38,922 bases of DNA from a virus. The DNA lies in IMG/VR virus record IMGVR_UViG_3300000956_000034, positions 1-38,922 of that record. One strand, 5' to 3'. The notes beneath the pieces are model-generated. The model did not search any database. It saw only the letters and a list, made by a program, of their open reading frames with translations, and was not told the origin of the DNA. Below are positions 1-38,922 of the stretch, piece by piece (position 1 is the stretch's first letter; every line of letters begins with the position of its first letter). Both the position numbers and the translations under genes were made by a program.

Positions 1-39
1 GTTCTGGGGGGGGGTCGGTAGACTTCCGACCCACCCCCC
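1..39. repeat. Left copy of the 39-bp terminal direct repeat
   Basis: Bases 1-39 are identical to bases 38884-38922, and the genes on either side run the same way (minus strand) as one continuous late block. The window is therefore a closed circle with a 39-base overlap, or a linear genome with a very short terminal repeat. An overlap of one assembly k-mer would look the same, and that is the simplest reading. Confidence 0.85.
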
Positions 40-42
40 CCC
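6..42. other. G9/C9 hairpin at the genome junction
   Basis: Nine G (6-14) followed by TCGG pair with CCGACCC and a run of nine C (34-42). The stem is GGGTCGG (12-18) with CCGACCC (26-32), a bulged A at 33, then G6-11 with C34-39; the loop is TAGACTT. There is no T-run, so it is not a canonical intrinsic terminator. It lies between the ParB-like remnant and the small acidic gene, just upstream of the terminase genes, where packaging signals are often found; that role is only inferred. Confidence 0.6.
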
Positions 43-79
43 AGCTCGTGCGCTGTCGCGCGCGGCGCGCACCCGGCGC

Positions 80-304
80 TCAGTCCTTGCTGTTGTCGTC
101 ATCAGCCGGCGGCGTGCTACGGCTCGCGCCGGTGCCCGTCGCCCCCGGTGCCGTACTGGTCGCACCGGCGCCTGTCGCCCCGGATGCCGTGGATGTTTTC
201 TCACGAACGGCCGCAATGAGTTTGCGAACGGCTTCGCGGACGCGTGAGTCCGGGTTCCCCTGTTGGATTTGTTTCTCGATCTCTTGCAGTTCGTGTTCGT
301 TCAT
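80..304 (-). CDS. Small hypothetical protein with charged helix and Gly/Ala/Thr tail
   Basis: A 74-residue protein. Residues 1-36 form a highly charged, probably helical segment (MNEHELQEIEKQIQQG onward); residues 37-65 are low-complexity Gly-Ala-Thr-Ser with repeated GATG/GATS units, and the end is acidic. The ATG at 304 is preceded by AGGAG at a good distance. It overlaps the tail of the HNH gene in another frame by about 100 bases. It is the last gene of the minus-strand block before the junction hairpin. I do not recognise the family. Confidence 0.6.
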   Translation of the reverse strand: MNEHELQEIEKQIQQGNPDSRVREAVRKLIAAVREKTSTASGATGAGATSTAPGATGTGASRSTPPADDDNSKD

Positions 305-605
305 GACGCGTTTGCTCCTGTCGTGTCTTACGATCGTGGCAGCGTTTGTTCAACGCCTGCCAGTTGCTGGGATTCCAGAACAATTCAGCGTTACCGCCGT
401 GTGGGATGCGATGGTCGACAACGGTGGCCGGGCGGGGCATCGGCAATACCTGGCACTCTGCGCACTGGCACAGGGGATGTTCAACGAGGAAACATTTGGC
501 GGCCCGTGCCCAGCGGTTCGAATAACCGCGTTGGGTGCGAGTAGGCCGCGCCGCCGTGACCGCCCGCCATCCTGGCGAACGATACGGCGGCGGGCGATAA
601 GGCAT
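201..605 (-). CDS. HNH endonuclease
   Basis: A 134-residue protein with a typical phage HNH layout: the N-terminal stretch is basic, cysteines 46, 48 and 51 lie in PLCQCAEC, the catalytic DH pair is at 64-65 (VVDHRIPHGG), and NWQALNKRCHDRKT follows at 81-94, the usual end of the beta-beta-alpha metal fold. It would nick or cut DNA; HNH proteins next to terminase genes assist packaging in several HK97-type phages (established). A start at 605 (ATG) gives a normal-length protein; a GTG at 668 is an alternative. The basic C-terminal 30 residues overlap the next gene and are probably not part of the fold. Confidence 0.85.
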   Translation of the reverse strand: MPYRPPPYRSPGWRAVTAARPTRTQRGYSNRWARAAKCFLVEHPLCQCAECQVLPMPRPATVVDHRIPHGGNAELFWNPSNWQALNKRCHDRKTRQEQTRHERTRTARDRETNPTGEPGLTRPRSRSQTHCGRS

Positions 606-722
606 GGGGTAGGAAACAGCGCTCGGGAAAAGACTGCCGTTATCTGTTCCCGTTACTTGCAACGTCACATCGCGGGTAATGTTTTGTTGCCCCGGTGGGA
701 CAGCAACGGCAGTTTGACCGGC

Positions 723-1133
723 TTATAACACCGAATGGCGCCACTGTTCAACCGCTGGCATGAGACAGGAGTAGAGCGAGCTGTGAACGGCCAGCATCCG
801 GGTGCGATATTCCAGCCGACACAGACCGAGGCGCCGATAGCGATTCGTCATAGGCTCATCCTCGCTTGAGCAGTAGTGGACCCATACGAGGCGGCGCATG
901 CGTTGCGGGAGTTGAGCGATGGCGCGATCGATCGCGAGCAATTGATCCTCGCTCAAGGACAGTCCACCGCCGCTCGCATGCTTCGGCAGTTCGAGCAGAC
1001 CGGAGTACGTGCCGCACCCGAGCCGATCGGCGCCGTAGATCCAGGCCGCCCACGCGAGTAGCAAACGTTCCGCGAATTCACATTCTTCGGAGATATCCGT
1101 ATCGTCGGTGATGTCGATCTCGATGGCGTGCAT
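723..1133 (-). CDS. Putative Q-like late antiterminator
   Basis: A 136-residue protein with an acidic N-terminus, a Trp-rich segment (LLLAWAAWIYGADRLG), a central SLSEDQLLAIDRAIAQLP helix and a basic C-terminal part with RYRRLGLCRLEYRTRM, resembling the sigma-like/HTH C-terminus of phage antitermination Q proteins. The ATG at 1133 is chosen because the stretch upstream encodes a different small membrane protein. In this circular map the terminase and structural genes lie downstream on the same strand, the right place for a late activator. The family call is from general sequence pattern only. Confidence 0.45.
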   Translation of the reverse strand: MHAIEIDITDDTDISEECEFAERLLLAWAAWIYGADRLGCGTYSGLLELPKHASGGGLSLSEDQLLAIDRAIAQLPQRMRRLVWVHYCSSEDEPMTNRYRRLGLCRLEYRTRMLAVHSSLYSCLMPAVEQWRHSVL

Positions 1134-1135
1134 GG

Positions 1136-1261
1136 CTACCGTAGAACGGATTCGCGCGGCGTGCATAGCGGTCCCCAGGCATGCGTCCACCAGTACAGCA
1201 CGACGGTGCTGACGATGACCATGAGGATCACGATGGTCTGGCAACGCGCGCGGCGATTCAT
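1136..1261 (-). CDS. Tiny single-span membrane protein (41 aa)
   Basis: A short open frame gives MNRRARCQTIVILMVIVSTV, then VLYWWTHAW and an 11-residue tail. It has a positively charged N-terminus followed by an uninterrupted hydrophobic span (residues 9-25), so an inner-membrane, N-in topology is likely. GAGGA lies 10-14 bases upstream of the ATG at 1261, and the stop is two bases before the Q-like gene, so it fits the operon. Function is unknown; a small holin-like or regulatory membrane peptide is possible. Confidence 0.5.
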   Translation of the reverse strand: MNRRARCQTIVILMVIVSTVVLYWWTHAWGPLCTPRESVLR

Positions 1262-1282
1262 CCATGCCAATCCTCATAACGA

Positions 1283-1501
1283 CTAGCGCTGTTCCAAGGC
1301 CGCGTCGAGCAGATCCAGCGGCCCCTGATCGGTGACGATGCCATCGCGCCGGCTGCTCGCGACGCGTAACGCCGCCGCCTCGATGCGCTGGAGTCTGTGC
1401 AGCTCACGGACCGCTTCGGCGAAATCATCCGCGAGCTGGCGCTTGATGCCATCGGCGCCGGTGTAGCTGTAACTCTCTAGCCGTCCAATCAAGTCCATCA
1501 T
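1283..1501 (-). CDS. Small hypothetical protein
   Basis: A 72-residue, largely helical protein (ADDFAEAVRELHRLQRIEAAAL, residues 24-45) with no cysteines or membrane segments. Its ATG overlaps the stop of the preceding gene in an ATGA arrangement at 1498-1501, indicating translational coupling. I do not recognise a family; the helical amphipathic pattern suggests a small oligomerising protein. Two adjacent Met codons (1501, 1498) are possible starts. Confidence 0.6.
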   Translation of the reverse strand: MMDLIGRLESYSYTGADGIKRQLADDFAEAVRELHRLQRIEAAALRVASSRRDGIVTDQGPLDLLDAALEQR

Positions 1502-1914
1502 GCTGACTCCCGCGTATGTTTATCCGCACTGACCGCGCGCAGGTCCGACAGCGGCAACACCTCGATGCCCTCGGTCAGTGGGCGTTCACGCAAGAAGACC
1601 AGTTGCGTTGGCGATTCGGCCAAGATGCGGTCAACGTGCATCGCGACGAGTTGAAATCCCAGCTTCGCCAGCCGATAGCGTTCCGTCGGTGTGAACCACG
1701 TGTGAATTTGCTGCTCAGTGCGACAGCCACAGCCGAAATGCGCGCCGCCGTATTCGCGTTGCAAACGTCGCACGCGGCGCCCGAGGTGTGGGAATTCCTC
1801 TAGCCACGTCATGGGCGGCGGTGGCCCGAACGAATCGCACCACACCGCGCTGAACCCAGGACGATACGGCCCGCGCCCCTCCGCATCCTGCACGCGTAAG
1901 ATTCGCGGTCTCAT
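1498..1914 (-). CDS. Hypothetical phage protein (Trp/Cys motif)
   Basis: A 138-residue protein starting MRPRILRVQDAEGRGPYRPG. The start at 1914 overlaps the methyltransferase stop (ATGA). It has a GAHFGCGCRTEQQIHTWFTP segment (about residues 56-75) with a CGC pair and conserved-looking aromatic residues, as seen in small uncharacterised phage proteins encoded near methylases and replication genes. No known catalytic motif is visible. Confidence 0.6.
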   Translation of the reverse strand: MRPRILRVQDAEGRGPYRPGFSAVWCDSFGPPPPMTWLEEFPHLGRRVRRLQREYGGAHFGCGCRTEQQIHTWFTPTERYRLAKLGFQLVAMHVDRILAESPTQLVFLRERPLTEGIEVLPLSDLRAVSADKHTRESA

Positions 1915-2528
1915 GCGAATAGCCTGCCTTGTGCTTGCGCCCGCCCTATCCGCTCGCATGCGATATCAAAATATCGCTCGTTCAATTCGACGCCGATAAA
2001 GGGCCTGCAAAGATTCGCGCAGGCCACGCCCGTGCTTCCGCTGCCCATGAATTGGTCACAAACGGTGCCGGACGTCATAGCGACACACCATGCCATGAGC
2101 GCGACGGGCTTTTGCGTCGGATGAATTTTTCCTTCTGCCGCGAGCTGTCCGCGTGAGTAGTTGAATGCTCTTACGGGCTGATCCAACGTGGTCCAAGCAA
2201 GTTCGCAGTGTCCGCTGCTGAAATCTCGCTGCAGCTTGTCCCACACGAGCCAACCGCGTGAGGGCGGAAACGGGTAATAGTTCCCTCCCCATACGATCGC
2301 TTGCGTAAACCGCGTAAGTGAGTCGACAAGACCGGCCACCGGCGCTTGGTCCCATGCCATGCCCTCCGCTATCAACGGCCACTGAGGGCCGTTCTGCCAT
2401 TTCGCATCGCCGAGCCCATAGGGCGGATCGGTCACGATGGCGTCAATTCCTTCGATGCTCGGCAGGATCTCGCGGCAATCGCCCAGATATAACGTCGCAT
2501 TTTGCAATGTCACGACGCGATGTTTCAT
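1911..2528 (-). CDS. DNA methyltransferase (DPPY, N6-adenine type)
   Basis: A 205-residue methylase. The catalytic motif IV is TDPPYG (DPPY at 34-37) and the AdoMet-binding motif I is FMGSGSTG (160-167), preceded by KIHPTQKPVALMAW, so the order is catalytic then cofactor motif, as in beta-class enzymes. DPPY favours adenine-N6 modification. It would protect phage DNA from restriction or mark sites for regulation. It is coupled by 4-base overlaps to the nuclease gene upstream (2525-2971) and to the hypothetical gene downstream. No target-recognition domain of its own is obvious, as expected for this compact size. Confidence 0.92.
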   Translation of the reverse strand: MKHRVVTLQNATLYLGDCREILPSIEGIDAIVTDPPYGLGDAKWQNGPQWPLIAEGMAWDQAPVAGLVDSLTRFTQAIVWGGNYYPFPPSRGWLVWDKLQRDFSSGHCELAWTTLDQPVRAFNYSRGQLAAEGKIHPTQKPVALMAWCVAMTSGTVCDQFMGSGSTGVACANLCRPFIGVELNERYFDIACERIGRAQAQGRLFA

Positions 2529-2971
2529 CGCGAATGTTCCTTTTGCCAGCCGCGCGATTCCAACACCTGCGTCAGGTAGCGGATCGCGTGGCCGTGTCGT
2601 ACGTGATCGGTCGTGAAGCGCAGAACGTGATAGCCGAGGTAGGCTGCATCATTCGCCTTGTCGATGTCACGCAGGATTGCGCTCGGATGTGAGTGCGCGC
2701 CGCCGCCACGACGCCAGATGCCGCCGTCGATCTCGATGAGTAGCCGATACTCGGGATACGCAAAATCAGCCTCCCACTTGCGCCCGAGGACTTGCCGCGC
2801 GAATAGAAATCTTCGCCTGATCGCGGGCAAGCCGGAGGCTTTCACCACGAGCGCGAATGTATCCTCGCTGGATTGACCATGCTGCGCGTGTCGCTGCGCG
2901 CGCATCCATGCGCGCCCGACCACGGAGGTCGTGACGGTGCCGGCCAGTGTGAGCTGTCGCGGCGCTCTCAT
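2525..2971 (-). CDS. DUF559/Vsr-like endonuclease
   Basis: A 148-residue protein with a PD-(D/E)XK-type core: E36 in SSEDTFA, the arginine-rich RRRFLFARQVLGRKWEADF strand (D69), and the diagnostic LLIEIDGG (E80, D82), followed by RDIDKANDAAYLGYHVLRFT, which matches the DUF559/Vsr arrangement (very short patch repair-like nucleases). It ends four bases inside the methyltransferase gene, so the two are translated together. It may act as a repair nuclease for methylation-linked mismatches, or as a cutting partner of the methylase. Confidence 0.8.
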   Translation of the reverse strand: MRAPRQLTLAGTVTTSVVGRAWMRAQRHAQHGQSSEDTFALVVKASGLPAIRRRFLFARQVLGRKWEADFAYPEYRLLIEIDGGIWRRGGGAHSHPSAILRDIDKANDAAYLGYHVLRFTTDHVRHGHAIRYLTQVLESRGWQKEHSR

Positions 2972-3192
2972 CGCGGTGGCTCGATGCTCGGGGTAATGTA
3001 TATTTCAATTTCCACGCGGGCGCGTTGTTGCGTCATGTGCAGTCCGCCGCTCGTGCACGCGCCGACCGTCCACGGGCCGGGCAACAGATCAAACAAACGT
3101 TTCGCGGTCTCCAGACAACGTGCATCCGGCGGCGTCGCGTCGTAGCCATCCCAGCCGCGCGGTAACTTGCGCAATCGTGAGAAGTGATCCAT
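2968..3192 (-). CDS. Small hypothetical protein with GWDGY motif
   Basis: A 74-residue protein, MDHFSRLRKLPRGWDGYDAT at the start, followed by a helix and a strand-rich end. The LPRGWDGYDATPP block (residues 10-22) is a recurring signature of small uncharacterised proteins in phages and bacteria. It overlaps the nuclease start by four bases. No enzymatic residues can be assigned. Confidence 0.6.
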   Translation of the reverse strand: MDHFSRLRKLPRGWDGYDATPPDARCLETAKRLFDLLPGPWTVGACTSGGLHMTQQRARVEIEIYITPSIEPPR

Positions 3193-3195
3193 GGA

Positions 3196-3390
3196 TTACT
3201 CCAGCCGCGCCCGGTAGTCATCGAGCGTCACTCCGAAACGTCGTGCGAACCACGTGCCCCATGTCACGCGCCGCCACTCGCCGTCGAGGTCGCAAACAAG
3301 CGGCGTCAGTTCGTCGCGATGTTTGTACGCGAAGCGCGCGGCGAAGTACTGCAGCCGTGCCAGCTCCGGCCACGAAGAAACATCACGCAT
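3196..3390 (-). CDS. Small hypothetical protein
   Basis: A 64-residue protein rich in aromatic and charged residues (WPELARLQYFAARFAYKHRD, then WRRVTWGTWFARRFGVTLDDY). It sits tightly between two operon genes: its start lies within the last codons of the upstream gene and three bases separate its stop from the next start. No family is recognised. Confidence 0.55.
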   Translation of the reverse strand: MRDVSSWPELARLQYFAARFAYKHRDELTPLVCDLDGEWRRVTWGTWFARRFGVTLDDYRARLE

Positions 3391-3829
3391 AGGGGATCTC
3401 CTCGACGCGTACGCGGAATCCGGGGACGCCGCCGACGGGATCGGCGGGAATGTCGACCGCGACGCAAACGTCGCCGCGATACACGTACGTCCAGTTGCGA
3501 TACTGCGCCGGCGTGAGTGTGCGATGTGCGATCACGAAATCGCACAAGCGATACTGAGGCAAGGGACCATGCTGTCGGATGTAACTCATGCGGCTCACGA
3601 TGGCCGCGAATTGCGGGAACGTCGGCGGGTGGACGGGGTGCTCGATTTTGATTTCTGCCAGCGCGCGCGCGATCACATCGGCGGAGCATTGCTCGATCGT
3701 TTCGCGCCAGTCCGGCGGCGGTTGCGTGCCGAACTGATCCAGCAAGCGCGCGCCGTACCAGCTCGCAAGACGCTTCCACAGTTCGCTTGCGGCGCTCGTG
3801 CTATTCGCGAAATGTTTGCTATTTGCCAT
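3383..3829 (-). CDS. Putative helicase-loader-like replication protein
   Basis: A 148-residue protein. Residues 15-65 (ELWKRLASWYGARLLDQFG, DVIARALAEI and HPPTFPQFAAIV) follow the pattern of lambda P / G39P-type loader N-domains: W..l...yG, a helix ending in alanines, then a (F/H)PPT..(E/Q)f motif. It directly follows, and overlaps by 11 bases, the DUF1376 replication gene, as P follows O in lambda. It would bring the host replicative helicase to the origin. The C-terminal 60 residues are not recognised. This is pattern and context, not a confirmed homology. Confidence 0.55.
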   Translation of the reverse strand: MANSKHFANSTSAASELWKRLASWYGARLLDQFGTQPPPDWRETIEQCSADVIARALAEIKIEHPVHPPTFPQFAAIVSRMSYIRQHGPLPQYRLCDFVIAHRTLTPAQYRNWTYVYRGDVCVAVDIPADPVGGVPGFRVRVEEIPYA

Positions 3830-4661
3830 CGACGGCTCGCATCAATCGATCGTATCGAGTTGCTTCCGGTGCCGTGGCTTCGCGATGTGCCGCGCGTGAT
3901 TCCAGCGCGCGCATGCGACAGCGCCAAACTAATTCCCAATTCACCTTCCGACCGCGTGCCCCCGGTACGGCTCGCCAGAATTCGACAAACTCCAACGTGC
4001 CGGCGTGCACGTCCACGCGCGGTGCATGTTCGCTCGCCCAAGCGCGCATTGCGCTCGTCAGGTGAAACGGTTCAGGGATTCTGACACCGCGCTCTATCCG
4101 CGAAAATTTATTTTTCGCGACTAGAGAGCTATCAGGTAGAGAAGGTCTATCAAGTACAGATGAGCTATCAGATAAAGACTCTGACTCTGACGTCTTATTC
4201 TTATTCTTACTCTTAAGATGCTTGAGGCTGGCTTGAGCAACCCTTGAAGGGTGGCTTGAAGCCGGGCTTGAAGGGTGGCTTGAAGCCTCGCTTGAGTCGA
4301 TTCGTGATTTATCACGTACTTGAGCCGATGCGAGGCCCCCTCGTCTGCCTGATGTCACGTACCGTGCATGTCTGTATACGCACTGTATACGGACAGATTT
4401 TTGCACATCGTTTGTCATACAACCGGGCGCATCCACGGTAAATTTCGTTTGGACTCGCGGCCATGCGCGTTTAAATTCACGCGACGTTACACGTGCGATC
4501 TTGATCAATGTTTGCTGATCGGTCGGCAATGAACCCAGCAACCACTGGGCATCGAGCAGCTCTCGGTAGAGTCCGCGCTCTAACAAAGACCATCCGCGCG
4601 TCTCGGTTGCGAATGATTCGGGATACCACGGCAGCATGGGCAAGCGCGGGTCAGTGGGCAT
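3819..4661 (-). CDS. DUF1376 replication initiation protein
   Basis: A 280-residue protein. Residues 8-75 (LPWYPESFATETRGWSLLERG, then YRELLDAQWLLGSLP) match the DUF1376 domain found at the N-terminus of phage replication proteins. Residues 115-185 are a Ser/Pro/Lys low-complexity linker encoded by the phased repeats described separately. The C-terminus (EFWRAVPGARGRKVNWELVW) resembles the DnaT/DnaC-interacting end of such proteins. It probably binds the origin inside its own gene, as lambda O does. The gene follows the Cro-like repressor by 17 bases and is presumably under the same early promoter. Confidence 0.8.
   Translation of the reverse strand: MPTDPRLPMLPWYPESFATETRGWSLLERGLYRELLDAQWLLGSLPTDQQTLIKIARVTSREFKRAWPRVQTKFTVDAPGCMTNDVQKSVRIQCVYRHARYVTSGRRGGLASAQVRDKSRIDSSEASSHPSSPASSHPSRVAQASLKHLKSKNKNKTSESESLSDSSSVLDRPSLPDSSLVAKNKFSRIERGVRIPEPFHLTSAMRAWASEHAPRVDVHAGTLEFVEFWRAVPGARGRKVNWELVWRCRMRALESRAAHREATAPEATRYDRLMRAVDGK
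4129..4178. repeat. Three 18-bp-spaced iterons (CTATCA..TA.AGA)
   Basis: CTATCAGGTAGAGA (4129), CTATCAAGTACAGA (4147) and CTATCAGATAAAGA (4165) start exactly 18 bp apart. Nine of the first ten conserved positions are shared, and the encoded protein repeats with a six-residue period. Good candidate initiator-binding sites. Confidence 0.7.
4221..4295. repeat. Seven helically phased CTTGA repeats
   Basis: CTTGA begins at 4221, 4232, 4243, 4255, 4267, 4279 and 4291, a period of 11-12 bp, close to one turn of the helix. The central part is a 24-bp higher-order repeat (CTTGAAGGGTGG alternating with CTTGAAGCCGGG). An eighth copy lies at 4319. Phasing on one face suggests protein binding or DNA bending. 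Confidence 0.7.
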
Positions 4662-4678
4662 TCGGCGCTGTCCTAGAG

Positions 4679-4999
4679 TTATATAGCGTTATCGGTGCGT
4701 GTCGTGCCGCGCGTCCGTCGTGCAGGCACTGTGGGGACGGACAGGGGCAAATGTTTCTTGCGTTCCGTGCGTCGCACAGACTCCAGTGCACGCCGCAAGT
4801 CGGCCCCAGTGAGGGGGCGTCCTCGGCTGTAAAGATGCTGTTGAACTTTCAGCGCGCCGCGCGTGCGCCGCTGTAGGTACATCGCCGCCCAGTAGGGAAT
4901 AACCGGGCCCCATTTGTAGACGGCGACGGTTGACACATCGAGTTCACGAGCGACCGCGCGACCGCCCGCGTAATGCGCAATGACATCAACTTTGAGCAT
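4679..4999 (-). CDS. Cro/YdaS-like transcriptional repressor
   Basis: A 106-residue protein starting MLKVDVIAHYAGGRAVAREL. Residues 3-40 carry the helix-turn-helix (VIAHYAGGRAVARELDVSTV, then AVYKWG.VIPYWAAMYLQRRT), typical of Cro/YdaS proteins, in which the recognition helix is followed by a W-G-x-(I/V)P turn. The C-terminal half is basic and unrecognised. The ATG at 4999 is chosen because it starts the HTH directly; longer frames lack support. It is the first gene of the minus-strand early operon and faces the YqaJ gene across a 322-bp control region. Confidence 0.8.
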   Translation of the reverse strand: MLKVDVIAHYAGGRAVARELDVSTVAVYKWGPVIPYWAAMYLQRRTRGALKVQQHLYSRGRPLTGADLRRALESVRRTERKKHLPLSVPTVPARRTRGTTRTDNAI

Positions 5000-5321
5000 G
5001 GGGAAAACGTTAAGCGCGGTTAGTAACAGCGCGCAACTCGCGCCGTCTTTGCCGGTTTTTTTGATCGCGGTCGTTTGTTTGTTTATCAGTGCATTGGCGC
5101 TGCAGTTGACACGTTCACGCGGGCTCGATGAACCGCGTCGGAGCCCCACGTTGCGCACGGACCATTCGCCGATGCACTGCTATAGTTATCATGTCCACCG
5201 CGCGCCCTTGAGTGCACAACGCGCGCATATATGTGCGGATGTGCCGATCACGCCGGTTGACGCGCGTTTGTAACTCGCGTTATGACTATCGCCCTCGCCT
5301 TCGAACGTACGGACACGTCAC
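5000..5321. promoter_or_regulatory. Divergent early control region
   Basis: This stretch separates the Cro-like gene from the recombination operon. It contains a 9-bp palindrome-like GTTAGTAAC at 5019-5027 flanked by GCGCG on both sides, a related GTTTGTAAC at 5266-5274, and TTGACA at 5106-5111. A hydrophobic open frame on the plus strand crosses it but has no ribosome binding site and is not accepted as a gene. No second repressor gene can be read here. Confidence 0.5.
5257..5286 (+). promoter_or_regulatory. Predicted early promoter with embedded operator
   Basis: TTGACG (5257-5262) is followed 17-18 bp later by TTATGAC (5280-5286), a reasonable sigma-70 pair, about 35 bases upstream of the YqaJ start. 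The spacer holds GTTTGTAAC. The same layout recurs at 16274, which supports both. Confidence 0.5.
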
Positions 5322-6230
5322 ATGACACTCACTGCGCGACAAAAAGCCGAACGCCTCACGGGCGTCGGTGCGAGTGAAGTCCTGGCCGCCCTCGGGAAAG
5401 ATCCCCGCTGTACGCCGCTTGTGTTGTATCAACGCAAGACCGGTGAGAGCACTGCGCCCGAGCTAGAGAATGATCCGCGCGTGCATTTTGGAACCTTGCT
5501 CGAACCCGTGTTGCGTCAGGAATTCGCGCGCCGCTCCCACTTGCGCGTGATTCAACGACGCAACACGTTGCGACATCCGACGGCGCCGCTGGTCGGTCAT
5601 CTCGACGGATGGATTCCGGCGCGCAAGTGTGGGCTGGAAATCAAAACGGCGGACCGATACGAGGCGGACGATTTCGGCGAGGAAGATACCGACCAAGTTC
5701 CGCTGCGATACTTTTTCCAGTGTTCCGCCTACATGGCGATCACCGGCGCCGCCGAATGGTTTCTGGTCGTGTTGATCGGCGGGAACGACTATCGCCAATA
5801 TCACCTAACGCGTCAGCCCGAGCTGGAGGACATGATGCTGACGGCGGTGCATCGCTTCTGGTGGCATGTGGAACACGCGTCGCCGCCCGCACCGATCACG
5901 CCCGAGGACGTCCGTTTGCGGTGGCCGCGTGATCTCGGAAGCGCCATCCTCGCGACCGATATGATCATCGGCACCACCGCGCATCTGAGCCAATTGCGTC
6001 ACGACTTACAAACATTACAGCGCGAATATGACGAGGATCTTGTCAGCGTCCAGAAGTTCATGGCGGAGAATGCCGAGCTGGTCGGCCCCGAGGGCCGTCT
6101 ATTGGCCACGTGGCGAACCGCGCGCGCGTCACGACGCCTCGACATCAACGCGCTCACGAAAGATCATCCTGAACTAGCGGCGCAATACATGCGCGAGATT
6201 CCGGGCTCGCGTCGTTTTCTACTCAAGTAA
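5322..6230 (+). CDS. YqaJ-family viral recombinase (exonuclease)
   Basis: A 302-residue protein of the lambda-exonuclease/YqaJ fold. Visible features are TGVGASEVLAALGKDP (14-28), FGTLLEPVLRQEFARR (E61, 56-71), GHLDGW (D95), LEIKTA (E106, K108) and YFFQCSAYMAITG (130-142), which give the E/D-E-x-K metal site and the conserved glutamine strand. It degrades one strand of duplex DNA ends to feed the RecT annealase encoded 1 kb downstream. Residues 215-250 form a predicted coiled coil (LSQLRHDLQTLQREYDEDL). It is the first gene after the early promoter. Confidence 0.93.
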   Translation: MTLTARQKAERLTGVGASEVLAALGKDPRCTPLVLYQRKTGESTAPELENDPRVHFGTLLEPVLRQEFARRSHLRVIQRRNTLRHPTAPLVGHLDGWIPARKCGLEIKTADRYEADDFGEEDTDQVPLRYFFQCSAYMAITGAAEWFLVVLIGGNDYRQYHLTRQPELEDMMLTAVHRFWWHVEHASPPAPITPEDVRLRWPRDLGSAILATDMIIGTTAHLSQLRHDLQTLQREYDEDLVSVQKFMAENAELVGPEGRLLATWRTARASRRLDINALTKDHPELAAQYMREIPGSRRFLLK

Positions 6231-6248
6231 ACGAAAGGAAGTTTTTCC

Positions 6249-6440
6249 ATGGACGAAGAACCCGCATTAGAACCCTGCCCCGGCTGCGGTGCCTTGATTC
6301 GTTGGGTCGATGGCATCGCGTTAGATCCCGGCGAAGGTACGGTGCGCGCGCATCGGGACCGGTGCGTTCATCCCGATGCAGTAACCGTTCGACGCGTGGC
6401 CCGCGCTGATCTCGACGGCGGAGGAAGTGCCAATGGCTAG
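6249..6440 (+). CDS. Small zinc-binding hypothetical protein
   Basis: A 63-residue protein with CPGCG near the N-terminus and HRDRCVHPD further on, a C2-H-C-type arrangement that likely binds zinc. AAGGAAG precedes the ATG at 6249. Its last residues (AVTVRRVARADLDG) are repeated almost exactly at 7050-7091, beyond the next gene, where they continue into a different, longer ending. This indicates that the present C-terminus was created by insertion of the downstream gene. Confidence 0.65.
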   Translation: MDEEPALEPCPGCGALIRWVDGIALDPGEGTVRAHRDRCVHPDAVTVRRVARADLDGGGSANG

Positions 6441-7035
6441 CGGTTACAACGTCAGCGGGCGCGGCGATCTAGATACGCTGTTCATGGCGCGGCAGAGTGC
6501 CGCGCGGGCGAATGTCGGCTTCACGGTTGCAGGCGTTGATCTCGCGTCGCGCTTCGAGCCGATCGGCAGCGCGACGCCGATTGCCGCGACTGGGTTCCGT
6601 GCGGTCTCTGCGGATCTTGCGACGCTGTTTCGTGACATCAATCAGCCACTGCAAGCCGTCCAGATCAATGACGCCACATTGGACGCCGTAAACAATTCGA
6701 TTGTTTGTCAGGCAGCGTACTCGCTCAATCAAAATGGTCACATCGACACGACGGTCATCGCCGGCGCGAATCCCGATCTGGGCAATTGGATCACTCCGGT
6801 ATCCGCTGCGCCCGGCAGCTATCGCGCACGCGCTACACAGGTGTCATCTGCCGGCAGCGGAACCAAGATCGGCACGCTGGCCAGCTGGCTGGCAATCAGC
6901 AGTAGCCCGAGTTGGGCGCTGGATACCACCTCCGCGGATCAATCGCAGTGGGTCCTAACAATCGAGATCGACAACGGCGCCGGCCTCGTTCTTGACTCCT
7001 GCCAGCTGACATTGCGGGCGCGCTGGGGCGTGTGA
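6433..7035 (+). CDS. Hypothetical protein with DLxxxF repeats, likely inserted cargo gene
   Basis: A 200-residue protein, starting MASGYNVSGRGDLDTLFMAR, with three repeats of a D-L-x-x-x-F motif (12-17, 36-41, 61-66), each after a Gly/Ser turn, followed by a beta-rich, Ser/Thr/Asn-rich domain. The pattern resembles virion-associated or decoration-type proteins rather than recombination enzymes, yet it lies between exonuclease and annealase. GAGGAAG is placed correctly for the ATG at 6433. It overlaps the end of the preceding gene, is flanked by duplicated sequence and is followed by a strong terminator, all features of a moron. Function unknown. Confidence 0.6.
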   Translation: MASGYNVSGRGDLDTLFMARQSAARANVGFTVAGVDLASRFEPIGSATPIAATGFRAVSADLATLFRDINQPLQAVQINDATLDAVNNSIVCQAAYSLNQNGHIDTTVIAGANPDLGNWITPVSAAPGSYRARATQVSSAGSGTKIGTLASWLAISSSPSWALDTTSADQSQWVLTIEIDNGAGLVLDSCQLTLRARWGV

Positions 7036-7049
7036 GGTGATGAAACATT

Positions 7050-7130
7050 GCAGTTACAGTTCGACGCGTGGCCCACGCCGACCTAGCCGGCGTGACTTCC
7101 GAGGGCGGCCCGGTCCCTTCGGTCACGTGA
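7050..7130 (+). pseudogene. Displaced C-terminus of the small zinc-protein gene
   Basis: Read in frame from 7050 this encodes AVTVRRVAHADLAG followed by VTSEGGPVPSVT and a stop at 7128-7130. The first 14 codons match residues at 6378-6419 (AVTVRRVARADLDG) with mostly synonymous changes (GTA/GTT, ACC/ACA, GCT/GCC, GAT/GAC, CTC/CTA). An in-frame TGA lies just upstream (7041-7043) and there is no start, so this is a left-over 3' end of a homologous gene. Confidence 0.75.
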
Positions 7131-7136
7131 CTGGGC

Positions 7137-7187
7137 GCCCGCCGCGAGTTTTTCCATTGATTTCCTCGCGGCGGGCATCTTTTTTTT
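7137..7187 (+). terminator. Strong intrinsic terminator after the cargo gene
   Basis: A perfect 12-bp stem, GCCCGCCGCGAG (7137-7148) with CTCGCGGCGGGC (7165-7176), has a 16-base loop and is followed by eight T (7180-7187). It would stop transcription entering recT from upstream, so recT either has its own promoter or depends on readthrough. Confidence 0.85.
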
Positions 7188-7195
7188 GTTTGTTT

Positions 7196-7280
7196 GGCCC
7201 GGCCGGGCGCGGCTCGGCTCGGCAGGGCTTGGCGTGGCTGAGGCGGGGGGTCCATTGACCAACGGCGGAGGAAACATTGC
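7196..7280 (+). repeat. Solitary GGCNN unit plus punctuation block upstream of recT
   Basis: Nine consecutive perfect GGCNN pentamers (7196-7240) lead into GGGGTCCATTGACC and AACGGCGG, the same block that punctuates the array at 9034-10012. Here the block ends in GGAGGAAACATTGC, the reverse orientation of the array's AATGTTTC, and this provides the recT ribosome binding site (GGAGGA) before the ATG at 7281. Confidence 0.85.
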
Positions 7281-8276
7281 ATGGCGGCGCGTACACAAGT
7301 TCAAGCGACGAAGTTAAGCGACGAGCTATTGCGGCTGGAACAGCAGGTAACGAGTGTCCTACCCGCGCATGTCGGGATGAATAAATTTCTGCGCGTGGTC
7401 GCCACCGCTTGGCGTGCACCGGAGATTCGTCGCGCGAATCGTTTGTCTCTGTTCTCCGCTGCAATCAAATGCGCGCAAGACGGACTACTACCCGACGGCC
7501 GCGAGGCCATTTTTACCGTATATAAAACCAAGGACCGCGCCACCGGTAAGGCGGTCGAGGTCGTTGAGTATCAACCGATGTGGCGCGGCATTCTCAAGAG
7601 CGTGCGCAATAGCGGTCAATTGTTTTCCGTCTCCGGCAATGCGGTGTTTGAGCGCGATGAGTTCCAATGCTGGACCGACGATGCCGGTGACCACATCTTG
7701 CACAAGCCGAATCTGTCCGCGCCGAATCGCGGCGCGGTGTGCGCGGCGTACTCGATCGTCAAAACGACTGACGGCGGCGTGTATACGGAGGTGATGACAC
7801 GCGAGCAGATCGAACAAGTCCGCGCGTGCAGTAAGAGCAAAGACGGCCCGGCGTGGTCGCGTTGGTACGATGAGATGGCGCGCAAAAGCGTGTTCCGGCG
7901 CTTGAGCAAACGCTTGCCGATTTCCTCGGAGCTGGAGCGCGTACTCGCCCGAGGTGATGCAGCGATGTCATCGAGCGACGCAACGCGTGTCGAGCGCAGC
8001 GGCGCCGAGGCGGCCCGGCATCTGCTCGCGTCCGCTCTCGATGACAACGCGCCTACCACCACCACGGAGGAAACATTGCCGGCGCCGCGCTTCGATGAGG
8101 CGAGCGCGTTGGAACATCTGAGCGCGGCGCGTGACGCACAGCAGTTGCGCGATGCGTGGATCGATATTACGACGGACTACTACGACAACAGGAATATTGA
8201 AGTCCCGTTAGCTGTCGAGGCGCATTTCAAAGATCGGCTGGAAGGCTTCACGCAGCAACCCGAGTCCAGCGATTGA
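7281..8276 (+). CDS. recT: RecT-family single-strand annealing protein
   Basis: A 331-residue protein with the RecT core: NKFLRVVATAWRAPEIRRAN, SLFSAAIKCAQDGLLPDGREA, YQPMWRGILKSVRNSGQL and RWYDEMARKSVFRRLSKRLP (about residues 33-215). It binds single strands produced by the YqaJ exonuclease and anneals them to complementary DNA. The C-terminal 100 residues are a variable linker, including TTTTEETLPAPRF, encoded by a second copy of GGAGGAAACATTGC (8066-8079), and a terminal helical region. The start is fixed by the GGAGGA at 7267-7272. Confidence 0.93.
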   Translation: MAARTQVQATKLSDELLRLEQQVTSVLPAHVGMNKFLRVVATAWRAPEIRRANRLSLFSAAIKCAQDGLLPDGREAIFTVYKTKDRATGKAVEVVEYQPMWRGILKSVRNSGQLFSVSGNAVFERDEFQCWTDDAGDHILHKPNLSAPNRGAVCAAYSIVKTTDGGVYTEVMTREQIEQVRACSKSKDGPAWSRWYDEMARKSVFRRLSKRLPISSELERVLARGDAAMSSSDATRVERSGAEAARHLLASALDDNAPTTTTEETLPAPRFDEASALEHLSAARDAQQLRDAWIDITTDYYDNRNIEVPLAVEAHFKDRLEGFTQQPESSD

Positions 8277-8307
8277 CTCTACTTTCACTCAACCGAGCGC
8301 ACCCCTT

Positions 8308-9033
8308 ATGAAACCGAAATCACGAACGGAATCGATCGGCGCCAGCAAAGCTACTGGCAACGGCAATATGCAAACGTATGCGGTCACCATTACTGGCCGC
8401 AATCCGTTACTCATGCATCACGACAATATCGAATGGGCCGATGAAATGGCCGAATGGCGCACCGTGCCGGAGAATCGCAAAGGCAGTAAAGCGGGCGATG
8501 ATCGCTCGCCAGCGTGGCGTTGGCTCGGCGCGCTGTATCACGACGGCGAACGCATCGGCATCCCGGCAGCGAACGTAATGCGCGCGATCATGGAAGGCGG
8601 TGCGCTCGTGCCGGTGCCCGGCGGTCGCAGCGGGAAAACCTTTCGGTCGCAGACTCAGAGCGGCATGCAAAGCGTGGAGCCCTTCTGGCCGCTGCGCATC
8701 GATGACGAGGAAATTCGCTGGGCGGATATCGCGCCGCTCGCCGGGGAGTCGAAGTTCATCACACAGAAGAATCGGGTTCGTGACTTGGGATTCGGTCTGC
8801 TCGTCAAGCGCGCGAAAATCGGCGCGACGAAGCACGTGCGCGTGCGTCCGATGTTTGCGCCCGGCTGGACCATCAGCGGCGCCCTGCTTGTATGGGATGA
8901 GCAGATCGATGCGCGCGCGTTGCAAACAATCCTTGCCTACGCGGGCCAGTACAAAGGGCTTGGCGACTGGCGGCCCGGCAGTCGCACGCCGGGCCCGTAT
9001 GGAACATTTGAAGTAGAGCTTTCTGCCGCGTGA
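8308..9033 (+). CDS. Uncharacterised phage protein with RAMP-like pattern
   Basis: A 241-residue protein. From residue 21 it reads MQTYAVTITGRNPLLMHHDN, then an insert, WLGALYHDGERIGIPAANVM, a segment with KHVRVRPMFAPGW, and GQYKGLGDWRPGS near the end. This order (I-x-G-x-x-P-L-L-M-H, IPxxN, RPxF..W, GLGDWRP) recurs in a widespread family of phage proteins encoded near recombination genes and looks like a ferredoxin-type RAMP fold. Function has not been established to my knowledge. The first 20 residues lack conservation and there is no clear ribosome binding site, so the start may be 8368. Confidence 0.65.
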   Translation: MKPKSRTESIGASKATGNGNMQTYAVTITGRNPLLMHHDNIEWADEMAEWRTVPENRKGSKAGDDRSPAWRWLGALYHDGERIGIPAANVMRAIMEGGALVPVPGGRSGKTFRSQTQSGMQSVEPFWPLRIDDEEIRWADIAPLAGESKFITQKNRVRDLGFGLLVKRAKIGATKHVRVRPMFAPGWTISGALLVWDEQIDARALQTILAYAGQYKGLGDWRPGSRTPGPYGTFEVELSAA

Positions 9034-10012
9034 TTAGACAAGGCGCCGCCGGGCACGGCGGGGCATGGCGGCGGCCGGGCTCGGCAAGGGGTCCAATGAC
9101 CAACTGCAATGTTTCCTATTTGATCCGGGCACGGCTCGGTAAGGCAACGCCAGGCATGCGCGTGGCATTGCGCGGCTCGGTAAGGCAAGGGGTCAAATGA
9201 CCAACGGCGGCGAATGTTTCTTTTCGGCCGGGCAAGGCTCGGCAGGGCAGCGCCCGGCAAGCGCGGGGCTTTGCTCGGCTTGGTAGGGCAAGGGGTCCAA
9301 TGACCAGCGGCGGCAATGTTTCTTGTGCGTGGCTCGGCGGGGCACGGCAGGCGCACGGCATTGCAGGGCACGGCAAGGTATGGCGCGGCGCGGGGTCCGA
9401 TGACCAGCGGCGGCAATGTTTCCTTGAAATGCGGCGTGGCACGGCGGTGCACGGCCGGGTCGGGCAGGCGCATGGCTCGGCAAGGCAAGGTCGGGCAAGG
9501 GTCGGGCGTGGCGTGGGGTCCAATGACCAACGGGCAGCAAATGTTTCTTTCGCGGCATGGTACGGCATGCCAAGGCGAGTCAAGGCGAGGCGAGGGGTCC
9601 GATGACCAGCGGCAAGCGAATGTTTTTTTGCGGGGCTTGGCAAGGCGTGGCCTCGCTTGGTTTGGCTCGGCGAGAGCAAGGCAAGGGGTCCGATGACCAG
9701 CAGCGGCGTCAATGTTTCTTTCTGGCGCGGCTCGGCTCGTCTAGGCAGGTGCTCGGCATGCCATGGCCCGGTCGGGCGTGGCGTAGGCAAGGGGTCAAAT
9801 GACCAACGGCGGTGCAAATGTTTGTTTGGGGCGAGGCGAGGCAAGGCTCGGCACGGTGCGACGACGGCATGGTACGGCGAGGGGTCCAATGACCAACGGC
9901 GGCGGCAATGTTTCTTCGCGTGGCCGGGCTCGGTCAGGCTAGGCGCGGCCGGGCGCGGCTGGGCACGGATGGCTCGGCAGGGCGAGGGGTCCAATGACCA
10001 ACGGGCAACAAA
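9034..10012 (+). repeat. Punctuated GGCNN pentamer array (ten blocks)
   Basis: About 980 bases without a credible gene. Ten blocks of GGGGTC(C/A)(A/G)ATGACC start at 9088, 9189, 9292, 9392, 9515, 9594, 9685, 9791, 9881 and 9986 (spacing 79-123 bp). Blocks 1-9 continue with CA(A/G)C..GGC and AATGTTTC/T; the tenth runs directly into the ATG at 10013. Each block holds the inverted repeat GGTC-N4-GACC (GGTCA-AA-TGACC in blocks 2 and 8). Between blocks are 35-70 bases of GGCNN pentamers in which GG and C are kept and the two N vary freely. Open frames crossing it on both strands are artefacts of the repeat. Confidence 0.9.
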
Positions 10013-10528
10013 ATGAGCGAACAGAAACAATATTATTCCTTTCGTGACGGCTTGCCGACGGCGCCCGATGTCACGGCGATTCAACAGCGCTGGCCAGACT
10101 TGCGCGTCGGCGACGAAATACCCTATTCGGAGATAGCCGCCCTCCTCCAGATCGACATAGGCTCGCCTAGATTCAAATCGGTGACGCATGCGTGGCGCGA
10201 ACGAGAGCGCGAGCAATCGCGCGTCATCGAATGCGTTCGCTCGCGTGCATTCGTGGTCGCATCCGCCGAGCAGGTATCATCGGCCACTCATGAAGTAATG
10301 CGCGGTATTGCCCGCAAGGCGCGACGCCAGCGCACCAAGCTGGTGACAGTCAGAACCGAGGATGATTCCTTGCGCACTGTGCTGTTACATCATGCCAATC
10401 TCATGCACACAATCGAGCGCGAATCGCGCCGGCAGCGGATGAACTTGATACCGGCCAGCGTGGCCACCGTGCCGCAGATGTCGCCGCCCAAGTTAACGCA
10501 GGAGGCAGACCATGGTCAGGATAGATAA
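10013..10528 (+). CDS. Hypothetical protein downstream of the array
   Basis: A 171-residue basic protein. Residues 15-60 (LPTAPDVTAIQQRWPDLRVG, then PYSEIAALLQID) look like a small HTH/winged-helix segment, and the rest is helical and arginine-rich (IARKARRQRTKLVTVRTED). Its ATG follows the last punctuation block immediately, with only GGGC upstream as a weak ribosome binding site, so expression may depend on the array. A DNA-binding role is plausible but unproven. Confidence 0.6.
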   Translation: MSEQKQYYSFRDGLPTAPDVTAIQQRWPDLRVGDEIPYSEIAALLQIDIGSPRFKSVTHAWREREREQSRVIECVRSRAFVVASAEQVSSATHEVMRGIARKARRQRTKLVTVRTEDDSLRTVLLHHANLMHTIERESRRQRMNLIPASVATVPQMSPPKLTQEADHGQDR

Positions 10529-10733
10529 CCCGCAGAATATTTCGCTGTCGATGTTTGAAGACATCCATGGCATCTGGGCAAAGCGATGGTGCTTTGTCGC
10601 GCGTGTCCGCGTGGAATTCAACGACGGTCGGGAACCGATGTTTCTAACGCCGGCAGAGTACAAGGCCCTGCCCGCGATCGTGACCGCCGCGATTTGCCGC
10701 GCGCCATCGAGCCCGCCGGCGGTGCCCGCGTGA
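10512..10733 (+). CDS. Small hypothetical protein
   Basis: A 73-residue protein (MVRIDNPQNISLSMFEDIHG at the start, then WCFVARVRVEFNDGREPMFL). It begins inside the end of the previous gene with AGGAGG just upstream (10499-10504), a strong ribosome binding site. The strand-rich centre and proline-rich end do not match any family I recognise. Confidence 0.65.
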   Translation: MVRIDNPQNISLSMFEDIHGIWAKRWCFVARVRVEFNDGREPMFLTPAEYKALPAIVTAAICRAPSSPPAVPA

Positions 10734-11083
10734 GTACGTATGTCATCCGGCTCATCGGGTTGGCCAGCGGAGCGCCGCCGCCGTGGCCGGATGGAGTAAC
10801 GCGGTACGTACGCGCTTACTGCGCTGACGGATTCGGCGGGCGCGGTATGCTCCAGGTAACGGACCGTATCGATGAGGCGCGCCAGTTCGCCAGCGTCGGC
10901 GACGCGATCGACTGTTGGCGCGCCGTCAGTCAGACGCATCCGTATCGAATGGACGGGCGCCTCAATCGACCGATGACCGCGTTTAGCGTGGAGCTGACGC
11001 CGCTGGATCGCGCGCGCGACACGCAGTCCACCGCCGACACCTCTGCTGCTCCTGTTGCCGTCAAACGTCCGGCCCGCTCATGA
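10730..11083 (+). CDS. Hypothetical protein
   Basis: A 117-residue protein starting at the GTG that overlaps the preceding stop (GTGA at 10730-10733). It reads (M)STYVIRLIGLASGAPPPWPD, then TRYVRAYCADGFGGRGMLQV and DEARQFASVGDAIDCWRAVS. The pattern of a short strand, glycine turn, and a helix with FASVGDAIDCWRAVS is common in small phage proteins that have no assigned function. It is coupled at both ends by 4-base overlaps. Confidence 0.65.
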   Translation: MSTYVIRLIGLASGAPPPWPDGVTRYVRAYCADGFGGRGMLQVTDRIDEARQFASVGDAIDCWRAVSQTHPYRMDGRLNRPMTAFSVELTPLDRARDTQSTADTSAAPVAVKRPARS

Positions 11084-11286
11084 GCAGCATCCAGCGCTCG
11101 GCAGTCTTCGCGGTGCCATTGGCGGAGGCGGCGCGTATGGTGGGTGTCACGCGCGCAAAGTTTTATTCGTTGTATGTTCGATCCGGACGCGTGCGACCTA
11201 TCACACAGGGGCAATCACGCGTGATCGACGTTGAGGAACTGCGCGCAGCATATGAGCAAATGCGGGACGAATCCCGGCAAGGATGA
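11080..11286 (+). CDS. Excisionase/MerR-like HTH protein
   Basis: A 68-residue protein with PLAEAARMVGVTRAKFYSLY (13-32), then VRSGRVRPITQGQSRVIDVEEL, the winged-helix layout of Xis/MerR-type DNA-binding domains: HTH, then a wing that reads the site, then the (I/V)D..EL strand-helix. It may be an excisionase or a small regulator. Its ATG overlaps the previous stop. Confidence 0.7.
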   Translation: MSSIQRSAVFAVPLAEAARMVGVTRAKFYSLYVRSGRVRPITQGQSRVIDVEELRAAYEQMRDESRQG

Positions 11287-11292
11287 TTCACG

Positions 11293-11514
11293 ATGAGTAG
11301 GCAAAGCGATGGAGTCATCGAAATCGTTGCGCAGATGGCGCCGATTCTCTCGGGTCATCCGCCCGAGATACAAGGCGCGGCGCTCGCGGATCTGCTAGCG
11401 ATCTGGCTCGCCGCGCACCCGGAAGAATTGCGTGCGGCGGTCTTGCGAGTCCATCTCGAATACGTCCACCAATTGGTTCCACTGAATGCAACGCTGATTA
11501 AACTGCAAAGCTGA
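11293..11514 (+). CDS. Small helical hypothetical protein
   Basis: A 73-residue, almost wholly helical and neutral-to-acidic protein (MSRQSDGVIEIVAQMAPILS, then IQGAALADLLAIWLAAHPEELR). Proteins of this look lie next to excisionase genes in many prophages, but no function is assigned. AAGGATG lies 9 bases before the ATG. Confidence 0.6.
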   Translation: MSRQSDGVIEIVAQMAPILSGHPPEIQGAALADLLAIWLAAHPEELRAAVLRVHLEYVHQLVPLNATLIKLQS

Positions 11515-11520
11515 AATGCC

Positions 11521-11727
11521 ATGCTACTCGACACGAAAGAAGCCGCGAAGTATTTGAAATTAGGCCGCAGCACTCTGCACAAGCTCCGCCAATCCGGCGG
11601 TGGTCCGGCCTTCAGCAAGTTAGGGACGCGTGTTGTTTATGAATTGACCGATCTGGATGAATGGGCAGCGGCACGCCGCTGCACATCCACCGCCGATTAT
11701 GCCGCGCGTCAGGCGCGGCGCCGCTGA
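11521..11727 (+). CDS. AlpA/Xis-type helix-turn-helix protein
   Basis: A 68-residue protein, MLLDTKEAAKYLKLGRSTLH, then KLRQSGGGPAFSKLGTRVVY and ELTDLDEWAAARRC: the standard HTH_17 excisionase fold (LDTKEAA.YL.....TL..LR..G.GP.F.KLG.RV.Y...DLD.W). This family includes excisionases and AlpA-type activators. It converges on, and overlaps by 19 bases, the integrase gene, consistent with controlling excision. Confidence 0.85.
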   Translation: MLLDTKEAAKYLKLGRSTLHKLRQSGGGPAFSKLGTRVVYELTDLDEWAAARRCTSTADYAARQARRR

Positions 11728-13079
11728 AGCGGAATGACGTTGGTTTGTTTCTTCTTGGGTGTGTCGGGCGGTACATCCGGCGCGGCGTGCGATTGCAGAA
11801 ACCGCCCCACTGTATCCACGGCCTTCTGTTTTGGTTTGTTGCTCAATGCCATGTAAACCCGGCCGGTCACCGAGGATTTATGGCCGAGGGTTGCGCCCAC
11901 TTGTTTCTCCGAGAATCCGTCATCGCCGAGCCAGGAGCCGAACGTACGGCGCAGATCATGCACGGTAATGTCGGGGAAGCCTGCGCGCGTGCGGATACGA
12001 TCCCAGGCCTTATTAACTTCCGAGAGCGGGCGCCCTGATTTGTAGCCGCAGAAAATATAGGGATTATTGGCCAGTCGTTTTAAGCCTGATAACCACTCAA
12101 GCGCATAGTCGGACAGCGGTACAGTGCGGTCAATGACGACTTCTTGTTTGTTCTGCGACTTCGTACCGCGAAAGGTAATCGATGCCGGCGCGGTCAGTCG
12201 CACGTTTTCCCACTTCGCCGTGCGCAACTCCGTCTTGCGGCAGCCGAGTGAAATGAGCACGTGAAAGAATGCCCGCATATAGGGATCGGTGGTCGCGCCG
12301 CGAACATTGCGGAACGCCGCGCCGTTGCCGGCCTTCAAGTCCTCGTGTCGCTTCGGCGATGTTTCCTCCGCAATCGCATCAACGAAAGCGGGCCAGTCCT
12401 CTTGCTCGATGCGGATTTGCCGATCTTTCAGCTTGAACTTTTTAATCCCGGCGCAGGGGTTGCGGACGTCCAAGCGATGCTCCGTTGGCGTCTGCCCGCG
12501 CGCCTCATCGTCGGAGAAAATCCGCCAATAGATCGCGGCGGACAGATCCGCAAATATCAAATTGGCTTGCGCGCGGCTGCGCTCGCCGTTCTTCTTGAGC
12601 CATGCACGCACTTCCGGCCGCGTGAGCGTACGCCACGGACGCTCGCCGAGTTCCTTGTACAGATAGAGCTTCGCGCGCGCCCGGTTAGCGTCGGGATCAG
12701 CGTGCGGCGTACTCGTGAGCCATGCTTCGTGGAGCTGTTCAACCGTATCGGTTTCCGCGTCGAGCTTCCGCGCCTTCCGATCGGCCAGCGGGTCGACCGC
12801 TTCCACGCTAAGCAGCCTGCCGAGTCGGATGCGCGCGTCCTGTTCCGCTTGTTCTACCGTCATGACGCCGTAATCGGCCAGCGTCATCAACTTCTCGCGG
12901 CCGTCGGGCGCGACGTATCGCAGCACCCACGCTTTCGCGCCGCTCGGATACAGCCGCAGGCCCAGCCCTTCCGGGTCGGTGTGCCATCGGATGTCCTTGG
13001 TCTTGCGCGCGGCGTTGCCTTCATACTGCGCCTTCTTTACGTACACAGCCGTCAATCGGATCGATGTGCGTTTACCCAT
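11709..13079 (-). CDS. int: Tyrosine integrase
   Basis: A 456-residue integrase. The N-terminal DUF4102 arm-binding domain is DIRWHTDPEGLGLRLYPSGA and KAWVLRYVAPDGREKLMTLA; the SAM-like core-binding domain follows (about 110-200); the catalytic domain has SLGCRKTELRTAKW (catalytic Arg), a strand with K, ITVHDLRRTFGSWLG (H-x-x-R) and LGHKSSVTGRVYMAL (H and Tyr). The ATG at 13079 starts MGKRTSIRLTAVYV. It inserts the phage at a tRNA-Lys gene using the attP directly upstream. Confidence 0.95.
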   Translation of the reverse strand: MGKRTSIRLTAVYVKKAQYEGNAARKTKDIRWHTDPEGLGLRLYPSGAKAWVLRYVAPDGREKLMTLADYGVMTVEQAEQDARIRLGRLLSVEAVDPLADRKARKLDAETDTVEQLHEAWLTSTPHADPDANRARAKLYLYKELGERPWRTLTRPEVRAWLKKNGERSRAQANLIFADLSAAIYWRIFSDDEARGQTPTEHRLDVRNPCAGIKKFKLKDRQIRIEQEDWPAFVDAIAEETSPKRHEDLKAGNGAAFRNVRGATTDPYMRAFFHVLISLGCRKTELRTAKWENVRLTAPASITFRGTKSQNKQEVVIDRTVPLSDYALEWLSGLKRLANNPYIFCGYKSGRPLSEVNKAWDRIRTRAGFPDITVHDLRRTFGSWLGDDGFSEKQVGATLGHKSSVTGRVYMALSNKPKQKAVDTVGRFLQSHAAPDVPPDTPKKKQTNVIPLQRRRA

Positions 13080-13117
13080 TTTTCGAACGTCTCTAGTGCT
13101 AGTCAGTGAGGGGTCCA

Positions 13118-13136
13118 AGAGTCCGCCAGGAGTCCG
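13118..13136. other. attP arm-type sites, integrase side
   Basis: AGAGTCCG at 13118 and GGAGTCCG at 13129, 11 bp apart, followed by CACTTGAACGG. The same pair with the same spacing is found on the other side of the core at 13349 and 13360, which makes integrase arm-binding sites the natural reading. Confidence 0.65.
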
Positions 13137-13252
13137 CACTTGAACGGACAACCGGTGGCCCGGCAGAACACCCGGCGGACGCAAAGCCTATAAATACAGG
13201 GGTTTTATCCTGCCGGGAGCAACCGATAGGATACCAGAATACCGGGACCATA

Positions 13253-13300
13253 TGACTCTTAATCAGTTGGTCCCGAGTTCGAATCTCGGACAGCCCACCA
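13253..13300 (+). other. attP: attP core: 3' half of tRNA-Lys(CTT)
   Basis: The sequence from the anticodon loop (TGACTCTTAATCA, anticodon CTT at 13258-13260) through the T-arm (CCGAG TTCGAAT CTCGG, 13273-13289), the acceptor strand ACAGCCC and the encoded ACCA (13297-13300) is an intact tRNA 3' half. No D-arm or 5' acceptor strand is present upstream, so this is not a functional tRNA gene but the segment that restores the host tRNA after integration. Confidence 0.9.
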
Positions 13301-13348
13301 TTTAAATTCAATGACTTGCGTGGTATTGGCCCGGTAGGCCCGCTTCGA

Positions 13349-13367
13349 AGAGTCCGTCTAGAGTCCG
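13349..13367. other. attP arm-type sites, distal side
   Basis: AGAGTCCG at 13349 and 13360, 11 bp apart, followed by GACTTCACCG. This matches the pair at 13118/13129. The rest of 13301-13518 holds no gene; I see only a GC-rich stretch near 13436-13470 with possible weak hairpins. Confidence 0.65.
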
Positions 13368-13518
13368 GACTTCACCGCTTTGCCTGCGCCACTAGCCAGG
13401 ATGCACCCAACGCCTCGAAACGTTGCAGGGTGGGCGCCGGGGGGATCGGAGCCCTTTAGCAGGGGGCCGGATCATCATATCCAATAAAGAAAAGTGACAA
13501 CCCCCGACCCCCCGGCGC

Positions 13519-13914
13519 TTACCTACTAGACCGGCCTAAGCGATCCGGGTTGCCCCCCCCCAGCTCCGCCCGCAGCTGTTCACGGTCGCGCGGGTTCATC
13601 AGCTCAAGCAGCAGATCGAGCAGCAGATCAGCGTCACTGCCCGCCAGCGTTGACAACGGCACCGCGTCATCGCCCGCCAGGGCCGACGGGCTCATCTGAA
13701 GCAGCAATTCACGCAAGTGTATCGTCAGAGCGCGCAGGTGCAGTTCCGATCCCGCAGCGGCGCGCTGTCGCACGTGATCCACGGCGGCGTCATCCGGCCA
13801 GCCGTCCATTCGGCAGATTTTCCACCGGCGCCCGGTCTGGCACACATCCCACTGTTCCAGGCTCGCGGCGCGTGAATCCTCCATCGTCCAATCATCCGGC
13901 CGGGTCCGGTTCAT
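13519..13914 (-). CDS. Hypothetical protein divergent from the accessory operon
   Basis: A 131-residue acidic, leucine-rich protein (MNRTRPDDWTMEDSRAASLE at the start; LHLRALTIHLRELLLQM and ADLLLDLLLELMNPRDREQL later). The long Leu-rich helices suggest oligomerisation. AAGG lies about six bases before the ATG at 13914. It is divergent from the gene at 14066 across a segment with two inverted repeats, the usual place of a regulator, but no HTH is visible. No family recognised. Confidence 0.55.
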   Translation of the reverse strand: MNRTRPDDWTMEDSRAASLEQWDVCQTGRRWKICRMDGWPDDAAVDHVRQRAAAGSELHLRALTIHLRELLLQMSPSALAGDDAVPLSTLAGSDADLLLDLLLELMNPRDREQLRAELGGGNPDRLGRSSR

Positions 13915-13993
13915 TTGCCTTTTTCCTCGATTACTGGCGGTTTTTTTTCGAGCGTAGTGTGACGCGGAACACATTGCAACGCCGTCCTATCGT

Positions 13994-14031
13994 TAACCGG
14001 TACGGTTAGCGCAAGCGGCTTGCGCTACAAT
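13994..14031 (+). promoter_or_regulatory. Promoter with two tandem inverted repeats
   Basis: TAACC-GGTAC-GGTTA (13994-14008) abuts GCGCAAGC-G-GCTTGCGC (14009-14025), two perfect inverted repeats in a row, and the second runs directly into TACAAT (14026-14031), a good -10 box. The arrangement places two likely operator sites over the -35 region of the promoter for the 14066 operon. Confidence 0.6.
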
Positions 14032-14065
14032 GGCCGCGTCCCCCTTTTACAGGAGCAGAGGTAAA

Positions 14066-14281
14066 TTGCAGTACGAGATCGAAATCGATGACTTGACCAC
14101 GGCCACGCAGATCACGGCCACGCGCGGCACGCTGGAAGAAGCAATCCTCCACGCGTGTCTGATCGTGCATATGGACCCCTCCACCATCGCGCGATGCTAT
14201 GAGCATTTCTCCGCGGGCCATGTCCTGTTCGTTTATGAGCGCGGATTTAAAACTTGTATCATCACGAGGATTGATGAATGA
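14066..14281 (+). CDS. Small hypothetical protein (TTG start)
   Basis: A 71-residue protein. The TTG at 14066 is chosen because GAGGT lies just before it, while the in-frame ATG at 14030 overlaps the -10 box and cannot be in the message. It reads (M)QYEIEIDDLTTATQITATRG, then a helix (EEAILHACLIVHMDPSTIA) and a strand (VLFVYERGFKTCIITRIDE). It is coupled to the next gene by an ATGA overlap. Function unknown. Confidence 0.6.
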   Translation: MQYEIEIDDLTTATQITATRGTLEEAILHACLIVHMDPSTIARCYEHFSAGHVLFVYERGFKTCIITRIDE

Positions 14282-14694
14282 CACTTTCACAGGCAAAGGC
14301 GGAGGCGCGCCGGTTCAGCCGGCGTTATTCCGTGTGGTACGTCGTAGAGACTTCCCCCGGCATTTACGAGTCCTACGCTCACTCCACGGACGACGCGCGG
14401 ACGGTCGCATGCTTCATGAATGGCGAGCTGTGGATCGAACCCGCGCCCGATGTTGAAGCAAAATCAAGCAAATCCCAAGGCAAAGGTAAAGGTAAAGGAA
14501 TGAAAGGCAAAACGGTGCAATACTGCGGCAACGCTTGGTGCGGTAAGGCGCTCCCCGGCCCCTACGGCACCCCCGGCGTCTCTCTTGCACGCCATGATAA
14601 CAAGACGTTGCTGTGTTCCGACTGCGGCACCCGCGAAGCGCTCGCGGATCTGGCCAAGCGCGCCCCCACCAAGAAAAAAAGATCATCCAAATAA
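14278..14694 (+). CDS. Hypothetical protein with C-terminal zinc ribbon
   Basis: A 138-residue protein. The N-terminal 55 residues are strand-rich (FSRRYSVWYVVETSPGIYES); a lysine/glycine linker with KGKGKGKGMKGK follows; then CGNAWCG and CSDCG (about 82-118) form a four-cysteine zinc ribbon; the end is strongly basic (KKKRSSK). This suggests nucleic-acid binding. The poly-Lys/Gly linker is encoded by an imperfect GGTAAA hexamer repeat (14480-14498). Confidence 0.6.
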   Translation: MTLSQAKAEARRFSRRYSVWYVVETSPGIYESYAHSTDDARTVACFMNGELWIEPAPDVEAKSSKSQGKGKGKGMKGKTVQYCGNAWCGKALPGPYGTPGVSLARHDNKTLLCSDCGTREALADLAKRAPTKKKRSSK

Positions 14695-14704
14695 GGAAAC
14701 AATA

Positions 14705-15166
14705 ATGTTTAATTCTGACGAACTATCCCGGCTAGGAACACACCTCATGACTCTCGTCGGCGTCTATATCGACAATGCACGCGAGTTGCGCAAGATCGAC
14801 CCGGACAAACCCGAGCAGGCACATCTGCGTGCGATGTGGACCAAGGACGCCGCCCAGCAGATGGCGGCGCGGTACGATAACCAGCTCAGGGAAGTGCGAG
14901 TGCTGCTCGATCGCGTCGGCTCATACGGTGATGGTGATCGCGTGGTGTTGATCACGCGTGAGCAGCGCTGCACGGTATTAGCCGCGCTGGCCTTATGGAT
15001 CAAACTCAACCAGTGCGATCCGGAATATCGCGCCGACGATATAGATGAAATCGCGACCGATTATCAAAATGTCGGGAATCTGGATTCCGAGGAATGCGCG
15101 GAGCTGTGCCAACTGTTCGACAGCGCCGAGCCTGCGCCCCGGCCCGTTGATGAGGTGAAGGAATGA
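14705..15166 (+). CDS. Hypothetical acidic helical protein
   Basis: A 153-residue acidic protein, mainly helical (MFNSDELSRLGTHLMTLVGV, TKDAAQQMAARYDNQLREVR, EQRCTVLAALALWIKL), ending in an acidic, cysteine-containing tail. The ATG at 14705 follows AAGGA at seven bases. The HLMTLVGVYIDN and ALALWIKLN helices are amphipathic rather than membrane-spanning. No family recognised. Confidence 0.6.
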   Translation: MFNSDELSRLGTHLMTLVGVYIDNARELRKIDPDKPEQAHLRAMWTKDAAQQMAARYDNQLREVRVLLDRVGSYGDGDRVVLITREQRCTVLAALALWIKLNQCDPEYRADDIDEIATDYQNVGNLDSEECAELCQLFDSAEPAPRPVDEVKE

Positions 15167-15588
15167 AGCGCAACAGAACCGATGATCCGCTCGGCATAAT
15201 GCGCGGCTTGCGACAGATCCAAGACACCCCGACCAAAAAGGACCAGCGCAAGGCGAAGCGACCCGCAGGTGATAAGAATGCCCTCGACCAGATCCAGGCA
15301 TTAATGAATGCTACCGAATGGGATTCGGACACGACTAGCGAGATCGCGCGAATCGTGATGGCAACCGGTCGGACTATCCGCGAGCCGAACGAACCGGACG
15401 AGGACGGCAAACCGAGTCCGATCTCTGCTTATCTCGCCGAAATCGGTGCGACTGGCGGCGCGGCTAAAGGGGCGGTGAAAAAGCGCGGCTCCAAGAAACA
15501 TTACCGCGAGATGCAGTTACGCGCGGCAGCCACCCGCAAAGCTAATAACGCCGCGCGCAAGGCGAAGGAAGATCCGACCAAGAAATAA
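15163..15588 (+). CDS. Basic hypothetical protein with Lys/Ala-rich tail
   Basis: A 141-residue protein overlapping the previous stop (ATGA). After a charged N-terminus and an acidic centre, the C-terminus reads IGATGGAAKGAVKKRGSKKH, then LRAAATRKANNAARKAKED: a glycine turn followed by a basic alanine helix. This is similar in style to small bacterial proteins with G-x-x-G-G-x-A-x-x....AA..RK tails that probably bind nucleic acid. Function not assigned. Confidence 0.55.
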   Translation: MKRNRTDDPLGIMRGLRQIQDTPTKKDQRKAKRPAGDKNALDQIQALMNATEWDSDTTSEIARIVMATGRTIREPNEPDEDGKPSPISAYLAEIGATGGAAKGAVKKRGSKKHYREMQLRAAATRKANNAARKAKEDPTKK

Positions 15589-15634
15589 AAACGTTTCAGC
15601 CGCCGCCGGGGGGCGCATCCCCCTCGGCGGTGGC
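15587..15634 (-). terminator. GC-rich hairpin at convergent gene ends
   Basis: GCCGCCGCCGGGGG pairs with CCCCCTCGGCGGTGGC (15599-15634) with one or two mismatches and a short loop. On the minus strand it is followed after nine bases by TTTTT (complement of 15587-15591). It partly lies in the last codons of the minus-strand gene, so it would stop that transcript; plus-strand function is uncertain. Confidence 0.45.
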
Positions 15635-16117
15635 ATCTCCCCACTTCCCCCCCAGCGGAATCATAGACCGCCGCAGATTCGTCAGCGCCTTTCCCCATAA
15701 ACGCTGCGTGTCCTCGATCGATAACTCCATCCGCGCGGCCACGTCCGACCACTGCATCCGCCCCTGGTCGCGTAGCGCGATTACGCGCTGTTGTTCTAGC
15801 GGAAGCGTCGTGAATGAATCGAGCATGTGCGCGCGCTCGGCGTCATTCAATCGGACCCTCGGCACCCGGTTAAGCGGCGATGTTTCTAGTCGCTCATAGA
15901 TACTGTCGGTCCCCATTTGTTCTAGTGCTGCCCGCTCGGCCGGGCTAAGTCCGCCCAGGTGCAGCATTGCCGCCGCCGTCGCCGGGAGTCGCGATTCAAG
16001 GTATCCGTGGATCGCCTTGAGCATCTTGGCCTCGTCCGGTACATCTGCGGCGTTGCAGCAATCATCCGGTCGGTGCTTTTCCAGGGCAATGAAAATCGCC
16101 CGTCGTAGATCGATCAT
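15596..16117 (-). CDS. Sigma-70 region 4-like regulator
   Basis: A 173-residue protein. Residues 100-150 (FTTLPLEQQRVIALRDQGRM, then WSDVAARMELSIEDTQRLWG and KALTNLRR) follow sigma-factor region 4: L-P-x-x-x-x-x-V-I-x-L-R, an HTH beginning with W..VA..M..S...T, and a trailing K.L..LR helix. No region 2 is present. GGAGG at seven bases fixes the ATG at 16117. Alone and opposite to its neighbours, it may activate or repress the divergent operon at 16368. Autonomy as a sigma factor is unlikely at this size. Confidence 0.65.
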   Translation of the reverse strand: MIDLRRAIFIALEKHRPDDCCNAADVPDEAKMLKAIHGYLESRLPATAAAMLHLGGLSPAERAALEQMGTDSIYERLETSPLNRVPRVRLNDAERAHMLDSFTTLPLEQQRVIALRDQGRMQWSDVAARMELSIEDTQRLWGKALTNLRRSMIPLGGKWGDATAEGDAPPGGG

Positions 16118-16367
16118 TAGAATCCTCCGGTGCGGGTTGTCCGTAATATGAACTTTGCCCCCCCAGATAGACCGGATCGAACCGCGCGAATTACCCTCAT
16201 CCCCCACCGGGCCGAGCTGGTCTCATGCACTCATATATATATGTATCCAGCGGCCCGCGCTGATACGGGCGGATTGACGCGCATTAGTAACTGTGGTTAG
16301 TCTCGCGCCCGTTAAGGAATGATTCAGCGCACAAGCCTCACGGAGTCAGTAAGAGAGGGTTTGGCAA
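16118..16367. promoter_or_regulatory. Divergent control region
   Basis: No gene is visible. It includes an AT-repeat (ATATATATATG, near 16233) and, toward the plus-strand gene, TTGACG (16274-16279) with ATTAGTAAC (16283-16291) inside the spacer and GTTAGTCTC after it. The start of the 16368 gene is preceded by GAGAGGG. Confidence 0.5.
16274..16302 (+). promoter_or_regulatory. Second copy of the early promoter/operator design
   Basis: TTGACGCGCATTAGTAACT at 16274 matches TTGACGCGCGTTTGTAACT at 5257 at 17 of 19 positions; the -10 region (TTAGTC) is weaker. The shared part covers the -35 box and the first half of the spacer, so both operons may answer to the same regulator. Confidence 0.5.
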
Positions 16368-16676
16368 ATGGGACGCCCCTGCATCATCGCAGACTGCGAT
16401 GAACTCGTTTCCGATCGGTCACGCCTCGACGCGTGCAAAACATGCCGCGCCGCCATCAATCGTTGGAAGAAGCGCCGCCCGGCGCAGATCCTAACCCGAC
16501 GACAAACGCTGAATAAATACAACGCCCGACTGACGCCGTTGGTTGACGACACAGTCGTGGTCGTGAAATCCCAACGTCAGCGCGAACGGCTGGAGGAAGA
16601 CGATACACAGTATATATATATCACCCGATCTCTCATGCAACCCAAGCGGGCTGGCAAGCCCTCGATGATCCATTAA
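16368..16676 (+). CDS. Small cysteine-containing DNA-binding-like protein
   Basis: A 102-residue basic protein starting MGRPCIIADCDELVSDRSRL. Cysteines at 5, 10, 23 and 26 (C-x4-C ... C-x2-C) form a plausible zinc knuckle, followed by a basic helix (INRWKKRRPAQILTRRQTLN). GAGAGGG precedes the ATG. This resembles small zinc-finger regulators of phages, but I cannot name a family. Confidence 0.55.
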   Translation: MGRPCIIADCDELVSDRSRLDACKTCRAAINRWKKRRPAQILTRRQTLNKYNARLTPLVDDTVVVVKSQRQRERLEEDDTQYIYITRSLMQPKRAGKPSMIH

Positions 16677-16692
16677 ATAAAGGAATGAACAT

Positions 16693-17196
16693 ATGAACAC
16701 CTCGACCACTCCGTCACCCAAGATCAAACCACTCAATGGCGCCGGCAAGACGCACGACACCGGTAAGAAGACCGCGCCGAAGACGCCAGAGAAACCGCGC
16801 AACCCGCGCGCCGTTCGTTATTCAGCCGAGTTCAAGGCCACGGCGGTGCGACGCGCGCGAGATGGCGAACCAATCTCGACGATTGCGCGCGAAATGGGGA
16901 CGACGGACTTTAGTGTTTATACATGGCGCAAACAGGCTGACGCGGCCGCGCCAGTGGTGGGAAGAAAGGACAAGGACACACCGCCTGGTCTCGCGCCGGC
17001 GACGGCCGTCGTGATCGCGGCGCCGACGACGGTGACGCCGCCTTGCGTGCAAGATGCCATCGGGCTACTGAGCAATGCTTTGCGTGAGTATGACTCGACG
17101 CGCCCCTGTGATTTGTCGGAAGGCCAATCGCTGGTCATCCTTGCGCTACGAACCCTAGAGCGTGGTTTTAACAAACGGCGGCGCATCTCGTCATAA
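16693..17196 (+). CDS. Transposase-type HTH domain protein
   Basis: A 167-residue protein. After a Pro/Lys-rich N-terminus, residues 37-78 (VRYSAEFKATAVRRARDGEP, then ISTIAREMGTTDFSVYTWRK) match the IS3/IS911 OrfA helix-turn-helix. The remaining 90 residues (LSNALREYDSTRPCDLSEGQ onward) are not transposase-like, and there is no OrfB or inverted repeat nearby, so the HTH has been reused as a stand-alone regulator. Its last codons form the left arm of the terminator that follows. Confidence 0.75.
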   Translation: MNTSTTPSPKIKPLNGAGKTHDTGKKTAPKTPEKPRNPRAVRYSAEFKATAVRRARDGEPISTIAREMGTTDFSVYTWRKQADAAAPVVGRKDKDTPPGLAPATAVVIAAPTTVTPPCVQDAIGLLSNALREYDSTRPCDLSEGQSLVILALRTLERGFNKRRRISS

Positions 17197-17222
17197 GCCT
17201 CACTATCGCGCCGCCGTTTTTT
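17173..17222 (+). terminator. Intrinsic terminator after the HTH gene
   Basis: AAACGGCGGCGC (17173-17184) pairs perfectly with GCGCCGCCGTTT (17208-17219), and the T-run extends to 17222. The left arm lies inside the coding end, and the loop contains the stop codon, so ribosomes finishing the gene could affect folding. Confidence 0.75.
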
Positions 17223-17249
17223 GTTTCCCAGATAGAGGACATTTGTTTT

Positions 17250-17444
17250 ATGGAACGGCCGCAGACCCCGATTGACGAACGGCGACTGACCGCCATTATG
17301 GACGGCGCGCAGTGGAGCGCAGGCGAAATGCAGCTGATAGTCGCGGAGCTGTTGATCTGGCGAACGATCGAACGAGAATTGCGGCGCCTCGGGCTGCATC
17401 CGCTCGACATGGACTGCCGTGTCCACCGCTCCAGCGTCCAGTGA
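17250..17444 (+). CDS. Small hypothetical protein
   Basis: A 64-residue protein (MERPQTPIDERRLTAIMDGA, then EMQLIVAELLIWRTIERELR). GAGGAC lies nine bases before the ATG. It is mostly helical and overlaps the start of the membrane protein gene by 26 bases. No family recognised. Confidence 0.55.
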   Translation: MERPQTPIDERRLTAIMDGAQWSAGEMQLIVAELLIWRTIERELRRLGLHPLDMDCRVHRSSVQ

Positions 17445-17817
17445 TGTGTTGCCGCCGCAGCTAGAAGCGCTCGTGTTGGAATATTTGCATCACGTAAGCG
17501 TCATTGTCTGGCTGCGGCGGCTTTGGATCACGGCCTCATTCATCGCGTATGTCGGCATCCTCATCAGTCTCGCCGGCCTCGCGTTCCGGTGGTGGCCGCT
17601 ACCCCACACGACCGCGCTCGTGACATTTTCATTTATTGCCGGCGCTGCCCTTCGCATCATTGCCGAGTCGGCCGCACATCAAACAATCCAGCGCGCGCGG
17701 CGCGTGGCGGCCTTGATCGCGGAGCGTATGCCGGCGGATGAAATTCCGCTTTTGCTGCTCATCCCGCCGCAGATGTTGCGGCTATGGTGGAGGCGTCGAC
17801 GCGCGCGGCTTCTGTGA
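17419..17817 (+). CDS. Membrane protein, possible holin
   Basis: A 132-residue protein from a GTG at 17419 (another GTG at 17446 is possible). Hydrophobic spans at about 34-56 (LWITASFIAYVGILISLAGL) and 66-82 (ALVTFSFIAGAALRII) are followed by a basic amphipathic region, a third hydrophobic stretch (EIPLLLLIPPQMLRLW) and an RRRRARLL tail. Two to three spans with a basic end would suit a holin, but there is no endolysin beside it. Its stop is only two bases from the stop of the convergent depolymerase gene. Confidence 0.55.
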   Translation: MSTAPASSDVLPPQLEALVLEYLHHVSVIVWLRRLWITASFIAYVGILISLAGLAFRWWPLPHTTALVTFSFIAGAALRIIAESAAHQTIQRARRVAALIAERMPADEIPLLLLIPPQMLRLWWRRRRARLL

Positions 17818-17819
17818 TA

Positions 17820-19547
17820 TCAATCGATCCGAACCGCATCGGCCGGCATCAGCGCCGCGCGCTTGCGGTCCAACCATTCCTCGAACGCGGTATAGCCTGA
17901 CGGCTGAATCTCGCGTGCCGCCTCGCCGACTGTTTGCTCGTCGCTCGATGTCACGCCCGGCATGGGGTCCTCGCCTTCGGTGTGGTCGATGGTGTTCTCG
18001 TCCAGCGCGGGCATGCCGCCGATGTCTTCGGGATACAGCAGCTCGCCGCCCTGGTCCCCGGTGCCGGTCAGGCGCGCTTCGAGATGATCTAGCACGCGCT
18101 GAATCACTGGCTGACGGTGCGCCGGCCATGGCCCGACGTGTCGAGCGACGAGTCGCGCGAATTCCTCTCGATCATCGCCGATGCGCGTGACCACGAGGCC
18201 GGGCGGATGCGCGTCGGCGATGCGCGAGCTGACCATCGTTCCGGGCCCGTTCGACACCAGCGCCCCCTGCGACGAATCGTCATAGCCGAGTCCGCGATTC
18301 TCCGCGACGTAATATGTGGAGCTGTCGTTAAGAATGCCGCCGCCGCCGTCTTGAATAAAAATAGCGTCATCTGCGCCCATGGGTCCATCAATGAATATGT
18401 TCCCTTCTACGTTGGTCTTCGTAGCGTGATTGTCGATACTCGACAGCTCGATGCCGCGCTGCCAGCAGTCGTATATCAAACAATTCGCAACTGACATGAG
18501 CGGCGCACTGGTGGAGGGGTTCCGCGCTTGGTTATGAATGAATCCGCAGCGCGCGAAATTCGCGCGTGTCGAAATCTTTTCGCAGCTCACAATCGGGCCG
18601 AAGCCGTGATTATCATTCTCTAGGTTGTCTGTGTTGTTCAACCCTTCGATGAATAATGTTTGATAGAACGTGAGATCGTGACAGCCGCGAAATGCATCGC
18701 CCCCTTCGTCATTGGTCCATCCATAACACATATTCGCGTGAACGATGTTCGAGTGCTGCGGTGTCTCGCCCTCGGGAACGAAGTGGTTAACGGGGTCGCC
18801 GCGCGAATCCTGTTTGTTTTTATCCTGATACGGATACTGAAAGTTGGCAAAGTGGCTGAAGACGGTATTCTTGGCCGTAACTTGTATCAACAGCTGCGCG
18901 CCGTACACGACAATACCGGGGGCCGGCGCGGTTTCGCCGGCGACGTACAGATCGCCGCTTGTCACTTTGATGTCGCGGTCATCGTCATCGAGGTCGTGCA
19001 GGTCAATCACGCCGCTGACCCAAAACGTAACCACGCGCGGGCCCTCTGCGGTCAGTGCTTCACGAAGCGAGCCGGGCCCGTCCGAGTTGAGATTAGTGAC
19101 GGCAATGTGTCTCCAGGCCCGCGCTAATCCATCGTCCGCCTCGTCACGGCCGAAGCATGCATCTGTATTCATTCCCCAGCCCGCGCCACCGGGCACGATA
19201 GGTAGTGCCGTCGGATTATTTGGTGCCCATTGCATCCCTTCCGGTTCCGGTTGCGGCGGATCAGGCGCCGCGTTCACTCCTTCGAGCTGCACGTACGCGC
19301 GGCACTCATCCGCGCGCACGCGGAAGTGGCTTGCGCCCGGCGGCACTTGTAACAACCGCTCGCCGCCAGGAAACAAAATGGAATTGGCATCGCGAGCGAC
19401 GGGACCCATATCCGCCGCGCCGACGCGCAGCCACACGGGCGCGGTGGCCCGGAGGATGAGGTAACCTTGTAATGACGTCGGCAGCGGCTGGGCTCGGGAG
19501 CCGGGCGGATGCTCGGTCGCTAACGCGACCACTCGATTGCGTGTCAT
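17820..19547 (-). CDS. Pectate-lyase-like tail depolymerase
   Basis: A 575-residue protein. The first 110 residues form a probable virion-anchoring beta domain. From about 150 it has the pectate lyase superfamily signature: AVTNLNSDGPGSLREAL, VTFWVSGVIDL, YVAGETAPAPGIVVYG and right-handed beta-helix turns rich in N, H and D (NIVHANMCYGWTNDEGGDAF, ISTRANFARCGFIHNQARNP). The C-terminus (about 500-575) is acidic and helical. It likely cleaves host surface polysaccharide during adsorption. It is the last gene of the structural module, where receptor-binding proteins are placed. Confidence 0.85.
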   Translation of the reverse strand: MTRNRVVALATEHPPGSRAQPLPTSLQGYLILRATAPVWLRVGAADMGPVARDANSILFPGGERLLQVPPGASHFRVRADECRAYVQLEGVNAAPDPPQPEPEGMQWAPNNPTALPIVPGGAGWGMNTDACFGRDEADDGLARAWRHIAVTNLNSDGPGSLREALTAEGPRVVTFWVSGVIDLHDLDDDDRDIKVTSGDLYVAGETAPAPGIVVYGAQLLIQVTAKNTVFSHFANFQYPYQDKNKQDSRGDPVNHFVPEGETPQHSNIVHANMCYGWTNDEGGDAFRGCHDLTFYQTLFIEGLNNTDNLENDNHGFGPIVSCEKISTRANFARCGFIHNQARNPSTSAPLMSVANCLIYDCWQRGIELSSIDNHATKTNVEGNIFIDGPMGADDAIFIQDGGGGILNDSSTYYVAENRGLGYDDSSQGALVSNGPGTMVSSRIADAHPPGLVVTRIGDDREEFARLVARHVGPWPAHRQPVIQRVLDHLEARLTGTGDQGGELLYPEDIGGMPALDENTIDHTEGEDPMPGVTSSDEQTVGEAAREIQPSGYTAFEEWLDRKRAALMPADAVRID

Positions 19548-19580
19548 GTGTATCGTCCTTGGTAAATGGGGCGTGGTGAA

Positions 19581-19955
19581 TCAGGGCGGTAATGCATCCA
19601 ACACCGCGCGGCACGCAACGATTTCTGCCTCGATCCGTTCGAGCCGTTCTCGTGACAGTCGAATGTCCACGCTGCCGAGTACCAGCTCACGCACTACGCG
19701 CGCTTGTTTGTATTCGAGCAGATCGATTTTTTCCTGCGCGGCGACGACAGCGGCGGCGGCGAGGTCGGGTGGATCGGGAACAAATGTCACCGCCTGCCCG
19801 GTTTGCGGATCGATGCGCTGTGTATTCGGATCATATTCGCCTTCGATGAGCACGCACCCCGCCGGCGGCGTGTTCACCTCGATCTGTTCCGATGATCCGC
19901 GCAACATCCCGCGAATCCGTCCCGTGCCCTGCTCAACGACAGCATACGATTTCAT
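19581..19955 (-). CDS. Small tail-associated protein
   Basis: A 124-residue protein. An N-terminal strand-rich part (MKSYAVVEQGTGRIRGMLRG, EGEYDPNTQRIDPQTGQAV) is followed by a long C-terminal coiled-coil-like helix (EKIDLLEYKQARVVRELVLG, SRERLERIEAEIVACRAV). This layout is common in small proteins encoded between tail tip and fibre genes, where they serve as fibre chaperones or adaptors. The start overlaps the tail tip stop by four bases. Confidence 0.6.
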   Translation of the reverse strand: MKSYAVVEQGTGRIRGMLRGSSEQIEVNTPPAGCVLIEGEYDPNTQRIDPQTGQAVTFVPDPPDLAAAAVVAAQEKIDLLEYKQARVVRELVLGSVDIRLSRERLERIEAEIVACRAVLDALPP

Positions 19956-22900
19956 CGTTTAATCAGTGTTCCAGTCAGGGCGATGTCGCGATAGTTCGCA
20001 TCCGGCCCTGACGGATAACTGCCTGCATTCGTGCGTATGCCTAGCAACACCTGCGCGGTCAACGTCGCGCCCGCCGCCAGTGGCAAGGTGACGGAGCCGG
20101 AGCGTGGATAGGCATCTGGCGCGACGTACTTCGAAAAGTTGCCCATGCTGGAGTCTTCGCTATACGTCGCGCCGCCAGTCACCTTTAGAAACACGAATCG
20201 ACTCACGCCGCTCGACTCGGCGCCGGTCAGACTCATCAACGCTTTATAAGAAACATCCGCGCCTAGTGTTTCCGGCGTCGGGTTGGTCAGCGTGATCTCG
20301 GCGAGTAAGCGCGTATCGAAGAAAGGCCCGCCGGTGGAAATCGGCGCCCAAGGTATCGAGCCGTTCGCAGGTGTGTGCTGTATCTGCGAGGTCGCAGCAT
20401 TCACGCGTAACTGCGGCGTATCGAGGACCGCGAGCAATGTTCCTGGCCCGAATCGCAGCGAGTTGATCGCCGCGTCGACGTCCTTGAAGGCTCCATCTAG
20501 AAATACCGTTTTGCCCGGTGCCAACAGAGAATCGATATATGCGCCGTCTTTATAAAATCGGAAGCTCGCGCCGTCGTATGTAATCGCTAGCACCGTGGAC
20601 GGGGTGTACTTGCCGGGTGTGCTGATATAGGCGCCGCTCTGATATATCGATAGATCCCCGTTAGCATCGGTGTACCACGCTGCATCAATGCTGGTGTAGC
20701 TCAGGTCCGTGTAGGGATCAGCGTTCAGTCCCACCAAAACGCCCTTATTGGTCTGGCTACACTTCCACTCGGCAAACGCCACCGGGTAGCCGTTGATGCT
20801 CACAATGTCAGAGTCACCCCAGGCCGAGGGCCCGCCAATTTTCTGCGCGGTCGTATCGCTCACAGCGCAGTACCCGCGCGCAAGGAACGGAACCGGCGTC
20901 GCCGCGCCGTAGGGTGTGAATGTGAGATTTCGAATTGCGCCGCCCGGCGTTGCAAAGGCGCTGTCTAAGTAAAATGTTTGATTCGCCGCCGGCACCTCGC
21001 GGATGAGCGTACCGTTCTTTAGATAACGCACCGCCTTCCCGTCATAGGCAATCGAGAACACGTCGGAGGTTGTATAGGCCGTGCCGGTGTAGACCACTGC
21101 GCCCACCTCGAGAATGTCAGCCGTTCCCGTGGAGCGCAGATACCATGCAAAATCGAGCGATGTATGATCCTGCGTCGTGAGCGGATCGGTATTCAGTGCC
21201 ACCATGAGCGCGGCGGTGGTTTGATCCGCTTGGAACGACAGAAACGCACCATTGCGAAAGGCTTCGTAGCTGTACGCGTCTGACTCCCAGTCATTGATTC
21301 CGCCGACTTTGCGAATGGTCGTTGCGCTGGCCGTGCAGGTCCCGCGAGTCACCCAGGGCACACTGGGCGCGGTCGTGAGCGGTCCAAATTTCAGATTCTT
21401 GGCCGATGCGCCGGGCGTGTAGAAGGATGAATCGATAAAGAACGTCGCGTTGATGCGCGCGACGCTCCGAACGAGCGCGCCATCTTTGTAATATTTCACT
21501 TGCTGCCCGTCATAGCGCACCTCCAACACCGTCGTGGTGGCATACGGGCCGGCGAGATCCAGAATGTTTGTGCCGCTCTCGACGATGCTCATCCGCCCGT
21601 CGGCGCGAGGCGCCCAGCCGTAGTCAATGGAGGTGTAATCGTCGGAGGATTCCGGATCGGCGTTCAGTCCGATGATAAATTCCGCCGCGAGCGTCGCGGG
21701 TTGGAAGCTTACAAACACGCCGCCGGCGTACGTCTCCTGCGACCAGAACGACGAATCCCACGCCGCCGCACCGGACACAAGCTTGGTCGCGCGCGTCGCA
21801 TACAGCTCCAGCGTGCCTCTAAAGCGCATCCCGCCGAGCGCGGCACCCATGACACCCGCGTTCGCATCGAGCGGAGTAAACGAGGACGGCACCCGCCCGC
21901 GCTTGGTCCGCACCCAGAAGAAACGAACCGCGCCATCGGGAACGCGGACTGTCGTTAGATCAAACAATCCCTCCGCGACTTTGACCGCGTTGGCTCGGTT
22001 GTTATCTGCGGAGGCGTAGAGCTGGACCGTATCGAACGTATCCAGATCCGGCAGGCCCATATATACGTTGATGCCTTGCTCGATCGATTCCGTGTAAACG
22101 TAATTCACCGGCGCCGGCGCATCCCCGCCGGGATCTTCCGTCGGCACATCCTCGGCCGAGGGGATGTGCTGTATGACATGCGCGCTGCCTGAATAGGAAC
22201 TGCCGGCGTTCGTCGTGAACTCCGGATCGGGATAGCCACGCATCGGTGAAAAGATGCGATCGCCGCCCGTGATGATCGTGTCATCCGGTGCCCATGCATT
22301 GGAGCGATAGGACGTGAGCGCGTTCGCCGCCGGCACCGGCACGCCGCCGGCATTCGCGCGGAATTTATTGTCAGAAAAATCGGGCACCGAGAAGGAGGCG
22401 CCGTCGAGCAATACATACATCGCGCCCGGCCCACCGCCGGCGCCCGCGCCCGGCCAGCGTTCGAGCGATTGCCCGCCGAGTGACACGATTAGCGGCACGG
22501 TGGGTGCGCTGGCGGCGCCACTCAGATCGATGACGCCATTGGCGCCGCAGGCCATGCCTCGCGTGATAATCAGCAATCCGGCGCCGCCGTTGGCCCCCGG
22601 CCCGCCGCGCGCTTCCGGCGGATACGGCAATACGTTGCTATTGCCTAGACGCCCGCCGGGCCCGCCGCCGGCACCGCGCAAGTCCTCCGGCAATCCGGTG
22701 AGCGTGCTAGCGCCGCTGACTGTTACTAACAATCGAGGCGCGCTTGCATGACGGCTGATTGTGAGATGCGGCGGCCATGTCGCATACACTTGGATAAACG
22801 CGCCCACGCCCGCGCGCGTGCGGATTCCATCATAGCCGCGCACCGTGCCCACATAGCCGGCATTGCCGGGAATGCTTTCCGTCGCGAAGGGCCCCTCTCC

Positions 22901-24793
22901 ACGCAGCGACGACGGGAACGGCAGCGCGCGGCCATCATCCGCCACGCCGAGCAATCCCCCGCCGATACCATCGATCGCGCCATTGATCTGCAGGAAACCT
23001 CGCACACGCAGCTGGATATTCTTGGCCAGCCGCAGTGTCACGCCGGCATCGATCGTCAAATCGCCGAGGTAATAATAAATAGACGCGGCCTCGGTGGTCG
23101 AGTCTGCACCGGTGAGTACATTCGCCGCCGCCGTCAGATGGCCCGCCGTGATGGTGATGCCGGGGACCGTCTCTAGCGCGGTGCCTTCACTGCTGTAATA
23201 ACTATCCGGGAGCGAGGTCGCGGCCTGCGTCGGTGCGTTGACACTCGGTTCTGCGGTCGAGGCGAACAGCTGCAGCGACACGCCGCCGCGTCGGTGATCC
23301 GTGGAGATGTTTTGAACTTCAAAGGCACGGTCGAGCGTGTTGTCGCCGGCCAGCCGCGAGAAATCTCTAACGTTGCGATAGCGGACGCGCACAACGTCAC
23401 CGATCTCGATGCGGTTCAGTCCGTGGAGTACCTGCACTTGCATGCGCAACGGCGGGCCGGCGAATCGATCGCGGACCATATCGAGCATCGAGAAAATGAC
23501 GCTATCGGTATGACGCCCGCCAAAGAGCCCGCGAAAATTCAACGTATGAGTCGGTGCCTCTCCGTGCACCGCGCGTGACTCGACATCGACATAAACGGTC
23601 GCGCGCCGGAATTCCTCGCCGTTCCAGCTCCAGTTAACCACGAACGCGTTATGCATCCCCGTCATATCGTGTTGCAGTTCGCCGACTTGTATCGAGTTGC
23701 TCTCATCGAGCGTCAGCGACGTGGCCGCGCTTTCACTCAATCGAATCATGCGACGCAGCCCGAGCGATCCGTCAGCGTATACGGGCAAGTAGACGCCGAT
23801 CAGCAAACAAATCTCCTTTTCTATAAACCGTTTGCCATCGGTGGTTTTTAGCTCCTGAAAGCGCACGATGAATCCGGCGCTATCGTCTAACGGATTCCAT
23901 AGATCGGCGCCGATGTTTGTGAAATCCTCGTCGGTCACCAAGGCCGGATCGATACCCAGATGCCAGCCCGACGGTAACGTCTGCGCGCTGCCCCACAGCT
24001 GGCCCGTGAGAATCGCGTACGCCAATTTCACAGCGGGCAATTCGAGATAAACGTATTCAATGACTTTTTCGCGACGGTCGACCGGCGTGGCCGGATTGAT
24101 TTCATACGCGGCGGGCGTCGATCCGAAGACCCCGCGCGTGCAGCCCGTCAGCTGATTGCCGCTAATGTCTGTGTAGCGAATGATCTCGCTTTTTATTTTG
24201 ATGTAACCGACGGTTGCGTTGGGCGCATCCGTCCAGCTACTACCGTGAGCTATGCGTTGCAGTCCCGCCGTGCTCGTGAGCGTGAGCGTGGTATCGGTGG
24301 CCGTGGCGGAGGCTGCGAGCGTTGTTTCGATCAGTTTGAATATCTCGCTGCGCAGCTCGCGTTGTATATCCAAGCATTCGATCTGATAGCGCCCGCCGTC
24401 ATACCTGGCACCCTCGATAACCTGCGTCCCGACCAAAACGAAATCCTCGAACGCGAGTGATTCATAGCCCAGATAAAACTGCACGCGACGCCCGCGCAGG
24501 CCCGCGCTGTCGAGCAGTCGTTCCCGCACTTCGTCCGTGAACTGGCCGGCGAGATCAATCAAACCGAAAGACGCCGAGCCGATCTGCGCCGTTGCGGTAT
24601 CGGGGTTGAGCTGTTGACTGGTAATTGTGGGCTCGCTTAATGCGCCCTCGATGACGGTGCCTGGAACGTTCTCGATGCCGGCGTGACTCGTGATGTATAG
24701 CGAGTCCACGTCATACATGATGGCCGCGACGAATCGCGGCGCTTTCGCAGTGGCTTGATCCAGTGCGGCGAAGGAATATGTGTCGGCTCTCAT
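19952..24793 (-). CDS. Tail tip/central fibre protein with three lectin-like repeats
   Basis: A 1613-residue protein, the largest in the genome. Residues 1-500 form the hub part (ATAQIGSASFGLIDLAGQFT, YLGYESLAFEDFVLVGTQVI, a segment with GDVVRVRYRNVRDFS), as in gp27/J-type tail tips. Residues 690-800 are a glycine-rich linker region (GAGGGPGGRLGN, RGGPGANGGAGLL). Three tandem related domains follow at about 990-1137, 1147-1291 and 1304-1450, each with W/S..F, a GLNADP-like loop, Y(T)SID, ITYDG..v.YyKdG and a (F)LD..F.....a..nL.FgP ending. A terminal beta domain (about 1490-1613) ends the protein. It probably contacts the receptor. Confidence 0.85.
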   Translation of the reverse strand: MRADTYSFAALDQATAKAPRFVAAIMYDVDSLYITSHAGIENVPGTVIEGALSEPTITSQQLNPDTATAQIGSASFGLIDLAGQFTDEVRERLLDSAGLRGRRVQFYLGYESLAFEDFVLVGTQVIEGARYDGGRYQIECLDIQRELRSEIFKLIETTLAASATATDTTLTLTSTAGLQRIAHGSSWTDAPNATVGYIKIKSEIIRYTDISGNQLTGCTRGVFGSTPAAYEINPATPVDRREKVIEYVYLELPAVKLAYAILTGQLWGSAQTLPSGWHLGIDPALVTDEDFTNIGADLWNPLDDSAGFIVRFQELKTTDGKRFIEKEICLLIGVYLPVYADGSLGLRRMIRLSESAATSLTLDESNSIQVGELQHDMTGMHNAFVVNWSWNGEEFRRATVYVDVESRAVHGEAPTHTLNFRGLFGGRHTDSVIFSMLDMVRDRFAGPPLRMQVQVLHGLNRIEIGDVVRVRYRNVRDFSRLAGDNTLDRAFEVQNISTDHRRGGVSLQLFASTAEPSVNAPTQAATSLPDSYYSSEGTALETVPGITITAGHLTAAANVLTGADSTTEAASIYYYLGDLTIDAGVTLRLAKNIQLRVRGFLQINGAIDGIGGGLLGVADDGRALPFPSSLRGEGPFATESIPGNAGYVGTVRGYDGIRTRAGVGAFIQVYATWPPHLTISRHASAPRLLVTVSGASTLTGLPEDLRGAGGGPGGRLGNSNVLPYPPEARGGPGANGGAGLLIITRGMACGANGVIDLSGAASAPTVPLIVSLGGQSLERWPGAGAGGGPGAMYVLLDGASFSVPDFSDNKFRANAGGVPVPAANALTSYRSNAWAPDDTIITGGDRIFSPMRGYPDPEFTTNAGSSYSGSAHVIQHIPSAEDVPTEDPGGDAPAPVNYVYTESIEQGINVYMGLPDLDTFDTVQLYASADNNRANAVKVAEGLFDLTTVRVPDGAVRFFWVRTKRGRVPSSFTPLDANAGVMGAALGGMRFRGTLELYATRATKLVSGAAAWDSSFWSQETYAGGVFVSFQPATLAAEFIIGLNADPESSDDYTSIDYGWAPRADGRMSIVESGTNILDLAGPYATTTVLEVRYDGQQVKYYKDGALVRSVARINATFFIDSSFYTPGASAKNLKFGPLTTAPSVPWVTRGTCTASATTIRKVGGINDWESDAYSYEAFRNGAFLSFQADQTTAALMVALNTDPLTTQDHTSLDFAWYLRSTGTADILEVGAVVYTGTAYTTSDVFSIAYDGKAVRYLKNGTLIREVPAANQTFYLDSAFATPGGAIRNLTFTPYGAATPVPFLARGYCAVSDTTAQKIGGPSAWGDSDIVSINGYPVAFAEWKCSQTNKGVLVGLNADPYTDLSYTSIDAAWYTDANGDLSIYQSGAYISTPGKYTPSTVLAITYDGASFRFYKDGAYIDSLLAPGKTVFLDGAFKDVDAAINSLRFGPGTLLAVLDTPQLRVNAATSQIQHTPANGSIPWAPISTGGPFFDTRLLAEITLTNPTPETLGADVSYKALMSLTGAESSGVSRFVFLKVTGGATYSEDSSMGNFSKYVAPDAYPRSGSVTLPLAAGATLTAQVLLGIRTNAGSYPSGPDANYRDIALTGTLIKR

Positions 24794-25191
24794 TGTTCGA
24801 CCACCTCAACGCTGGCGGTCACCCAATCGCGCGCGAGGTCGCCGATCTCTAGATGTGAATCGAACGTGTAGCCGGTATCCGTGCGCGCGACGGTCACGGC
24901 GTCCTCGGTTTCTCCGTGCAGCGTCATACTGAATTGTTCACCGGATTCGGTGCTGTCTAGAAATTCCTGCAATGCCAGTATCGCGCTGCCCTGAATGGGT
25001 TCAAACGTCACATTCCAGAGGCGTTCGCCATGGAACCACAATGTTTCATGACGTCCCGACAGCGTTTTCTGTTGCACCTTCTCGACGCGCCGGCTGCGCG
25101 TGCGGGTCGTTGTATCGATCGACAATGTATATTCATTGCCCGCCACGTGCCCCGTGATCAGGGAGCGGCGCGCGATATAAACAATATTCAT
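24790..25191 (-). CDS. Distal tail hypothetical protein
   Basis: A 133-residue, beta-rich protein (MNIVYIARRSLITGHVAGNE, HETLWFHGERLWNVTFEPIQ, LQEFLDSTESGEQFSMTLHG). Between tape measure and tail tip, this is the place of distal tail proteins (gpM/L or Dit-like), and FLDS..SGEQFSM is reminiscent of small minor tail proteins. Coupled by four-base overlaps on both sides. Confidence 0.65.
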   Translation of the reverse strand: MNIVYIARRSLITGHVAGNEYTLSIDTTTRTRSRRVEKVQQKTLSGRHETLWFHGERLWNVTFEPIQGSAILALQEFLDSTESGEQFSMTLHGETEDAVTVARTDTGYTFDSHLEIGDLARDWVTASVEVVEQ

Positions 25192-26984
25192 CCCGCCTCG
25201 CGGATCTCCTGCGCTTGTCGGCTCGATGGCGAGAACAGCACCACGTCTTTGTTATCTATTTCTCCGCGAATCGCATTGACGAGGTAGTCCACCGTCTCAC
25301 GGGTTGAAAACAGATTGCCGTTGACGATCACTTGCACGGTGCGCCCGCCGCTGTCGGCCGGCTCCGCTTGCACCGGCTCGGGTTGCGTATGCACGGGATT
25401 CACCGGTGAGCCGATCGGCGCACCACCATGCGCGCCAATCTGTCGCATTTGTCCATAGCCAGTTGCGAGGATTAACGCGACCTGTGCGGCCCCCAGAGCT
25501 TTCATCATCGCGGCCATCGGCAGACCGGCGGGCCCGAGGGCCATCGCGGCGGTGACCGCAACCGCCGTGTTTTGAATCGCCTGTTGCACCGCTTGTGCCT
25601 TGTTGATAAGCACGAGCGCGCGCGCAACGTTCTCACTTTCACCGGCGAACGCTTGCAGCGCATTGAGTCCGGAATCCAATAATCCCTCCTTCATAAACGC
25701 CAGCGCCGTTGCTGCTTCCGTCTCCTTATCGAAGGTTTCATTAGCGTAGTGAACGGCCCGCTCATGTCGGTAGGCGAGATGCTTTTCAAGGTCAGCATCT
25801 AACGTCGTCTGGAACTCCGACTGTGATTCGATGTATGCCTCGTTAACCTGATCGGCCATTTGTTGCCAGCGCTCGTAACTGGCCCGGCGAACGGCGACGG
25901 TTTCTTCTAATCGTTTGTAAGCTTCGGCCAGCTCGTCAACCTTCTCACGTTCCTTCCTTAACGCATCCAGACTGATTTCCTCGACTTTGGACGTATCGAA
26001 CAGTACGCCGCTCGCCGCATCCAGACGGGCCTTTTCGGCAGCGGACTTCGCTTTGCCGGCCTTATCCACCTCGGCCCAGTACTTGGCCGTTAACGTAGTG
26101 ATTTCCTTGTCTAGCGCTGCAATCGCTTGTCTCGTTTTCTCTGCACCCATCGAGACGGCGTCAACGTCGTTCCGCGCCAGACTGGCGCGACGCTCGATTA
26201 ACTTCGTCAGCTGATTGTCGATCTCTAGCGCTTTCTCCGGCGGTCCTAGAATCAACACACTCAACCCCGCGACCACCTTTGATCCCCACGCTAACGCGGT
26301 CTGCGTGAGGCGCTTGATGGCGGCGTCGGTCTGGTCGATTGCCTTGGCGGTTTCGCTCGATAGCGTGATGCCGAGCCGATCGGCTTCCGCCATCAAGTTA
26401 AATAATCCGGCACGGCCTTGTTCCAATAGCGGTAGCAGTGCGGGGCCCGCCGACTTGCCGAACAGTTCCACCGCCAACCGCGTGCGCCGTGCGGGGTCCT
26501 CGATCTTCGCGAACTCATCAGCGATACGCCCGAGCTGTTCTTCAATGGACACACCGCTCAGATCCTTCGCCGTGAGTCGGAATTGTTGCAATGTTTTAAT
26601 GGCCTCGACGTTGCCGGTGGTCGCCTTGTCCATCACGACTTGGAATCTTTGGATGCCGGTCGTTAACGCACCGAGATCGGCATCGGCCAGCGTCGCGGCG
26701 TACTGCAATCGGCTGAATGTTTCTACTGCGAGCCCTGCACGGGCGGCGGCATCGGCAGTCGCGTCAGCGGCCTGCAGCGCAGATTTCGCGAAACCGAGAA
26801 ACGCCGCGCCGGTCGCGATGCGCAGGCCACGTTGCACCACCGTGTTAAAGGATTCAAAACTACGCTCTACTTGTTTTACTGAACCCTCGACCGACTTCAG
26901 CGACGCATTGACGCGCTTCAGTTCAGCGGTGAATTTCGCAGTCTCTGCGGCAAAATCTATGCTAACTGTCGCGGCGGTTGCCAT
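25188..26984 (-). CDS. Tape measure protein
   Basis: A 598-residue protein with long helical, alanine-rich stretches, a coiled-coil opening (FTAELKRVNASLKSVEGSVK), AKSALQAADATADAAARAG, a typical phage_min_tail segment (LQYAATLADADLGALTTGIQ onward), and two hydrophobic helices near 480-530 (VTAAMALGPAGLPMAAMMKA). Length sets the tail length; by the usual 0.15 nm per residue this gives a short siphovirus tail of roughly 90 nm (inference). It starts inside the end of the frameshift product gene by 23 bases. Confidence 0.9.
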   Translation of the reverse strand: MATAATVSIDFAAETAKFTAELKRVNASLKSVEGSVKQVERSFESFNTVVQRGLRIATGAAFLGFAKSALQAADATADAAARAGLAVETFSRLQYAATLADADLGALTTGIQRFQVVMDKATTGNVEAIKTLQQFRLTAKDLSGVSIEEQLGRIADEFAKIEDPARRTRLAVELFGKSAGPALLPLLEQGRAGLFNLMAEADRLGITLSSETAKAIDQTDAAIKRLTQTALAWGSKVVAGLSVLILGPPEKALEIDNQLTKLIERRASLARNDVDAVSMGAEKTRQAIAALDKEITTLTAKYWAEVDKAGKAKSAAEKARLDAASGVLFDTSKVEEISLDALRKEREKVDELAEAYKRLEETVAVRRASYERWQQMADQVNEAYIESQSEFQTTLDADLEKHLAYRHERAVHYANETFDKETEAATALAFMKEGLLDSGLNALQAFAGESENVARALVLINKAQAVQQAIQNTAVAVTAAMALGPAGLPMAAMMKALGAAQVALILATGYGQMRQIGAHGGAPIGSPVNPVHTQPEPVQAEPADSGGRTVQVIVNGNLFSTRETVDYLVNAIRGEIDNKDVVLFSPSSRQAQEIREAG

Positions 26985-27311
26985 GGCGTTTCTTCCGTAA
27001 ACGTTTGCGCTTCAATTGCTCGGTTTGTCGCGGCGTCAGGCGATTACGTTTGCTCTTGGTCTGTGGGAGAAATGTTTCTATCGGCACCGGCTTGGATCGC
27101 GTACCGGTGCTGGCGCGAATCGCGTTAACAACGCTCGCGGTCCCGACGGCATGACGCCAATTCAACATGGGATAGCCGAAGGGCTCAGTGTCCGCGTATG
27201 CAATCCATGTAGTAAATTCCGCGGAACTCATCCGCTCCTGGAGATCCTCGACGGTGAACCCGAGGGCCAGCGCGAGGCGATGCCAGAACAAACATTCGGC
27301 ATCGCCGGCTA
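26962..27311 (-). CDS. Tail chaperone T extension (frameshift product)
   Basis: This frame has no well-placed start of its own (only a TTG at 27291). Reading back from FWHRLALALGFTVEDLQERM it is continuous with the slippery A-run at 27312-27319, so it is made as the C-terminus of a G-T fusion by a -1 shift. The LQERMSSAEFTTWIAYADTE and PFG segment is the DUF4035/T-domain signature (W.aY...EPFG). The extension binds the tape measure protein while the G part binds tail tube subunits (lambda model). Confidence 0.8.
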
Positions 27312-27662
27312 TTTTTTTTCGGCGTCCTCGACGCTGTTCTGTGCCATGCCGGACAGCCGCAGGATTTCACGAACCACGGTCGTGACATCCTCGACGCACC
27401 AATCCGCCACCGCGATGAGTCCCGCCTCGATGTCGTCAAACAGTGCGTGGCCCTGCTCATCACACAAGGCCAGTGCGATGACTCGTTGATCCCCGAGCAG
27501 CACGGCCCCGCTGTTGTCCGTCTGCTGTTCACGCAACCACGTGTAATAGTCCGCGCGCTCGCGCCCGGTGAGCCCGCGCACGTGTATCGTGCCCTCGCTG
27601 GTATTGATATCGCAGCGTGCACGACGGGCGCGCAATCGCTCGACCACATCGCGCGCACTCAT
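27309..27662 (-). CDS. Tail assembly chaperone G
   Basis: A 117-residue protein: MSARDVVERLRARRARCDIN, TIHVRGLTGRERADYYTWLR and AGLIAVADWCVEDVTTVVRE, ending MAQNSVEDAEKK. The G....hvR.Lt..er..y style and position between tail tube and tape measure match siphophage gpG chaperones. Most product stops at the TAG; a minority shifts into the T frame. Confidence 0.85.
   Translation of the reverse strand: MSARDVVERLRARRARCDINTSEGTIHVRGLTGRERADYYTWLREQQTDNSGAVLLGDQRVIALALCDEQGHALFDDIEAGLIAVADWCVEDVTTVVREILRLSGMAQNSVEDAEKK
27312..27320 (-). other. Slippery A-run for -1 frameshifting
   Basis: The coding strand reads GAA AAA AAA TAG at the end of the G gene, with eight A (complement of 27312-27319). 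Slipping back one base on A-AAA-AAA bypasses the TAG at 27309-27311 and enters the T frame (AAA ATA GCC GGC GAT). GCCGGCGATGCCG with an upstream CGGC allows a small hairpin downstream. Confidence 0.75.
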
Positions 27663-28165
27663 GCGGCGCTAGCCAGCGGGGCGTCCGTGCGCTTCTCCGT
27701 GCGCTTGCGTGTCAGCACGGCGGGCGTAACAGTCACGCCGCCATCGATGGCCAACGTGAAATTCGCGCGGCTCTCCGTTGCTTCATCCTCGGCCGTAATG
27801 GGTTCTTCGGCCCAGTTGCTCAAGAACGCGACGAAATCCAATCGTCGACCGTCCGCGTAATCGATATACCAATTGCGCTTAACCGCTTCGGCGGCGCTGG
27901 CATCCGCAAACATATCGTTGTGGGTGGTTTCATCCCAATCGACCACGACGTTCCCTTCGACAGTTTGATCTGTTAATTTTCCGCCAATCGATCGGCGTTG
28001 CCGATCATTGGTGACATTGAAGTACGACGTTTCGCGGCTGTACGCGGGCACACCGATTTCGCCGGTCAGCGCGACTTCTTCGAACGTGTCCGTGGCGGGG
28101 TCCGGCAATGGCACGAGTACGGACTGCCCCATAAACAAGCGACCATCATTTGATGAGGTATACAC
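27659..28165 (-). CDS. Major tail tube protein
   Basis: A 168-residue protein. The GTG at 28165 is chosen because AGGAGG lies eight bases upstream, overlapping the previous stop; longer frames run back through the completion gene. It reads (M)YTSSNDGRLFMGQSVLVPLP, FEEVALTGEIGVPAYSRETS, QTVEGNVVVDWDETTHNDMF, NWYIDYADGRRLDFVAFLSN: a phage tail tube beta-sandwich. It polymerises around the tape measure to form the tail. Confidence 0.85.
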   Translation of the reverse strand: MYTSSNDGRLFMGQSVLVPLPDPATDTFEEVALTGEIGVPAYSRETSYFNVTNDRQRRSIGGKLTDQTVEGNVVVDWDETTHNDMFADASAAEAVKRNWYIDYADGRRLDFVAFLSNWAEEPITAEDEATESRANFTLAIDGGVTVTPAVLTRKRTEKRTDAPLASAA

Positions 28166-28169
28166 GGCC

Positions 28170-28562
28170 TTATCCTCCTGGCGAGTGCAGAAAGCGAAAC
28201 TGCGCAGTGATCCACCGGCGGCGCGAATCGCCGTCGATTTCGGTGACGTGATCGGGAAAAGCGATGCAGCGGCAGTCGTGAATGAGCGTGTCACCCATTA
28301 CGCCGCGAAATCCGTGCAGCGTGGTTCTCAACACAGACATGATCGGGTAGCTGTCCGCATGCGATGCGCCCAGTACGTTTGTTTCAAACGTCGAGCGCTC
28401 CCACAGTGCGCGCCCGCCGGTACTGATCGGTTGCTCGCCGCCCGCACGACGCAACACGATGAGCGGCATGGCGGCCTCTTGCGGCGAAGACTCCAGATGG
28501 ACGCGTGAGCCGGCCGGTGTGTTGAGCGCGATCACGAAATCGAGCAGGTCCGTATCGATCAT
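28170..28562 (-). CDS. Tail completion protein (DUF3168-like)
   Basis: A 130-residue protein: MIDTDLLDFVIALNTPAGSR, PLIVLRRAGGEQPISTGGRA and STFETNVLGASHADSYPIMS, with a long helix (VLRTTLHGFRG) and a strand pair (CRCIAFPDHVTEID). This is the gp17/gpU-like tail terminator pattern. Position between gp10 and tail tube agrees. Coupled by an ATGA overlap to the upstream gene. Confidence 0.75.
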   Translation of the reverse strand: MIDTDLLDFVIALNTPAGSRVHLESSPQEAAMPLIVLRRAGGEQPISTGGRALWERSTFETNVLGASHADSYPIMSVLRTTLHGFRGVMGDTLIHDCRCIAFPDHVTEIDGDSRRRWITAQFRFLHSPGG

Positions 28563-29080
28563 GACGCGCTGCTCTGCTGGCGGGCCTGACGTTTGGTCGC
28601 GCGCTCGATGCCGAGGCCCATTTCGCGAACAAATATTCCAATCGCGTTGTTTGTTTCGGCATGCAACGCGGGCGCGAGAAATGGCCGTGCCGCGATCTGG
28701 CGCCCGCTGCGATGTTTGAAGCCGCGCTCGATCAGATGCCCGTACCAGATGCCACCAATGCGACGACGGTAGGCGAGGTTGTACAACGCAATCGCCGTAC
28801 GATTGCCAGCCATCGGCATAACCTGCACCGTGAAGCGCCCGCCCAGCGGCGGCAGAAGTACAGTCGGCCGGTTCTGTTGGCCGACGACGAAGCGCATGCC
28901 GAGCGATTTTTGTAATGCGCCGGAACCGCGCGTCAGCGCCGCCGCGTTCGCTTTCGCCCGCGCAAGTATCGGTTCATTAGCTTTCAGCATGGACCGGCGC
29001 AGTACTTTCGTGCCGTCCTTGCTGCCGAGGCGGAGCATTGCTTCTTCCGCATCCTGCAGGCCGGTGACTTCGATTTTCAT
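28559..29080 (-). CDS. HK97 gp10-like head-tail protein
   Basis: A 173-residue basic protein: MKIEVTGLQDAEEAMLRLGS, KVLRRSMLKANEPILARAKA, a glycine-containing strand region, and YGHLIERGFKHRSGRQIAAR, PFLAPALHAETNNAIG. The V.GL......L......K..r.al..aa..i...aka pattern and the h..E.G......ar.Pfl.pA. end are diagnostic for HK97 gp10. It joins head and tail. Confidence 0.88.
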   Translation of the reverse strand: MKIEVTGLQDAEEAMLRLGSKDGTKVLRRSMLKANEPILARAKANAAALTRGSGALQKSLGMRFVVGQQNRPTVLLPPLGGRFTVQVMPMAGNRTAIALYNLAYRRRIGGIWYGHLIERGFKHRSGRQIAARPFLAPALHAETNNAIGIFVREMGLGIERATKRQARQQSSAS

Positions 29081-29421
29081 CCGACGTCCTCATCATGCTG
29101 GATCACCACGAATTCCAGTTCACGGCGGCGCCCGCTCGGGTCGGCAATGGCCTGGATGTCGTGGATCGCGCCGTCGATGAGCACGCGATCACTGGTTCGC
29201 ACTTGCGCGAGCGCGGCAGACCATCGGCAGATCAAACGAAAGGACTGCTGGGATTGCGCTTGCAGCGCGGCGAAAAATTCGCGGGCATTGAGCGCGCGCT
29301 GTTCTGCTCGTGCGCGCGCGATCTCGATCCATTCGCCGGCCAGCTCGTTATATTCATTGCGCGTGTCGTCGCGCCGTTCGAACACGGCCGAACGGGTAAG
29401 CGAGCCTGCGCGAATAGTCAC
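29077..29421 (-). CDS. Head-tail adaptor (SPP1 gp16-like)
   Basis: A 114-residue protein: MTIRAGSLTRSAVFERRDDT, EYNELAGEWIEIARARAEQR, ALNAREFFAALQAQSQQSFR. I-x-a-G-x-L-x-x-x-V-x-x-x-R is the start of head closure proteins of the SPP1 gp16/HK97 gp7 group, which seal the connector after packaging. The fibre cassette separates it from the connector gene. Confidence 0.82.
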   Translation of the reverse strand: MTIRAGSLTRSAVFERRDDTRNEYNELAGEWIEIARARAEQRALNAREFFAALQAQSQQSFRLICRWSAALAQVRTSDRVLIDGAIHDIQAIADPSGRRRELEFVVIQHDEDVG

Positions 29422-29424
29422 ATT

Positions 29425-32247
29425 TCATCCGTCGTGCGGATCTTCCGTGTAACGCTCCTGCCATTCGGCCAGCAGTAAGACGGCCAGCCGATCATAAGAA
29501 ATGGTCGCTCCGTCGCTCAGTTGCGGACACACGGCATGGACTTCTTCTGCGATCATTCCAATCTGTTCCTGGCTGTCATCGGCCAGCAGTCGATAAAAGA
29601 TCGGCCGCAATTTGGATAGTAGCTCGCGGAGCTGCGACGGCTTGCCGGTCTCACGTTTCAGAGCGCGGCTAGACATGACATTAAAAGCCGGTGCATTGAC
29701 GGTATAGTCACTCTGCGCAACAGCGGCCGCCGTTCGATATATCAACCATTTCGCATCGAGCTGGAGGTGAATTCCACAGCTCGTACCGTTCGACATGAAT
29801 ATGGGATTGGCGCCGCCATCGACGATGGCCAGACCGTGATAGCCGTTGCTGGCACCGGAGATGAATGCCGATCCGTAATTGATGCCACCGCCCGCCGTGT
29901 TGAACGAGATAACGCGATTGAGTGCGGCGTTATCCCAGCGGTCACCGCGCAGCGCAGGCGCCTGCCACGTTGGCGCAGCACTCGCGCCGTTCGAACACAA
30001 CGCTTGGCCAGCGGAGCCGGCGCCGCCGGCAAGTAACCATTGACCGGTCGCATCGATGCGCAGTCGCTCGGTGAGCGCTGCATTCCCCGTCTTGAGATAG
30101 ATTGCACCACCCGTGCCGCTACTCGCGAGGCCGCCTTGTATCGTCGCATTGCCGCCTGCAAACGCGCCGCTCAACACGTTGCCGCCGCTGAGAATGGCAT
30201 GCCCGCCGCCCTGGTTGGCGACGGTCGCATTGGCGCCCATGAAATTCGCAGTGCCGCCCGCGCCGGTGGTCAGCGTTCCGGATTGAATAGTGATGTTGGG
30301 AGTGTTGGAACTCTGCGCGCCGCGAATCACGCCCGCGACCGACGCGCCGCCGATGGTCAGCGTGTTGTTTGTCGCGTCATAGGAAAGGTCCACGTCCGCC
30401 GCGAAGACGCCGGCGGCGTTGTATTGAATTTGCCCGTTTGAACCCGCCGCCGCCGCCGTCCCCGCTGCCCAGATCGGCGGCGATGCGCTGCCTTGTGAGG
30501 TGAGCACTTGCCCGCTCGTGCCGGGACTGCCGCCCACCTCCCACACGCCTGCGCCCGATATTTGTAATCTTGTGACATCGAATGTTCGCACGCGAAACGA
30601 ACCGCTGTTCGCAGTCGAGCTGGACTTGCCCGCTGCCAGCGTGATCCATCCCGCGGCGCCGGTGCCCGAGTCGCCGCCGTTGATAGTTACAGCACCGCCG
30701 ATGCCGGAGGTGAGACCATCGCCCGCGTAGATCAACGCATCGCCGCCGCCGTTGCCGGCGCCGACACCGTCGGCCGCGACGAGCTGAGCATAACCGCCGG
30801 TGCCGTTGATCGGATCGCCGCCGCGCAGGATGGCCGGGCCGCCGGTGCCGGTGCCGGCCGCCGTGCCGCCTTTGATGTTTAGCGCGCCGGCGCTCCCGGA
30901 GACGGCGGGCGTCAGCGTAATGGTCGAAGCGACCGTCGCGAGTCGCATTGTTTTCGTGGCGTTGTCCCAGGTGAGATCGGCGCTACCGGCAAACGCACCG
31001 GCATTGTTATATTGGATATTTGTATTTGCACCGCCAGGCACACCGCCACCGCCGCCGCTGCCGATCGGCGCATACAGCACATCGCCGCGCGCCTGCGTTA
31101 GGTACTGCGGGTGGTCATCGTCCGCGAGACCGGCCAGCGCGCCGTGATCCGATGCCGCGCCCGCGCCGATGTACGTCGTAAACGGATTGTCTATTTGCGT
31201 CGCGACCGCCGCGCCGCGCTGAAAAATGATCTTCGCGACAAAAACGGAATGCCAGTACTGCAAGTTAGCGGGGAGCGATGCCGGCAGCCCGATGGCCTGC
31301 GCCTGCGCAAGCGTGTAGTCCCCCTGCCCATACAGCAGTATCAAATTGCTATCCACATCACGGAACACCCAATGCACGCCGTATCGGTTGCTGCTGAGCG
31401 TGGCCAGCGCGCCGGTGCCATTGTCGTATTGCGTGTTATTCCATTGCGTCTGAGCGGGGACCGCCGTCCATCCACCGGCGCCGTTGCGGTGGTAGGTCTC
31501 GAATGTGTCACCGCTCGCGGTGTTGCGCGCGGACAAGGCATATTCATTTAACCCGCTGAACACCGTACCGGCCGTGTTGACGAGATTGCGCGCACCGGTT
31601 TCGGAGGTCGCAAGGCCCTGCACGTGATCGACGCCGCGCGCTAGAAACAAATAGCGCGACACGAGGCGCGAAACATTGCCGGCAGGCACGGTCCCCTGCG
31701 TCACCCAAACATTAGTGCCACTGCGCGCGACGCCGCCCAGCAGGGACCGGTCGTACCGATTCCCGAGGGTCGTTGTGAGTAGAACGATCGGCGTTCCCGC
31801 GTTGTAATCAATCAGCACGTACGTGAGTACGTTGTCGCCGATCGGCTGCGCAAGGACTTCGCTCCACGTGACGTCAACGACGGGTGCATTCGGATCATTC
31901 GCTGTTCGCAGGAACCCGGCACCCGCCGAAACGTTGACGGTCCCTCCTGCGCCGGCTGAAATGACGCCGCCGCTCAGAATGCTCGGCCCGGAGTTTTCAT
32001 CCTTGACCATGTACTGCGGGTGGTCACCGTCCAGCAGCCCGGTCAGTGCGCCGTGATCGCTCGTTCCGCCAGCGGGCCCTGGTTCGCCCGGTTCGCCCTG
32101 CGGCCCTGGCGGGCCTTGCGTGCCGGCAATGCCGGGGATGCCTTGCGGGCCGCGTAGCGTGTCCAAGACTGTCGTCGGCGGTTGCGGAATAACCGTCACG
32201 ATCGTTTGCGCGGGAGTCGTGACTACGCTGGTGACGCCGTTGGTCAT
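29425..32247 (-). CDS. Collagen-like tail fibre with S74 chaperone
   Basis: A 940-residue protein. The N-terminus includes a GPQGIPGIAGTQGPPGPQGE collagen-like G-X-Y stretch (about 33-60) and the fibre motif SDHGALTGLLDGDHPQY, which is repeated near residue 367 as SDHGALAGLADDDHPQY. The middle is a Gly/Ser/Thr/Ala beta-rich shaft with repeated NIQYNNAGAFAGSADLTWDN-like units. The C-terminus (about 865-940, SSRALKRETGKPSQLRELLS, IGMIAEEVHAVCP) is the peptidase S74 intramolecular chaperone, which trimerises and cleaves itself off. A host-recognition fibre, placed unusually among head-completion genes. Confidence 0.9.
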   Translation of the reverse strand: MTNGVTSVVTTPAQTIVTVIPQPPTTVLDTLRGPQGIPGIAGTQGPPGPQGEPGEPGPAGGTSDHGALTGLLDGDHPQYMVKDENSGPSILSGGVISAGAGGTVNVSAGAGFLRTANDPNAPVVDVTWSEVLAQPIGDNVLTYVLIDYNAGTPIVLLTTTLGNRYDRSLLGGVARSGTNVWVTQGTVPAGNVSRLVSRYLFLARGVDHVQGLATSETGARNLVNTAGTVFSGLNEYALSARNTASGDTFETYHRNGAGGWTAVPAQTQWNNTQYDNGTGALATLSSNRYGVHWVFRDVDSNLILLYGQGDYTLAQAQAIGLPASLPANLQYWHSVFVAKIIFQRGAAVATQIDNPFTTYIGAGAASDHGALAGLADDDHPQYLTQARGDVLYAPIGSGGGGGVPGGANTNIQYNNAGAFAGSADLTWDNATKTMRLATVASTITLTPAVSGSAGALNIKGGTAAGTGTGGPAILRGGDPINGTGGYAQLVAADGVGAGNGGGDALIYAGDGLTSGIGGAVTINGGDSGTGAAGWITLAAGKSSSTANSGSFRVRTFDVTRLQISGAGVWEVGGSPGTSGQVLTSQGSASPPIWAAGTAAAAGSNGQIQYNAAGVFAADVDLSYDATNNTLTIGGASVAGVIRGAQSSNTPNITIQSGTLTTGAGGTANFMGANATVANQGGGHAILSGGNVLSGAFAGGNATIQGGLASSGTGGAIYLKTGNAALTERLRIDATGQWLLAGGAGSAGQALCSNGASAAPTWQAPALRGDRWDNAALNRVISFNTAGGGINYGSAFISGASNGYHGLAIVDGGANPIFMSNGTSCGIHLQLDAKWLIYRTAAAVAQSDYTVNAPAFNVMSSRALKRETGKPSQLRELLSKLRPIFYRLLADDSQEQIGMIAEEVHAVCPQLSDGATISYDRLAVLLLAEWQERYTEDPHDG

Positions 32248-32612
32248 GGATCTCTCGTGGCTTCTGGCGATAGCGTCACGCCCCCTTGAACAAGCCGCGT
32301 GACTTCGACCCCGGTGACCATTTCGAGGTCGTATACTCCGGTCGCACCAACGAGCGCTTCGGTGTCTGCGGCGCTAATCTGTAAATCAATGCGGCCCGGC
32401 TCGGCGTCGGTCGTGAGCGCAATGCGACCGTTTTCTGTGGTGAGTTCCAACAGCAACGTGCCGCCGCCGTTGGCACCGGGCGCTCTAATTTTCATCCGTG
32501 CCGTGTATCCCGTGAGATCCACCGGCACGGGCGGCTCGCCGACTTGCCAGTACAGCGTGTGTTGCCACGTCGCGCCCTTCTCGATGTACAGCTCCAGCTT
32601 GCCGGCAGGCAT
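32244..32612 (-). CDS. BppU-like baseplate/fibre-adaptor protein
   Basis: A 122-residue protein: MPAGKLELYIEKGATWQHTL, GEPPVPVDLTGYTARMKIRA, LLELTTENGRIALTTDAEPG, DLEMVTGVEVTRLVQGGVTL. This beta-sandwich pattern (kG.t......w......p.dltgy.....ir......l...t......i.i......) is found in the N-terminal domain of BppU-like baseplate proteins. Directly coupled to the fibre gene, so it may attach the fibre to the virion. Confidence 0.65.
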   Translation of the reverse strand: MPAGKLELYIEKGATWQHTLYWQVGEPPVPVDLTGYTARMKIRAPGANGGGTLLLELTTENGRIALTTDAEPGRIDLQISAADTEALVGATGVYDLEMVTGVEVTRLVQGGVTLSPEATRDP

Positions 32613-32614
32613 CG

Positions 32615-32938
32615 CTACACCCCCAGCCCTAAGCGATACGGATACAAAAGATTTTCAACCGTTGGCAACGTGCTCGATATTGTTCCGATCACGATTGATT
32701 CGCGCTGGGACACGGGGTCGGCGACGTAGTACAGCACGGCCAACCGGATCGCCGCTGCATACGCGGCGGGGTCGATCACATCCGGCGGCGCGATCGGATC
32801 TAACAATTCCGTCAAGGAACGATTCAGATACGACGCGACGCGCGCCTCGGCGGCGTCGATGTAGAGCTGTAACAGCGCGTCCGATACTTCCGTTGTGATA
32901 TTGCAATGCTCGCGCGCCATCCCCAAAGAGATATACAT
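32615..32938 (-). CDS. Head-tail connector (gp6-like)
   Basis: A 107-residue protein: MYISLGMAREHCNITTEVSD, LLQLYIDAAEARVASYLNRS, and AYAAAIRLAVLYYVADP near the end. The (S)l..aR.h..i...dD..L..yi.aA...ve.yl.r.l helical pattern is the HK97 gp6/SPP1 gp15 connector, which binds under the portal. Confidence 0.85.
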   Translation of the reverse strand: MYISLGMAREHCNITTEVSDALLQLYIDAAEARVASYLNRSLTELLDPIAPPDVIDPAAYAAAIRLAVLYYVADPVSQRESIVIGTISSTLPTVENLLYPYRLGLGV

Positions 32939-32941
32939 TTG

Positions 32942-33220
32942 TTACTTTCGGCGTGTCGTCCGGTCCTCGGTATCGCTGCCAGTGGTCGTGGTGGTCTTCG
33001 TTGTCGGCGGCGGCTGCATCTTGTTTCTGTGCGCCGGCGATTCCTTTTCGTGCGTCTCTGCCGCTGGCGCATCGCTCGCATCATCGCCGCCCACGCTGAC
33101 CAATCCGCGCTTACTCCACGCGCGCGCTTCGGTCTCGCTCGCGTCCTCGATCTTCTGCCCTTTCTTTACCGAGCCGTGCTCGGTCGAATAAAACGGCCGT
33201 TTAGCTATAACGGTAGGCAT
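32942..33220 (-). CDS. Small hypothetical protein after the capsid gene
   Basis: A 92-residue protein. The ATG at 33220 follows AGAGGTG, while the GTG at 33229 is part of that ribosome binding site. The N-terminus (MPTVIAKRPFYSTEHGSVKK, GQKIEDASETEARAWSKRGL) is a compact domain common in small phage head proteins; the C-terminal half is a disordered Pro/Thr/Lys tail with PPPTTKTTTTTG. Confidence 0.65.
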   Translation of the reverse strand: MPTVIAKRPFYSTEHGSVKKGQKIEDASETEARAWSKRGLVSVGGDDASDAPAAETHEKESPAHRNKMQPPPTTKTTTTTGSDTEDRTTRRK

Positions 33221-33233
33221 GGTGAACACCTCT

Positions 33234-33258
33234 AAAAAAAGGGGGGCCTGCGCCCCCC
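33234..33258 (-). terminator. Intrinsic terminator after the capsid gene
   Basis: On the coding strand GGGGGGC-GCAG-GCCCCCC is followed by seven T. It would reduce transcription of the genes downstream of the highly expressed capsid gene, a usual device in tailed phages. Confidence 0.85.
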
Positions 33259-33282
33259 GTCACTCAACCTTGGCAATGTTTG

Positions 33283-34542
33283 TTACGGAATCACGACGGT
33301 AAACACGCCGGTCACGAACGCGAGCGGCACGTAGATTGCGAGCACCAATCTTTCCTCGGCGCGGATCGTGATCATATTTTTGATGAAATTGTCGCGGTCT
33401 TCCGAGCTAAGCAGCACGTTCGCATCCTCGCGGTCGAGGATTTGCGCGCCCGTGCGGAACGGCCCGACGAGGAAATTATCAATGGGCATCGCGACGGATT
33501 CCACGACAGGCTTACCCCACAGCGTTGCGCCCATTTCGCTCGCGGCGGTCGTGAACAAATAACGGCCCTGGCTATCCTTCTGCAGTTCGATGGACGCCCA
33601 GTCCGCGGGGTTGAGTACGATGCCCGTCGGGACGTGGTTAGTGAGTTGAGATTGCAGCAACGCCAGCCGCAACATATCCACCTTTGTGACGGGCGCCGGA
33701 ATCGTGATCGGTGCGGTGTAATCCGCCGCGACCGTCATGAGCCCTTCGAGGTCGTTCCCCGTACCGGAACCAGTGAGCAACTGCCGATCCTCGACTTCCG
33801 CCAGTCCCGATAACAGCACTTCATTGATGTAACTTTGTAAGTAGGGCACATCGTCCATGATTTGTTTGCTAGCGGGAATCCAGTGCGCCAACGTTTTCAC
33901 GCCCGCAGTGACTTCCTCGAACGTCACCGTCGATTCCGGCTTCTGTCCGGCCTCCGGCACGGAGGCCGCGTTATTCGTGCGTGACAGCTCGCGCGGGTAG
34001 ATGATCGCGTTCGAGGACGTACGGCCCGGTGCAATCAGACTTCGCACGCGTGCCGGATACGGCGGCGGCGAGACTAACGGCAATCGCGCCGGCGCGACGA
34101 GCACACCACCGGCGCCCGGCGTGATGCTTGTGATGGCCTTGACTGCAACGCGCGCCTTGCCGGCCATGCCGCCGCGCGTCCACAGTCGGAAATCCTCGCT
34201 ATCTGTTACCTGCTGGCCGACGCTCGGCGGCGGCGCATTGTCGGCGCCGTCGTGGATGCCCTTGACGATTTTCTGTTCCACTTCGCTCAGTCGTGCCTGG
34301 AGTTCCGTTTGTTTGATCAGCAGTTTATCCACCGCGTCCTTGGTCCCGCGCGACAGCTCGCCGGTTTCGCGAATCTGGTTTTGCGCATCGACCGCGAAAC
34401 GTTTGATTTCGGCCGTCGTGGATTTGTACTCCGCTAATACTTGCTGCAGTTCCTCGTGCGGCGTCGGCTGTGCGCCGCCGGCTTCTTTGACGCGCAGTAA
34501 GCCGCGCGCGGCGCGCATCGCGCCCGCTGAATCCGTGTTCAT
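33283..34542 (-). CDS. HK97-type major capsid protein
   Basis: A 419-residue protein. Residues 1-110 form a helical delta/scaffold domain (LQQVLAEYKSTTAEIKRFAV, VDKLLIKQTELQARLSEVEQ), probably removed by the protease encoded upstream. The rest is the HK97 fold, with RSLIAPGRTSSNAIIYPREL, VPEAGQKPESTVTFEEVTAG, LAHWIPASKQIMDDVPYLQS, GIVLNPADWASIELQKDSQG and LWGKPVVESVAMPIDNFLVG. GAGGG before the ATG at 34542 fixes the start. It builds the icosahedral shell. Confidence 0.95.
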   Translation of the reverse strand: MNTDSAGAMRAARGLLRVKEAGGAQPTPHEELQQVLAEYKSTTAEIKRFAVDAQNQIRETGELSRGTKDAVDKLLIKQTELQARLSEVEQKIVKGIHDGADNAPPPSVGQQVTDSEDFRLWTRGGMAGKARVAVKAITSITPGAGGVLVAPARLPLVSPPPYPARVRSLIAPGRTSSNAIIYPRELSRTNNAASVPEAGQKPESTVTFEEVTAGVKTLAHWIPASKQIMDDVPYLQSYINEVLLSGLAEVEDRQLLTGSGTGNDLEGLMTVAADYTAPITIPAPVTKVDMLRLALLQSQLTNHVPTGIVLNPADWASIELQKDSQGRYLFTTAASEMGATLWGKPVVESVAMPIDNFLVGPFRTGAQILDREDANVLLSSEDRDNFIKNMITIRAEERLVLAIYVPLAFVTGVFTVVIP

Positions 34543-34555
34543 TGATGTTCCCTCG

Positions 34556-35263
34556 CTAAAACGTTGGTAGTACGAATCCGCCATCGTCGCGGGCGGACCG
34601 AATGAATTCGCCGAACATCCCGCCGTCGCCCAAGTCCCCTCGGTGCGATAGCAGCGATCGGAAACCGCGCGCGGCGATCGCGGCGGCTTCCACACGTGAG
34701 AAGCCCAGCTCCCGCTGTGCTTGCTCGAATTCTCGGAGGCTCGGCAATCCACCGTGCGCCAGCTTTGAGCGCACGGCATCGATGCGCGCCTCATCATTGG
34801 CCGGGAATGTCACGACGGACACTTCGCGTAGATCAACTTTGGTCAGCGTGAGTATCCGGTCCTTTTCGTTCCAACTTTCACCTTCGACGTAATAGCCGAT
34901 GGATAGACCAGATACGATGCTTCTTTTCATCGTCGCGTAGGCGATCGCGGCCTGCGGGATCTCGTCTTTCAGCAGGTAGCCGCGAACATACAAACCGCGC
35001 TCATCCTCCATCAGCTCGTCATACCCGCCGATCGGCTCCGAGACTTGGTGATGCCATAGCGCGGGCAACGTGCGGCCGGCGGCTTTGATCGCGGCGAGCG
35101 ATTCGGTGAACGCACCGGGCGCGACGACTTCGCGGTAACTGTCGACCACACCAAACACGGAGGCATAACCGGTGAACACGCCCTCGCCGGTCATTTCTTC
35201 CAGCTTGAATTGCATGTCGGTCGCGCGGTAACGCCGCGTCCCGCCGTCCTTCTGGTTGATCAT
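34556..35263 (-). CDS. Prohead protease (HK97 gp4-like, S78)
   Basis: A 235-residue protein. FKLEEMTGEGVFTGYASVFG opens the fold; LPALWHHQVSEPIGGY (His at about 70) and MKRSIVSGLSIGYYVEG (Ser near 117) hold the catalytic residues; LREVSVVTFPANDEARI closes the core. It cleaves the scaffold part of the capsid protein during maturation. The C-terminal 60 residues are an extension rich in R, G and F. Confidence 0.93.
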   Translation of the reverse strand: MINQKDGGTRRYRATDMQFKLEEMTGEGVFTGYASVFGVVDSYREVVAPGAFTESLAAIKAAGRTLPALWHHQVSEPIGGYDELMEDERGLYVRGYLLKDEIPQAAIAYATMKRSIVSGLSIGYYVEGESWNEKDRILTLTKVDLREVSVVTFPANDEARIDAVRSKLAHGGLPSLREFEQAQRELGFSRVEAAAIAARGFRSLLSHRGDLGDGGMFGEFIRSARDDGGFVLPTF

Positions 35264-36546
35264 CGGTTGCGCTCCATGAATGCCGCGAGCGCATCTCGTA
35301 ACTTCGCGCTTGCGGGTTCTGAATCATTCGCCAATTGATCGATTGCAATCAGATTGCTTTGTACGGTCAGCACATCGGCGCCTTCCATCGCGGGGCGATT
35401 CTCCAGCGCGCGCACTTCGTTTCGCGTCATCCAGCCGTTTTGCAACGCTTGGGAATAGAACGATGCGCGCCCCGCGCTGTCGGAGCGCATCAGTCCATCA
35501 ATCGAGAATTCCGCGAAATACGTCAGCCGCTCGGCGGGCGTGAGCAAACATCGCTTGATGGCCTGCTCGATGCGCGTCAGCCACGGGCGCAGTGAGAACG
35601 TGAGAAATCCGATCATCTGTTGCTCGATCCCGGAACCCCACGACGTACTCTTTTCCGAATGCCCGACCATGAACGGCGGCACCCGGAACCAGCGGCAGAT
35701 CTCCTCCACACTGAATGCGCGCGTCTCTAACAGCTGCGCGTCTTCCGGCTTAATGGTGAGCTGGTCGTAGCGCATGCCGGATTCCGCGACGAAGGTTTTG
35801 CCCGCGTTCGCAGCGCCGGTGAAGCTCTCCATGCTTGCGCGCAGTAGATCGCGTTGCGTGGTCGACAGCACTTTGTCGACGTAAAGAACGCCGCTCGCCT
35901 GCATGCCATTTGAAAATATCCGTCCGGCGGAATATTCCGCCGCCATCGCCGCGCCAAACACGTTGGCCCCGTATGCGACCGCAGACAAACCAAATTGACC
36001 GTCAACGCTGAACGCCGGGATGTGAAATAAGCGTTCTTCCGGGATCACGCGCCGCGCGTTGCTGTGCTCAACATAGGTCCACTCGATGCGGCCATTCGGG
36101 AGCCGGCGCCGCAGGATTCGATCCGGCAATAGAAATCGAAGCGCTACCACCGTATCCCCTGACATGAGTTTCTCTGCGGTGCCGTCGCCCCAGAGCAGCA
36201 TTGCCGACATCATGCATTCCCAAAACTGCGCCGCTGTCATATCGCCATTTGGTTGCGAATGGAGCAACTGATACAGATTGTGATTACGCGCCGGCTCGCG
36301 TTCAGACTCGCCGACGCGCTGATAAAACTGGCACGGCAATGTTGAGATGGTTTCGGCCAGCAATCGCACGCATGCCCAGACGGTGGATAGCTGCAGCGCC
36401 TTATCGACCGTGACGTACTGCCCGGACGTGGAGCTGTTGCCCACACTCTGCCAGTACGATGGATCGCTTACCGTGAGCGGCGCGACGCCGAGCCAGCGTG
36501 CGAGTGCTGACTTCACTCGCCCCGGTCTCGTCGCTGGCGCGTTCAT
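35260..36546 (-). CDS. Portal protein (HK97 family)
   Basis: A 428-residue protein: VDKALQLSTVWACVRLLAET, ISTLPCQFYQR, RNHNLYQLLHSQPNGDMTAA, QFWECMMSAMLLWGDG, the crown helix and the clip, then PFMVGHSEKSTSWGSGIEQQ and FSIDGLMRSDSAGRASFYSQ, LQNGWMTRNEVRALENRPAM. These are characteristic blocks of HK97 gp3-type portals. It forms the dodecameric DNA entry ring and docks the terminase. Coupled by four-base overlaps to its neighbours. Confidence 0.95.
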   Translation of the reverse strand: MNAPATRPGRVKSALARWLGVAPLTVSDPSYWQSVGNSSTSGQYVTVDKALQLSTVWACVRLLAETISTLPCQFYQRVGESEREPARNHNLYQLLHSQPNGDMTAAQFWECMMSAMLLWGDGTAEKLMSGDTVVALRFLLPDRILRRRLPNGRIEWTYVEHSNARRVIPEERLFHIPAFSVDGQFGLSAVAYGANVFGAAMAAEYSAGRIFSNGMQASGVLYVDKVLSTTQRDLLRASMESFTGAANAGKTFVAESGMRYDQLTIKPEDAQLLETRAFSVEEICRWFRVPPFMVGHSEKSTSWGSGIEQQMIGFLTFSLRPWLTRIEQAIKRCLLTPAERLTYFAEFSIDGLMRSDSAGRASFYSQALQNGWMTRNEVRALENRPAMEGADVLTVQSNLIAIDQLANDSEPASAKLRDALAAFMERNR

Positions 36547-38258
36547 GCGACGATCGGATTACTCAGGAAGCCTGCAACGTCACCGCCGTCGTGACTGGCA
36601 GCCAGCCCGAAGGCCATCAACAGCGCGACCATGGAATCGATCTTGTCGGCTGATCGTTTCTTGTCCGGTTTCATGTTGAGGTTTCCGTCCGAGATCGCGA
36701 TCAGATTCGACGCGCACCACTGCAGCACGGGATCGGCGCCATGGCGCAGTGATCCCACCATGTAAGCGTGTTCCAATGTTCTCATCGCGGGACTGTAGTT
36801 CCGCATCGTCTGCGCGAACTGAAACAACGGCACGCCGTTCGCTTGCAGATCCGATGCAAACTTGTGCGCGCCCCACGGGTCGTATGCGACCGCGCGCGGC
36901 GTGAAGCGTTCGCAATCGGCCAGGATGCGCGCCTCGACGACGCCAAAATCGGTGCAGTTGCCTTCCGTCATTTCGATATGCCCGGATTGAACCCAAGAAA
37001 CATACGGCGCGGTGCCACGCTCGGTACGCGCGCGAACGGCATCGCGCGGTACCCATTGCCGCCCCCACGTGTAGAACGTTTCATCTTTGAGCCACAGCAG
37101 CCGCCATGCCGTTAGGTCCTCATTCGAGGCCAGATCAAACGCCGCCCAGCAGGGGCAGCCGGCCAATTCATCCAACGGCACGGCGCCCGCACACTTGCGC
37201 CAGCGCGTCAGATTGATCCAGCCGCGCGCCGTCTCGCTGCGTCGGTTCAGCCTTTTGATTCTGAATTCAGCGTGCGCGCCGGGCTTCTGTTGCGCGTCGA
37301 TCGCTTCGCGGGCGATGGCGGCGCCGAGCTGAGGACTCGACGGCATCAATGGATTTGCTTTGATCCACGACGATTCGTTGAAATCGTCATCGTCATCATC
37401 GACGCTAAAGATACATGCCAAGTAGTGGTCCGCTTCTACGATGCCGCTCAACACGTGTTGAGCAAAGTTCCGTTCCTCCGCCCACGGCCCCGGCGATTCA
37501 TAGCCCTCGGTCGTGGTAAAGAGGAACAACGGATTTGGCCGCGCACCGGCCGCGCTGACTAACACATTCCGAAGATCGTGCGTCTTATGCGCGTGCAGCT
37601 CATCGAACACGAACGCGGACGGGTTCAATCCGTCCTGCGAGCTGGCCTTCGCGTTGATCGGCTTGAACACGCCGCCGACTTCATAGCGCGCAATGGAATT
37701 CGCGAATGTTTCCAGATCAAAGGCAGCGCGCAGACCGGATAACTGATCGACCATCCGCCGCGCGATCTGCCACACGATGCGTGCTTGCGCGCCGGTGGTC
37801 GCGGCGGAATATATCTGCGGGCCGCGCTCTGGCTCGCAACACAAAACATACAGCAGGATTGCTGCCGCCAATGTGGACTTGGCATTCTTGCGCGCCACGC
37901 ACAGCAGTGCATAGGTGAAGCGTCGACCGCCGTCGTGATTGCGGAAACCGAACAACGCGACGAGAAAAAATATCTGGAACGGCTGCAGACAGATCGTCGC
38001 GCTGCTCCATGTTCCTTCGACGTGCGGCAGTTGCTCAATGAACTTGCATGCATGATTCGCACGCGCCGCGCTGAATAGATACGGCGCGCGCTTGCGCTGC
38101 GCGAGTCTCAAGTCCTTTAAAAACCGTCTCGAGCAGAGCCGAATCCATTCGCCGCTATGTCGGTGCTTTCGATCGGCTATCGCGTCCTCGGCGAACGCAA
38201 TCGCGATCATCACATAGTCAGTCGTCGTCGTTGATCGACTTGAGATCGTCAAAGACAT
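36543..38258 (-). CDS. terL: Terminase large subunit
   Basis: A 571-residue packaging motor. The ATPase has a Walker A variant ARKNAKST (about 121-128) and Walker B FVFDELHAH (D-E, near 217-225), followed by the coupling motif LFTTTEGYESPG. The C-terminal RNase H-like nuclease shows the acidic residues in AAFDLASNEDLTAW, AVAYDPWGAHKFASDL and ADKIDSMVALLMA. R-K-N-x-K-S/T fits TerL proteins paired with P27 small subunits. A start at 38210 (GTG-ATG just after the TerS stop) is also possible. Confidence 0.95.
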   Translation of the reverse strand: MSLTISSRSTTTTDYVMIAIAFAEDAIADRKHRHSGEWIRLCSRRFLKDLRLAQRKRAPYLFSAARANHACKFIEQLPHVEGTWSSATICLQPFQIFFLVALFGFRNHDGGRRFTYALLCVARKNAKSTLAAAILLYVLCCEPERGPQIYSAATTGAQARIVWQIARRMVDQLSGLRAAFDLETFANSIARYEVGGVFKPINAKASSQDGLNPSAFVFDELHAHKTHDLRNVLVSAAGARPNPLFLFTTTEGYESPGPWAEERNFAQHVLSGIVEADHYLACIFSVDDDDDDFNESSWIKANPLMPSSPQLGAAIAREAIDAQQKPGAHAEFRIKRLNRRSETARGWINLTRWRKCAGAVPLDELAGCPCWAAFDLASNEDLTAWRLLWLKDETFYTWGRQWVPRDAVRARTERGTAPYVSWVQSGHIEMTEGNCTDFGVVEARILADCERFTPRAVAYDPWGAHKFASDLQANGVPLFQFAQTMRNYSPAMRTLEHAYMVGSLRHGADPVLQWCASNLIAISDGNLNMKPDKKRSADKIDSMVALLMAFGLAASHDGGDVAGFLSNPIVA

Positions 38259-38685
38259 TGGCGCTGCGCGTCCGTTCCAATCTCACACGCGTGCGCGACG
38301 AGGGCGTGAACCCCATTTCGGACGCGGCCTTCAACATGATCAACGCTTGTTTGTTTTGTATCGCTAGAAACGGGTTTTGTATCCAAGCGCCATTTTCGCC
38401 GACGCGCACGAGCGCGCCGTGCTTCGCAACTTTCTGCGAGGCGGCGCGGTGCAGGTCTTCGGCGACCACCCAGATACTCAAGATTGATTGATCTAAATTC
38501 TTGAGCAAACCTTGCGGAGCATTCGCGATCGCGAAGCGCCAACCGTCTTGCTGGCTGTCCGTCATCCAGCTCGGCGCGTCGGTCAGGTCGCCGGTCGGTT
38601 GAGGCTCGCTGTCGTTGAGCGGTCGGTGCCCGGCGTTGCCATCCAGGACCCGAAGGAAAGTCGGCTTAGGTTTACGGCCGCGCAC
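38218..38685 (-). CDS. terS: Terminase small subunit (P27 family)
   Basis: A 155-residue protein. The GTG at 38685 is chosen because it gives the canonical MRGRKPKPTFLRVLDGNAGH opening and has GAGGA upstream; the GTG at 38700 has no such site. Further on, APSWMTDSQQDGWRFAIANA and IWVVAEDLHRAASQKVAKHG and AIQNKQALIMLKAASEMGFT, PSSRTR complete the P27 signature. It recognises phage DNA and starts packaging. Confidence 0.93.
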   Translation of the reverse strand: MRGRKPKPTFLRVLDGNAGHRPLNDSEPQPTGDLTDAPSWMTDSQQDGWRFAIANAPQGLLKNLDQSILSIWVVAEDLHRAASQKVAKHGALVRVGENGAWIQNPFLAIQNKQALIMLKAASEMGFTPSSRTRVRLERTRSANVFDDLKSINDDD

Positions 38686-38689
38686 GGAA

Positions 38690-38917
38690 TCAGTCCTCAC
38701 GTTGCGAATGGATGTTTGTGGATGCGTCGCTGCGCGCGTAGGGAATTAACCGCTCGATCGGCCACCGTTCGACGTGAGTCCGCTGGCCAAGGCTGGCGGC
38801 GGCGTTCATTCGGCCTATCCCGTGTTTTTTATTTGCCGGACCCGAGGGTTTTTCCGCGGGTGCAAAAATTCGACTTCGAAGGGGTTCTGGGGGGGGGTCG
38901 GTAGACTTCCGACCCAC
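38690..38917 (-). pseudogene. Truncated ParB-like N-terminal domain
   Basis: The frame (75 residues; a more likely start is the ATG at 38809) contains HVERWPIERLIPYARSDAST, which is the opening of ParB/Srx-like nuclease domains found in phage ParB-methylase genes (v..w.i..l.PYa.N.R.h). Instead of the expected continuation, which carries the domain, it ends after NIHSQRED in TGA. It lies directly upstream of TerS, where complete ParB-methylase genes occur in related phages. Probably a remnant, although a short expressed peptide cannot be excluded. Confidence 0.6.
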
Positions 38918-38922
38918 CCCCC
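38884..38922. repeat. Right copy of the 39-bp terminal direct repeat
   Basis: Identical to 1-39. The full G9/C9 hairpin is complete only at the left end (nine C), because this copy stops after six C, as expected for a contig closed on itself. Confidence 0.85.

Follow-up and report, generated by a model that had tools for sequence, protein, structure and literature searches.

We asked what is encoded by the array of GGCNN pentamers and conserved blocks at positions 9034-10012 of the window, the whole 38,922-nucleotide stretch of viral DNA analyzed here (IMG/VR record IMGVR_UViG_3300000956_000034). A sequence-only reading had taken this array to be undescribed. However, a preprint of April 2026 describes VIPR (Viral Interference Programmable Repeat; PMC13142463). 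VIPR comprises a phage RAMP protein together with guide RNAs, each of which carries 9 to 16 GGY/NN repeats before a structured 3' tail; the NN bases pair with DNA, one base being skipped per unit, and competing phages are repressed (PMC13142463). We are highly confident that the region is a VIPR locus, in which + strand vrRNAs would be carried by Vipr as guides and target genes would be repressed. What doubt remains concerns expression and targets, not identity. The locus represents an independent sighting of VIPR from raw sequence, with eleven guides in one phage.

The record carries terminase, portal, and major head genes, which identify a tailed phage. Since it has a 39-bp exact direct terminal repeat (window 1-39 and 38884-38922), it is probably complete and circular or terminally redundant, though it is classed as linear. 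On the + strand, a gene for a RecE-like exonuclease (5322-6230) is followed by an ORF (6427-7035), an upstream guide (7196-7280), recT (7281-8276), vipr (8308-9033), the array (9037-10012), and vap (10013-10528). The sequence-only reading was right that the array is noncoding, under selection, and not CRISPR: the repeat unit is a pentamer, CRISPR repeats and spacers are absent, and no cas genes were recognized among the neighboring proteins searched. Similarity searches returned no match for the array in phage records and none for 8000-12000 in plasmid records.

A pattern scan found ten exact copies of GGGGTC-N-R-ATGACC in the array, as had been claimed, and none elsewhere in the window on either strand. 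One more copy, the eleventh, had been overlooked at 7247-7260; its loop differs slightly (GGGGTCCATTGACC). Each block directly follows a tract of GGY/NN units on the + strand. Guide 1 has 10 units (9037-9087; tail hairpin, 9088-9101), guide 2 has 12 (9128-9188; hairpin, 9189-9202), guide 3 has 13 (9226-9291; hairpin, 9292-9305), guide 4 has 13 (9326-9391; hairpin, 9392-9405), and guide 5 has 16 (9433-9514; hairpin, 9515-9528). Guide 6 is the shortest with 8 (9554-9593; hairpin, 9594-9607), followed by guide 7 with 10 (9634-9684; hairpin, 9685-9698), guide 8 with 13 (9724-9790; hairpin, 9791-9804), guide 9 with 10 (9830-9880; hairpin, 9881-9894), and guide 10 with 14 (9917-9985; hairpin, 9986-9999, directly before the vap start codon). 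The upstream guide, guide 11, was found by sequence and by array detection and has about 10 units (7196-7246, +), namely GGCCC, GGCCG, GGCGC, GGCTC, GGCTC, GGCAG, GGCTT, GGCGT, GGCTGA, and GGCGG; its tail (7247-7280, +) consists of the hairpin GGTC-CATT-GACC and then the recT leader.

The claim that GGCNN pentamers with varying NN separate the blocks was borne out. GGY occurs at both i and i+5 63 times in 9034-10012, compared with 7.3 ± 2.5 times (maximum, 16) in dinucleotide shuffles, and runs of at least five units are absent from the rest of the window. Among cleanly flanked units, 15 of the 16 NN dinucleotides are present. Thus, the tracts match the 9 to 16 GGY/NN repeats with conserved GGY and hypervariable NN described for VIPR, here as 8 to 16 units that include off-phase ones. 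Contrary to what had been supposed, the periodicity is not strict: one or two units of 4 or 6 nt occur in each of nine array guides, all but guide 6, and in the upstream guide. These off-phase units are mostly of 6 nt and lie in guides 1-5 and 7-10 (9037-9985) and in the upstream guide (7196-7246), and the longest clean run is in guide 10; such units go unmentioned in the preprint's main text (PMC13142463). A 10-mer, GCAATGTTTC, stands after several array tails. Its reverse complement forms the end of the upstream tail and has three further exact copies. The sites are at window positions 7042, 7271, 8070, and 31670 (minus strand), and the copy inside recT lies within a 15-bp stretch that repeats the recT leader exactly.

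The gene next to the array encodes a RAMP-fold protein (8308-9033, +), in which the conserved N terminus of the family starts at 8368; the assignment draws on the profile, AlphaFold, Foldseek, and phrog_4652. The family profile gave a full-length match to PDB entry 36pp, "SUSP1 Vipr protein," with an E value of 1.6e-46. With the AlphaFold model (pLDDT, 96) as the query, the top Foldseek matches were nearly all Cas7-type RAMPs of type III (Csm) and type VII CRISPR systems, the best having an E value of about 1e-5. The C-terminal GLGDWRPGSRTPGPYGTF is kept across the family. The 36pp profile match, the RAMP fold, and the C-terminal motif together identify a RAMP homologue with an RRM core and a glycine-rich loop, as in VIPR. 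The window's Vipr belongs to a clade with 99% SH-aLRT support that is separate from the SUSP1-like clade. Felixounavirus VpaE1 has a Vipr N terminus nearly identical to that of SUSP1 and a matching layout of GGTNN tracts with hairpin tails. In Pseudomonas phage LESphi2 (L344 in our locus numbering; OQ594955; a prophage of P. aeruginosa LESB58), the Vipr gene is annotated as hypothetical, and at least three guide tracts with hairpin tails lie at about 2031-3085, between a gene annotated as a sigma factor and vipr.

We observed arrays of this kind beside vipr in other viruses. All five IMG/VR relatives of gene 8308-9033 (53 to 65% identity) have a GGCNN array directly after the stop codon; their block sequences differ, and one of the contigs has 51% GC. 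A scan of IMG/VR for eight pentamers returned at least 120 stretches; such arrays are common in virus contigs. When the neighbors of arrays were clustered, a single dominant protein family emerged, nearly always on the array strand. Of 126 array loci fetched from IMG/VR, 90 were positive with the Vipr profile, and 130 of 132 arrays lie on the vipr strand. Of 111 viral loci with degenerate arrays, 29 had no detected Vipr, in some cases because the array is at the contig end. In bacterial genomes, Vipr was found in 6 of 11 degenerate-array loci versus 0 of 108 loci of monotone GGCNN microsatellites (Fisher P = 1.3e-7). Vipr was not found in whole genomes of one class by a search that had no positive control, and this result is not used as evidence.

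The NN positions also set viral arrays apart from bacterial repeats. Because the scan of bacterial genomes used a 12-unit pattern, longer than that of the virus scan, the two can be compared in the kind of array but not in its frequency. Among the matches listed, the NN of viral arrays comes close to random sequence, at a median of 2.41 bits versus 2.75 over 8 units, with almost no memory between neighboring units. The bacterial matches are mostly monotone microsatellites with a median NN of 0.54 bits. The NN of pooled viral arrays is not fully random: the first N is a purine in 69%, and TA is depleted to 0.65 of expectation. Such a bias might arise if guides copied codon positions 1 and 2 of coding targets.

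The clade around the window provides clean covariation evidence for the tail hairpin. A 4-bp stem stands directly after the last GG in 109 of 130 distinct array ends from 45 clade loci, compared with a mean of 2.1 and a maximum of 7 in shuffles; stems at other offsets are much rarer among these ends, with 26 at the next offset. The stems have 20 different sequences across the clade. In ten gap-free tails, three of the four pairs have changes on both sides; these rows were hand-picked, and the count over 130 ends is the unselected test. Thermodynamic folding alone did not single out the hairpin. On this covariation, the block is the 3' tail hairpin of the predicted vrRNA, which agrees with the invariable structured 3' tail that follows the repeats in VIPR. 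The 12-bp palindrome GGTC-N4-GACC seen by the sequence-only reading is present, but it is kept as an RNA hairpin, not as a sequence. The structured transcript that had been offered as one option agrees with the predicted vrRNAs and their tail hairpins. Among loci L347-L407, all tails have one common stem in 14 of the 32 loci with at least two distinct tails, and stems vary between genomes. This sharing of stems within genomes and their difference between genomes suggest concerted evolution of the tails within a genome. In the window and 13 array loci, an Rfam search found no hammerhead ribozymes, which are known between guides in some VIPR types.

Could the array instead act as DNA? One possibility is that the pentamers are annealing tracts, the 5-nt period matching 5 bp per RecT subunit, and that arrays aid RecT in module exchange. 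Each LiRecT monomer does bind 5 bp, and the bases are stacked in groups of five (PMC9772228); recE and recT are directly upstream of the locus, and guides in close relatives appear to be exchanged as cassettes. However, of about 96 vipr loci, only 3 have a homologue of the window's RecT nearby, these homologues being the only RecT proteins searched for, whereas vipr adjoins the arrays in most loci, and arrays follow vipr in very different phages. A fixed GGC and a strand bias are also unexpected for a protein that anneals any sequence. We rejected the RecT footprint because RecT is rarely near vipr loci, and we consider it very improbable. An operator or centromere, in which the palindrome would be a DNA site for a protein, fits ten palindromic sites at a spacing of about 100 bp and the predicted winged-helix-like fold of Vap. 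It does not fit the free change of the palindrome sequence among relatives with its pairing kept (20 stems), the position of the palindrome directly after the last GGY/NN unit, or the adherence of arrays to the vipr strand, and its probability is similarly slight.

Monotone GGCNN microsatellites do exist in bacterial genomes, and the array could in principle be a simple microsatellite or an assembly artifact. The NN entropy and the linkage to vipr rule out a microsatellite: viral NN is near random with almost no memory between neighbors, and arrays and vipr are tightly linked. An assembly artifact, against which the sequence-only reading had cautioned, is refuted by the relatives, which carry arrays at the same position in contigs from independent metagenomes. 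We therefore give this explanation next to no weight. The VIPR reading also reverses the roles that had been assigned to the two parts of the array. The NN bases, regarded as a mutable linker between meaningful blocks, are the information in VIPR, with the blocks serving as invariant tails (PMC13142463).

Downstream of the array, vap (vipr-accessory; 10013-10528, +) encodes a predicted winged helix with long helices. In 16 loci including the window, mostly in the window's own clade, a gene of this family lies on the vipr strand downstream of vipr, so that the locus contains a vap accessory gene like those of VIPR. The model (pLDDT, 78) has a wHTH-like order of helices and strands, with weak fold matches only. 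Of the seven published VIPR types, the preprint lists DNA-binding vap genes for II, VI, and VII (PMC13142463).

We propose that the array is transcribed on the + strand into about ten vrRNAs, with one more from upstream of recT, each of which would consist of a variable tract of 8 to 16 GGY/NN pentamers and then a hairpin tail. Vipr subunits would sit along the tract, presumably at one pentamer per subunit. The protein would hold GGY, and NN would pair with target DNA, one target base being skipped per unit. Bound complexes would block transcription of target genes, most likely those of competing phages or satellites, and the Vap protein may assist, probably via DNA binding. Of this proposal, our analysis shows the gene family, the fold, the linkage of array and gene and their common strand, the tail hairpin by covariation, and the diversity of NN beside conserved GGY. 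The pairing rule and repression are taken from the preprint (PMC13142463), and we infer the expression, the subunit spacing, and the targets.

Then, which DNA do the guides match? Exact-seed scans of IMG/VR with guides 10, 11, 4, and 7 and a 1-nt skip gave 10 to 38 matches each, which is about the number expected by chance. All eleven guides were also compared, with a 1-nt skip, against both strands of the fetched loci, which comprise 5.8 million positions, and no convincing target was found. The best match was that of guide 11, with 20 of 20 NN bases, to a large tail-fiber-like ORF of locus L266; it is off the wobble positions of that ORF and is unsurprising given 28 seeds. Comparisons of 296 and of 455 guides with a few megabases did not reproduce the published skip rule. 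The absence of a target reflects a limit of the search, since it relied on exact seeds, few scans, and an unsettled reading of off-phase units.

Close relatives revealed how guides change. Among 65 clade loci, a set with near-identical vipr genes (L364-L376 and L393) has its guide slots upstream of vipr. At 99.8% vipr identity, L366 and L370 have neither slot 1 nor slot 2 in common. The pair L369 and L375 (99.1%) has the same slot 1 and a different slot 2, and the pair L367 and L370 (98.9%) has the same slot 2 and a different slot 1. Slot 3 does not vary among the loci in which it is readable. Between alleles, GGY positions are 72 to 91% identical and NN positions are 38 to 44% identical; slot-1 tails are at least 98% identical. 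Thus, slots reassort independently at 98 to 99.8% vipr identity, with nearly constant tails and leaders. On this basis, there is an even chance that guides are acquired and exchanged as whole cassettes and that retargeting is driven by recombination via tails or repeats and not by NN mutating step by step. Some slot-2 alleles have their last units in common, so that exchange or change occurs inside tracts as well. Guide gain is not treated in the preprint's main text (PMC13142463). Since these near-identical loci with their differing guides form natural series, the question of how guides are gained is directly testable.

We compared the locus with known systems. The microsatellites of bacterial chromosomes have in common with it a pentamer with GGC, but their NN is constant or of low diversity and no vipr is nearby. 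Like the RAMP complexes of class 1 CRISPR-Cas systems (Csm/Cmr and type VII Cas7), the locus encodes a RAMP fold with a glycine-rich loop, and its subunits presumably repeat along a guide RNA. Unlike them, it has no CRISPR repeats or spacers and no recognized cas genes, its unit is 5 nt and not 6 nt, and its code is noncontiguous. The closest likeness is to the type II VIPR of Escherichia phage SUSP1 (PMC13142463): both are phage borne and have a RAMP-fold Vipr of about 200 amino acids, GGY/NN guides upstream and downstream, a structured 3' tail, and a vap gene. The window differs in that its guides are mostly GGC and number about 11 versus 4 in SUSP1, and its tail begins with a 4-bp hairpin whose stem is genome specific, whereas the SUSP1 tail has a pseudoknot. 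Its Vipr and Vap group in a clade of their own, separate from the SUSP1-like one, the locus ends a recE/recT gene run, and many of its guides contain off-phase units.
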